Below, one piece after another: positions 1-64,000 of a stretch of DNA of 64,000 nucleotides; within the stretch, counting starts at the first letter, position 1, and each line of letters starts with the position of its first letter. Source of the stretch: Patiria pectinifera. Lineage: Eukaryota > Echinodermata > Asteroidea > Valvatida > Asterinidae. The translations under genes and the position numbers were made by a program. The stretch is from contig CM057147.1 of NCBI GenBank assembly GCA_029964075.1, positions 18,125,513 to 18,189,512 of the forward strand, in the 5' to 3' direction. The notes below the pieces were generated by a model, which made no database searches, was not told where the DNA came from, and saw only the letters and a list, made by a program, of their open reading frames with translations.

Positions 1-204
1 TCCTTGAATACTGGTACAACTTTTACTGCAATTCTATAGACCTTTTGCTTAGCAGCCATTGCCCTCTAACTGAGGTTCATGCCTTTGTTGTGCTGGGATA
101 GGCATGAGTGAACCTTTTGTGCCTTCATTGTTACTGCCTTAAATCAATCATTGCCAGGCACTCAGCAGTACTTAAGCCCACCATATCTAAAGGTATCTCT
201 CAAA

Positions 205-425
205 TGACTTCACTTCCTACAGATTGCCAAGTGCATCGGCATTTTGTGCGTCAAATTGATGTGACGCGCCTCAGCTGCGCTGTATTTGAAGAAATTTCGA
301 ACGTGTGTGTGTTTAGAACATTTTGCACACTGCGCGCACATGCACCCGATGGCCTTGAATACGCAGTTGTAATTTTCCTACGAAGATGGCGTCCTATGAG
401 ACAGATCTATTACTGTCAGTCAAGG
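205..425 (+). repeat. Dispersed repeat I, copy 1
   Basis: Similar words in the same order occur at 47630-47855 (same strand) and 20685-20875 (opposite strand): an ACTTCCTAC-like start, a GC-rich centre with TGCGC and TTTCGA words, and CTACxxAGATGGC at the end. The copies are diverged. Type unknown; the start and end words are partly complementary, which suggests a TIR element. Confidence 0.55.
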
Positions 426-957
426 CATGGTACCTTCAGTTGACAAAATTGCCACAGCCTGTCCATTGTACCAATATGAGCCCCACTTACAAAACTGTTA
501 AAACCTGTCACTTGATAGATTTTGACAGATAGGGTATCTCTCTCTGTTTTGGCACTGAGAGAGGGAGGGTTTTAAGAAATTTAACAGTTGAAGGTTTTGA
601 GTTGAAAAGGCACTTTTTTTAAAAAGAATTACACTAAGGAAACCCTATATACTTTACCAGGCATGCAACTTGGAAGAAACAAAAAACGAGGAAACCCAAA
701 TCTTTACAGGACTTTTACAGTGTTTTTCAATTTTGAATGACATAAGTGTGAAATGTAAAAAGAGGAAATCCTGATCCGAGGAAACGTTGCATGCCTCAAT
801 TAAACCCAACCCCCTTGATTGATGTACTTACAAAGGAACCTTCCTCACTCTTGTTTACCCCATATGGTAAACTCCACACCCAAGCTGTTGGACTCTGATA
901 ATGACAATATGCCTGACCCCATGTAAAGCATAAATCAGTTTACTAGTGCAGCACTCA

Positions 958-1020
958 CTCCAATAGATTCCAACTAAACATGCAGTTGGATTTTGAAGGG
1001 TTGGGGTGGCATAGGGTTAA
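958..1020 (+). repeat. Fragment of dispersed repeat E
   Basis: The words AGATTCCAACTAAACATGC and GGGTTGGG...GGGTTAAG match the end of the longer repeat E copies at 8522-8745 and 31118-31340. It is a short remnant. Confidence 0.4.
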
Positions 1021-1119
1021 GTAGTGGAGCTTTTGAAAGTGGTGAGAAAGCGTCATCTACTGTTTGTGAACAGAGTCTATAAGGCTTTCTCTGATTGGTC
1101 GGATGTTTTCACTACTCAC

Positions 1120-4100
1120 CTATCACGCAGCACGGCCAGCTTGAATTTGCTGGCAGCTTTCATGAGTCCCAGCACGTAGCTGTCCTCTGGTTTCATATCC
1201 AGCTTGTCTGTGTACACCCACTTGAGCAACGCCATGCCGATATCGTAGGGTATACCTGAGGGTGTATAGAAAGTAAAAATCAACTTTAGCCTTTCAAAAA
1301 TAAATTCAAATTTGTAGAGCAGGGTACCAAAGAACATTTGGTTAATGCCGACTTATGTGTAAGGCCATTCTCATTTATTGTTAACAAGTGCGAGTGCACA
1401 ATAAGCCCTGGTGAAAAAGGCGACGTCGATGGCACATATGGAACACCATACTTTTGGTCCATTTTTCGGGGACAGACAGACAGACAGACAGACCAACTGA
1501 CCACCAAGTGACACGTACAAGCTCCTGCCAGAGCAATGAAGATGAAAATATGAAATGAAGGTGAAGAGATTCATATCTGACTTTGTCAAAAGAAACTTCA
1601 AAGGTAGAAATACATGTTGATCAGAAGTGTTTAAAAACACCAGATCACTGGTCTAGTCTGGTCGTATTTAAGTCACTGTACTCAATCCAGTAGTCATGGT
1701 AGTCCAGTAGATATTTCAGATTTCTGGGCCCTGGTGAATCTAGGACAGACGATCTCCTGACAAATATGTACCTTTAAGGGGTAACTAGGCTGTGACACTG
1801 CAGTATGAGGTTAACAACCCACTGACCTGTAAAGTGTGTTGACTTCTGACCCCTCCCACCTACTGACCTGTAAAGTGTGTTGACCTCAGACCCCTCCCAC
1901 CCACTGACCTACAAAGGGTGCGTTCGAGTAGCTCACCCTGATTAGCTCTGACGTCATTCTCGGGGCTCACCTGGGTCAGCCACCACAGACCCTGCTCGTG
2001 GAGCAGAGTCAGTGGTGGAGATACGTCACACGCATGCATTGTTCATTCCAAGAAATGGACAAATATGGCGGCCGGATGACGGAAATCTCAAGTGGACTCG
2101 AAAATATACTTTACTGAAGTCTAAAGGTAATCATTTATTGAGTTCATTGCGACTTTAGAGGCTAAAATTCCAGCCCAAATTTTGTTATTTTTTTTTTCAA
2201 TGGAAAAGCAGTTAATCTTGATGGAAAAGCAGTTAATCTGAAACTAAGACCAAGTTGCTACAGCCATTGCTACGGACATCATGTGAGGATCGCGATTGAT
2301 GCTGCCCGCGGTTGAGCGTTTGAAAAGCCCGGCTGTCGTGGCTAACTCGTCTGCCTTAATACCCGAGTCGATCCGGGGTAGCTACTCGAACTCACCCAAA
2401 GTGAGTTGACCTCTGACCCCTTGTAACCACTGACCTGTGAAGTCCAACGTGTTGACCTCAGACAGGTTAGGTACGCCCCAGTTTGTGCTGCGGGCCGCCA
2501 GGACGAAGCGGTGAGCCTTGATCTCCTTGCCGTCCAGATACACCACCAAGTCACTGAAGGACACAAAATGAAAGGGAAATAAAAATATGTTGATGTACCA
2601 GTACTAACATTTAAAACATACTGTGTCTCTGGTAACTTGACTGACCCTAAAAGTTTGGCTATGCAATTATATTTGTTAAAATGATGAAGTATGCAATTAA
2701 AGATCCTAAGTTGCTTTTTGTGCGTTTGTTTTCATTTGAAGTAACAAAATTGCTAGAAGCGTGCATAACAACATATTTGTTCAAGTTCCAGCTCAGTGGA
2801 TACTGTAATTTTGAGAAAAAAAAGAAGAGAAGACGCTGAGAAAACTATTCCTCAAGTAGCCCGGCTGGCGAGTCAAAAATTATTGGGCAACGGCAAAGAT
2901 GAAAGGACAGGAAGAAATAAATCATTAAATTCAGAAAGCAAACCTGTATCAATTTGTGTCTAATTTTATTAAATGTTTAGGGTTAAACTATTCGATGTGT
3001 TTATCAAAAACACTGACAAGATTGCCTCAGGATACACCTTTTACATGTCTGCACATTGCTGTTCATGAGACACTCTATAAAAGAAAAGCATGCGGGCTAG
3101 TTAATTTGCCCGCAGGCTTGTTAAGAGTCTGTTTCAGTAGCCCGGCTGGCTAGTGAACAAAAAAGTTTAGGTCGAACCCTGTTCTCTTCTGTATTTGTGT
3201 TGTGTGCGATCAGTTGATGTGCCCGATCGGTCGATAGCGCCGCCATCAGTGGATTTATACCTTTTCTTTCTAATCCACGGCTCTGGACGATTTCTTCGAA
3301 AAAGGGAAGTAAAGTCTGAGCTTTCCTACAAGATTGACCGAACACGCAAGTGCATTTCTGAGCAACTGACTGATATCGCAGATCCACCGACCCCGCTCAA
3401 CATTTACACAAAGAGACCTTAATTTTTGGTCTTTTGGATTATTTTCTACCTGTAAAGCTCCTTGTCGAACAGGTCAGCAATGGTTCCCAGCAGCCGGGCC
3501 ACAAAGTTGTCCTCATTGTCAGCCCCTCCGGCCCTGCCACCTTGGGCCGTGGCAACATTGTACTTCTGCTCAACCTCGACGAGGCGGTTCTGCAGCTTGA
3601 CGTACTCCTGCCGCAGCAGGTCCAAATGACGCTGCAACTTCTCCACCTCAGCTGTGGGAAAAAATCGGGATAAAAAAAACAAGATTGTGGATGCTTAGCT
3701 GGATATTAAGCCCACTAGATTGTACAGCGCCCTCTTTGACGAGTACACGAGTAGCCTACATTGTAAAAGGTATTAAATTACCATCAGTTGAGCAGCACCT
3801 GTGGCTGAGTGGAGCGCATATAGCTCATGAGTGTGAGATCCCTGGTTCAACTATTTTCATCCAAAAAATTAAGAAGATTTATTATTTTAAATTGACTCCA
3901 ACATTTAATAGCAGAGAATCACATTTTGTTTTTCTGATTCATGGCTCTGGTGGATTTTTCTTTTTTTTAAAGGCAAATAAAGGTTGAAATTGTAAAATGG
4001 TCCGATTCCCATCTTGTGGATTCCGATACGAAGTCAAAACAACAATGTTGGGGCAAAACCAGACTAAGATTTGCCACGGTAAACTAAAAATGTCTAAGTC

Positions 4101-4840
4101 CCCCCAAAAAACGGTCACTGCGCATGTTCAGTGCCTATCCGACAAAATATCGTTTACTAAAGAAAGCCGGTTTCCGGCTAAATATCCACTGCCAAACAAA
4201 TGTCAAAACATATGATCAATTTCTGAAATGGAAAGATTCCATATACGAAGTTCACTCAACACTCTGTGTACAAACCCTATGAGAGTGGACAGAAAAATTC
4301 TAAGTGTTTCCTAAGAAAATGCTTGTATTTTCTCACTGCTCAAATTGACTTTGATGACATGAAATTGCTATCTGGGGGCTTGTTAGTCAATACAGAGAAA
4401 AATTAGTGAACTTCGCATATGGTAATCTTGCCTCTGAAATAATCATGATAATTTAGCAATACTAAAAGTTAATCCATTTCGTTATCCCGTACAGTTTACC
4501 AACAATTCAAAGACCTATTGACAGCTGCATTCGACGCCTTAATAAATAATATTAAGACAAAAGCCTACTTTTTCTGTAACTGTTCTGATTCGGTAGAGCG
4601 CCCTCTTGTGACTATAATAAAGACCCAATACTGTGAGTAGATTTTGTCCAGAGTCCGTTTTCAATGACAAAATTGGGAGTCGCTCCGTTAGCCAATTAAA
4701 TCGAAAAACCAACAATAATATCATAGTAACATCAAGTCTTATTGTATAAATTTTGAGGACAGAAAAGTAAAGAAAAAGTCATATTTTCGGGGCAATTCTG
4801 TGGTCATTTAACTCCCACCCAAATACTCACCGTCCGACAT
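1120..4840 (-). CDS. ANKFY1: ANKFY1 (Rabankyrin-5), 5' part, exons 1-4
   Basis: Ankyrin-repeat, BTB and FYVE protein; in vertebrates a Rab5 effector on early endosomes and macropinosomes. Exons run right to left: 4831-4840 (start codon at 4840), 3450-3651, 2435-2553 and 1120-1255, all with GT-AG borders and compatible phases, giving the first 155 residues. Residues 1-35 (MSDAEVEKLQRHLDLLRQEY...) form a coiled-coil start very like the vertebrate N terminus. Exons 3-4 encode the BTB domain, with SDLVVYLDGKEIKAHRFVLAA followed by ALLKWVYTDKL. Exon 1 holds only three codons plus one base. The ankyrin repeats and FYVE finger are absent, so the gene continues beyond the left edge; I found no further exon in 1-1119. 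It is divergent with the NFATC2IP-like gene. Identity is recognised from memory and is strong; the function is inferred from the family. Confidence 0.9.
1816..1919 (-). repeat. Tandem copies of the ANKFY1 exon 3 / 5' splice-site edge
   Basis: Two and a half units of about 43 bp. Read on the minus strand, each contains a near copy of the last ~20 coding bases of ANKFY1 exon 3 (CTGAGGTCAACAC), then ACTTTACAG and GTCAGT. The array lies in the intron right downstream of that exon and is separated from it by a TIR element (1920-2397). Confidence 0.75.
1920..2397. mobile_element. TIR element M in ANKFY1 intron 3
   Basis: The terminal inverted repeats read GTGCGTTCGAGTAGCTCACC at the left and the complementary GGGTAGCTACTCGAACTCAC at the right. 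A possible AAAG duplication flanks it. No coding capacity. A related TIR pair may bound 16413-16915. Confidence 0.65.
3785..3855 (+). mobile_element. tRNA-derived SINE head
   Basis: An A-box-like GTGGCTGAGTGGAGCGCAT is followed about 30 bp later by the B-box-like CCTGGTTCAAC. No cloverleaf can be closed. It lies in ANKFY1 intron 1. Confidence 0.5.
4229..4435 (+). mobile_element. TIR MITE H, copy 1
   Basis: About 205 bp with inverted ends (AGATTCCATATACGAAGTTC / GAACTTCGCATATGGTAATCT). A nearly identical copy lies in inverted orientation at 32650-32862. No coding capacity. Confidence 0.75.
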
Positions 4841-4984
4841 CTTGCTCAGTAATACCCACGTGACCGTGACTGCAGACAGGAAGACTGGTACCCAGACTAA
4901 ACATCTTCCCCGCTGTAAGCGAAACCGGTAGGACATGTCATTGCTGCGAATATGGACACCAGACTGCGGAAATTCACGGTAAAC
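4841..4984. promoter_or_regulatory. Compact bidirectional promoter, ANKFY1 / NFATC2IP
   Basis: Only 144 bp separate the ANKFY1 start codon (4840, minus) from the preferred NFATC2IP start (4985, plus), so both 5'UTRs and the core promoters must lie in or overlap this stretch. No TATA box is evident. On the plus strand an upstream ATG at 4935 opens a 15-codon uORF that overlaps the main start and stops shortly after it. Another ATG at 4952 is in frame with the main start. The promoter role is inferred from gene arrangement. Confidence 0.6.
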
Positions 4985-7900
4985 ATGGCGGATTCTTCAA
5001 ACTTGTCAAAATGCGACGATGGGCTTCAACAGGTCAGTTTTAAATTCGTGATTCCAACAAATGTTGTGATTGATTATAGACAGACCGGGCTGTATTATAG
5101 AATATTGTGAATCAAGTATAATTTGCATTTAACGCCAGACAAAATATTTATTTACGTGTGATTATTGATAGGCTAAAACATGTAAAACAAAAGTAAACAA
5201 CATCTGAACATGATAAATATTTTTGGGTTTTTAATTGTAGGCATGGTCAGATGGTAGGGGCCTAATGTTGTTAGAAGTGCTAAACTTTTGTAGGCCTGTT
5301 CAACGCAGTCTTGGACTTTCATTTGAACTGCGCATGCTTTATAAATAAGGACAATAAATTTGCGCAAGGTCCAAATTTGCGCCGCTGAAGAAGCCTAGGC
5401 CTACAACTTTTTAGTACAATTTTAAGGCAGCGGATATTTGGGTGGGTGCCGGTTTTAATTGAGTAACTTTAGGCCTAAAACTTTAATTTTCACAGAGGCT
5501 TTCTCTAAATTGCTAATATATAATTCATATCAGCCATGCTGGGTTTCTTTTACAGATCGGTAAAAAGATCAGATTTGACGATAAAAACTTAATGCAAAGC
5601 AAACAAAATTGAGAGAAACTTACAAAACTGTGGTGTTATTTTATATTATTATTATATTAATATTATTTTTTTGTTTGGAGGGGGAACAGGGTGGGTTTTT
5701 TGGGGGGTGGCTTCTTGTTTTTGTGGTTGTTTTTGTTTTTGTTTTTTTAGTTTATTTTAGGTTTTTTTTGGGGGGGAGGGAGGGTGGTTCAAAATGGTAT
5801 TGCATTGCATGAGTTTGTGATTAGGGAATCAATTTATTATTTGAATTTTGATCAGATTGCAAGAAAGGCATCTGAATGAAAAATCTTTCAGATCTGACTT
5901 TAATACCCCAACTTTAGCAAACTTGAAAGGAAGTTATTAATATAGAATCATACGTCTATCCTCCAATAATTTTACCTAGAAAAAAAGTAAACTTGCGTAA
6001 TAACAAATTCCTCGAGAAAGGGCAAGTGTGACTCAATTTAATTATTGCACACATTATCTGTAAGTGTGAGTGTATCAAAGTAAAAGCTAGCGTTATTCCA
6101 AATAAATTGTAGCATTTACATTGTATTCAGTCTTTTTTCTAATTTGGTCTGAACTTATGTATAAAGGGAAAATACAAGATTTGCAAACATCAAAAAACGA
6201 AATGATCAAATTATCATGTAATACCTTACTGAATTGTTAAGGACTGACAGTCTAAAGCATCCTTTAAAATCGTGGCTCCTGGTGGGCTGACATTTTCAAG
6301 AAAAACTGTAATTTTTCTCCAACGCTGGTCGGCCGACCAGCGTTGGAGAAAACTGGCTTTTTTCAAAACTGTTCTTAACTTTTCATGTTTAGTTATTCTG
6401 ACTTTTCTTTGCGATTGATCACGCACCTGTGAAGGGGTACAAGCCTGCTGGACTGATTCTCTGACCTTACAATTCCCCAAAGTGTATTAATTGCTTTCTT
6501 TCATCTTAAGTGGGGTCAGGGAACCAGACTACAAGAACATGATAGGTTTTCTTGGTTTTTCCAGCATCTACAAGCCCAAAACATGAATCAAGTCAGTTTA
6601 ACAATATTTGCCATAACATACTAATCCTCCAAATCCATTTGTTTCTGAAAATTGCAGCAAAAGCAAATGTACATGCCCTTTAAAGATTGTTTTTTTTAAT
6701 TCTCAAAAGTACATAAAATCATGCAGTCGTTATTTTTTATTCATTCAGGAGGAGATTACTCCGAAATTGAGACGAGCTGTGACAAAGAAGAGGCATTACA
6801 TTCGGCCGGTCGGGGAGGTCAAATGCAACATCTACTCCCACGCTGCCGAGAGCTTGAAACTCCCAGAAATCAATGAGAACATCGCTGATTCAGGTATTAA
6901 AATAAGTTTTGATGCATTTAGATTGATATGGGTACCATACCTGTACATACGTACTCATCCAGCAATGAATGTGCAACAATGGTTAAAGGTAATATACAAC
7001 ATTTGCAAACATTAAAAAAAAATTAACTACCAAATTATGATGAAATACCTTACTTGACTATATAAGTGAATAATAGTCTCAAGCATCCTGTGATATCATG
7101 GCACCTGGTGTGCTGTCATTTTCAAGAAAAGTGAACTTTTTGTATCAATTTCCAACGATGGTCGGCCGACGACTTTTTCCAAATGCTGCCCCCAATTTAC
7201 CAAATTTAGTTAATCCACATGTTGTTTGCAAGCCAGCTAGTCTGGTTCCCTGACCTGACAATTCTCCGACGTCTATAAATTGCTTCGTCTGAAGTAGAGT
7301 CAGGGAACCAGACTACGAGATCAGCAAAAACAATTTCTGTCTTAATCATTATTATTTATTTCTGGTATAATACCAAGGATTCCTCAAAAGCTCCCTAGGC
7401 ACTGTAGCTCGCAAGCCTGAAGAAACCTGTAGAGAGAAGACAATGAGAAAAAAATTACAGTTTTAGAGGTGGGAGGAAAACCCCAGAAGAATATTCTGCA
7501 GAAAACCCACAGAAACAGGTAGGGACTGAAAACCCAATCCACATGTGGACCAGGGCGGGAATCGAACCCGGGCCACAGCGGTGGAAGGGGAAGAAATGAA
7601 CCACTGCACCAACATGACTATAACAGAGAAATTCATGAAAATCTTTGACATCTTTATTTTCTTTTTCATTTGTTATTTACAGATGATGTGGACGATGAGG
7701 AGTTACACATACAGCCAATCAACAAAAAGAAACGACACGTCAAAAAGAGAAGCGCTCGGAACAAAAAACCGAGCAGGCCTATATACCTGGACTCTGACGA
7801 TGAGGAAAGCTTGAATTATCCTGGGTAAAAAAAAAGGAATTAAATTGAATTCTGTAAACATGTATTAGACTTTTTATTCATTTCAATGACAGTTTATGGT

Positions 7901-10900
7901 GGCATGGGTGGCTTGTGCGTAAGCGCTCGCCTCTCACCAAGGTGACCACGGTTCGAATCCTGGCCGCGGATCGCATGTGAGTAGAGTTGTGCGTTAAAAT
8001 CAAACACTTTCGATCTCAGGCTGTGCTCCGTGGTCATATATGGGTCGATGTGGCCGACAGACATAGGCGCTTTTTACGTGCCAGCCCACGACCGTAGCCC
8101 GCGCGTCGCCTTCGCATTTCAGCATACCAGCTGCGAGTAAGGATGATTAGCCTCCCAAATTATTATTATAATATTATTATCCAGTCTCAAATCAAGCAAT
8201 AAACTCTTCCAATGAACCATGATAATGCATTCCTGGCTTGAGATATGACTTGAAACTGACTTGTGGATATTTCCATGAGAATGTGGACATGGCTAAAAAT
8301 ATGGAAAATTTGTGAAATTTCACATTTTCAAGCACCAAAATCCCAAATGTGGTATCAATTCAAAGGGGACAACAAGACCTTTCATTTGAATGATGTGCCG
8401 GTGAGAAGTGTATTTGTTTTGGTTAAAAAAACCCTGGTATTTTGCCTAATATGGATTTTAGGTAGTCATTTTGGCACCTTGTTTTGACATGCAAAATCAG
8501 GTGTCATTGTGGGTTTTTGTTTTTAACCCTAACCGAACTCAACCCATCAAAGTTCAACAGCAGGTTTTGTTTAAATCTGTTGGGATAGGTACAGTACCCC
8601 TAAAAAGATGGTCTTTTACACTGGGGTTGGCATACCTCCAGAAACTAAGTCCAACACTGTGCGTGTACAATTTCCCATGTGGGTGTTGGAATTTGCCTGA
8701 ATGGGTACGGTTCTTAGTAAATTATGCTGGGGAGTTAGGGTTAAGGAAGAGAAAACCATTAAAAAATGATAAAACAATGTCAAACCAGCAGAAGTTCATT
8801 TTTTTGGGTTGTAGTTTAGTCACTTAACTTAACTTCAAGGGATCTTCTGTAAAAAAAATCCAACCCAAATACTTTGACTTTATAGAATAACAGCACAGAG
8901 TTAACAGAAGACCTGCTCCAAGTGTAATGTGAGTTACCGTGGAATTTCCCTTGTAATAGAAATGTGATTGACTTGATTACGACTCTAGACCAGTGAAGTA
9001 ATAATTTGCTCAAGTTGAATTTTCTGTGTGACCCTTCATGACAAATCATGGGTAGGCATTGCATTCACTGTGTGGACTTCCGAACAAAAGAGGTCCACAT
9101 AAACCAGGTAGAGGCGACGTTGTGTGGACTTGGGCAAGTCCACACAGTGTTTCCCCCTTTCTGGAAAACAGGTTTAGAGGCATTTGGGGGTTAGGTTTAT
9201 CTGTGGCAAAATGAAGAGAAACACTAAAGGGGATCATAGAAAAAAAATTGGGTTGCAAGAGTTTCCACAGTTTGAGAAAAATGAGTTTTTTTCACTGGTT
9301 TTTCTTAACTACACGAAACCAAGGAATGTCCACACTTTGTATGTAACGTAAACATGTGTGTGCGCACAGTTGTTTGCATGCATGTGGCGCAACGTATGAA
9401 CAACCGATTTCCAGCATTGTGTACATAGACCCACAGCATTTCCAAAGCACACCACAGCAATGACGTTTAAGTTTTATTCCTCTTTATCATCATTGAGGGG
9501 GTGCTAGTGTATGAAGCCTGTACTTTTGTTTAAAATCCTCTGTTATTCCTTTGAACTTTTCTACTCCAGTACCCCAAAGACGAGTACCCATATCAGGTCG
9601 GTTGATTCCCCCTGCTCCCCTCCACCGCCCTTTGACCCGGCTAGCGTGACCCAGAGGCTGCCCGTTCCTGATCGGGAAACCTCCAAGGTCCTCAGGTAAA
9701 TATTGTTGATGGTACAAGTTGAAATTCTGTCGCAAGTGGTCAATACCTCATTGATATAAAGCAGGATGTCGTCGGTTCCAATCTCACCGAAGCAAGCTCA
9801 TGACTTTTTACAAGCAAGTTCTTGGAGACTGAACAGCGCTTGTAAAGCTACGTGAGTCAAGGGCAAAGCCTAGTAACCCTAACTATTCCAAATCCTCTTT
9901 GCAAAATGGAGGATTTTGCAGGAATGAGGCTATATGGCAAAAATGCGAGGCTGATTACAGAGGATGCACTGTGTCAAGGTCTTAGGCCAGACTTTGTGTT
10001 GTTTTTTAGGCCAAGATTATTCTTGAAATCCTCCGCACTGCTCTAGGATGTCACCAGCTCTACCAGTGCCTCAACATATTATTGACAGTGATTGCTGGAG
10101 GATTTTGCAGGATTGAGGCAGTGGTCACCCCTCCAAGGGCCACTTTCAAGAAATTACAGAAGATTTTGCCGGATTGAGGCTGTATACAATTTTTACATGG
10201 AGGCAGTTGGAGGATTTTGCAGGATTGAGGTTACATCCTAGCAAAAATGCCTGGGGAGTTGGCATTAATATGATGTCCATCTCCCTTATGGAAAAATTCC
10301 ATCGAACAAGTAAAGATCATTTGTTACTTGAAGATTTCAAATTCTTTTTGTTCAAACCAGGAGCATCAACGTGGCCCTGACTAACGTACGCTGCATCCAG
10401 AGTGAGGTCTCTTCCCAGTCCGACGATGCCTTCTCCCCTGCCTCTCGGACCCCCGGCGGCTCCATCGCCATCATCGACGTGGACTCCTCGCCGCCAACTC
10501 GCCGTGTCCGTAACTCTATCACGGTCAAAGTCCGGTCGAGGAACGGGATCCAAAGGTTCCCGCTACAGATGGTATGGGGCTCAGTTTCAGTATCTCCGAA
10601 ACATGAATGTTGGCAGGGGGAGGGGGATGGGTGGACATCATCTGAGGAACCCTGTCCACAGCAGATGAACTTATACACTATTTGCTCAGTGAAAACATTT
10701 TTGAGAAAAGTTTGCTCATTGCCTGACTGTCATTTACTGAAACAATAACAAACGACCAAAGAAAAGAAAATTTACAAAAAAACCCAAAATTTAGAGAACA
10801 CAGCAAACCTGTGATCCAAATTGGGCAGATCTGCCGATATTAACAACTCTACAACACGTGTTTTGTAATGATGGAATGTAAACAATAGTAATTTTTCAAA

Positions 10901-13900
10901 CTCCAAAATCTGTTACTTTAAAATACAAAACTATGGGCTCGTGCGCCAACAAAAGAGGGCGCATTTTTACCACCTTTGAGAGCCTGTGGACGGGACACAC
11001 AGCGTGTGCGTACTGTACTCGTTCGCCGGCGAAGTACGCACGACTTATTTATCCTGAATGTGCCAAAGCTAAGCCACGGCGTCTTCGTGTGAGCATCAGG
11101 CTTCATCGGTGCGCGAATGCATTCATCTATACATTTTGATGGTCTCCCAGACCAGTCCCCGTCCCTTATTACGATGGATACATTCGAAGTTCACGATGGA
11201 TGGACCGGGAACCAGTCTAAGCCCCCCCCCCCCCCAACTCTCCTTTTCTGGCCGTTGAAGGGATACTTGTGCACGGAGCCCATAGTAATGGGCACTGGGA
11301 ATATTAGTAATGCACACATCAGGTGTTAAAGGAGCTATCCTGTATCGTTGCGGTAACACCATGTGGTGATAACTACTGTTTAGAAGATATTTAGTTCTGA
11401 AAAGATTTTGTCCTGCTTATTATCAACTTTCGCTAAGTAGTTTTTGTTCTGATAAGAACAGTCCTGCTTTAAGTTCCAAAAGAACTTGTCTTAGAACTTA
11501 AAGCAGGACTGTTCTTATCAGAACAAAAACTACTGAGCGAAAGGTGATAATAAGCAGGACAAGTTCTTTTCAGAACTAAATATCTTCTAAGCAGCTCTAC
11601 CGCAAACTGAAACGATACCGATACTCCACCATGCAAAGCCTCAGAGCTATCCTGTGTTTTGTATTTTTGAATTTCTCAGTCGGATGCTTTCAGTAAAGTC
11701 TTTGATGAGATAGCCAGCAGGGAGGGAGTCAGGAGAGCTTGTGTCCGGCTGACCAGAAACGGACAGGATGTCAGTGAGTTTGACACGCCACGTTCCATGG
11801 ACTTGCACATCGCTGATATCATCGGTGAGTGACGTAAATGGGCAAGTGCACAATTCCTTGCAGGACACTTTTTGGCACCCTTTCATTGTCATTGAGCAGC
11901 TACAGTTTTTTTTTCTCCATAATAATTCATCTTGCTGTTTCACATTTTTGTAAATGCGAAGCCAACAGGGCTTCCGTGAAGAAAGTGGGGGTGGGGTAAG
12001 GGTGGGGGAGTGTGGTAATGTGGTACATGTACAGACACGTTTGTTTATGGTGTAAATCGAGGATTTTCATTTGTTCCTCTTCCCTTTTCCTTTGTTTATA
12101 CTCTAACTTTTTCGCAACAGCTCTCATTGGTTTTGTACACGTTTTCCAACCGAGGAGTCCTCGATTCGGTTTCTGTCCTCGATTAATCGATGATGTTGCA
12201 CGTGTGTGTCCTCGATTTACACCATAAACACGCACATGTACACACTTTGACTTTTATTGTTGGCATATAAAACACCAACCCCTACACCTTGGCACATCAT
12301 CCTAAATCCTGATCCCCTTCCATCATGCCCATGCCCAACCCTACCTTCAGCCTGCCTTCAGCCTTCGACAGCGAGCCATGGCGGCTTCCCCGTTCTAGTC
12401 TTGCACCTGTGCCGTAGTCATCACATGAATGAATATGATGTACATGTATTTAAAGGGAAAATACAACATTTGCAAACATCAAAAAATAAAACTACCAAAT
12501 CATTTTGAAATACCTTGCTGGACTGTTAGTGAATGACAGTGTAAAGCATCCTGTAAAATCATGGCACCTGGTATACTGTCATTTTCAAGAAAAGTGGTAT
12601 TTTTGTATCAATTTCCAACGCTGATCAGTCAATCAGCGTTGGAAAAAACTGGCTTTTTTCAAATACTGGCCCCAATTGACCATCGCACTTGTTTGCAATC
12701 GATTACACACCTATGAACGGGTACAAGCCAGCTAGCCTGGTTCCCTGACCTTACAATTCCCCAATGTATGTAAACTGATCTGTTGCTTCTAATATGGAGT
12801 CAGGGAACCAGACTACAGGAAAATGATCGTTTTTCTTGGTTTTTATAGCATTTTCGAACCCAAAACCTCAAAAAAGTCAGTGAAACTATATTTGCTATAT
12901 TTTTCCAACCCCCCAATTCCATCCATTTCTGAAAATTACAGCAAAAGCAAATGATGTATATTCCCTTTAATGCGAATTTCTGTCAACTTGCCTGAAGATT
13001 TTTCCGTGTTTAGACATGTATTTTAAACAGTGCATCTTATGCTTTTCTTCAAATGCAGACTGTCTGATTGTCGAGCCGGAAAGTGTGGTCACAGCTCCAG
13101 AACAAATTGTGGAAGTGACCATTCAAGGACTGGAGAAGAAATCCACAAGGACCACCACAATACGCAGGGTAAGTAAGCTACTCAAGCTCAGTAAATATTG
13201 CAAGATTTCTGCAAACAGAAAATAACTGTTCAAATTTTAAGAATTCCAAATTGGCTGAGGAACCTCAAACTGTTACGCACAGAAAGCTCCATGGCATATA
13301 TAATCTTACAATATAATGCAGTTGAAATTGCCTGTGAATTCTCGGCATCCTTGTGATCCTTGACCTGTGATTGGCTTGCGATAACTTGGGGTTGACTTGT
13401 GAGAACTTGTGAATGACTTGTGATTGACTTGTGATAGCTTGTGATTGACTTGTGATTGACAATTGATAACTTGCGACTGACTTGTGAGAACTTGTGAATG
13501 ACTTGTGATAACTTCTGATTGACTTGTGAGAACTTGTGATTGACTATTGATAACTTGGGATTGACTTGTGATAACTTGTGATTGAATTGTGAGAACTTGC
13601 GATTGACTTGTGATTGACCTGTGATTAACCTGTGATGAGTTGTAATTGACTTGTGATAACTTGTGATAACTTGTGATTGACTTGTGATAACTCGTGATTG
13701 ACTTGTGATAGCTTGTGATTGACTTGTGATTGACTTGTGATTGACTTGTGATGACTTGTGATGACTTGTGATTGACTTGTGATGACTTGTGATTGACTTG
13801 TGATTGACTTGTGATAACTCGTGATTGACTTGTGATAACTTGTGATTGACTTGTGATAACTTGTGATTGACTTGTGATTGACTTGTGATGACTTGTGATG

Positions 13901-14349
13901 ACTTGTGATGACTTGTGATTGACTTGTAATTGACTTGTGATAACTTGTGATTGACTTGTGATGACTTGTATTTGACTTGTGATGACATGTACATGAATTT
14001 GAATTGTGATAACTTTTGATAACTTGTGTTTGACTTGTAAATAACTTGTGATTGACTTGTGATAACTCGCGATTGACTTGTGATAACTCGTGACAACTTT
14101 TGATTTGACATCTGGTGACTAGTTACTGACTTGTGATGACTCGCCTACAACTTTGACAAACCAATCTGATGTTTTCCCTTCCAGAATGACAGCTTGCAGA
14201 CACTAATGGAGGAGTATAGCACATTCTGTGGCCAACCCCTGCATAGAATCAAATTCACCTTTGACGGTGATGTCATCAGGCCAGTGGACACGCCCACATC
14301 GCTGGATTTCGAGGAGGATACAAACACCATCGATGCCATATTCATGTAG
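4985..14349 (+). CDS. NFATC2IP: NFATC2-interacting protein (NIP45)-like, tandem SUMO-like domains
   Basis: RAD60/Esc2/NIP45-type nuclear protein, a SUMO-pathway adaptor in other organisms. Eight exons: 4985-5032, 6749-6893, 7683-7824, 9570-9695, 10361-10571, 11680-11824, 13059-13168 and 14185-14349. All have GT-AG borders and matching phases, giving 363 aa (the human protein has about 419). The basic and acidic N terminus contains two candidate SUMO-interacting motifs, PIYLDSDDEES (about 99-109) and IAIIDVDSS (about 190-198). SUMO-like domain 1 spans about 205-277 (ITVKVRSR...RFPLQM...ADIIDCLIV). Domain 2 spans about 289-363 and ends in IDAIFM with no C-terminal diglycine, as expected for this non-conjugated family. 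An in-frame ATG at 4952 would add 11 residues; 4985 has the better context (AACATGG). Introns hold many mobile elements, and tandem repeats follow the stop at once. Confidence 0.88.
6162..6683 (+). mobile_element. TTAA-flanked hairpin MITE, copy 1
   Basis: Ends AAAGGGAAAATACAA...GCAAATG...CCCTTT with TTAA/TAAA borders. The centre holds a perfect 28-bp palindrome (6333-6360, CCAACGCTG...CAGCGTTGG). A second inner inverted repeat is built on TGGTTCCCTGACC / GTCAGGGAACCA words. Sits in NFATC2IP intron 1. Confidence 0.8.
6985..7325 (+). mobile_element. TTAA-MITE, copy 2, truncated
   Basis: Carries the left-end ATACAACATTTGCAAACAT, a degraded central palindrome (GGTCGGCCGAC) and the GTCAGGGAACCAGACTAC block. 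It lacks the right terminus. Sits in NFATC2IP intron 2, 300 bp after copy 1. Confidence 0.7.
7455..7625 (-). mobile_element. tRNA-derived SINE
   Basis: On the minus strand: GTTGGTGCAGTGGTTCA (A-box-like) and CCCGGGTTCGATTCCCGCC (B box), followed by a unique tail with GGGTTTTC words. Confidence 0.6.
7897..8180 (+). mobile_element. tRNA-derived SINE with (TTA)n tail
   Basis: TGGCTTGTGCGTAAGCGCTC (A box) and CCACGGTTCGAATCCTGG (B box) are followed by a body of about 170 bp and a TTATTATTATAATATTATTA tail. Best-preserved SINE of the window. Sits in NFATC2IP intron 3. Confidence 0.75.
8522..8745 (+). repeat. Dispersed repeat E, copy 2
   Basis: Shares ordered blocks with the inverted copy at 31118-31340: AACTCAACCCATCAAAG, GGGATAGGTACAGTACCCCT, GGTTGGCATACCTCCAGAA and CTGGGGAGTTAGGGTTAAG. 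No coding capacity. Confidence 0.7.
9728..9795 (+). mobile_element. Possible degraded tRNA-derived SINE
   Basis: AAGTGGTCAATACCTCATTG and TCGTCGGTTCCAATCTC stand at A/B-box spacing. Weak; it lies just downstream of NFATC2IP exon 4. Confidence 0.3.
9893..10262 (+). repeat. Dispersed repeat D, copy 1
   Basis: Built around repeats of GGAGGATTTTGCAGGATTG. It shares the order of blocks (GTCAAGGTCTTAGGCC, GAAATCCTCCGCACTGC, CAGTGGTCACCCCTCC) with 31640-31990 and the inverted 26098-26445. Sits in NFATC2IP intron 4. Confidence 0.75.
11332..11625. mobile_element. Foldback MITE in NFATC2IP intron 5
   Basis: Arms of about 100 bp meet near 11482. The left arm runs GAAGATATTTAGTTCTGAAA...AAGCAGG-type words to AAGTTC, and the right arm is its reverse complement to about 11591. 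The inverted similarity continues outward at lower identity to TATCGTTGCGGTA / TACCGCAAACTGAAACGATA. Confidence 0.8.
12020..12246. mobile_element. TIR MITE in NFATC2IP intron 6
   Basis: Inverted ends of about 38 bp with small gaps: ACATGTACAGACACGTTTG...TTATGGTGTAAATCGAGGA against TCCTCGATTTACACCATAA...CACGCACATGTACAC. No coding capacity. Confidence 0.7.
12454..12966 (+). mobile_element. TTAA-MITE, copy 3, full length
   Basis: TTAA on both sides (12450-12453 and 12967-12970) and ends AGGGAAAATACAACATTTGC / CCCT. The central palindrome is CCAACGCTGATCAGTCAATC...CAGCGTTGG. Sits in NFATC2IP intron 6. Confidence 0.85.
13362..14150. repeat. Minisatellite of TTGTGATTGACTTGTGATAAC-type units
   Basis: About 790 bp of tandem ACTTGTGATTG / ACTTGTGATAACTTGTGATG words, fuzzy at both ends, filling most of NFATC2IP intron 7. 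It creates a long, meaningless open frame on the minus strand. Confidence 0.92.
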
Positions 14350-14354
14350 CCTAT

Positions 14355-14960
14355 GAGGTGGGTTAGGGCGGGGCAGGGCAACGTGGGCGGGCCAGGGCAT
14401 ATTCACCAAAATTAGTTTGACATGCTCTGGTAATTATATCAATTCAAACATTAGCAAAGTTAATTAAAAAAGAAAGTTTGGAATGACGGGATAGGGGAGG
14501 GCACAGTGGGCGGGTCATATTCAACCAAACTGAATTGACATGCAGCGAATTTAAATCTATCATTCATTAGGATATTTAATTAGAATACAAAGTTTGATAG
14601 GGCGAGGTACGGCAGTTTAAAGTGGGCGGGGCATATTTTTTTCCAAATTGATTTGAAATGCTCAGGTAATTATTTGTATCAATTTATTAGCATATTTAAT
14701 CAAAAATAGAAAATGTTTAGTAAGGGTGGAGCAAAGCAGGCGGTGCAGTATGCATTCACCAAAACAGATCTGATATGCTAATTATTATATCAAGCTATTC
14801 ATTAGCATATTTGCATATTAATTAAAATAGACAGTTTTATTAGGTAGGGCAAAAAGGGCGGGCCTCGACTTCATCACATAATGCATGTAGATCTGGCAGT
14901 CTCAGGTAAAATGATCTATGCATTCATTAGCATGTTTAATTAGAGTACATGAAGTAAGTT
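14355..14960 (+). repeat. Diverged tandem repeat of about 110-120 bp behind the NFATC2IP stop
   Basis: Four to five units, each with GTGGGCGGG(G)CATATT, TTGACATGCTC, ATTAGCATATTTAATTA and AAAGTTTGATAGGG words. It begins six bases after the stop codon, so it is probably the 3'UTR. Confidence 0.75.
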
Positions 14961-15140
14961 TGATACTTTGAATAAGTCAGGGAGGAAATATAATAAAAAC
15001 ATATGAAACGCTATGCTGCATCATTTTAAGTTGTAAATAGAAGGTAAGTTGGAATGTATCAACCGGCATTCATAGTGTGAGTTTCTTGAGTTGTGTTAAA
15101 TTCATGATTATAGCATCAGGTCATAGGGGGAAAGTCAGCT

Positions 15141-15512
15141 AAGGCCAAAAAAAAAAAGTCTCCGGTTTCTGGTATGCGCGCGCGTCGCCGTAGCCATGCG
15201 CGTCGGCAAAATGAAAAAGGTTTTTTTTTCAATGAAAGATGATGTCTCAAAACCGCCAAACTCACTGGTTTGACTGGAATCCTGCTGCTGCACAATTTTA
15301 ACGTGTTTTTAGATGGGGTTATGATCGAGAATAAGCTTTATGTGGCCTCTCTGGACTCCCATATATTTGCACTAAGTTTAGTCGGGCACCATTTGCAGTC
15401 ATCAGCCGACATTTGAAGCAAAAAAGTCAGGTAAAAAAAAAAAAGCCGCGTCGCCGCACCACTTTTTGGGCAAGCTCCATACCAGAAACCGGAGACTTTT
15501 TTTTGTTGGCCT
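15141..15512 (+). mobile_element. MITE C, copy 1
   Basis: TIRs AAGTCTCCGGTTTCTGGTAT / ATACCAGAAACCGGAGACTT, each preceded by a GGCC-A(n) tip. Near-identical copies at 43964-44342 and (inverted) 58647-59031. The subterminal GCGCGCGTCGCCG block is CpG-rich. No ORF of note. Confidence 0.88.
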
Positions 15513-15726
15513 AAGCACTTAGTTTATGTACGGGTTTCAACATTTTCCTTCCTAGTGGAACATCTTCAGATTGCAAAGACTTATATTATACATTGTGTTT
15601 ACTCACTAAAGAATCAATGAAAACATAGAGTGCTCAGGCAGTTTCGAATGCTACAGTGAGTAATAGGCAGGGCGATTAGGGCACTGCAGTGACTTAAGGG
15701 TTCAAACCGAGCTGTATTTTGTTCAA

Positions 15727-15925
15727 GTATTCTGTGACAAAACCTGTGATTTTCCTGTGAACATTTCCATTTCAAAAGGCATGAATTTTCCTTAAAGGAA
15801 AATTCATGCCTTTTGAAACATTTCCATTTCAAAAGGCTTGAATTTTCCTTAAAGGAAAATTCATGCCTTTTGAAATGGAAATGTTCACAGGAAAATCACA
15901 GGTTTTGTCACAGAATACTTGTGCA
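15727..15925. repeat. Perfect-arm palindrome with an internal duplicated hairpin
   Basis: The outer arms (GTATTCTGTGACAAAACCTG and complement) enclose two successive hairpins with the stem CATGAATTTTCCTT/AAGGAAAATTCATG. The second differs by one base in one arm (CTTGAATT). Confidence 0.85.
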
Positions 15926-18154
15926 TATTTTAAGTTAAAAGTCATGCATTCTCCAAACTAGATTCTTGTTGGGGAAAAAAACTGCGAAAGCTAATAGGGT
16001 TTAAAAAGATTTAAATTTAAAAAAATAAAAAATAAAAAAAAAAAAACAGAAAAGGGAAATTTTGTAATCTATTCAGCCAGGAATCTAATATTGTACCTCA
16101 CAAGATGGTATGGTTACAATCTTGTTTTTGCTCAAAGAAAATTATTTGTGGGCTTTGCAAAATTGAAGGGCTTTACAGATGAGAAACATTCACAAATTGT
16201 GCACAATACGAAGAGAAGAAATGGCATGCTTGTGACCAAAAGTCCTGTCAGATGTAGACTTTGTAAATACTTGTACAAAACTAAAGAGCCAGTCTAAATG
16301 TAGATATTTTATACAAAATGTTTATCATTTCATAAAGATCTTAGATAACATTGATTTAGTTTTTTACAACTCTTAGACATTGTATTAGTAGTATGAAAAA
16401 GCATGTTTATTCAGCGCGTTCGATTACTACCTCCACGCTTACTCGTGCAAGCGGCTGCGTTCGATGTAACTCTCGCATGACTTCTCGTGCTTACTCAAGC
16501 CTGGCCCAAGTAACCGATCTGCTGAGCCCGTTACTTGGGTAAGTATCCCACAATACAATGTGAAAACATGGCGGCTAAGTCTATAACGCTGTGGCGGTGG
16601 GGGATTGAAAAGTATCTCAGCTTCACTTCACACTAGTGCTAGACGACGGGAGGAAAGTTGAGTTAATTTTAAACATACTCGGCGTTTGTTGTTCAGTTTG
16701 GAAGAGCATGTACAGTGGCCACCATGGTTGCTTCTGATGGCTCCAATCCATCTTGCAAAGGGGATTTAATCGCCACATGACCTCTTGACCTGGTCCAGTT
16801 GCTATGGCTCGACCTCAAGTACCCGAGATCATTCGTTTATTGCTACAGATTGCGCATGTGCATCTATACCCAAGACAAAAGTACGGGTAAGCGCGAGGGG
16901 AGTAATCGTAAGCGGTAATTGCCAATAATGTAATTTAACGATAGCACACGAGCATGTTCAGGAATTGTGTTTGTGCTGGGGGAAGGGGTGGGTGCATTTT
17001 TGCTAAAACCCACTGCACCCTATCTAAGAGTGTTGGTGGCACTGGCAGCGAATGATCTTACCCACATTTTCTGAAGGAAACACACAGCATTGTGGGAAAC
17101 CCAAATACGCTACCATGGTCGAAGCACATGCATTGCCTGTACGTGTTCTACATAACCCCCGAGGACCGACACACAAAGGGAGAACAACAGATCCTTTCAG
17201 TCCTCGGGCGTTGGGTCCTCTGTTGAAAACGCTCCTCTATCGCACGGTTATGTGCTTAGTCTATGGGAGAGTGTTTTATTACAGGGACAAAGGGAAACAC
17301 AAAGCATTGTCCTCGAGAGTATAGTAAAACATGAATGTGTGCCCATGTTTGTGGTGGTTGTGACCGAGCGCAAAGGTGCTTATTAATTAATAAAATGTCT
17401 TCACACCATATATCATGTGGTGGCGCTGTTCATTGTATTCCCATGTACAAATTGCACATATTTAAGATTTGCGTTCATTCCTTTCGTATTTTACAATAAA
17501 ATAATGATTTAAAAGTGATGTCTTTGGCCATGTTTGCTCAGTTATCCATGACAATTACGTAATAAATGTAATATTTGATAGAGGATATCCTGGCCTTTTT
17601 CCTGAAAATTTAAATTTAAAACTCAGTATCTACACCCTGTAAAAACATTTTGAAGAATTGACTTTTCAAACATTTCAAACAAAATTGGGGGGGGGGGGAC
17701 TAAAATTTAAAATTAAAAAAAATCACACAAAATCAGTCCTCACAATTTTTTTTTTAATTTTTTTATTATTATTGCACTACAATGTGCATAAAATTACTAA
17801 AATCTCGGAAGTATATATAAACACATCAATTGGAACTAGCTAAATGAAATCTATTGGATACATAATACAAGAAATGTATAAAAGACCACAATCAACAATT
17901 CCAACTTGACATTTCTTTCATAAAAATTCGTATCTATTTTTTGAGACATTTAAAACCTTCAAGAAATTTCATTATGTGATGGGGTACTGTCAGATGACAA
18001 GAAAATACTTCAGCAAATTTTGTTCATTTCAATAATGCACCTGGGACAAAAAGCCATGTATATTGTGAATGAAAATATAAATTTGAGACCAAAAAGTCCT
18101 CAAAAATATGTACGATTGTGAAAAAGAGCTCTACCAATTTCATGGACCCACTAA

Positions 18155-18352
18155 AACTGAAAATATTGCATGGCAAATGTTTGTGCAGCCCAAAATATTG
18201 CATGGCAAATTTTTGTGCTGCCAAAAATATTGCATGGCAAATTTGTGTACAGCAACATATATTGCATGGCAAAATTTTGTGCAGCAAAAAAATATTGCAT
18301 GGCAAAATTTTGTGCTGCAAAAAATATTGCCCGGCAAATTTGTGTGCAGCAA
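18155..18352. repeat. Tandem repeat, ~32-bp unit, six copies
   Basis: Unit AAAATATTGCATGGCAAAT followed by TTTGTGCNGC. All six frames are open over it, giving repetitive false ORFs. Confidence 0.9.
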
Positions 18353-19187
18353 GAAGTACTAATAGACACTGCATGACATATTTATTGGTAGCCAGTTTTG
18401 TTATGCACACATTTTCAGTGCTTAGCAGTTCCATGTAATTTGGCCCAGGTTTTAGCTTAATTTCTTACATAAGCAGCATTCATCCAAACGAATAACAATG
18501 TGATGTTAAGGGGAAAAAATGATAATATCATTGCATTGTCGATGTTACACGTAAAGAAATCAACATTTCCAATATGTGGCAATTTTAATTCAACAAACCA
18601 TCAGTACAAGAATTTCTCTCCCTAAAGCAAAAGTACTACGAATTTGAAACTAATTTAGATAAAAGATTTCACAATAAAGCAATTTCAGCACACAAGCCCA
18701 TCACGTGATTATTAAGCAAAAGACAGATTTCAATGATACGACAAAAAGACTACTTTCTTAATTAAAACAAAAAAGCTGCAGCTATAGAAACAGATTTCAT
18801 TTACAAAGAATTAACTGAATGATAAAAATCATCTAGAAGGATAGCACAAGATATTTCTGTGAACAAGCGTTTATCATGGCACATTTTCGACGAATGAACT
18901 TGTTCTCAGTTTTCAATTTGTCAATCCCTGAAGAAAAAAAAAACATGAATACCACACTGTCATTTCAATATTTAAACCACCATTTGATATGTAAACAAAC
19001 CATTTGCCATCATTGACTATACAGTGGCTGGCAGTAAACATGTAAGCATTTTTTTTAAAAATAATATTGTGATTCAGGATTTTGTGAACATAATCCATCA
19101 AGAAAAAAGTGTGCCAACAGCCATTGACTGCTTTTCCCTTCACTATGTACAAAAGAATAAAAACCAAAGTAAGTCTGATAGGTGGTA

Positions 19188-19346
19188 CAATAGGCCTGAG
19201 ACCTAATGACGTCATGCTTTACTTACATGTGCACTTTCCTATGTAGTAGACGGTCCCTACATTGTCTGGCGTCCTAACTTCGCTCCCATAGGAAAGCGCA
19301 TATGTAAACAAAGCCATTACATTATTAGGTCTTAATTAGGTCTATT
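19188..19346. mobile_element. MITE A, copy 1 (uninterrupted)
   Basis: Ends AATAGGCCTGAGACCTAATG and AATTAGGTCTATT with an inner inverted TTACATGTGCACTTTCCTAT / ATAGGAAAGCGCATATGTAA. Includes a TGACGTCA octamer. The relative at 39286-41023 carries a 1.6-kb insertion at the position just after GACGTCA. Confidence 0.8.
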
Positions 19347-20684
19347 GAGCCTATTCAATGCAAGAAACGACTACGAATTGAACATTTTGGGGAACAATAT
19401 TTTAGATGACATCCATAATTGTACTCTAACATATCATCCGCTAGACTTGAAATCAAGTTGTTAATTGGCCGGATTTAGTTTGCCCACCGCGCACCGATGT
19501 GGTGGATAGATACAGCATACCGTCCCGGGCTATACGGGCAGCGCGCAGCATGGCACTAACTTGCCGGGACACTTTGTGCATCCTCGGCCCCAATATGCGT
19601 AGGTAGATACCAATGAGACATGTTGTGGCCAGCAAAGGATACACACGATACACAGCGCCGTGCTAGTAAATATTGGGAGTGCCTACAGACAAAACACAAA
19701 AGTCTAGTGACTTGTCATGAAGTCTAATCGTCAGCCTACATATACGACGCATAAAACAATACAAAATTAATACTGGTAAAGCACAAATAAGATTAAATCA
19801 ACGTATATAAGAGTTAACTGCTCTACAAAATACATTAAGGCCGCTAAAATTATTGTGATGGTACTGTAACTGAAATCACTGTAACTGAAATCAGGGAAGC
19901 AGTACTCGGCGATAAATTAAGTCAACGGAAGAAATGAACACGAAACAAATACAATTATTACAATTCAAACGTCTATCACAGTATCAATGGTATATATATG
20001 ACGATCATGACCTTCAAATATTTGTCGAAACGTAACATACCCTGTTTATAAATAAAAGTAATTTTTGAAAGTGTTATGAGTGCAAGACCCCTTGTACAAT
20101 CTATTGATGTGTGCTTGAAGTGTGCTTAAGTTGGTTTGAATACCCAAGTCTTGTTCCCCGACCAAACAAACTTGTTTTGTGTACAAGTCAACCACAAAAG
20201 CCACTTCCTCATACACACGGGACATGGGCAAAAGGTTAATGCGTGCATACATTAACATAAACTTTATCTATGAGCCTAACACATGAACGTACATAAAAAC
20301 AGGCTTGTGTACAGATTAATTTTATGCCACATTTTCTACGTATTATTGTTTAATGAAGACCATTTACAAATACATGCATCACTATCATTACTGACACTGA
20401 AATTATCTACTAATGCATGACGTGGTGGACACTATTAAAAAAAAAACTTTGGCATTTTTACATGCTTGGAACACATTTTTGCATTTTGTACAGCATTTAA
20501 AGCTACAGCACGAAAACAACCTACCGCCGTCAGAATTTTGTTTTCCGTGACCAGAGTGCAAACAAGTGTGCTTACACGACGGTATCAAACAAGCCGGGTA
20601 GATGTGATGTCCCTGGGCAAGCTACATGATAGTAACTTGTTTGTCCCTGCCCAGGGTAGACAGGAGTCAGTATCCAGACTACAA

Positions 20685-20875
20685 GGTCTCTCAGAGACGG
20701 CCATTTCCGTAGGAGAACTGCAATCAAGCATGCATTACGCAGTGTTGAAAATGTTCCAAACATGCACGCTTGTTGCTCGAAATGTGTTCGAAATACGACG
20801 CAGCCGATGCGCGTTATGCAAGTTGACACTCAAAATGCCGATGCACATGGCTGGTCTGTAGGAAATGACGTCATC
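20685..20875 (-). repeat. Dispersed repeat I, copy 2
   Basis: Reverse-complement relative of 205-425 and 47630-47855 (GACGGCCAT...GTAGGAGAACTGCA ... CTGTAGGAAATGACGTCAT). Confidence 0.6.
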
Positions 20876-20899
20876 TGAGAGAGAACTATCCAGGCATGC

Positions 20900-21045
20900 T
20901 GTCAATTCTATCACGAAGGCCCCCTTCAATGGGGAAAGCACTGTGCTAGCTATTGCTCAGATAATCCGTCACAGGTAAGTTGCTTTGTACAATAGCGTGC
21001 ACAATGCTGTCGCCATTGAAGGGGGCCTCCGTGAAAGTATAATGC
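20900..21045. mobile_element. Short inverted-repeat element
   Basis: Arms ATCACGAAGGCCCCCTTCAA and CCATTGAAGGGGGCCTCCGTG are imperfect complements about 90 bp apart. Confidence 0.55.
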
Positions 21046-23587
21046 CAGTGTACTTGGAATGGACGTCCATAGACAAATCTGGCAAACAATCAGAAGCACC
21101 AGATTCGCGCTCATGTCGCATGCATTCTTAAATACAAGGCCCGCATGCATTTTGGTAACCCAATTGGTTACGTGCGTACTACCTGAGCGCGACTCGCGCA
21201 AGCCTAGTGCCACCGCAGAAAATGTATGTCGCCGGACTAGTCAGCAACGTTGAGACTTTGTGTTCGAAGGTTTATGAGTTACAAGCCAAGCATTTTTCCC
21301 ATGGATATGATCAGTTGTGAATCAGGCTGTCTTTTTAACAAATGTCAAAACTGTGACAGATACGCATGCTGAGTTATTCACAAATTACAAGTACTTAATT
21401 TTACAACAAACATTCATTACGTTACTCACATTTACATCTATTGTAGTATAATAGAAAGCTCGCTTTGATCAGAATGTTTGATCAAGGCCCAGACTCATGG
21501 AACTGCTAAGCAGAAGTGACTTCTGCTTAGCAAATTCCTGAGCCAAAATCAATTTAGAATCAAACACAGGTAATCTTGTACCGAATACTCGAAAATTCAA
21601 TCATCACCAAATATTCAATCATCCACCGGATATCCATGTGCTTTTTTTTTTCCCGATATGAATTCTCAAAGAAAAATGTGAGCAGGTCTCGAAAAGATAA
21701 AGTGAAATGCCCCGTGACCTCATTTTTATCGTATAAGGTTGCATATTTCAAATCTTATATTCAAAATCCGCTAGTCAGCTACATGTACACCAAAAACATA
21801 TATTGATACATGCATGATGTCCTTAATATTTATACAGTTCACCGTTCACGTATATCCTGATCAGTGGCCTATTTAATTCCCGATCGATGCACGCAAATTT
21901 CAACCAGGTCGTGCAATTTCTGAGTGGTGCATGCCGTTTTGGCTTGTGCATGTAAAACTTTGTCTGGTGTGTTTTGAATATTTGAATATTCGACAGAATC
22001 CACTTTCAATTCATCAGATACTGAATTAGTCATGAATGCACCACCCTTGTGATGTTTTGGCTAGTAACGCTCGTCTGTTTAGCGAACTGTTTCTGTTCTT
22101 AGCAGGGCTTCTCAGCTCTGTTAACCGTAAGTGGAAAAATCCCTGCTTACGGTAGCAGAAAAACCCGCACTTACAGTATTTTTAAAGCATATTTCACGGG
22201 TAAGTGAGAAATTTTGGCTTTTTCGCATGTTTTGAACTAAGGATTCGCTGCTTACAAAGTTAGCGCAGAAATTCTCTGCTGGCGCTGTTAGCACATAATG
22301 GTGATCGTAAGCGCGGAATTCTATGGTTACTATAGCAATGAAAATCGGCCCAGAGCTCCATCAAAATTGGCCAACACATACTGTCACTACACAGAACAAC
22401 TTCAGCAACACATTGAAAATCGGTTTAGAAATGAAATGGAAATAAAGTGCATGTACTGTGGAATTTTTTAAGTGACCAAAAAAGCTGAAAGTACCTCGGG
22501 TGCACATCGGCACTTATAATGGAGCTGATTGCTAAAATGCGATTGCACCTATGTACATAATTACCGCCCGACGAATAAAATCCTTGTTTACCCTAGATTT
22601 GGATAGAAAGAAAACTTGAATCTAGATCCAACTTTTTAGATACGGCTAAACACTCAATAACAAGTGATTGTTTTATACATATTACGATATATCAATTGTC
22701 ACAATAGCATATTGTATATATACAAAAGGTTAAAATAATATAAAATGGGGATGTCTATTTGCCAGGCATGTCATTGTCCAGTTTTCTCCTCATAAATTCA
22801 ATAATTGCAATTTAGAAGACCAGGGACAACTTTCACACGGCTGCAATGCAAATAAAAAGGTACCTAGCTAATTTATCTTATCGCAAATCTGCAGGTAACC
22901 AGTGAATCTGATAGTAACTGCATGACATCTTGACTGGTAACCTAGTTGTGCTAAGCAGACATGTTCTTGGCTTAGCAGATTCCTACTCTTAGTAGCCCCG
23001 GAAAAATACGCCCCCGATATTAAAAGTTTGCATTTTTGTATTTTTTTTACTCTGCAAACGTGACCGACAAATCTTCACAATTTTAAAAAATTACCTATCA
23101 AAATACAACTTTCACTCTTTATTTTAGAAATTTTACGACCATCAATCCTTATTTCTTAATTGATTTTTGAACGCTAAAATTTTATTTACTTTCAAATTCA
23201 GAAATGTATAAGGTTAATTTTTTCACCTTTTCTGACAGCCTGGCAAATAAACAACCAGAAAAATATCAGTCCACAATTGGTCTCACTCAGTACTAACTTC
23301 ACTACTTACAAACCAAAGGAAAACAATTTCTCTTGAATCGTTACGTTTGCACAACACTCTAGGTTGAAGGGTCAGACATACTGGTACTACAGAATAAAAG
23401 GCAGCATAGTGATATGGACTCCACGTGCAAACAAGAGAGGGCGCTCTTTCAACAAGTACCATTATCCTGTGGGAAGGACACTTGCGCTTAGTTGGTTACC
23501 ATTTGCTATCTTTAACAATATACTAAGGAAGGGTGGTTTGAATTGGTTCCCTGGTTCCCAACTTCTTTGTTATTGTTGCTGAATAAT

Positions 23588-23702
23588 TATGGAGGTGGGA
23601 AGCGGTTATGAAGGTGGGAACCAGTTATGAAGGTGGGAACCAGTTATGGAGGCAGGAGCCAGCTGTGGAGGCGGGAACCAGCTATGGAGGCGGGAACCAG
23701 TG
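23588..23702 (+). repeat. 18-bp minisatellite, six units
   Basis: Unit GAAGGTGGGAACCAGTTATG with later units GGAGGCGGGAACCAGCTATG; purine-rich. Confidence 0.9.
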
Positions 23703-24072
23703 GAAATGATGTGTGAACACTAACCAAACAGATTGATTGCATCTGAACCGTATACTTATGCATTATATCCAAGATGGCACCCAAGTGGTCCTTCAAGCCT
23801 CTCTCTGTTTCACCGTTGAGGGGGTACTTGTGCACGCGGAGTCCATTGGGAATCATACTACTCATCCTCGGCAGTCAAACCTGAGGTATGGAATTTATCC
23901 GTTAACAAATTGGAGGGGGGTCGGATATTAAAGAAAGTTTGGTTTGTAATAGAGTAATGCACTTGACTTGTTTTTGTTCCTTATCCTGTGGCTACTTCAC
24001 CCTGCGTCTTTGATCAGCTGACGAGGCGTTGTACTGTCTGCGCTGTGGATGAAGCAGGTGTCGACACACCGA

Positions 24073-27000
24073 CTATTGGATTCCTGGAATCTTTTGCATC
24101 ATCTGGTTAAAGGGAACCAGACTACAGGAAAATGATCGTTTTTCTTGGTTTTTATAGCATTTTCGAACCCAAAACCTCAAAAAAGTCAGTGTAACTATTT
24201 TTGCTATAGATTTCCAACCCCCCAATTCCATCCATTTCTGAAAATTACAGCAAAAGCAAATGATGTATATTCCCTTTAAGACCAACAAAAAAAGGTTGAA
24301 TATGAAAAGGAAATTAATTATACTGATCAAGAAGCTCATGGCAGAATGAATATAGGAAAATCAAAAAGTTCCAAACGAACCTAGTAATTTCACACTCGTA
24401 CTTCAAGTACGTTCTCAGCCTCAATTTCAGCTTCGACTGTATTTAGTTAGTCCGCATTTTGTTCGGAAAAGTGGGGTCAGGGAACCAGACTACAGGAACA
24501 TGATTGTTTTTCTTGGTTTTTCCCAGCATCTACGAACACAAATCTTCAAACAAGTCAGTGTAACAATATTTGCTATAAAATACTAAACCCCCAAATCCAT
24601 CCACTTCTGAAAATTACAGCAAAAGCAAATGTTGTTTAATATTCCCTTTAACATCTTATAAACTGGGTGCATTTTAACTATTTTGATGTTGAACAAAGAC
24701 ATTGACTAGGAGTGGGGTTCGAACCTGTGACCTTCGGATTGCTGTTCCGGTGTTCTACTGACTGAGCTATCTAGCCCTATGCTAGTTGAGTGCCGGTACG
24801 GTAATCCACAGGTCACGGGTTCAAACCCTGCTCCAATCAGGTTCTTTTTTCAACATTTAAAATTCTTATAAAAGAGTTGCCAAAGTTTGGACTTAAATGG
24901 CTTCTAAGGGATTCTACAGCCAAAGATGTAGGTTTCGTAAATCTCTCCAATATTTTACTTGTTGCTGTTGTTGTTATTTTTAGGCAGTGGATATTTTGCC
25001 GGAGACGGCAAACCTTTAGTAAACGTTAGTTTGCCGGATATGCATAATTTCGGACTTTATTCCCTTTTTAAAAAAATCCTCCAGAGCCACAAAAAAAAAA
25101 AAAAAATGTAATTCATAATAAAAAAATGTTTGGAGACAAAATAAAATAATAAAGAATATTATTCTTATTTATTTGGGGATGGGAAAAACTTTAAAATAAA
25201 ATGAGGATTGGATCGAACCCCGAGTCATCCATGCTTTGCTCAATTTGCTTAACCACTGCACCAAACATGTTACACAACTTTTGGTGGGAATTTAATACAT
25301 GTTATAATTCAGCCCTATCTTAAAGAGTACAGCGCCCTCTGTTGATATGGATTGCCGCCGGCAAACCTTTAGTACATTAGTTTGCCGTCATACCTCCGGC
25401 AAAATATCCACTATCTTATTTTTACCTTAGACAAGTCGGTGCCGGTCAGGGCCTGGACAGCCACTGGCAGAGAGCCCAGCAGCCTGGTGACCTCCGATGT
25501 GGTCCGGTCATCACCCAGGAGGACAACCTCATCAGTCTTGGCCAGTGGGGCGGCAATCTCAGCAGCAATCTAGGATAGAAATGGATTCAGTCGTTAATCT
25601 TTTAATCATGAACGAGAGAAAAACCCAGTGGCCAAATTCAGGACGAATTAGTTGGATAAGGCTGGCTGTCACAGACAAGTGACAATGGTAATACATGTAC
25701 TAAAAATAGTCATGTTTCAAATTTAACTGTAATCAGCCATTTCGTTATTCAGACTCCACTTCCCAACATCAGGATTTTAAGATTTTCTTTTTAGAAAAAC
25801 AGTGTACTATACAACACGTGCCATATAGAAGGTACCATCGAAATACAAGAAAAGTACTTGTTTTCCAATGACTACAAAATTTCAAAACCTCTGGACAACT
25901 TCACGTTTTTTTCAGTTTTTTTTCTCATTCTCCAACTTTTGTGCAGTGAGTATTCCTCTGCGTTCTTTTTAAATGAATGAAATTGGTTTCAGGTAGTAGC
26001 TACGGTTGCAACTTCCTCAAAGACTTGGGCTCACTTATCTCCTGTGTTATCTCAAAGGCAAATTTGGCAAATCTTGAAAGTTTATGCACAGTTGGAATTC
26101 CTTAACCCCAACTCCTTAGGCATTTTTGCTAGGATGCAACCTCAATCCTGCAAAATCCTCCGTTAGTTCTTGAATGTGGTCCTTGGAGGGGTGACCACTG
26201 CCTCAATCCTGCAAAATCCTCCAGCAATCACTGTCGATATGTTGAGGCAGAGCCACTGACATCCTGGAGCAGTGTGGAGGATTTCAAGCAGTGCAGAGGA
26301 TTTCAAGCATAAACAACACAAGGTCCGGCCCAAGACCTTGGCACAGTGCATCCTTCAAAATCAACCACACATTTTTTGCAACAAAGTCTCAATCCTGCAA
26401 AATCCTCCATTTTGCAAAGAGGATTTTGGAGGATTTGGGAAGGTCAGAGTTAATGGCTCATACACAGTGGGACACATTATATCCATCAGACCCAAGTTTT
26501 TGTTTCTGGCAGGCTTGTTCTAGTTAGTATAAGTCTTCTGGGAACCAGACCAAAAATGACCGCCAAGTAAGGAAACAACTGGTAAGAAACCCTGACTTCA
26601 TCATGCATAATGACAATAGTACCTTTGGCAGGGATTCCAGCACCAGACTCATCTTGGCAGCGTCTCCATACTGCTTGTAGGCTGCTGCCTTCATCCTCAT
26701 GCGTTCAGCCTCAGCCTTGCCGATGGCTTCGATAGCTGTGGCCTCAGCATGACCGACTTTCTTGATCTTTTCGGCGTCGCCTCTGGCTGCCAACACGGTC
26801 CGTGTTCTAGTGGATTTAGAAGAAGAGGGGACTATTCAATCAAATGGGAACAGCAAAAATTTTTCGCTTTGGGGTTTTTTTCGGTGGGGGGGGGGCACCG
26901 ATTTTCCACTTCACCAGTTAAAGGTGGAGGAAAATGTATTTCTCTCTTCCAAACTACCCCCTTCAAAAAATGTTTGAACCCAATGCTGTAGCGCTGGGCT

Positions 27001-30000
27001 CTCTTTGGACGCTACGCGCGCTGCTGACGCTGACAACGCAGCACAGCATGCATTTGCACACAACATGATCCTAACATGATCCTAGTATTTCCTTAGTATT
27101 CATGGGCCCAGTACTTTTTTTTGGCCATGGCTGAATGGGAGCATGGACAATGTCATGTGATTTGAGTTCCACCAATCAAATGACGAGGATCTGTATGTCG
27201 GTTATATAAAACCGAATTGACATACATGTATTTCACATTTTGAAACAGAACTCAGCTTTTGGGGAAACACTATGAAGTGTGCAGAAAAAGACAAACAAAA
27301 CACATACAAATTAAATAGTTCCATTAACAATTTCAATAGCACTCCGCACTAATGACGTCAATTTTGCTCCGCGCCGTACGCGCGCATACTCAGACAAACT
27401 TTCGAACAATCACGCGCGCACTGGCCGCACACATTGCATAGAAACGGTGCTGCAAGCGTGCGCGTAATCTTCACGTGAGTAGCTCGTACAGCATGTTTGT
27501 CTGAGATCTGGGTACTTGCTTCTATTCTTAACATAAGTGCCGAGTGCTATTCCATTGTAAACATGTGTAACAAAAATGTCAAGAGCGCCCTCTAGTGAGG
27601 CTACTCTGCCCAATGTCACCTCCGACCCCTCACCTTTCACCATGAGCGATGGTCTCCACCTTGTAGGACTCGGCCTCAGCCGGCCGCTTGATGGTGGCCA
27701 CCAGTTCACGCTCCTTGCGTTCAATCTCTTTCTCCTCGATGTCGATGAGTTTTCTCCGTTCCACGACCTCGATTTCGATTTCCTCACTACGGATCAGCTG
27801 TTTGACCTTGGCGGCCTGAAGCTCATAGGCCAGCTCGGCCTCGGCTTTCTGGATTCAAATTCATCGATACAGGCGATAATGAGATTAAGGAGATCAATTT
27901 GATCAATACATTGATTTATGCGATCAATACAGGCAACCAATTGGCAAATATATTGTTCATCGCTGGGAACAGCATAAGAGATAATGGGCGCTCAAAAGTT
28001 GCTCATATGGATCAATACAATTGAGCATCTGGATTAGAGTGTCTTTCACTAGGAACTGGACAAATTCCATCAAAATCCATCAATCACTGTACGTCCAATA
28101 CAAAACTGTACATGACAAAATGGAATCCACCACTGACGCACTGGTTGACATTCGTGGGCTTGCTACACATGGCTTTTATCACAATAGCAGTAAAGGAAGC
28201 TAGGCAAAATCAATCCGATACCCTTAGCACTGCTTCAGGCCATTAGGCCCAAGTCCATCATACTCCATCAATATTTAGTCACGGCGGGCCTTCTAGCTGG
28301 ACCAAGTCCCCCAAAATCCACCAAAATGGGGAGAATGGATTTTGCTGGAGTTGGGGTGGTTGGATTAAGGTGATTCGTGGGATCAATAACAGTGGTAAAA
28401 GAGATACATATACCTGATCAACAGGATCAATATGGCTGATGAATGAGATCAATGGATCAATATAGGTAAACATATGTCATCAATATTACCAATACCAGAG
28501 AGAGCTATGGGATCAATACATTTAACCACAGGATTAATTGAGTGATCAATGGGATCAATACCAGTTATCAATATGATCAATACAGGCGACTAATTGGATT
28601 ATTTCTGCATGCCCAATACTAATACCGAGTACTCATGCATCATTCACAGGATGCAGCAACGGACAGAAATGCAATATTTACTCCAAGCCTTTACGTTCCA
28701 CTACACCCTAAAAGTCACTTGACCCACCTTGGTGTTCACTTCAGCTTGGAAGCCGGCTTTGCTCATCTGAAACATACGGGCCGAGTCGGCAATCTTGGTG
28801 TCTGCGTCAAACTTGGTGTCCATCATGACCTTCTCGCATTCAGCTTCCTGCAGAACGTCGTGAATAGAGACAAGTGTCAACACTCTCAAACAGTGTCACT
28901 TTTGAAAAGTTGATCATATGTCCAACATTCTAATAAGCCTCTGTACTGATGACGTCGCACTTATGTTTACGTGTGTGCTTTCCTATGGTGCTCAGTGGAC
29001 CGTGGGCCCCCACTGGCTCCATAGGAAAGTGCACATGTAAACAAAGTGTGATGTCATCAGTACAGAGGCTTATTCTTGCCAAGCAAAGTCAGTCTTCAGC
29101 CGATATGGCCCAGCAGGCCCAAGTTTATGTCCGGTTTCTGTGGCATGAAAATATTTCTATTCCCTCTGGATGGGATGCCAGTCCAGCGCAGGTTACTCCC
29201 CAGCTAATGCCGGTGTAGTGTGAATACCCGACTCCATGAAATGTGGACTCATCTTTTAGGATCGTTTTGGAGAGTGACCTGTCACAGTCGGATTTTCATG
29301 TGACACCGGCACCACTATATACTCCTGGGTGGAGAGAGGCAAGTGGGGGTGAAGTGGCTTGCCCAAGGACACAACACATGGCCAGCAGCTGGATTTGAAC
29401 CCCTGACCCTCTGATCAGGAGACACGAACCCTAACCACTAGGCTACACTGCCCCTGATTCTTGCCAAAATTTCATAAAATTGACTTGGGTTCCCGAAGAT
29501 CGGCAGGGTTCCAACACAAGTGTGAAGATGCCTAAACAATGACTATTATAAACTAGAGGTCTTGTCTGTTTGAGAACAGAACATATTTATAGGGTTTTTC
29601 CGCATTATGATTTTTTATGGGTTTGTGCTTTTTTTGACAATGTGCAGTCATGTGAATAATAATTTCGTGTACAAAGTGCATTTAATGTAAACATTTTACT
29701 AGTAGCCAAGAAATATAAAAGTTTAGACATTTATCCAAAATCAGTTGATAACGGCCTCTTGACATCATTTCAACTCTTGCATACTAGCAACATTATCTAC
29801 CTTCCCACCAAGTTAAATGACGATCACACCTACATGTACCCTACTACCCTTACATGTTTTAGTTTTTATTCTCAATCACATTTTGAAGAAGCTATGATGA
29901 CCTCACACATTTTTCACATTTTTGTGCAAACATCTGACCTAACAAACCTATTACAAAAGGATTTTGGATTTAGCATGTTGCGATAATCTTAAAAATTTCA

Positions 30001-33000
30001 GAAATCTATATAAAATCATATGATGACGTCACCATGACGTCACCTCAAGTTTCACCTTCAACACATCTCTATCTATAAACGTACAAAGTTTCAATGCAAT
30101 TAGACGTTTAGTTCCCTAGATAAAGGACTTTGAAAAATACCTGGGGATTGGGAGTTAACCATTTCTTAACCATGCATTTTCAGGATGAAGTTTGGAAGAA
30201 AAAAAAAATTCCCTTGCCGAATGTAGCAAATATACAGAACTGGAGTAACCATTGATACTGAAACTGTCTTTTGAAAAGCTGGGGAAAAAGTAGTAATGAA
30301 AGTGTTGTTTTGACTACACACACGGAACTTTCATCTTCATTTCAGCTGACTTGATGTACAGTATGATAATGAGAAGGAATGAAACTCCTGTATTTCTTTG
30401 GCCTCATTCAGGAAATTATCAGCCCCTCATGAGTTGTCTATGGTTTGTGTACTTGGTAAACCTGAACTTCGCTTTGATTTTCCGGGTTTTGGTTTCCTTT
30501 GTGTTTTTCCTGTTTAATTCATGTGACTGCTATCCTACCTTGTGATATGATTTGTAAAATGTTGGGGGGATTTCGAAAGAATAGAATGAAGCATTGGCTA
30601 CCTTCCACTAAACAAAATCAAGAAATATTGGGGGATTTTAGAGGTTTGAAGTAGCATTTTTATGTAGAGGCAGTTGGAAGATTATTTAGGATTGAGGATG
30701 TAGGGCCACTGACGTTCTTTTCTTTACCAAAAAAAAAAACAGGACAGAATTTCTAGAATATACCTTTAGAAACAGATTTCAGCTGTGTGTACACACACAA
30801 AGCGGTACAAAACTTTGGACATTAAATGAATTCTGTATTGGGATATTTCATTTTCGAGTATAATATATTATGTACAACTGTGGGCATTTTCTGTTTTATT
30901 TAAATACTGTAGCAAAATTGATCGACAGAAAATGTGCTCAGTTGTTTGCAGTGTAACCGTGAACGTCCACTAAACGGCATGCATGAGGAAGCAGGAAACA
31001 GATTTTCTTGCACAGTTTCAAGGTTGAAAGGAATTTACAATTTTTTAAAGTGGACAACAGAAATTTTTTCGAAAACGGATATCAGCGACGTATCCTAGCC
31101 AAAAAGGTAGATTTGGTCAGCTTCACCCTAACTCCCTAGCATGATTTACTAGGAACCATACCCATCCTGGCAAATTCCAACACCATATGGGAAACTGCAC
31201 ACATTATTTCTGACTTGGATTCTGGAGGTGTGCCAACCCAATGTAAAAGACTATTACTGTAGGGGTACTGTACCTATCCTGACAGATTCCAACAAAACAT
31301 GCCGTTGGGGTTTGATGGGTTGAGTTCTGTTTAGGTTAAACAACAACAAACTATGACCTCTTACCCTGATTCCAGCATCCCTGTTGGCCTCAGCGACACC
31401 GATGTCCGCGTCTCTCTTGACCACGGCAGTCTGGGACTTGCCCAGAGAGCCCAGGTACTCCACCTTGTCGTACACGTCCTTGATGGTGAAACTCTCGATC
31501 TCCAGTCCCATGCGGCCCACGTCTGGGGAAGCCACTTCACGTACCAGCTGGGCAAACTGGTCCCGGTCCTGGTAGATGGCCTCCACGGTCAGGGTACCTT
31601 GATTGGAAAGAAGTCGATAAGTTCTGTGGTTCCTTCTCCTTAACCCTAATCCTCCAAAATCCTCTTTGCAAAATGGAGGATGCACTGCGTCCAGGTCTTA
31701 GGCCGGACCTTGTGTTGTTTATGCTCAGCCGTGCACAACTATTGGCCTAGATTGTACTTGAAATCCTCCGCACTGCGGCAAGATGTCACTGGCTCTGCCT
31801 CAACATACTGACAGTGATTGCTGGAGGATTTTGCAGGATTTAGGCAGTGGTCACCCCTCCAAAGGCCACATTCATGAAATAACGGCGGATTTGGCAGGAT
31901 TGAGGATGCAATTTGTGCATGATGAAGGCAGTTGGAGGATGTTGCAGGATTGAGGTTGCATCCTACCAAAAATGCTAAGGGAATTATAAAGGTTAATCTA
32001 TCAACCAAGATGGCGCTTGCCTAGTCCGGCTGGACCCAAAAGGGTTTGTTTAGCCTGTGTTAAAAGTAAAACAGGAAAAGTGGATGGAAATTTGGACTGT
32101 CTGTGACTGTTTAAATAGTAGGGGGGTTGAGGTTTTTAAGCCAAAGATTAGTATAGTTTATTAATGTGCAACCTACCCAAGATTGCCCTGAGGTGACCCT
32201 CCAGCGTCTGCAGCACGACTTCCTTAATCTCTTCGGTCGACCGTCCCAGGAACTGCTCGCAGGCCTGGGCCAGCAACCCTTCCTCCGTCATGACTTTGAC
32301 CTGGGCTACGCCCGTCACCGTCAGGGGCACGCCCATGGAGGTCTCCACGTTCTCGCAGGTAGGATTCAATGTCATGACCTCCAAGGTTATCCTGCATAAT
32401 ATTCAATTCAATTCAAATTGTATTGAATCACAATGAGAATATTTTTTCATTTTCCTATGTTCCTATGTGTAATTCATCAATCATACATAGTACATCAGAC
32501 ATTACATGACAAACATGCAGTTTACTATCACACACAAAAAAAACATTCTTAGTTCTTTTAACCAGTTTGCGTCGGAGGACGTGATAACACGTACTGGCTG
32601 TGTTTATACACCTGGTACACAGCCAAGGCTGACAGGTTTAAACGTCAAGATCGCCTCGGCAAGATTACCATATGCGAAGTTCACTAATTTTCCTCTGTAC
32701 TGACTAAACAAGCCCCCAGATAGCAATTTCATGTCATCAAAGTCAATTTGAGCAGTGAGAAAATACAAGCATTTTCTTAGAAAACACTTAGAATTTTTCA
32801 GTCCACTCTCATAGGGTTTGTACACAGAGTGTTGAGTGAACTTCGTATATGGAAATCTTTCCATTGCCTCGACTCGCCTCCAGGTGACATCTAAACACGC
32901 TAGTCCCTCGTGCCTTTTGTACACAAACACAAAATCTGTAAAGTCTGTGGAGGCGGCCCTTGGCCCTTATTGAACAACTTGCAAAAGCAATCCCTTCTCA

Positions 33001-34659
33001 CCTCTGTACATCCGACACCAGCCACCAGGACCACGCATAGCCTCCAATGATATACTTCTTGTCGCCACTGCCACAGCAGCCACCTGAAACGAAAAACCAA
33101 AAACAACAAAATTATTTGAGCAACAAAAACATGACTGAAGTAGCTCAAGACTGGAATTGAGGATGCCTTCAATGTCCCATACATAATAAACCATAAACCA
33201 AATGTTGCTGGTAATATGTTTAACAAGATTTCGTAGCTGTCTGGGCCTATATCATCATTTGTTGCACCATCAGGCATGTCGGGATCGATTTAACCTTTTT
33301 TTGTGTGTTGGGCACCGTGAACGTGATCAGTCAGGAACTGAGAAGTACCAGACAGAGTTTAGGGCCAAATGTGCAGCGTTTTTTGAGCAACGCAGACCTG
33401 TCGAATGTGTTTTTCTCTGTGTTATATTGATGCAATAAAAGTGTATAGTTCAGGTTGACATCCTCATATGGGGCTAGCCTATGCTTTGGGCTGCAAATGC
33501 CATTTTTGAAATTTGACGGTCATTTGGATTGGCAAAAGTCATTTTTGAATGGAATAAGTGAAAAAGGGAGTAGACCCGTGAACGTGGCTATATACATAGC
33601 CACACTTCGATCTACAGTAAAAATACTCTTTTGTGATCCGCGGTGACTGTAGTCCAGTGACCGTTCTAGCCAAATTTTGGCTAAATTTGACGGAATATTT
33701 GCATACAAAATGATTTGCACAGAAAATTCAGCAGAATATTTTTTTTCGGCAGAATTATGTAGATCGGTAGTTCTGAAGGAAAAAGCAAAAGATTAGAGAA
33801 AAATAGCACATTTGGTTTGAAAAAGCTTCATTTTTTGAAAGAGCCCTGAAACAAACCCTTGCCCAATGGAACAGCAATATACTACTGGGTGATTTGGCAG
33901 ATTTTTGAAGTGGATTTAGCAGAATTTTAACATGGTATTACAGCATATACAGGTCATCCTGCCATGTAAGACGGGTAGTCGGTAACCAGTGGTGGGACTT
34001 CTAACGTTTGGCGTATGGGGAACTCGGGGTACCAGAGTATCATGCGTGTCTTTGATTTTCTGATCATTTTGAACACGTTCGTTGTGCCGTATTTTTCATC
34101 AAATTTCTTGGCAATGACATATCATCTAGATCCAACACTTGCGTAAATTCACAGGAAGCCTAACAAGTAAGTGATTAACCTACAGGGCAGAATTATACAT
34201 GGTTATATGTCGCGGATCAAAAATTAAAATGATTTTGAGTGTATTTACGCGAGGACGGCCCGTGGCGTTGTTTATTACGCCACATTCACGGGTCTAATTT
34301 AAAAAAGGGAGGTGTCCTACACCATTAAAAATAAGCATGAGAAGAGTAAAATAATTTTTATATTTTGCGTTTTATTTGCTACACAGAGGTCTTAGAATAG
34401 AAGTTAGAAACTGCACGTCTGTGTAAATGCAATGAACATTGTCACTGATGAAGAGGGCTTCCAACCTGGGACCCTCAACCTGGTAATACATGGGCGATCG
34501 TGATCGTGTAGGCTAGTGTAAAACATTTTTACTCTAATTTGATCGGTGATCAAAGCAAAACAGAGGCCCTTCACACATCACGATCGCCGAATTTTCAATG
34601 AAAAACTTACCTGAAACAACCATTGCTTCATTGGGTCCAGTGGTATTAATGTTACCCAT
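24073..34659 (-). CDS. FLOT2: Flotillin-2 (reggie-1)
   Basis: Membrane-scaffold SPFH/PHB protein of lipid microdomains and endosomes. Nine exons, right to left: 34611-34659, 33002-33083, 32177-32391, 31365-31597, 28728-28847, 27634-27848, 26623-26806, 25426-25569 and 24073-24102. All have GT-AG borders and all phases join, giving 423 aa (human 428). The N terminus MGNINTTGPNEAMVVSGGCC has the myristoylation Gly2 and Cys19/Cys20, but Ile at position 4 where vertebrates have a palmitoylated Cys. The PHB core (e.g. VTGVAQVKVMTEE, YDKVEYLGSLGKSQTAVV) covers roughly residues 1-190. The Glu/Ala-rich coiled-coil flotillin region (e.g. KAEAERMRMKAAAYKQYGDA) covers about 190-365. The terminal exon encodes only MMQKIPGIQ and a stop. 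Its acceptor lies just beside a truncated TTAA-MITE copy. Identity is very secure; the tiny last exon is slightly less certain. Confidence 0.93.
24113..24279 (+). mobile_element. TTAA-MITE, 3' half, at the FLOT2 terminal exon
   Basis: Starts in the GGGAACCAGACTACAGGAAA block and runs to ATTCCCTTTAA. Its first base is about 10 bp from the acceptor AG of FLOT2 exon 9, so part of that intron's pyrimidine tract (minus strand CTGGTTCCC) is MITE sequence. Confidence 0.8.
24470..24652 (+). mobile_element. TTAA-MITE, second 3' half
   Basis: Runs from GTGGGGTCAGGGAACCAGAC to ATATTCCCTTTAA. Same FLOT2 intron as the copy at 24113, 190 bp away in the same orientation. Confidence 0.8.
24708..24842. mobile_element. 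Inverted pair of tRNA-like halves (SINE)
   Basis: The minus-strand tRNA-like unit has TAGCTCAGTCAGTAGAAC (A box) and CACAGGTTCGAACCCCACTCC-type B box. Next to it on the plus strand, GGTCACGGGTTCAAACCCTG repeats the B-box half in opposite orientation. A cloverleaf acceptor stem cannot be closed, so it is not a tRNA gene. Confidence 0.7.
24990..25412. mobile_element. TIR element N in FLOT2 intron 8, with nested SINE
   Basis: Ends AGTGGATATTTTGCCGGAGA... and ...CCTCCGGCAAAATATCCACT, with a repeated ACGGCAAAC block inside each end. The right end is only about 12 bp from the FLOT2 exon 8 splice donor. Confidence 0.75.
25200..25272 (-). mobile_element. tRNA-derived SINE fragment
   Basis: Minus strand TTTGGTGCAGTGGTTAAGC (A box) and CTCGGGGTTCGATCCAATC (B box). 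Nested inside element N. Confidence 0.6.
26098..26445 (-). repeat. Dispersed repeat D, copy 2
   Basis: Reverse-complement copy of 9893-10262 and 31640-31990 (CTCAATCCTGCAAAATCCTCC repeated). Sits in FLOT2 intron 7. Confidence 0.75.
27855..28590. repeat. GATCAATA-rich degenerate repeat
   Basis: More than a dozen GATCAAT(A) words at irregular spacing, with ACAGG often following, in FLOT2 intron 5. Probably an old, decayed tandem array. Confidence 0.6.
28932..29076. mobile_element. MITE A, copy 3
   Basis: TIRs AATAAGCCTCTGTACTGATG / CATCAGTACAGAGGCTTATT with the inner GTGCTTTCCTATGG / CCATAGGAAAGTGCACATG pair seen in the other copies. Carries GATGACGTC and GATGTCATC near the two ends. Confidence 0.82.
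29160..29456 (-). mobile_element. tRNA-derived SINE
   Basis: Minus strand: GTGTAGCCTAGTGGTTAGGG (A box) and GTCAGGGGTTCAAATCCAG (B box), then a body of about 220 bp with the conserved-looking word TTGGGCAAG. Sits in FLOT2 intron 4. Confidence 0.75.
30600..30720 (+). repeat. Fragment of dispersed repeat D
   Basis: GGGGGATTTTAGAGGTTTG, GAGGCAGTTGGAAGATT and AGGATTGAGGATGTAGGG match degraded parts of repeat D. Confidence 0.45.
31118..31340 (-). repeat. Dispersed repeat E, copy 3
   Basis: Inverted relative of 8522-8745. It ends about 25 bp from the donor of FLOT2 exon 4. Confidence 0.7.
31640..31990 (+). repeat. Dispersed repeat D, copy 3
   Basis: Same block order as 9893-10262. It starts about 40 bp from the FLOT2 exon 4 acceptor, so exon 4 lies between a copy of repeat E and a copy of repeat D. 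Confidence 0.75.
32650..32862 (-). mobile_element. TIR MITE H, copy 2
   Basis: Inverted, nearly identical relative of 4229-4435. Sits in FLOT2 intron 2. Confidence 0.78.
33571..34296. mobile_element. TIR element O in FLOT2 intron 1
   Basis: Ends TAGACCCGTGAACGTGGC and GCCACATTCACGGGTCTA, complementary except one base. 726 bp, no coding capacity recognised. Confidence 0.65.
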
Positions 34660-34850
34660 GGTGTTGTGAGGCGAAAAAAATCACTTCGGATAGAAATGTA
34701 GACCTGTAAATACAGAGTGCTTCAAGCACCGATGCAGTTTACGTGCGTTACGTTACCACCCAGAATTTTTCCACATCACACTGCACTAGATGGGAAAACA
34801 AGCAAGATGGCCGACGTGATATAATTAAATCTTTTTTCCTACTGCTCTCT
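34660..34850 (-). promoter_or_regulatory. FLOT2 5'UTR and probable promoter region
   Basis: Sequence directly upstream of the FLOT2 start codon on the minus strand. It must contain 5'UTR unless a noncoding first exon lies farther away. No TATA box or clear initiator could be assigned. It is a placement by gene geometry only. Confidence 0.35.
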
Positions 34851-36689
34851 TGGGCATACACCAGCAACAAAAAAATCTATAGTGTTTCAGATTTTTAGCT
34901 AAAATAAAATTGTCCACTGTTTCTTTCAATCAATTATCTATGATGAGCATGAATATTGTACATTAATTGGGCTTAAATTAATCAAATCAATGTATGTGAT
35001 CCAGAGCATAAGTAGGAATAATAATTACTTTGTTGATCACGTGACGCAGGGTGCGACGCTGCTCCATGCATCATCGTATAGGTTGCAAATGAGGGGGTGT
35101 TTACTTTATACCTGGAATTATTCCACTATGTACAAAATTTTCCACTTAGTGAATCATCACCTCCAAGCGCATATACTATCGCGTAACAAAAGGAGGAAAC
35201 CCCAGAGTTTTTAATTTATGTAAATTTTGATTCATAAAGATTAATGACAGAGTATCGGTATTTTAATTTTTTTTCATTATAGATGCAATGTACGCCTATA
35301 ACTATAATCAGTCATATATATAATCATATATTTTTTCAGCAACTTTTTAAGGTTTACACGTCTTTTTATTGTAACTTCCGGTCTAGTGACGTCATCAATC
35401 TCTCTCCCCCTCAACTTGTTCTTAGCATGAAGCTAATTATATACATCAATTATAAAGTGATTTGAGCAAATTTCGCCACGCGTACGCATCAAATGATTAT
35501 TCACTTTAAACATTTTTCAACCTGCCACTAGAGGGCGCTCTAATATTGTACGACGTCACCGGTATTTGTTTTCTGAAGAACAACACAGCCAGAGACTAAC
35601 ATCTTTTTCCACTTTCAAATTATAAGGCACTTACGGAATCGGACCAGAAGGTAGAGTCACGTGATTAGGCACACACGAGATAAAATGAAGATTTTGGATT
35701 ATTCTATCGATTCCGCATCCGGCCTGCAATTTAGTCAAGTTCAAGTCTCTCACGGTTGATTTAATATTGATCTTCAAAGATTAAATCTACAAATCTTTAA
35801 TTGCTTGTAATTTGACACCCAATGACGTCATCGATCATGACGTCAGAGTAATATGCACCACTGGGGATGAGGGTCGACATATGTTGAAGGTTACAAGTTC
35901 ATACCATAAACCGTATAGGGAAAAACCCGTGAAGAAGTTTTGTCCAGAAAAAGAACTTGAAAAAAGACTCAAACAAAGAAAATTTATCAGAACGATTTCA
36001 AACAGAGGTCGGGTTAATTGTGCCCGATCACTCAAGTCAAATACTTGGGATGCTGGTCCCAGCTCTGAATTTCTCACTGCTTTCCGTTCTTTAACGGACG
36101 TGACAATGGGAACATTTCTCCGTGTGGTGGTGGTTGGGTTGGGGGGGGGGGTGGCGCAGCTAGCCCCACGCTCCTCATGATCGCCCGCGTTTTTCGCTCG
36201 TACCCCCTTTGCAGGGCGGGGGGTTCGTACATCGATAGCCGCATGAGGGCGCTGTTTACAAATCGGTCCCCAAGCCATTACATGTACAAGTGCATACTTA
36301 TACATTACAAGCCAATCACCACAAAACACATACACTTTTTTGTCTTTAACAAACGTGTGACTGAACCTTTCAAGTGCCAGGAGGGCCGAATCCGCCCTAT
36401 CCTTTGTATTCGATATCCTCACCAACTTTTTATGGACTCGATTGTGCCAATCCTCATCCCTCAAAGGCTAGGGTTTTGTTTTTGACGTTTTACATTGTAG
36501 ATCGTCCCGTCCGGCAAATTTTAATTCAAGGACTCAGATGTTTTATTTCATTCCCAAAATGAATTGCACTCATGTGTTTTACATGTCTGATCTGGTTTTA
36601 TTCGCGGTACAAACTAGGCCTTGCAGCAACCTCGTCTCCAGGGTGTCGAGCAATACGCGCCCACCACTACCTGCTCTCTCACCCTGCAA

Positions 36690-38045
36690 ATTGCGGTATC
36701 GAATCGGGATACAGGAAGAAAGTTTCCTATCCAGGGCTTATACTATTGGAAACGAGGCCGGGTGTGGTGACCAGTATTTGTGTAGCGCGGCCTCTGTTGG
36801 AAGAATTTGATGTTGGTAAAATGTACGGCAGTGCTCTTACACATTGTCCTTTTTTGTTTTTGTTGTATTAATTTTTGTCTTCAACGGTTTCTGTCGAATG
36901 TCAAATATATTGTCACGTATATCACAGTCAATCATGGGACGCAATTTCAAATCCGTGCAATTTGTTTTTCTGGAGTTATCGTCTCCACAAAGAGTGCTTT
37001 ATTTTTGTTCCATTAAAAGTGACTCGAATTCGAATTGAATTTTTCGCGATTAGTACACTCTAATTCCTTACATCATATTAAATTTATTCTTGAATGGTTC
37101 CCGTCGATTTTCAAACCATTTGTTTCCCATATCCCAAACAATTATTAGACGAAATTTCAATTCTGTGTACTGTGTTTTTCTGGAGTTATCGTCTCCAGGA
37201 AGATTGCTTTATTTTTGTTTCATTAGAAGTGACTCGAATTCGAATTAAATTTTTCGCGATTAGTACACTGTATTTCCTTAAATCATATTAAATTTATTCT
37301 TGAATGGTATCCGTCGATTTTCAAACCATTCGTGTCCTATATCCCAAACAATTATTGAACGACATTTCAATTATGTGTACTGTGTTGTTCTTGAGTTATC
37401 GTCTCCACAAAGTTCATCACTTGTGCCAACTTCGTTTGGGCAGCTCGTATCCACGTTGAAGTCTTTGCGGTGTGGTGACCAGTATTTGTGTAGCGCGCCC
37501 TCTGTTGGAAGACTTTGATGTGGGTAAAATGTACGGCAGTGCTCTTACACATTGTCGTTTTTGTTTTTGTTGTATGAATTTTCGTCTTCAACGGTTTCTG
37601 TCGAATTTCGAATATATTGTCACGTATATCACAGTCAATTATGGGACGCAATTTCAAATCCGTGCAATTTGTTTTTCTGGAGTTATCGTCTCCCGCACAA
37701 AGAGTGCTTTATTTTTGTTCCATTAAAAGTGACTCGAATTCGAATTGAATTTTTCGCGATTAGTACACTGTAATTCTTACATCATATTAAATTTATTCTT
37801 GAAAGGTTCCCGTCGATTTTCAAACCATTTGTGTCCTATATCCCAAACAATTATTGAATGAAATTTCAATTCAGTGCACTGTGTTGTTCTTGAGTTATCG
37901 TCTCCACAATGTCCATCACTTGATGCCAACTTCGTTTGGGCAGATCGTATCCACGTTGACAAAAGTCTTTGCGGTTCCAACTTGGAAATAAAGTAAGCAC
38001 TGGGAACGAGGTTGGGCCGCCGGACATCTGGTAATTCCATCGGAT
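36690..38045 (+). repeat. Direct segmental duplication, ~700-bp period
   Basis: Copy A (about 36768-37470) and copy B (about 37470-38045) share long near-identical stretches: GTGGTGACCAGTATTTGTGT, TACGGCAGTGCTCTTACACA, CAACGGTTTCTGTCGAAT and GACTCGAATTCGAATT. An internal ~220-bp sub-repeat (TTATTCTTGAATGGT ... GAGTTATCGTCTCC) occurs twice in copy A and once in B. Flank words recur at 49140-49250. Confidence 0.82.
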
Positions 38046-38192
38046 CTGAAAGTTCAACTTCGAGGTCGACGACCCCCCCCCCCCTCCCCTTCTAGTCCCC
38101 TCTCCCAAGCTCATGTCAGGAAACGGGACTCCCTCTCACAACCCCTCGTAATGAGCCGGGAAAGACAGGTTGGATTAATATCTTTCATCATA

Positions 38193-38515
38193 GGCGTAAC
38201 CAGGGGGGGGGGGATTTACCCCCCCCCCCCTCAATATTTTGTAAAGACTGCCCTTTGCCATTCAAATGCCCTTGTTTCACCAGCGCTTACCCCCCCCCCC
38301 CATCAATAATTTGTAAGTGCCCATTTTTTAAGAAGTGGCTTTTTTTCTTAACAAGTGCCCTTGTTTTAAAAAGAAGGGTTGCCCTTTTTGTGCCATCGGG
38401 CCGTTCCAGGTTCCTTTTGTTAATTTCACGCATGTATTGCCCTAAAAAAAGCACCAACATTGTCCGTTAGAGTGTGCATAATCATCGCTTTTGAACAGCG
38501 CCCGCATCGACAGAT
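38193..38515 (+). repeat. Dispersed repeat G, copy 1
   Basis: Rich in GTGCCCTTTTT words. It shares ordered blocks with 48232-48530 (AAGACTGCCCTTTxCCATTC, CACCAGxGCTTA, TTTTGAACAGCGCCC). Homopolymer C tracts at 38203-38305. Confidence 0.7.
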
Positions 38516-38874
38516 AGTACCAGCGCCGCCCCCGGAGGCGGTTTTTTTTTCCCTTCTTTTTTTTCCCCCCAAGATGGCGGATTTTCCAAGATAGCGGATA
38601 GACTCCTCCATTTCCTCGACTTTCTGCTGTTACACAGGGTCATGTCCAAAGGAGCCGTTGCCCTTTCTACGTAGCTAACAAATACAAAATTAATATATTA
38701 GAAATGTACGAATTAAAAAAAAAAGAGGAGAGCGACAAAACTTGGAAGCAGACGGGAACGAGAGACTGTTTTTTTTTTACTTGACTAAGGGTAGACCTGG
38801 TTGACTGTTATTTTGGGCCTCACACAATGGTCATATTGGAAACCCGTTCTTAATCTTCAATGACTCGCAAACAC

Positions 38875-39070
38875 ACATACTGCATGGAATTTGTATCCTT
38901 GTGGGGTCATTTCTTCATTATCGTGTACTAAAATTTTGAGTTTGAAAACTACGTGTAGTTTCAAAATGCTCCTATTTTAACCAGAATTAATTTCCTTGGC
39001 TGAAATTCGGACTTAATATCCCTTACATACTTCAATTTCCGACGGATCAACCTTTGAAATTCCTAGCTTT
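38875..39070. repeat. Dispersed repeat P, copy 1
   Basis: Approximate reverse complement of 45700-45905 (TTGTATCCTTGTGG ... CAAAATGCTC ... GGCTGAAATTCGG). Diverged. Confidence 0.5.
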
Positions 39071-39092
39071 GAGTGAAATCCATACATCTACA

Positions 39093-39272
39093 CAGTGCAG
39101 TGGCGTAGCCACGAATTTTTCAGTGGGGTGGGGGCGCTGTGGGCTGGAACATTTCATGGGGGGGCGTCATGTAGATTAATGATAATTTTTTTAGAAACTC
39201 AAAATCTCAGTGGGGGGAGGGGGGCGACTGGGGGGCGACAAGGTTCCCCCCCCCCCCTTGGCTACGCCACTG
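39093..39272. mobile_element. hAT-like MITE with 8-bp target duplication
   Basis: Flanked by CATCTACA on both sides (39085-39092, 39273-39280). Ends CAGTGCAGTGGCGTAGCCA / TGGCTACGCCACTG-type. The G-rich and C-rich interior has no coding capacity. An 8-bp duplication and CA-G ends are typical of hAT. Confidence 0.85.
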
Positions 39273-39285
39273 CATCTACATGTCA

Positions 39286-41023
39286 AATAGACCTAAGAAG
39301 TAATGACGTCACTACGAAAGCCCTGTAGTGCCATCAAGTATATATTTTGTCCAAGTTCGTTTTTACGAGATTTTTTTTCTCGAAGTTCGTTTTTACGAGA
39401 TTTTTTTTCTCGAAGTTCGTTTTTACGAGATTTTTTTTCTCGAAGTTCGTTTTTATGAGATACATTTTCTCGAAGTTCGTTTTTATGAGATACATTTTCT
39501 CGAAGTTTGTTTTTATGAGATACATTTTCTCGAAGTTCGTTTTTATGAGATACATTTTACGGAGTTACGGAGTTTTATGAAGTTACGGAGCCCCTAAAGG
39601 GACATCCAAAATTATTTTTTTATCTCGTGCGCACGACATAATATCTCGTGCGCACGAGATAATTATCACGTGCGCACGACATATATCTCGTGCGCACGAC
39701 ATAATATCTCGTGCGCACGACATACATCTCATGGAATGTCGGACACTTCGCCCCATTTCCACGTCGCCCCATGTCACTTCGCCCCTAACCACATCGCCCC
39801 ATCCCCACTTCGCCCCAATTCCACTTCGCCCCATCCCCGCTTCGCCCATCCCACTTCGCCCCATCCCCGCTTCGCCCCATCCCCACTTAGCCCCATCCCC
39901 ACTTCGCCCCATGTAGATTGGTATTGTCGTTCTCAGATAAGTGGGAGACGGGTTGGTATAGCCGGGTTGGGAACAAAGTTGGATCTTTTACTTCAAGCTT
40001 TTTTTCTCGGTAGGGGAGAGTGATAGCTTGAGAGGTTTGTTATGAATTGTTCATTTGGTCAATATTGGTGGGCTAATTCTTTCCGTTGGTTAGCAATTAG
40101 TGAATCTGTTGGAATTGTTTTTAAGCCAATAAAATACATTTAGATGAAATTTTTTTACATGTAAAAGCTGGGGCGAAGTGGGGATGGGGCGAATTGGGGA
40201 TGTGGCGAAGTGAGAATGGGGCGAAGTGAGAATGGGGCGAAGTGGGGATGGGGCGATGTGGGGATGGGGCGAAGTGGGGATGGGGTGATGTGGTTAGGGG
40301 CGAAGTGACATGGGGCGACGTGGAAATGGGGCGAAGTGTCCGACATTCCATGAGATGTATGTCGTGCGCACGAGATATTATGTCGTGCGCACGAGATATA
40401 TGTCGTGCGCACGTGATAATTATCTCGTGCGCACGAGATATTATGTCGTGCGCACGAGATAAAAAAATAATTTTGGATGTCCCTTTAGGGGCTCCGTAAC
40501 TTCATAAAACTCCGTAACTCCGTAAAATGTATCTCATAAAAACGAACTTCGAGAAAATGTATCTCATAAAAACGAACTTCGAGAAAATGTATCTCATAAA
40601 AACGAACTTCCAGAAAATGTATCTCATAAAAACGAACTTCGAGAAAAAAAAATATCGTAAAAACGAACTTCGAGAAAAAAAATCTCGTAAAAACGAACTT
40701 CGAGAAAAAAAATCTCGTAAAAACGAACTTCGAGAAAAAAAATCTCGTAAAAACGAACTTCGAGAAAAAAAAACTCGTAAAAACGAACTTCGAGAAAAAA
40801 AATCTCGTCAAAACGAACTTCGAGAAAAAAAATCTCGTCAAAACGAACTTGGACAAAATATATACTTGATGGCACTACAGGGCTTTCGTACGTCACACTT
40901 TGTTTACATGTGCGCTTTCCTATGTAGTAGACGGACCCCACTTTATCTGGCGTCCCAACTTCGCTCCCATAGGAAAGCGCATATGTAAACAAAGCCATTA
41001 CGTCATTACGTCTCAGGTCTATT
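39286..41023. mobile_element. MITE A, copy 2, split by a foldback element
   Basis: Left part 39286-39312 (AATAGACCTAAG...TGACGTCAC) and right part 40891-41023 (CGTCACACTTTGTTTACATG ... CTCAGGTCTATT) together match the intact copy at 19188-19346. The 39313-40890 element sits between, with CGTCAC duplicated. Confidence 0.82.
39313..40890. mobile_element. 1.58-kb hierarchical foldback element
   Basis: The terminal repeats TACGAAAGCCCTGTAGTGCC / complement continue as inverted arms of about 600 bp (left) and 720 bp (right) around a spacer of about 257 bp (39914-40170). Each arm has, from the outside in: a 30-bp tandem array (7 units left, 11 right), a unique ACGGAGTTACGGAG block, five or six TCTCGTGCGCACGA(C/G) units that are themselves palindromic, and a minisatellite of CACTTCGCCCCATCCC units. 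The CGTCAC duplication (39307-39312, 40891-40896) marks insertion. No transposase; all ORFs are artefacts of the repeats. Confidence 0.9.
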
Positions 41024-41027
41024 AGGT

Positions 41028-41095
41028 TTTGCCCTTCACCGACGTTTAAACACTGTATACTCAGTGTGTTACCTCCCGAGTGAGTACATGTATTT
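41028..41095. mobile_element. SINE tail fragment
   Basis: TTAGGTTTTGCCCTTCACCGA ... GTGTTACCTCCCGAGTGA matches the region next to the tRNA-like head at 63338-63490. Confidence 0.55.
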
Positions 41096-42271
41096 CGTGA
41101 TAACCTTGTGGAGACAATTAGGTTAACCTTATTCACCTAGGCCTATAGAAATTGCCCTGTGGTTTCTACAATCCTTTGTTCCCTATTATATCAGGTCTCC
41201 ACAGGGTCGCCGAACGCTTAGTGTGCAAGTGCAGCGTGGCCACAATTCAAGATGGCAGCCGCCGTATTAAAACGCCGAACGAAAAGAGGGGACAATTAAA
41301 TTGAGTGAATGCGAAAATTGAAATCCCGTAACAGCTATAAAAATTGGCAGAGACAAGGCTGAGTTAAAAGCCCATTCTCTTTGTTGTTTTATTTTATCAC
41401 TACTGCTTCTGCACTGAATGATGAGCTCTTTCAATTTTATGCACAGAAAATAACGCAAATTCCGGGGCCGTAATCCGCCATCTTTGTTCTTGACGATCCT
41501 CATCAGACTACTCCCCTATAAGTGGGGAAAATCCTGAAAATCCTGTTCGCGAACACCGTTGGTTCTTGTCATTAGTTCGAAACTCGGTTCTCGTGTTTAT
41601 TCAACCAACACGAGAACAGGGCCCAATTTCACGGCGCTGCTCAGTATAAGCACACGATTTTTTGCTAACAGAGCCTCCGTCAATTTCATGGAGACTGTAA
41701 GCATAAGCACAGCAAAAGGCACGCTTACTTCAGAGCAAACATTTGCTTAAAATTAACTTAGTGACGTTACAAGAGAAATCTCCATGCACACGCGACCGTT
41801 AGCACACACATGCCGTGAAATAGTGCTTAAGGTTAGCAATTTTTTCTGCTATGCTAAACACAACTTTTGTATCAACAATATATCGTGTATCAACTCGACA
41901 AAAATAAACAATTAAAGATACATGAATAATTCATGTTCTCTTCACGAAATCTCAAGTACCCAGGCCCCTTTTTTTCCGGAGAGGGGATCTTAAGTGCCTT
42001 ACAGGCGCAAAAGCAAACCCAAAATAAAAATTTCTTGATACTGCTGCAGACGACAAACATAGAAGAAAAAAATACTCGTTACAAGACAAAAAAAACACAC
42101 AATTAGTTGAAGAGCACGTGAAGTGCAACATCAAATCAGAATATTATACGACACCAAAAGTGTTATTTCGTTTGATCCGAGTGTTATAAGGCTCCTGAAT
42201 TATCCTCGAGTCCGAGACAAGCAGTGCCTAAGCTACAGACTTATTCGAGGTTTTGGAAAAGCCATCATAAC

Positions 42272-43690
42272 CTAAAAGGGAAGATACGTTGCTGATAATG
42301 CCTCATCATCAGCCAATGACTTTCGTGTGATGAGAGATGGATGAAGTGGAAATTTGTATCCAAGACACTGAAGGTCTTGAATCCAAGCTTCCGTCAAAGT
42401 CACATCCTGTACTCCGAAGAAATCAAACTCATACAGTCGAACTGCCAAGTCTAACAGTTTTTGTTGCAGGGAGGTGGAAGACTTTTCCGGTGTCCATTCT
42501 TGTAAGAATTTGACGAGGGTTTCGGCTTTGTAATACAAGTCCATCTCGCTGTCAAAGTCGGCCATGTAGTTGTGGGGGTTGCGATACTGCACCACGAAGG
42601 GCGAGTGGAAAGCCACCTGCATGCCGATGTCCCACAGCAGACGCTGCGTGAAGTAGCTCCGCCAGATATCTGAAACGCGGCCGTGGACCGAGACTGGCAG
42701 GAGCAGCCCCCAGAAAGCCTGGTGCGCGTGCAAAGTAGCCTGGGCGTTGTACGGGGACATAACTCGCTCGGGTACGAAGAGCCGGCGGGGTGCGGGGTCG
42801 AACTCGTACGGGAGCTCGTTGGTCAAACGGTAGATAGCGTCTATGTCGGGATCATGTTGGGCCAAAAACTGAACCACGCCCGCTCGTCTTGCTGCCACCG
42901 TCCCGCTTGACACATTCACCCTCTTAGTGGCGGGATCCGTGATGCGGCTAAGGGGAAACCCCCTGGGCCACATCTTGGTGTTGGCACCAAACTGAGGGTA
43001 AGGATTCCAGAGGTGCCCCGCTACATGTAACTGCTTGGAGTAACCGACGTTGTCAAACGCCGGCAATTCGTCAAATAGTGGCTGGTTGTCATCGTCGGTG
43101 TCATAGATCATCTCGGCCCCGTGTTCGATGGCGTACAGGTATCCGATGTTCTTCCTTCCGAAGTGGTTCCAGGGCAACAGGCGGCAGATTTGGTAGCCAC
43201 AGCTCTCCTGTTGGACTACATCCAGGTAATCCACGTTGGGGATGTCCATGGTCACCGGTCCCTTCTTGTCCGCCACTACGACCATGCACCAGCCGGACAG
43301 GGAGCTGATTTTCCGGAGGATCGGCGTGGAAGAGTGGATGGTCGTTACCACGATCCACCGATCGCAGCGCCGGCCTGTTCGGGCGCTGTACGGCTTACAG
43401 GATGTCGATGTCGCCGGCGCCAACTCCCTTCTCCCTTCGTAAGTCCTGGCTTTGCTGAGCTGATAAACCCTCCCCGTGGTCCCCTGGATGTGCGGCGACG
43501 GTCGGCATTGCTGACCCGTCGTTTCCTCGTCGCGGAAAAGACCAGTCTTGCTCAAGACAGTCAACTGACGATCCTGTAACACATAAATCAGCAGTCCTGC
43601 TAACAGAACAATCAAAATAACTACCCAAGTATGGGCGTTTCTACAGCCATTATTTAGAGGTTTCATTTTCAAACTCTTTCCACATCCCAT
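42272..43690 (-). CDS. STELLO-like (DUF288) putative glycosyltransferase, intronless
   Basis: Single-exon gene of 472 aa with no break. The N terminus MGCGKSLK is followed by one hydrophobic segment (about 21-38, WVVILIVLLAGLLIYVL), giving a type II membrane topology expected in the Golgi. The DUF288/STELLO domain begins near residue 110 with RWIVVTTIHSSTPILRKI. It continues through GWCMVVVADKKGP and LPWNHFGRKNIGYLYAIEHG to the acidic block YDTDDDN (196-202), a DxD-like site expected to bind a metal-nucleotide sugar. Plant STELLO proteins act in the Golgi with cellulose synthase, and nematodes and many marine invertebrates have homologues of unknown substrate. The gene lies alone between FLOT2 and the ciliary gene, in GC-richer DNA than its surroundings. 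Lack of introns could be native or reflect retroposition; no poly(A) tail or target duplication was seen. Confidence 0.85.
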   Translation of the reverse strand: MGCGKSLKMKPLNNGCRNAHTWVVILIVLLAGLLIYVLQDRQLTVLSKTGLFRDEETTGQQCRPSPHIQGTTGRVYQLSKARTYEGRRELAPATSTSCKPYSARTGRRCDRWIVVTTIHSSTPILRKISSLSGWCMVVVADKKGPVTMDIPNVDYLDVVQQESCGYQICRLLPWNHFGRKNIGYLYAIEHGAEMIYDTDDDNQPLFDELPAFDNVGYSKQLHVAGHLWNPYPQFGANTKMWPRGFPLSRITDPATKRVNVSSGTVAARRAGVVQFLAQHDPDIDAIYRLTNELPYEFDPAPRRLFVPERVMSPYNAQATLHAHQAFWGLLLPVSVHGRVSDIWRSYFTQRLLWDIGMQVAFHSPFVVQYRNPHNYMADFDSEMDLYYKAETLVKFLQEWTPEKSSTSLQQKLLDLAVRLYEFDFFGVQDVTLTEAWIQDLQCLGYKFPLHPSLITRKSLADDEALSATYLPF

Positions 43691-43963
43691 GCGGCACTAA
43701 ACGACAGCTTGTACATGTGTAAATGGTCCGTGATCCACCTAAATGTTGAACAACGTAGTTTTTTGCGCTATCGATTATGGTATCGTTACAGCTGTGCTTC
43801 ATTTAACAGCGCGCATGAGTATGTATATTAGCATCCACTATACACTAGCCCAGCCTATAGAAAGGGGTTCATAGAAAGCCACTGCACTCATTGTGAACTA
43901 AATATGCTGGGGTATTTGCTTTTATGGAGGGACACCTCCAAAAAAAAAATCACAGGTCAGGCT

Positions 43964-44342
43964 TTAGGACAAAAAAAAAGTCTCCGGTTTCTGGTATGCG
44001 CGCGCGTCGCCGTAGCCATGCGCGTCGGCAAAATGAAAAAGTTTTTTTTTCAATACAAGATGATGTTTCAAAACCGCCAAACTCACTGGTTTGACTGGAA
44101 TTCTGCTGCTGCACAATTTTAACGTGTTTTTAGATGGGGTTATGATCGAGAATAAGATTTATGTGGCCTCTCTGGACTCCCATATATTTGCACTAAGTTT
44201 AGTCGGGCACCATTTGCAGTAATCAGCCGACATTTGAAGCCAAAAAAAAAAAAAACAGGTAAAAAAAAAAAAAGCCGCGTCGCCGCACCACTTTTGGGGC
44301 AAGCTCCATACCAGAAACCGGAGACTTTTTTTTTTTGGCCTT
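43964..44342 (+). mobile_element. MITE C, copy 2
   Basis: Near-identical to 15141-15512 in the same orientation, with slightly longer A and T tracts. Confidence 0.88.
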
Positions 44343-44963
44343 ATACGTGAACGTACATTTTATGTGGTAACATGCAATGCGTGTCGCGGTATTAGACACG
44401 TAGTCATTCACATGGATGCGGTAAAACTTTTGTGGCGCTTCCCCAGGTCCGATGTCGGGATTTGGTCACGTTTTTCATGCCCCCCCCCCTAGGGTGGGGA
44501 TTTTGGTCACTCAAATTACATTGTTACCATGGAAAGGCAATCACTATAGTGCGCCCATATATGTACACACAAATTTATTAGTTGGTTTTCGAATGTTAAG
44601 TTTTTGTGGGACAATCTGTAGAATGCTGATTTTGCTAGCCAGAGGTTAGTTGTGTTTATATAGCAACCCCACTTTGCCAAGATTTTGCAAACAAGTTTTG
44701 GGTAAGTCAGGATTGTGTTAAAAGCTTAAAGTTCAAATTTATGTGAATATGTTTTAACATTTTTTTGAGAGCACAGTTGGGTTTGTGCTGTTAAGGCTTG
44801 TAAATACTTGCAAATGTCAGTGCAAAGCAAATTTGTAAAGGCAATAGAAACGGTCACAACTTCAATTGTTGATGTCACACAATAATGCTTAGCTTGCGCC
44901 TTTGCAGCATTATGCACCAGCCTGAATCTATTTGTGTCCATGGACATGTGCCAGTTTAGATTA

Positions 44964-45491
44964 AAGGGAGTGTACAATTAACATTTGCTTTTGTCACAAT
45001 TTTCAGAAACAAATGGATTTGGAGGATTAGTATGTTATAGCAAATATTGTTATACTGACTCGTTTCACGTTTTGGGTTCGTAGATGCTGGAAAAAAACAA
45101 GAAAACCAGTCGTATTCTTGTAGTCTGGTTCTCTGACCCAACTTAAGATGAAAACGAAGCAATTTATAGACTTTGGGGAATTGTAAGGTCAGAGAATCAG
45201 TCTAGCAGGTTTGTAGTCTTCACAGTGGGGTAATCGATTGCAAAGAAAATGCAGACGAACTAAATATGGAAAATTAGGAGCACTTTTTGAGAAAAAAAAA
45301 AAACCAGTTCTCCAACGCTGGTCGGCCAACCAGCGTTGGAGAACTGGGTTTTTCTTGCAAATGTCAGCACATCAGGTGAGCCACAACTTTTACAGGATGA
45401 TTTAGACTGTCATTCCCTAACAATCCAGTAAGATATTTCGTGATAATTTGATCATTTCGTTTTTTTTGATGTTTGCAAATCTTCCCTTTAA
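44964..45491 (-). mobile_element. TTAA-MITE, copy in inverted orientation
   Basis: TTAA borders with AGGGAGTGTACAATTAACAT and CAAATCTTCCCT ends; central palindrome CCAACGCTGGTCGGCCAACC...CAGCGTTGG. The right end lies directly beside the hAT-like MITE at 45499. Confidence 0.82.
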
Positions 45492-45498
45492 GCCGTTA

Positions 45499-45559
45499 CA
45501 GTGGCGTAGCCAGGAATTCGTCCCCCCCCCCCCCCACGCCCCCCGTGGCTATGCCACTG
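45499..45559. mobile_element. Tiny hAT-like MITE (61 bp)
   Basis: Ends CAGTGGCGTAGCCA / TGGCTATGCCACTG around a C tract. Flanked by AGCCGTTA (45491-45498) and AGCCGGTA (45560-45567), an 8-bp duplication with one mismatch. Confidence 0.75.
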
Positions 45560-45699
45560 AGCCGGTACCACAGCACAATTTTGACCACAAATTCGCTGCC
45601 TTGTGGAGACTCACACACAATAGTGAACAAAACATTGTAAAGGTCTCCACAGGGCAATTTCTATAGATGAATAGGTCTCCACAAGGTTTTCACGAAATA

Positions 45700-45905
45700 G
45701 ATATATGGGTTTTACTCAAAAACTAGGAATTTCCAAGGTGTGTTTATTTGTCGCAGATGGAAGAGTTTTAGAAAAGGGATATTAATTCCAAATTTCAGCC
45801 CAGGAAACTTATTCTGGTTAAAATAAGAGCATTTTGAAAATTCACTTTCAAAATTGAACACTTTACTACACGGGAACAAAGAAATGTCTCCACAAGGATA
45901 CAAAT
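45700..45905. repeat. Dispersed repeat P, copy 2
   Basis: Approximate reverse complement of 38875-39070; neighbouring GGTCTCCACA(A/G)GG words recur at 41085-41210. Confidence 0.5.
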
Positions 45906-45971
45906 TTTGGAATGGGTGTTTTTATGTGTGGGTGTACAAATATTCAGTATTTGGAATCGACTGATCCAAAA

Positions 45972-47415
45972 TATAGGTTTTCCCGTCCAATTTCGCACTT
46001 AGTGCATACAAAAGTATAAATAGTTCATTCAATTTTGCTATAGGGCAACCAAAAATTCAAACTAGTCATTCAAAATCGCCATAGGGCAGTCAAAAAAGAA
46101 AAACAGTCATTCAGAATCACCATACGGCAGCCAAAAATTCATAATTGGCATTCAAATTCGCCATAGAGCAATCAAAAGTGTAAAAGCAACATTCAGATTC
46201 GCCATAGTGCATTCAAGATAGCACGGAAGGACACGTGACTGAAGATAGAGCATTCAATTTCGCCATTGGGTATTCATGTTCATAACTAGTGCATTAAATT
46301 TTGCACTGTATTTACATGACTTGTATACAGTCATACATATTCAAATATTCTTTGCGCGATTTTCCCAACCTGCAATATGTGTGCCACCAATGACCATTCA
46401 TAAAACTTCACTGGACAATTTACATTTTTTTTTTACAGATGCCCGGACTTCGATAATTGTATTTGTTTTGTCTCCTAGAGGTGAAATGTAAATTATAGAA
46501 GCATTGGCCTGCTTATATTGCGCAAGTTATTTTGTTCCTCACCAGCGCCTTGGCGCAAATTGTATATATATTTCTTTCATCTCCTTTGGTAATGCATTCT
46601 TTGCATTTCACCTTTTGGTTTCCACATATAGTTATCAGCAGCTTTAGAATTTACATTGGCAGACATTACGCAATTAACATCAATTGTTACACATTCCTTT
46701 TCCTCCAAATGTACTGTGTATATTGGGTTAAATTTTAGAAAGGTATACATGCTATGTTTTATGTCTCTAGTCAATGCATATAATTGAAGAGATGGTGCAA
46801 ATGACCACAAGAAAATATACATTATGAAAGAAAATTTACAAAGCTAAAAAAAAAGGCATATAAATTAACAGAGGAAAATGTAAGAAAATTTTCCCCATGT
46901 TAATTCATATGCCTTTGGGCCATCCGATAAATATGATTTTTATTCGGCGACTTAATATAGACAAAGTAAGCTCATAAAGTGGAAGAAGATATAAACATTA
47001 GAAAGCTATAAAAAAAAATAGAAAAAAAATACATGTGCTAAATTGGATGCACAAATTGTATAATTGGATGCCCTATGGCGAAATAGAATGCTCTAACTTA
47101 GCTCGAGGGGGTTTCAAGGGCAAACTTGGTTGCACTATGTACGAATTCGTATGCCGATTGGCGAATTTGGTTGCCCTACAGCGATTATGAATGCCAATTG
47201 GCCATCTTGGCTGCACTATAGCGAATTTGAATGCCGATTGGTGATTTTGGCTGCCCTATAGCGAATTTGAATGCCGATTGGTTATTTTGGCTGCCCTATC
47301 CGCGAAAATTGAATGACCTATTTATACTTTCTCATGCATTATGTGCGAAATTGAATGACCTATCTTTACTTTTGCATGCACTAAGTGCGAAATTGGACGG
47401 GAAAACCTATATTTG
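45972..47415. mobile_element. 1.44-kb foldback element with subterminal tandem repeats
   Basis: Ends ATAGGTTTTCCCGTCCAATT / complement, continuing about 300 bp inward as degenerate tandem units built on ATTCAAATTCGCCATAGGGC (left) and GCCCTATAGCGAATTTGAAT (right). The AT-rich interior has no coding capacity. Confidence 0.8.
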
Positions 47416-47629
47416 TATGCGCTCATTCATGCAAATTATTTTAGGCTTTATAATACTGTTATTGGCACAGCTGCATGGGTTATGTACAGTCAGCAAAATA
47501 CCTTATGCGTTGAAGTGGATCGACGTGGGCGATTCTTTTGTGTTGTTATGGCGTGATGAGCAAACAGTTCGTACAAAGTACACCCTCTGAGATTATTTGT
47601 AAGGTCAATTGCTATAGGTCTTGTTCAAA

Positions 47630-47855
47630 TTACGTCATTTCCTACGGACCAACCACGTGCATCACTGATGATGCCATCAGCATTATTGAGCTTCAACTTG
47701 CATAACGCGCATCGGCTGCGCCGTATTTTGAACACAATTTCGAGCAACAAGCGCACGACTGTTAGGAATTTTTTAACTGACTGCGCAATGCGTGCTTGAT
47801 TGCGTAGAATCTGCAGTTGCAGTTCTCCTACAGAGATGGCCGTCATTGAGCGAGC
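47630..47855 (+). repeat. Dispersed repeat I, copy 3
   Basis: Relative of 205-425 and 20685-20875 (inverted). Confidence 0.6.
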
Positions 47856-48231
47856 CCTATTGCTTAATGTATTACAGTTTATATGTTAATTTATTCATTG
47901 AGACAAAACCATGCAGTTTCTTTAAAAAGTGATTTTATTCATTGAACGAGATTGAAATGAATTGAAAATGAATGAAGAGGAAGCCATTTATATTTGGATG
48001 TATGTCATCTGCACTGTATGTTTTCAGCCAAGGCTATGCAACAATATAGCTTTTATACTTTCACCTTTATCCAAAGGGTTACCTCAACGTCATGGATGAC
48101 AGCTACCCGCCACCCCCACAAAAGTTGTCAGACTATTGTATGATGTCAATGCTGCACTCTCGATTTATTTAGTAGGCTTTACTGTCATTGGCACAGCTGC
48201 ATGGGTAATGTACAGTCAGCAAAAGACATGG

Positions 48232-48530
48232 GCGTAGCCTTGTCTTGAAAAGACTGCCCTTTTCCATTCAAATGCCCTTTGTCACCAGTGCTTAATTACC
48301 CCCCAATATTTGTCAAGAGTGCCCTTTTTTTCCTGAACAAGTGCCTTTTTTGTCCGAAAAAAAGTGCCTTTTCCCCCGGAAAGTGCCCTTTAAAAAGAAA
48401 TCGTGCCCTTTTTCCTTTCATCGGCCGTAACAGGTGCCTTTTTTTGAATGAGATTCAATAAATGCACCATAAATATTGTGCATAATCGTCGGTTTTGAAC
48501 AGCGCCCCCATCGGCAGAGGGTACCAACGG
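48232..48530 (+). repeat. Dispersed repeat G, copy 2
   Basis: Same block order as 38193-38515. Confidence 0.7.
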
Positions 48531-50396
48531 ACGTGTAAGAAAAAATATTTGTGTATCATGTGTGTAATTAATGTGGCACACACAACGTGTATTGTACATT
48601 GAATAAAAACGACAGGAAAAACGTATGCGTACTCCGTCGTGTCCGATGTAATCATGTAAACAACCAGTTTTCCGTCTTTTCGCGGGAACGGTATGACATT
48701 AGGTTACTTTTCTTTCAACAGACTAGACCTTTAAAATAGTATAAGAAAACAATCCAAAACATGAAATTTTCGGGGATTTCAGGCCAGAATGCCCCTTTAA
48801 GACGCCGCACAGTACACAAGAGCTACGTTGAGGATTTTTGAACACGTATGCAAATGAAACAGTCTGGTGCCTGGATATGCGTTACACATTAGCGTTTGTT
48901 TTTGTATGCGGTGTCTGGGGTAAAAACAGAGCCAATTCGTAGCAGCGCGAGCACGGCGTGAGTTACGAAAACACGATTTTTTTAATCAAACTGTTACGAT
49001 CTTATTGAGACAACATGCAGTATCATATTTCATATTAATATGAGCAAATTGGAAAGGAAATTAGTATCTTCGAGAAGGCGTGGACGAATGATCGCGAATA
49101 ATAGCACCAAGTACACGATAAAAATCCATTACTAGCCAATTGCGGTATCCAATCAGGATACAGGAAGAAAGTTTCCTATCCAGGGTTTACTATTGGAAAC
49201 GCAGTTGGAAATAAAGTAAGCACTGGGGACGAGGTTGAATCGGAGTCGACTTAGAAATTGTGACGTCATCTCGATCAGAAATGTGGACTAAGTTGTCGAT
49301 TGGTCAAAAAATTGGCTACAACCGATTTTTTTGTAATACAAAAACGGATTACGGAAGACCCAATATAATAGAAGGCGCCTGATGAATGGTTAGAATCTGG
49401 AGGTCAGTACGCAGTCTAATTCTTTTGCATAACGCTCAAGTCATATAGACGCTTGTATGCAAGAATCACAGAAAGTTGACTGGACGTCGTACAACCAGTG
49501 GCAAGAGGATATTCCATAACGAAATCTAGTATCTGCACCGCACCGAAGTAGGCCTATACTGGGTTTGACCAGCTAGGAGAGGACGTGTGCGTGGGAGTTG
49601 TCAAAGAGCGGTCGAAGCGAGCCGTCGTACGTTTGCCCGCGAAGAGGTACGTCCACGTCACACAGCATGTGCGCGTACGTACGTACGTCGAGGGCAGAAC
49701 AATGGCCACGCAGCGTACATCCGGTCACTAAGAGACGCTGGCGTTGGGATTAAGCGCGCAAGACAACATTCGCCCAAAAGTCAATTTTTTGTCGAATTTG
49801 TCGCATTTTCATTTTGAATAAGCAGCCAAAACCAAAGGGCTTGTATGAATTCTATATGATGAGTACAAGAAAAATTGGAAGCCACCTCAATTTTGTGCAC
49901 AACGATGAAATTTGGTAAGACAAACATAATAAGGTTTTTAAGGACATTGCCGTAAGTCTATTGTACGTGTCCCGCATACACACACCGGTAGGGGTTACGA
50001 CTGGGACTAGCCCAGGTGGACTCCCTTCAATACGTACGGAGGGACAGTCGGAATGCAATGCAGACGTCGTCCAACCTGGGCTACGGGTGGGGCTAGGCTA
50101 GCCCCAGCCTATGGCCAGTCACTGGACTAAACTCCGTGCAAAATTTAGTCCATTGACTGAGGCTGGTGCTAGGGTGGGGCTTCACGGATGATTCTAAAAG
50201 GAGTGCATAGCTGACGCGATTGTCGATCGGAATGGGTGCATGGCTGATGTTTTGATGTGTCAATACATCATGCATAGACAGGCAAAATGACTTGATAAGT
50301 ACTGCTCGTGCTCTTCAACTATAATTCTATTGCCACTTTTGATGCGTTGGTTTTATTTAATGGAAATTTGGCTCCCCCCGCTTTTTTTCCGACGTC

Positions 50397-50571
50397 AGCG
50401 CTGTACGAAGACTTAGAGGGGACGTTGAAGACATCATATAGAATTTAGTGTTTCGTATAACGTACGTATCAAAATATTATTACCTATTCGTACGTGATAG
50501 TACGTACGTACGTAATACGAAGCAAAAATTTTTCATATCCCCAATGTCCCCTCTGGGTCTTCGTAGCGCTG
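50397..50571. mobile_element. Small TIR MITE with (CGTA)n core
   Basis: Imperfect ends AGCGCTGTACGAAGACTTAG...GGGGACGTT and AATGTCCCC...GGGTCTTCGTAGCGCT. The interior is rich in TACGTACGTACG. Confidence 0.65.
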
Positions 50572-51797
50572 CAATCATCATCATTTTATTTGGAGTAGCT
50601 TATGCGCCTCTAATTATACACACAAAATAATATTGCCTGATTTGTTGTTCCATAACTAAACGTTGGCAGATTGTTTTCGTTCGAGTCTCATTCCAAATTA
50701 TATAGCTTTTCAATTGTTCGACAAACAGTCCATTTTATCGCGGTGAGACTAAAAAAAAGAAAAGCCGCCGGCAAGGGGGTCGCACGTTGCATGAGACGGA
50801 CGTGCGAAAATGAACCTTTAACCGTAAAAAAATCTTTTCAGGCGTTTATTGCCTCCGCCAAGGAGGTTATGTTTTCATCGGATTTTGTTGGATGGTGGGT
50901 TGGTGAGTGGGTTTGTCTGTGAACAAGATAACTCAAAAACTTATGTACGGATTTGCATGAAAATGTTTTTAGGGGTGGTCCTTGGTACAAGTACAAATCG
51001 ATTAAATTTTGGAAGTGATCTGGGTCTGGATCCACGATATTTTAAGGATTCTTCACCATTTATGGGACTCCTTTTGAGTACATGTATTGTGCTGTCTGAG
51101 TGCTTTCTAGTTTAGTTTGCCAAGTATGCTTTAGAATTGATACTGTTCCTGCTAATTTTAGATATAAAGTAGTTTCTTAACTTCTATTGTGATATCCTTG
51201 ACGAAACGCCAGAGATCTGTCAGGCATTTCAGAAACGTATGTAATTCGGGAATACATTGTAAATTGTGAGCATATAAACCTCCCACAAATTCACCCATGC
51301 ATAATTTGCGCCACTTTTGCGCGTGTACAGCACAGAGGGGCCGGTCTCTTTGCTCCTCAATGACTGACTGATTGATTGACTGACTGACTCCCCCACTCCC
51401 CAAACACTGTCACTTGTTCATGTTACCACGTAAGCACGATAAATGGACTAAATCTGGCCCAATTTGTACACCAGACGCAAGAAAAAACACCTGCGGTGAA
51501 TAGCGGCCATTCTAAATCAGTCATGGTATACATCTTGTTTGCAGACCGGTGCCCTGCATGTGACGTCATGCCGACAGGCAACATCCGGGCAAACCAAACA
51601 TCCGGGCAAACCAAAACATTTTTGTTGTTATTTAGCGCACATTAAACAGTACAGTCAACACTTCTAAACCATTCATATTCCAAGAGACATTCATGCAGTA
51701 CAGTGCAGAGAAGAACCATTTACTGAAAGTTGACATCACGTGACCACAATAACCAAATAACCAATTTGTAAACAAAATAATGTTACATTGTCTATAG

Positions 51798-52329
51798 GAA
51801 AGATCATGTTCGTCACGAGCTACAATCTCTACGGAAGTGGCCAGAGCAATGGGGGCTGATGACCCGCGAGTACACCCGTCTAAACCGGCGGCTGATCGGC
51901 GACCGAGTCACACCTGAGGCCGGTGACTCGGTCTACCCGACTCGCTGCCCGTCCGTGGACGAACGCGATCCTGGCCGGTCCCCGTGTTTTTCTTCGTCGC
52001 GGAGATCCACTCCCGGGTTCTCGTCCACCCGCCTGCCGTCCATCCTGGGCGGTCGGTCTACCAGCACGCCGCTCGCGGTGCGACCGTCCGGGGCCGGGGG
52101 CGCGTCCGGAACACCACGTCTCCCGGCCATCTCCACCGGGGCGACCAGCGCGGAGCTCCCTACAGCGTCCACCGGGCCCTTCCCGCTGACCACCGCGGGC
52201 GAGATCGGCTGGCAGTCCCATCGACCTGGGGGTAACAAACTCGAGATATACGGGCGGTACGCGCCCAATGCACGGGGCCAACACGGGATACTCAAACTGC
52301 TCAACTGGCCTCAGCAAAGCATCATGTAA
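51798..52329 (+). CDS. Ciliary microtubule inner protein 1 (C20orf85/LLC1)-like, terminal exon
   Basis: Acceptor TCTATAG at 51791-51797 opens an exon that reads KDHVRHELQSLRKWPEQWGL and then to a stop at 52327-52329 (about 176 residues). Two blocks resemble vertebrate CIMIP1/C20orf85, an axonemal microtubule inner protein: the RxxE...WPxxWGxL block at the start, and the C-terminal IGWQSxxPGxNKLE...LLNWP block. Between them lies a roughly 90-residue Ser/Thr/Pro/Gly-rich stretch that looks disordered and is longer than in the human protein (137 aa in all). The exon is CpG-rich, unlike its flanks. The preceding exon must end in phase 2; no convincing candidate was found upstream. If the acceptor is wrong, a start at ATG 51859 would lose the first block. 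Family assignment rests on the two short motifs. Confidence 0.6.
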
Positions 52330-52869
52330 AATTGACGAGATTTAGACCTCAGGACTTAATGAGTTTCAGAAGTTTATTTTAAACCAGTCAATGCACCTTG
52401 CCCCTATGTTTATTGAAGCTTAGATCTCATTAACATAATATACATGCATTTCAGCATTACATTATTAAACTACATGTAGTTGTGGATATAATAATTACAC
52501 AAATCGTCAATAGTGGCAGACAATATTTAATACAATTTTTTTACAATTCAAATATTATGTTTTACACAAGAGGCCAACAAAAGTAAAGTTTAATTTCTGT
52601 AGCACCAAGCTTTTTCTGTTGCCAACACCATTATTTGGTTTACAGGAAGGGTGTTTAATTACATGTGCAGTTCTAAAAGATCAGAGAAAACTGAAAGACA
52701 ACCTTTTAGGAATATACATGGTGTATTGACAAGATATACACACGTAGTGGGTTTAGCTTTTGCATTTAAGCTTTCTTATAGCTAACCTGTCTTTTTTAAT
52801 TTCTGTGCAAAATTGAAAACAATGTTCCCATCACATGTACTTATTTCACTTAATTACATAATAGAAACT

Positions 52870-53578
52870 TAATGTCCGTTACAATTAAAATAAGTTAGCA
52901 AAGCTAGCACACGGGTGAGCTAGGGCTATTCACACTTGAGTAGTGCTATGAAAATTTGAATTAAAGGGAATGTACAACATTTGCTTTTGCTGACATTTTC
53001 AGAAATAAATGGATTTGGAGGATTAGTAGTTTATAGGAAAAATTGTTAAATTGACTTGTTTCACGTTTTGGGCTTGTAGATGCTGGAAAAACCAAGAAAA
53101 ACAATCATGTTCTTGTAGTCTGGTTCCCTGTCCCCACTTAAGATGGAACGGAGCAATTTATAGACTTTGGGGAATTGCAAGGTCAGAGAATCAGTCTAGC
53201 AGGCCCGTACCCCTTCACAGGTGGGTAATCAATTGCAAAGAAAATGCGGAATAACTAATTATGAAAAATTAGGAGCACTTTTTGAAAAAAGCTAGTTTTC
53301 TCCAACGCTGGTCGGCCGACCAGCGTTGGAAAAATACCATTCTTCTTGAAATTGACAGCTCACCAGGAGCCACGATTTTACAGGATTCTTTAGACTGCCA
53401 TTCCCTAACAATCCAGTAAGGTATTTTGTTAAAATTTGATCATTTCGTTTTGTGATGTTCGCAAATGTTGCATCTTCCCTTTAATGTCCGTTACAATTAT
53501 AATAAGTTAGCAAGGTTAGCCCACTGGTGAGCTAGGGTAATTCATACTTTAGTAGTGCTATTTAGCTTCGAATTAAAG
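52870..53578. repeat. 91-bp direct repeats flanking a TTAA-MITE
   Basis: The left unit (52870-52964) and right unit (53481-53577) both read TTAATGTCCGTTACAATTA... to ...TTCGAATTAAAG or a close variant. The MITE sits exactly between them, so TTAA occurs at each of the four borders. Confidence 0.8.
52965..53480 (-). mobile_element. TTAA-MITE, full length, inverted orientation
   Basis: TTAA on both sides (52961-52964, 53481-53484), AGGGAATGTACAACATTTGC start and a central perfect palindrome identical to that of the 6162-6683 copy. Confidence 0.87.
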
Positions 53579-54317
53579 CAGTTGTCCTGATGGTCACCTA
53601 TAAAAACCTATCCACTAATTACACAGCTCAATAAAAAGATGAGGGAAATATTAGACTGATGTCTCATTACATTATAATTATGCCAGACGGATCTAACCAA
53701 ATAAGTTTTAAGGGAATTTCTTTTCGCTTTTTGGTCTTTCTTTTCAAGTTTTTTCTTCATAGTATGTATATGCACGTAATATGTAGATTAAAAATGTTAT
53801 CTGTTCCTATTGATTTCCATTGTGCTGGATTGATTAAAAACAAAAACAAAAATTACTCAAAAAGCAGAACAGGTGACTTGTGATTTGTTGTGTTTGGTTC
53901 AGTTGCAACTACTTATTTTTTGTGTCAGGTTTTGGCCGTGTAAAAAAAAAAATTGTTTTACGTCCGGGTTTTTTTAAAAATGGGATGCAGCTTCATAATT
54001 ATTCCCTTAAGATGAGGATTTTCCAAGATGGCAGTTGGATTCTTCAAATTTCCTTGAATCTTTTGCTGCCATTAATGCGCCCAATTCAAGGAGTCGTCAC
54101 CCTTTCTGCAAGATTTTTTTGAAGTTGCATACACAGCTTCACTTTTGCTGGAAACAAGTGATAAGACAAAATATATTGCAAATGTAAAAGGAAGTCGGTA
54201 TAAACGAGAAACTGGTTTATAATTTGTACTTGGCCTTTTCCATTCACTGCTGTGTTTCATTCACAACTACTGCACCATACATGTAATGTTTGTAGGCTTC
54301 GTTGCCCATCCGTGCTT

Positions 54318-56266
54318 TCATCTGCGCAGTATCTTCTTGATGTCTTTATTGACACCCTCAATGCGAGTGTCCAATTTGTCCGTTTTCCCTGCGATGCGAT
54401 CGATATCGTCATTCTGTCGTTCAATTTCGTCGCCCAAGCCTAGGCCGAGGTTTTTGAGACGGCTGAGTCCACTTGACATCTCATCTAATCAAGTGAAAAA
54501 AAAAAGAACAAGGGAAAGTCTGGTTGAATTTTCATTATTTCGTTATCCTTTTGAAATGCAAATTAATTCCACATATTACATTATAGTGACTGTGTAACCA
54601 CTGTTTCGGGTATAATATCAGTTATGTGGATACTTGACACAACAAATCACAGTCCCCCAATCTCTGGCCCCTGAAAAGTGAAAAGCTTCGGCCAAAAAAT
54701 AAATAGTTCTGCTTCCAATTACATGGCATTAGAAAATAGGGTAGGTAAGTATGGACCTTTTTTTTGGGGGGGGGGGGTAGGGTTAGCATCTGCGTGTAGT
54801 CAAGGGGAAAAGGTGTAAAGTGATGGTTTTGGGTGTTTTTTCTCATTTTTCCAATCAAAAAATTAGGGTAGGGGCTGTTAGAATAGGGTAGGTAGGGAAA
54901 CCGGAAGCAGAACTATTATTTTTGTTTTGGCCTTAGCGTAATTTTCTCTAGCTCACCCAAATTACTGTCCAGCTTCTGTTCAAACTGTTGCCTGCTTGAG
55001 CTGTAGCCGGTGCCCCGCATGGAAGAGGACGGCGTCTCCTCAAATCCTGAGGTGTCATATCGACTATTGTACCTCCCTGCATTGGGGTCCCGTAACCTCA
55101 TGGCCGGGTGGTCCATAGAATCTTGCTCCTCCTTCTTCGCGCCCGGCCCGTCTCCCACCATTGTCCGCAGCTTGCTCGGTGCCCTCTCTTGTTCCTCAGG
55201 TTTCTCCCGTTCGGGCTTCTTGCTGAAATAGTTGACCACGCCACCAAAGACGCTGCGCAGGGACGTGACATGCTTCTTGGAGGTGTCAATGTCTGTGTTC
55301 ATTTTGTCCAATTTCTTGTCGATGTTTTGGAGTTGCTCTCCTTGCCTCAACAATTCCTGTTCACAAAAAAAAATTGATTGTAAGGAAATGATGGAACATT
55401 AACCAGAACTCTCCAATGAGGTTTTGCTAGGAACGTTCTGAAATCCTGCCCGACTCCTCCACTCAGTCCACTGCAGTAGAATTAAACAAATGGCACATTC
55501 TTTGTACTTCAACTTATTTTATAAAAACGATATTATGCCTTATGAAAAGAGTTATACATGTACCTTTCTAAATATAACAGAATCCTCCATAATCCTCCAA
55601 CATAATATCCATATTTCATTATTCCCATTAGTTTACTCATCATCGCTGATTCATGATCATTCCTCTCTTTTTTAATGTCATCTTGTCTACCTTTATCTTA
55701 CAACTACAGGTTTATGTCAACACCATCATTATACAAAAATTAAGAAACCTATTTTTAATGAGTTTCTTTTTTACATTGTAATTTGTATCATAATCATGGA
55801 GGAATAAAAACATCCTCCGTGTTTGTATTTATGTGGCCTAATTTAAATATCCAAAATTTTGAAAATTCATAAAAATCATAATTCAAATCACTTCATTTAT
55901 GACGGGAAAAGAAAATATTATTGAACTGACATCATGAAAGTAAAAGAATGAAAACACATTTCCCCGAATCTACCCAATGCTACTCACGTGAGCGGTTTCG
56001 TTTCCGACATTCTCCGCTTCGTACATCATGCCGAGCGACCGGTTTGTACTCTGCAGTATGTTTTGCTGTCGCTCTTCGATTTGGGTCTGCAGGGAAAACG
56101 CCCCGTCATGGTCGTCTTTTTCCTGGTCGTTCTCATCGATACCAAAATCCCCGTAAGGATATTTCTTTTCTTGGGGTCTCGAGGGTCCCCTAGGCACGAA
56201 GACAAAATCATTTGGTTCATCATCGTCGTCATCGAAAGGATTTTTCGGTCGCCTTGCGTTCGACAT
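54318..56266 (-). CDS. SNAP29: SNAP29, Qbc-SNARE
   Basis: Soluble Qbc-SNARE used in endosomal and autophagosome-lysosome fusion. Three exons, right to left: 55988-56266, 54957-55356 and 54318-54484, in phase with GT-AG borders, giving 281 aa (human 258). The NPF motif followed by an Asp run (NPFDDDDDEP, residues 9-18) matches the EHD-binding N terminus of vertebrate SNAP29. The Qb SNARE region spans about 57-125 (TQIEERQQNILQSTNRSLGM ... KKLDKMNTDIDTSKKHV), followed by SVFGGVVNYFSKKP, very close to the human linker start. The Qc region is at about 222-280 (LGDEIERQNDDIDRIAGKTD), with a plausible zero-layer Gln. There is no membrane anchor or Cys cluster, as in SNAP29 and unlike SNAP25. Only 703 bp separate it from the divergent BCAS3 start. 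Identity is secure. Confidence 0.93.
54690..54932. mobile_element. MITE Q, short form
   Basis: Ends GGCCAAAAAATAAATAGTTC / AGCAGAACTATT...TTGGCC. It lies wholly in SNAP29 intron 2, its right end 24 bp from the exon 2 donor. The tip resembles MITE C. Confidence 0.7.
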
Positions 56267-56969
56267 CTTCGGTTTTGTGCAGCAGCACTTAATCGACTTG
56301 TTTATTTATATTTTTAACGTCACGTGAGGGCCAGTCAGATGTTCACTGGTTACTGTTATTTTCCGATGCAAAATGTATTAAAAGCGTGAGGATACCAGTT
56401 GAATTTCAAGGTCAATCTTATTGAGGGCAAAAACGGCTCGTTCATTTATATTATTTTTAGTGTTCAAAATTTAATATGACAAAAACATCTTAAGCCTTAA
56501 TAGTCATTATATATTCAAAAATTTCATTTTTGTAAATATTATTTTCAGTAAAATCTATGTTTTTAAAAATAAATTGACGTCGTAAAGGACCTTTGAGAGA
56601 TAACTGTTGATCGATGAGGAAAATAATAACAAACGTCATTTCGTCTGGAGTTGCTGATTGAACAAACGAAGGAAGTCTCATTTTTCTACGATTTATCATA
56701 GTATTTAACTGGGTAAACCTTCCAAAGCGGGCACCATGTTTTGAGAAAAGTCTTGTTCTGCTGTGGACATCCTCGGGCCATGCGTTTTGGCTTTCGCTTT
56801 TGTCGCATACCGAGGACCGAGACTGAGCAGTTCATGATCGATCAGCTGAGCTGGGCTCCGCAAATCAGCTGTGCCCACACACAATACCTTGCGAGGACCG
56901 TACTCGGACCCCTGCCGCAGCCCGCAGTTAGTCTGCACTGAATCTGGGCGGGAGTGCTGAGCTGGCAAG
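56267..56969. promoter_or_regulatory. Divergent intergenic region, SNAP29 / BCAS3
   Basis: Holds the 5' ends and promoters of SNAP29 (minus) and BCAS3 (plus). The two flanks are CpG-containing (CACGTGA near 56322; CG-rich from 56760), and the middle (56400-56700) is AT-rich. No mobile element was recognised inside, in contrast to nearly every other noncoding stretch of the window. The promoter role is inferred from geometry. Confidence 0.45.
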
Positions 56970-59900
56970 ATGGCCTACCAGTCACCGAGCAAACGAGCTG
57001 CTGCGTCGTCTAGAGCGGCCGGTGTGTCGGTTAAAGCTCAGCCTGTCAGGTAATACTGCTTCGTTTTCAGATTGATTAGATCTTACTAACTTACTTCTTA
57101 GAATTCAGCAGATTGTGTAGTTTAAGGACACCTAAGTTCTTGAAGTGTTTTTACATTTTATCGTTCTAAAATGACTTTTGCAACTTAAGCAATCTTCTTT
57201 AAGCTCTAAATAAAAGCCAAGTTTTCATGATAAGGACTTTCATGGTAATATGCGCCATCTTTACCGCCGGGCAATTTTACACGCGTTGCTGTGTATGCAT
57301 CGTCATTGGAAAGCTTTGGCGCTTCCAAGTCATCATGCGTTCGTTCCAAAATGCGCCCGCGTCTAGCAACGCGTGTTCTTTTTGCCCTGCGAACAAGATG
57401 GCGCATATTACCGTGAAACGCCTTTTCAACAGTAACAATTCTAAAATGACCTTTGCAACCTCAAGCAATCTTCTTTAAGTTTGTTTTCATAATATTCAGC
57501 AGCAGTACTGTGCGCATCATCAAAGTCCAGCGAAGTCACAGCACACTGCAGCCTGCACTAAACTAGCCCCACTAGTGTGGCCGTCGGTATGCTGCGCTGA
57601 ACCTCTAGCCACACACCGTGGTCCGCGCACTACTGAGGACGTTTTCATAAATTTTGCAGGGAATTTCTTACATATGGTTGTATTCTACGATGTCCCATCT
57701 ATCACTTCTGGGATGCTTGGATGTAATGATGTTCAATTTTCCGAGATATTCTTGAATCTTTCTGGAGCCCATATGCACTCGTGAAACGTCTGGTGATGGC
57801 AGCCATTTTGAATGTGACAAGAGATGACCTCAAGCTGTGACGTCGCGTTTATGCAAATTGCTTGTCGAGCGAGGGCGCGAGTTGCAAAGGCAACGGCTGT
57901 TTTCTGTGCCGTGGATCCTGAATAGAGATCAGTGCACGTGGCCCCCCAGACGATAAAGGCATGGTACAGGAAACAGGTGTCGCTTTTGCAACTCGCGCCC
58001 TCTCTCGACAAGTAATTTGCATAAACGCGACGTCACAGCTTGAGGTCATCTCTTGTCACAATCAAAATGGCTGCCATCACCAGACGTTTCACGAGTGCAT
58101 ATGGGCTCCAGAAAGATTCAAGAATATCTCGGAAAATTGAACATCATTACATCCAAGCATCCCAGAAGTGATAGATGGGACATCGTAGAATACAACCATA
58201 TGTAAGAAATTCCCTGCAAAATTTATGAAAACGTCCTCAGTAGTGCGCGGACCACGGTGTGTGGCTAGAGGTTCAGCGCAGCATACCGACGGCCACACTA
58301 GTGGGGCTAGCACTAAACATGCTGAAGCCGTTTGTATTGCGCAATCGAATTGTCATGTTTTATCCCGTAATTTCACTCCAAAATTAAATCATTGCCATGT
58401 CTGTCATGTCTCCACCAAATGTATATAGGCAGCTACAATTTTGTTGGAAACAAATAGAGTACACGTATGTATTGTCTGTTATTGTATTTGCAAAATATAT
58501 TGCAAATGTATGGATGAAAGAAGGGAGGCAGACTGGACAAGGGAAGTGGATGGGAAGTCTTGGGGAAGAGAAACAGATTTAATTTGGTTTCTTTGCCTTA
58601 TGCTCATGACTTCGTGATTGGAGCTACCCGGTAGGGTTTGCCAAGCTAAGGCCAAAAAAAAAAAGTCTCCGGTTTCTGGTATGGAGCTTGCCCCAAAAGT
58701 GGTGCGGCGACGCGGCTTTTTTTTTTTTTTTACCTGTTTTTTTTTTTTTTTTTGGCTTCAAATGTCGGCTGATGACTGCAAATGGTGCCCGACTAAACTT
58801 AGTGCAAATATATGGGAGTCCAGAGAGGCCACATAAATCTTATTCTCGATCATAACCCCATCTAAAAACACGTTAAAATTGTGCAGCAGCAGAATTCCAG
58901 TCAAATCAGTGAGTTTGGTGGTTTTGAAACATCATCTTGTATTGAAAAAAAAACTTTTTCATTTTGCCGACGCGCATGGCTACGGCGACGCGCGCGCATA
59001 CCAGAAACCGGAGACTTTTTTTTTTGGGCCTAAGTGGTGACCCAGACGATAGTTGTGTGCTTTGTACTGTACATGTATTTGATAGTGACAGTGTGCCTTA
59101 CGTACCTGGGTCGTTCCACAAAGTTGAGATACAAAGTGTGACATTGGGGTCAAATTTTCAAATTGCTTGTACAAGTTTTGTTTATGCATTTTTTGATAGC
59201 CCATACATTGTGGTTTAACAATTCTTTCAAATTTAAGTCACATGATTTTGGAAAGTTGGTAAATTTGTACACAATATATAGTTACATGTAATGACTATGG
59301 AGAAGTTGTGGATGTAACCGGAAGCCACGTTACATCCAAACTTTGTTTTGTTCATAATTAATACTTCAAAATGCTTCAAATTCACACCAAACTTGAGTTT
59401 ATCATCAAATAGCTTCATTTAATAATAGCCATACTTGAATTCTTAAAAGACTGCTAAAATTGTTATTTCCAACAACAACAAAAAGTAATGGTTGTGATGG
59501 ATGTAACATGTGGGACAACACTACATCACAATGAGGTATTCTTCACCTCGATATGAATGGAACTAAATGTTGCTTGTGTTTAGAAATGTTGTCCCCAAAT
59601 CTCTGTTTCAAGGGCAATTGCAGATTGCAGATTGCAGGTCATGATTTTCATACTTATTTTAGGCATGACCATGTCAACCGGTTGTGGATGTAACACGGAC
59701 ACCATGTGCCCACAGGCATTCATAGATTTTGTTCATATTTGGCCAAAACATTTATTTGCATAGACTATGATCACAGTATTTTACAAATACCAGTTCAATC
59801 ATGAAATATTGGGGTCAATTCGACCTAAATTGCTGCAAAAAGAAAACTTTGCACTGTAAGCCAGTTGTGGATGTAACATACATGTAATATGAAACAAGGG

Positions 59901-62900
59901 ACACCTACATGTTACATCCACAACCCAATTGTGCATGCCATTTTGGCAAAACTTTTTAACATCTGATATTTATTTTTTTTCAATAGAAAGGGTACATCTT
60001 CTCGCTGTAATTTGTGTGAAACCGCAACTCCAGTCCACTTGTTTTCTTTTCAAAATGAGTTATTTTTGAACTGTAGGTTTCTTTGTCACACTTTTTCCTC
60101 ATTTTTTATGCCGGACGCCATAACATTTACAGAATTTGGGTATGAAAGCTATTTTTGAATTTCATCGAGCATGGTATCATTTAAAAGCTTAGGCCAAAAA
60201 AAAGAATAGTTCTGCTTCCGGTTACCCGACCGACCCTATTTTTAGGCTGCGACCCTAAAATTTTTATCGGCAATTCCACACACAAAAAAAAAAAAAAGAT
60301 TGCATAAATAAAAATAAAACTCTTATGTCTTGTCTGTCTTCACAAAATACCTCTCAACAACCCTTTTGCATCAAAAAATGCTTGTATTTATTGTTTTCTT
60401 ACTTACATTCGCTATTTTTTCAAAAGAAACCTCCGTTATTTTTACAAATTCGCTGCGCGATTCAACTACTTCGCTGTCTATAATCACGTGCGTAATAAAC
60501 TGGCAATGCGGCGACGACTGGTTCCCGCCGCGCCGCGCAGAGGCCAATTATGAAAATGCGGTAACTAGTCTGTGCACGGCTATGCGATCGATAGCGCTAG
60601 CAGTAGCATGGCTATGCAGCAGGCGCAGGCACGTGCTCTGTCAACTGGTCGGACTCGACATAGTAAAAATGCTGAGAAAGACATCGTAAAAATGCCAAGA
60701 AAACACCGATGGAGAAAGAACATTTTTGCAAGTTAATTCACAGATTTGATCTAGCTTGTCTGTGTATGTATTTTCCGTTTTCACGAGTTCATTTTGAGAT
60801 CGCACTACTCGTGTTTGGAGTGATACAATGCAGCGTGTTTCCTGAAATTTTCGACCCGTTGGCCGCGGGCCGGGTACATGTACAGTGCATCACACACTTC
60901 GGAGTTTTGGCCAGCTCCCATTCTTGACTAGCGTTGTGCCTATGGTGCGAACGACCTAAATTTTCCACAAATTTTTTTGCGAATTATCGAACGTAAATAT
61001 GTTGACAATAATTAAGGTAGGTTTTACTCACTTTTTGTGGCCATTTTGTGTATAGCTTTTGTAGTGCAATGGAAATAGTTCAGGCTAAAACTTCGCATAT
61101 AATTGAATACCCCATTCAATCTGCATAAAAAAAATTGGCAAAAAAAAAAAAATTCCGACCGACCGACCGTATTTTTGAAAGGCATGTAATCGGAAGCAGA
61201 ACTATTTTTTTTTTTGGCCTTATCTTATAGCCTTATTGTCCAATGACATTTGTTTTAGAAATATCCTTTCTATAACAAAGAAAAACTGTTTTATAATCAG
61301 ACCTCAGAAAATCATGGCCTGTTCCTCAACTTCATGGAATGACCCACTTCAAAACAGAAAGTAATTTTACCTTTTTTAGAACACTGGCTTTAAATCAATA
61401 TGTATTGCCTTCAAATTTGTTGTACAAAATAAGCAAGAATTTTGGTAATAAATTGGGACCCCTTTGCCATATAAGAGAACAAATATCCACTCTTAACCTA
61501 AATCTGTCAGTTCCAAATGATATGTACATTATATAGTAATACTAGAAACAAAAAACCATAATTTTGGATTGATAAACACTGTCATGACTGTGTCCGAAAT
61601 AAACACAATTGGAGGGATCCCAAACTTGACCAATGCCAGAATGTTTTACTCCCTCCAAAAACTTGACGTGCTCATTGCTCAGCCCAATCCCCCAGCCCCC
61701 ATCAAGCTCAAGTGCAGTCAGGGGGAGGGGGGGGGGGTTAAGATGGCAAACTACACTTCAAAAAGAAACAGCGAGATCAATATAAGGCCAAGTAGAAAAA
61801 AAAATTAACCAGTTTCTCCTCCCCACCTGCTTCTGTTTTTTTACAATACATTTGTTCATATTGTCTTATTGTTTGTTTCCAACAACACTTACATGTAGCT
61901 AAATAAAAGGGTCTGGCTCCTTCGGACACAATTTTACATCACCAAAGGAGTCATGAACATGGGAGAATCCATCCGGCATCACGGAAAATCCGCCATCTTG
62001 CGGGGGAAAAAAACGAGAAAAAAAACGCCCATCTCCTTCAGTGTTTTCAAAAAGCCCAGATGAGAAACTATGATTTTTTACTCGGCCTAAATAAAAGCAA
62101 CAGCACAAAAACAAAAAAATGGTGTCAGATGTGTCACGTGACTTAAACTGCATTTTATAATCGCGAGCAAATGTGAACAGGATTTCTTTGCTTCCTCAGA
62201 CAGATCAAGCACCTTGAGGGCTGATTTGCCTTGCAGCATGCATACATTGAAGGTTTTGTTGCACCTTGATAGTTGACTCGGTATCCTCTTGAATGCATTC
62301 ACTTTTGAGCACTGTGGTCCACTGGTTACAGTGTGTGACTTACATGTGGTGGTTACAGTGTGTGACTTACATGTGGTGGTACAAGGGTTCGAACTCTTAC
62401 AGGAATGTATCATAATTGTGTTCTTGAGCATGAAAAAAAATGTCGGTGTTCTTTCAGCAAAAGAAAAGAAATCACATAGGGATATACGTGTGAATTGTTT
62501 TCGTTTTGCTGAAAGAACGCGCACCTTTTTTGTGATCCGTGGACAGAACCTTAAAACGGTGGTTGTGTTTAAAATTCTGTAACTTGAAAAGTACATGAGT
62601 GATTTGAATGATTCTTGTACTAAAAGAAAGCTTATGAATTGGGCTTTCATATCCTAGATTGTGAAAGTGCTACATGCAGAACTTCAATAAAACACTAGTC
62701 CTGAGTCCTGACATTTGGGTTTGTTTGTTCTTACTCACCCTGTACATGTAACTTTTACTTCTAGAGTAGTCCTGTGGGAATGGCCCACCTAAGTGTGGGT
62801 TCTCATGGAAATCAATTTGTTTTTAGTTATAAAATTCTGTTTTTGTAAAACTGAATGTTGGAAAGTATTTAGTGAGGTTGAGGTAAACATTTTACTTCGA

Positions 62901-63800
62901 GTCCTCTTTGCCATGTTCAGAGCTGCGTAGGACTGAAATGTGTCCAGTTCAGAAATTATATTTAACAGGTTACCAATCAAAATGTCTGGTTATTTTCTGT
63001 TCATTATATACAACGCCTAAATAAATCTCCATCACCTGATTGGTGTCATTGAATTGTTTGTCCCAACGCACGGCGCGGCCGCACCGCAAAAATAGAAGTT
63101 CCATCCCACGGTAAATAAATGTTCCATTGCATGGTCAAATTATTGGTGGGCCTGACCACCAAAAATTTGTTTGTATAAAACAAATGACTGTTTCACATTC
63201 GTGCAGTGGATAGAGTAATTTCATTCGGTGGCAGATGTTCGTAAAATTATTCTTACCATTGCACTCATAAACGTTCATTATTTGTATACTGTTTCCCAGC
63301 TGAATTGAGCAACTATAACTAATGCTCAAATTAGGTTTTGCCCTTCACCGAGGTATAAACACTGTATGCTCTGTGTGTTACCTCCCGAGTGAAAGTTGGA
63401 AACAAGTCACTCGGGTGGGACTCGAACCCACGACCTCCTGCTTTCTAGTGCAGATGTCTTACCACTCGACCACCGAGCTAACGGGATCGGTTGGCTGGTT
63501 CGAATCTGATGTACATAGCAGCGGATACCGTATTAACTATTCATAAGATGGAGTTTTTTACCAATGCTGTTATTTTATAACCAATGCTGTTACCTATCCA
63601 TCCTTTGAATGTCATTGTTCATTGCATTTTTTTTTTATATTCAAATTGATTGACCCTTTTTTTTTTGCCTTTTCTTGGCAGTGACAAGTCCTACATGGCC
63701 ACCGTGGTGGATTTTCTCCAGGATGCCTACAGCGGCAACAAAGCGGAGGACAAAGACAAGATACTCTGGGTGAAATTTGAGAGGGCGTGTTCACCACGAG
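56970..63800 (+). CDS. BCAS3: BCAS3, 5' part, exons 1-2
   Basis: BCAS3 is a WD-like beta-propeller protein with roles in cell migration, cytoskeleton and autophagy-linked phosphoinositide binding. Exon 1 (56970-57049) encodes MAYQSPSKRAAASSRAAGVS and a few more residues. Exon 2 (63682-63800) encodes SDKSYMATVVDFLQDAYSGN, then KAEDKDKILWVKFERA. The second exon aligns well with the vertebrate N terminus (SYMESVVTFLQD...AYSG...EKEKIVWVRFENAD), with four residues fewer between FLQD and AYSG. The phases join (AG plus T gives Ser) and both borders are GT-AG. Intron 1 is 6.6 kb and packed with mobile elements. The gene leaves the window on the right, so the propeller and the BCAS3 domain are not visible. 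Identity rests on about 40 residues. Confidence 0.82.
57563..58310. mobile_element. 748-bp near-perfect palindromic element with 7-bp duplication
   Basis: Arms of about 340 bp (CTAGCCCCACTAGTGTGGCC outward ends) are complementary almost base for base around a centre of roughly 65 bp near 57905-57970. CACTAAA flanks both sides (57556-57562, 58311-58317). No ORF beyond arm artefacts. Sits in BCAS3 intron 1. Confidence 0.92.
58647..59031 (-). mobile_element. MITE C, copy 3
   Basis: Inverted, near-identical to 43964-44342; in BCAS3 intron 1. Confidence 0.88.
59300..59930. repeat. Recurring GTTGTGGATGTAAC motif
   Basis: The motif or a close variant appears near 59306, 59500, 59683 and 59869 at about 190-bp intervals, with the inverted form GTTACATCCACAAC near 59911. 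Between motifs there is only weak similarity, suggesting a very old tandem array. Confidence 0.65.
60191..61220. mobile_element. Element Q, 1.03-kb form
   Basis: Ends AGGCCAAAAAAAAGAATAGT...TCTGCTTCCGGTTA and TAATCGGAAGCAGAACTA...GGCCT. It is a longer relative of the 243-bp MITE at 54690-54932. The interior (60440-60950) is GC-richer than its flanks and includes a 119-codon frame (60330-60689) with a hydrophobic start but no recognised domain. It may be a progenitor of the short form or carry captured sequence. Confidence 0.7.
62315..62400 (+). mobile_element. tRNA-derived SINE head with 26-bp internal duplication
   Basis: GTGGTCCACTGGTTACAG (A box) and ACAAGGGTTCGAACTC (B box), with GGTTACAGTGTGTGACTTAC...ATGTGGT present twice between them. 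Confidence 0.65.
63338..63490 (-). mobile_element. tRNA-derived SINE
   Basis: Minus strand TTAGCTCGGTGGTCGAGTGG (A box) and CGTGGGTTCGAGTCCCACC (B box), ending in a body shared with 41028-41095. It is 190 bp upstream of BCAS3 exon 2. The acceptor stem does not close, so it is not a functional tRNA. Confidence 0.72.
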
Positions 63801-64000
63801 GTGGGTCAGATACAACCTGTGAATGCATTCGAATGGCCTTTGATATTGTCTGTCCCCATGGGAGTCACAAAAAAGTAATTTTGTTTCATTACGAATTGCC
63901 AGTGGATCATGAGAGGCGTACTGTGGGAAATCAAAACGAAATGCGGGAAGGGGGACACGGTGTGACACTAGATGGCACTGTTTATGCAACGAAGGTGTAT

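Follow-up and report, generated by a model that had tools for sequence, protein, structure and literature searches.

A Patiria pectinifera foldback transposon with nested terminal repeats that likely belongs to the IS3EU type

What moves a DNA element that is built from two long, inverted, internally repetitive arms and in which no transposase is seen? This question is raised by a locus in a 64,000-nucleotide stretch of the Patiria pectinifera genome (hereafter the window), for which the original prediction described a 1.58-kb inverted repeat and proposed that palindromic words repeated in its arms could be clustered binding sites for an unknown recombinase. Indeed, positions 39313 to 40890 form a single inverted-repeat element of 1,578 bp, to which no strand is assigned and whose two ends are exact. 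Its outermost letters are TACGAAAGCCCTG at the left and CAGGGCTTTCGTA at the right, giving TACGAAAG...CTTTCGTA ends with CGTCAC on either flank. The longest exact reverse-complement match between the arms spans 287 bp (39509 to 39795 with 40287 to 40573), versus at most 17 bp for exact inverted matches within 4 kb when the window was simulated 50 times with an order-1 Markov model. The features that define the foldback structural class, which are long inverted arms containing tandem repeats with at most a small middle, were checked and are present, with arms of 601 and 722 bp placed around a centre of 255 bp.

From the outside inward, each arm consists of a 40-bp tip, an array of 30-bp units, a short TACGGAGT-repeat stretch, five 21-bp palindromic units, and a 16-bp minisatellite. 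The left tip (39313 to 39352, plus strand) and the right tip (40851 to 40890, minus strand), when the arms are compared, are identical at 40 of 40 bases. The left 30-bp array (39353 to 39558, plus strand) holds seven units, three of the ACGAGA type followed by four of the ATGAGA type, and the right array (40531 to 40850, minus strand) holds 11, seven of the ACGAGA type and four of the ATGAGA type. The mini-hairpins within the 30-bp unit are real but modest, as a DNA fold of positions 39340 to 39560 gives a z-score of −2.46 and 2 of 200 shuffled sequences fold at least as well. A repeat search with unit counting locates the five palindromic units of the GTGCGCAC type per arm at 39621 to 39724 (plus strand) and 40358 to 40461 (minus strand); the core CGTGCGCACG is kept in all 10, and two of them, one in each arm, are full 20-bp palindromes. 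Innermost lies the minisatellite (CACTTCGCCCCATCCC), with 10.8 copies both at 39744 to 39913 (plus strand) and at 40169 to 40338 (minus strand). The unit numbers and subtypes, the palindromic arrays, the hairpins, and the position of the minisatellite therefore are as originally described.

The similarity between the two arms is uneven. Over 481 aligned columns of their outer parts, 2 substitutions separate the arms, apart from an additional 121 bp of units; in the inner minisatellites the count is 14 substitutions over 119 columns, with 3 gap columns besides. The nonrepetitive centre (39914 to 40168, plus strand) is present in 33 of the 42 copies of the element that we examined, including the copy in the window, and in the other 32 it matches at 95 to 100% over 203 to 258 aligned columns.

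As originally noted, no transposase is seen in the window copy. Long open frames run across the arrays; we rejected these as evidence of genes. The frames over the 30-bp arrays are open on both strands because 30 is a multiple of 3. A comparison of a window open reading frame with PDB sequences gave no matches. The ratio of observed to expected CpG is 1.59 in the element and 3.64 in its left 30-bp array, compared with 0.77 in the window, and perhaps the element is young or unmethylated. Elsewhere in the window, frames with LLC1, STELLO, and Band_7 matches were observed, and positions 13366 to 14141 (776 bp) are a minisatellite built of TTGTGAT-type units, in which periods of 21, 32, 53, and 74 are nested. 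A second foldback of 748 bp, with nearly perfect arms of 373 nt, lies at 57563 to 58310. Its flanks allow a duplication of either 7 bp (CACTAAA) or 9 bp (GCACTAAAC), the latter of which we take to be suggestive of a Mutator-like element. Arrays of about 40- to 41-bp units at 46018 to 46206 and 47142 to 47315 have consensus units that look by eye like inverted relatives, and these are perhaps another array-armed foldback.

The flanks of the element reveal how it came to its present location. The sequence CGTCAC occurs directly on both sides (39307 to 39312 and 40891 to 40896, both plus strand) as a 6-bp target-site duplication. When the foldback and one CGTCAC are removed, the rejoined flanks form a small palindromic MITE, whose left tip lies at about 39301 to 39312 and whose remainder spans 40897 to 41020 (plus strand). 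Bases 1 to 129 of the 136 rejoined bases tested align without gaps, at 90% identity, to an uninterrupted paralogue at 19204 to 19332 (plus strand), and a second, more diverged uninterrupted copy is present at 28949 to 29046 (plus strand; 72% over 109 columns). Thus, the foldback is a transposon insertion that interrupts a MITE, and the combination of target duplication and uninterrupted paralogues establishes the junction as a true target site rather than an assembly join. Neither this duplication nor the paralogous empty sites were part of the original prediction. Just left of the foldback, at 39100 to 39275, is a separate MITE-like stretch with GTGGCGTAGCCA and TGGCTACGCCAC ends, to which short partial matches occur at 45499 to 45559.

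The original prediction had called for a search of the source genome, and this search returned a large family. In 613,548,705 bases on 1,020 contigs, among them contig C19, which includes the window, the 20-bp terminus occurs with at most one mismatch at 175+164 places (control, 0+0), and the unit TCTCGTGCGCACGA occurs 805+803 times (reversed control, 1+2). Among the matches listed, which comprise 100 termini on contigs C1 to C10, 42 pairs face each other and 16 ends lack a partner. The 42 copies examined here, out of these 175+164 termini, are 41 of the 42 listed pairs together with the window copy. An exact 6-bp duplication flanks 34 of the 42, with one mismatch in 3 and three or more in 5. 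The 34 exact duplications include duplicated loci and represent 32 distinct sequences, and offset controls yielded 1 in 546. With both strands pooled, the 34 sites lean toward the target TG-NNWWNN-CA, with T at position −2 in 35 of 68, G at position −1 in 30 of 68, and A or T at each middle base in 57 of 68. The outer tips are uniform because the search selected for tips with at most one mismatch. In collections of genome contigs and viral contigs, the 20-bp palindrome had no matches, nor did the tip or a 19-base stretch of the 30-bp unit in viral contigs.

Comparison of the copies modifies one further claim, namely that an arm had expanded or contracted only in the outer subtype of unit. Unit number does change in this manner in the window copy, but across the 42 copies both subtypes vary, ranging per element half from 0 to 30 for the ATGAGA type and from 0 to 16 for the ACGAGA type, and the numbers of palindromes and 16-bp units also differ between halves. 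These counts allowed up to 2 substitutions per unit, demanded an exact palindrome core, and split each copy at its midpoint, a cut that misses the arm boundary wherever a copy has foreign inserts.

Gene conversion within a copy was considered as the cause of the near-identical arms and found to be unsupported. Both arms could be identified in 34 of the 42 copies, and among these, arm identity is 0.927 within copies and 0.924 between copies, random re-pairing of arms reached 0.951, and in 0 of 68 cases was an arm's nearest neighbour its own partner. For the inner 115 bp (33 copies), identity is 0.952 between left arms, 0.928 between right arms, 0.868 between left and right arms, and 0.867 within copies. 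On average, left arms from different copies are closer here to one another than to right arms, so the inner 16-bp repeats appear to have diverged before the insertion in the window, and the left/right asymmetry of this minisatellite is probably ancestral. The 190 bp around the palindromes (61 arms) exhibit no left/right split, the corresponding values being 0.923, 0.978, 0.941, and 0.942. Judged from these comparisons, there is no sign of recent homogenization within copies.

A candidate source of transposase emerged from a feature that the original prediction had not recorded, a 24-bp terminal repeat (TACGGAGCCCCTAAAGGGACATCC) embedded in the left arm at 39584 to 39607 (plus strand) and in the right arm at 40475 to 40498 (minus strand). 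Letter for letter, the same sequence terminates a 13,081-bp element at C1:5754634-5767714 (L081+L082), standing at one end as TACGGAGCCCCTAAAGGGACATCC and at the other as its reverse complement. This 13.1-kb element has TACGG..CCGTA ends and a 6-bp duplication, CAGGAG. Directly inside both of its ends are arrays of the same 21-bp palindromic units, with 23 GTGCGCAC cores in the two arms. Its minus strand includes an open frame of 292 amino acids (stop to stop) that matches the Pfam model rva_4, "Integrase core domain," with E = 3.7e-22. A second minus-strand frame, which is probably a further exon, matches the transposase pieces of a foldback copy (L039) at 97 to 100%. Frames on the plus strand look like cargo, and one of them matches a HECT ubiquitin ligase (3.1e-9). 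No THAP match was found in the two transposase frames scanned, and a comparison of a transposase piece with PDB sequences gave one match, to an unrelated enzyme at E = 0.11.

The inner repeat is a general feature of the foldback family, as 36 of the 42 copies have it in both orientations with at most three edits. In the window copy, the outer terminal repeat lies some 270 to 390 bp outside the inner one. The outer tip TACGAAAGCCCTGTAGTGCCATCAAG aligns from its first base, without gaps, to the inner repeat and the bases that follow at 17 of 26 positions and at 26 of 40 over 40 bases. The former match, for which the length of 26 was picked by eye, is reached by 6 of 200,000 shuffles and at 2 of 124,730 window positions.

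Several copies document insertions among these elements. L039, a 5.2-kb copy with outer tips, was a candidate for an autonomous foldback and the sole one of the 42 paired copies examined with a match to the transposase pieces inside the element. This candidate was rejected. Its transposase sequence was brought in later by a relative of the 13.1-kb element that has suffered deletions (98% over 3.5 kb); this relative inserted into the right inner repeat of what was already a foldback copy and is flanked by a separate duplication, TTTAGG. The transposase pieces are in different frames, so the gene of that copy is not intact. The foldback copy L078 is inserted within sequence similar to the second transposase frame (44 to 46% identity), from which we conclude that one element landed in the gene of a relative. 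About 4 kb of foreign DNA lies within L040. In L046 the outer arms are present but the inner part is not, and other repeat DNA fills the interior. By eye, the interior of this foldback copy (L046, 234 to 1103) resembles a tRNA-derived short interspersed element located where the palindromes would be. The original prediction had advised looking for a full-length element with the same ends and a transposase; no copy joining the outer tips (TACGAAAGCCCTGTAGTGCC ends) to its own transposase was found among the 42 paired copies examined, and two of the 16 unpaired termini, traced inward for about 4.7 kb, led to no second tip and no transposase match.

We consider it probable that the element is a non-autonomous cut-and-paste DNA transposon of the IS3EU type, with nested ends, that is moved in trans. 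Judged from sequence features, the foldback family likely belongs to IS3EU, and the transposase of the 13.1-kb element is likewise likely of this type given its rva_4 match, its ends, and its duplications. The recombinase, which the original prediction had left unknown, would then be an integrase-like DDE transposase, to which the 6-bp duplications, the TA..TA ends, and the 13.1-kb element with its shared inner repeat and arrays all point. Such an integrase-type transposase of the 13.1-kb lineage, or of a sister lineage, would bind the outer tips and mobilize the foldback. The palindromic 21-bp units are predicted to be subterminal binding or enhancer sites for the transposase, a reading suggested by the fact that they also adjoin the terminal repeat in the transposase-bearing element. 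Arm lengths may shift through slippage or unequal exchange in the arrays. More tentatively, and with somewhat less than even confidence, we propose that the ends were renewed outward, such that the old repeat stayed intact inside the arms, a new and diverged repeat arose beyond the 30-bp array, the same transposase lineage could use either pair, and the 21-bp units are its clustered candidate binding sites from the autonomous element.

Several other explanations were weighed against this one. In one, an older, unrelated element was invaded by an IS3EU MITE, which now forms the inner part. In its favour, the inner repeats are full-length versions of the very sequence in which an independent mobile element ends, nested insertions are known in the family (L039, and L040 with its foreign DNA), and the outer arms of L046 exist without the inner part. 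We nevertheless judge this improbable. In 27 copies having a single exact match to the 11-bp start of the inner repeat in each orientation, in none do the inner repeats lie between direct 6-bp duplications, and in 14 the 12 bp adjoining them on the outside repeat each other exactly in inverted orientation, as parts of the arms. These two observations fit an outward extension of the arms better than an inner insertion. The notion that the whole structure is an inversion created by the assembly at a contig join, a worry expressed in the original prediction, has in our estimation a negligible chance of being correct. Near-perfect large inverted repeats can in general be misassembled, but here one arm has four more 30-bp units than the other and 16 substitutions distinguish the two, the flanks show the target duplication and a paralogous empty site, and 41 further copies, the majority having the same arrays, were read elsewhere.

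It is improbable that the element is instead a foldback of another superfamily, Mutator-like or P/Galileo-like, which gained IS3EU arms by recombination and moves by a transposase of its own that has escaped notice. Most foldbacks are said to be Mutator elements and Galileo is a P element (PMC4079207, PMC3573991, as far as their accessible text goes), and 0 of the 42 examined copies combine outer tips with a transposase. Against this, the duplications are exactly 6 bp in 34 of 42 copies, as opposed to the 8 to 10 bp given for Tetris and the 7 bp given for Galileo in the text available, and the outer tip has TA as its first two bases and can be aligned to the inner tip, which is of IS3EU type. 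A different proposal concerns the arrays alone, which might be a site for a host protein (a replication origin, an insulator, or a silencing target) that rides with the transposon. The elevated CpG ratio of the element relative to the window and the GTGCGCAC core conserved in 10 of 10 units are compatible with this idea. We regard it as unlikely, because the arrays are situated directly inside the terminal repeat of a transposase-bearing element, as expected of subterminal transposase sites.

The window element can be compared with several known systems. Sea urchin TU elements are foldbacks whose outer arms contain short tandem repeats and which make 8-bp duplications, and we know of no link between them and IS3EU. 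A foldback from a sea urchin is mentioned in the accessible part of the report on Tetris (PMC4079207). Tetris of Drosophila virilis, as portrayed there, resembles the element in being a non-autonomous foldback with arms of flanking, tandem-repeat, and inner domains, a variable repeat number, and a noncoding middle, and it exemplifies the foldbacks for which the transposase often is unknown. It differs in its 8- to 10-bp duplications (6 bp here), its suggested Mutator origin, and its units of about 220 bp, and the same available text mentions neither palindromic units nor an embedded second terminal repeat. Galileo, according to the portions of its descriptions at hand (PMC3573991, PMC3688188), likewise has long, internally repetitive arms with unit numbers that can be unequal between the arms of one copy, and some of its arm repeats carry tested transposase-binding sites (PMC3688188), which is a precedent for such sites in arm repeats. 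It is a member of the P superfamily with 7-bp duplications and a THAP-domain transposase, in contrast to the 6 bp and the two THAP-free frames observed here. Dada elements, from the text accessible in PMC3706591, make 6- to 7-bp duplications, lack terminal inverted repeats, and insert in small RNA genes, whereas the window element has long terminal inverted repeats and sits in a MITE. The 6-bp duplication length of Polintons fits; these have a large coding interior, and none of the 7 frames of the 13.1-kb element that were scanned gave a Polinton-type match.

The closest correspondence is with IS3EU. Its families have TA..TA ends and usually 6-bp target duplications (PMC10045372), and a set of fungal families has TAYGG..CCRTA ends (PMC12730594), as stated in the sections available of both papers. 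The 6-bp duplication is seen in 34 of the 42 copies, in the 13.1-kb element, and in its nested deletion derivative; TA..TA termini are seen in the outer TACGAAAG..CTTTCGTA and the inner TACGG..CCGTA pairs, the latter agreeing with TAYGG..CCRTA. The transposase of the IS3EU/GingerRoot superfamily (PMC10045372, PMC12730594) is an integrase-core DDE enzyme related to IS3/IS481; the rva_4 frame of the repeat-sharing 13.1-kb element is a candidate for such an enzyme, and no such frame is seen in the window copy. The outer tip conforms in its TA..TA, its 6-bp duplication, and its TAYG, and departs at the fifth base. A Repbase rule (PMC4455052, from the part accessible) expects non-autonomous copies to have the same duplication length and at most one mismatch in positions 1 to 11; between the outer and inner tips there are three (positions 5, 7, and 8), a count that applies to this one inner tip. 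The accessible IS3EU descriptions (PMC10045372, PMC12730594) include no foldback with long arms, terminus inside terminus, or palindromic subterminal arrays, and IS3EU-related satellite-like repeats are described in available text for a beetle (PMC5844308) and an oyster (PMC8268682). No account of an IS3EU foldback was recognized in a literature search beyond whose reach lay Repbase and most subscription journals, a text search of papers for the motifs gave 0 hits, and we do not claim a first report. What the present analysis provides is a link between a foldback family with many copies and an element of the same genome that bears a transposase, the two having an inner terminal repeat and palindrome arrays in common. 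This opens to testing the questions of whether the arrays bind transposase and whether new ends can be acquired outside old ones. If our reading holds, foldback architecture would extend from the Mutator and P superfamilies to an integrase-like one.
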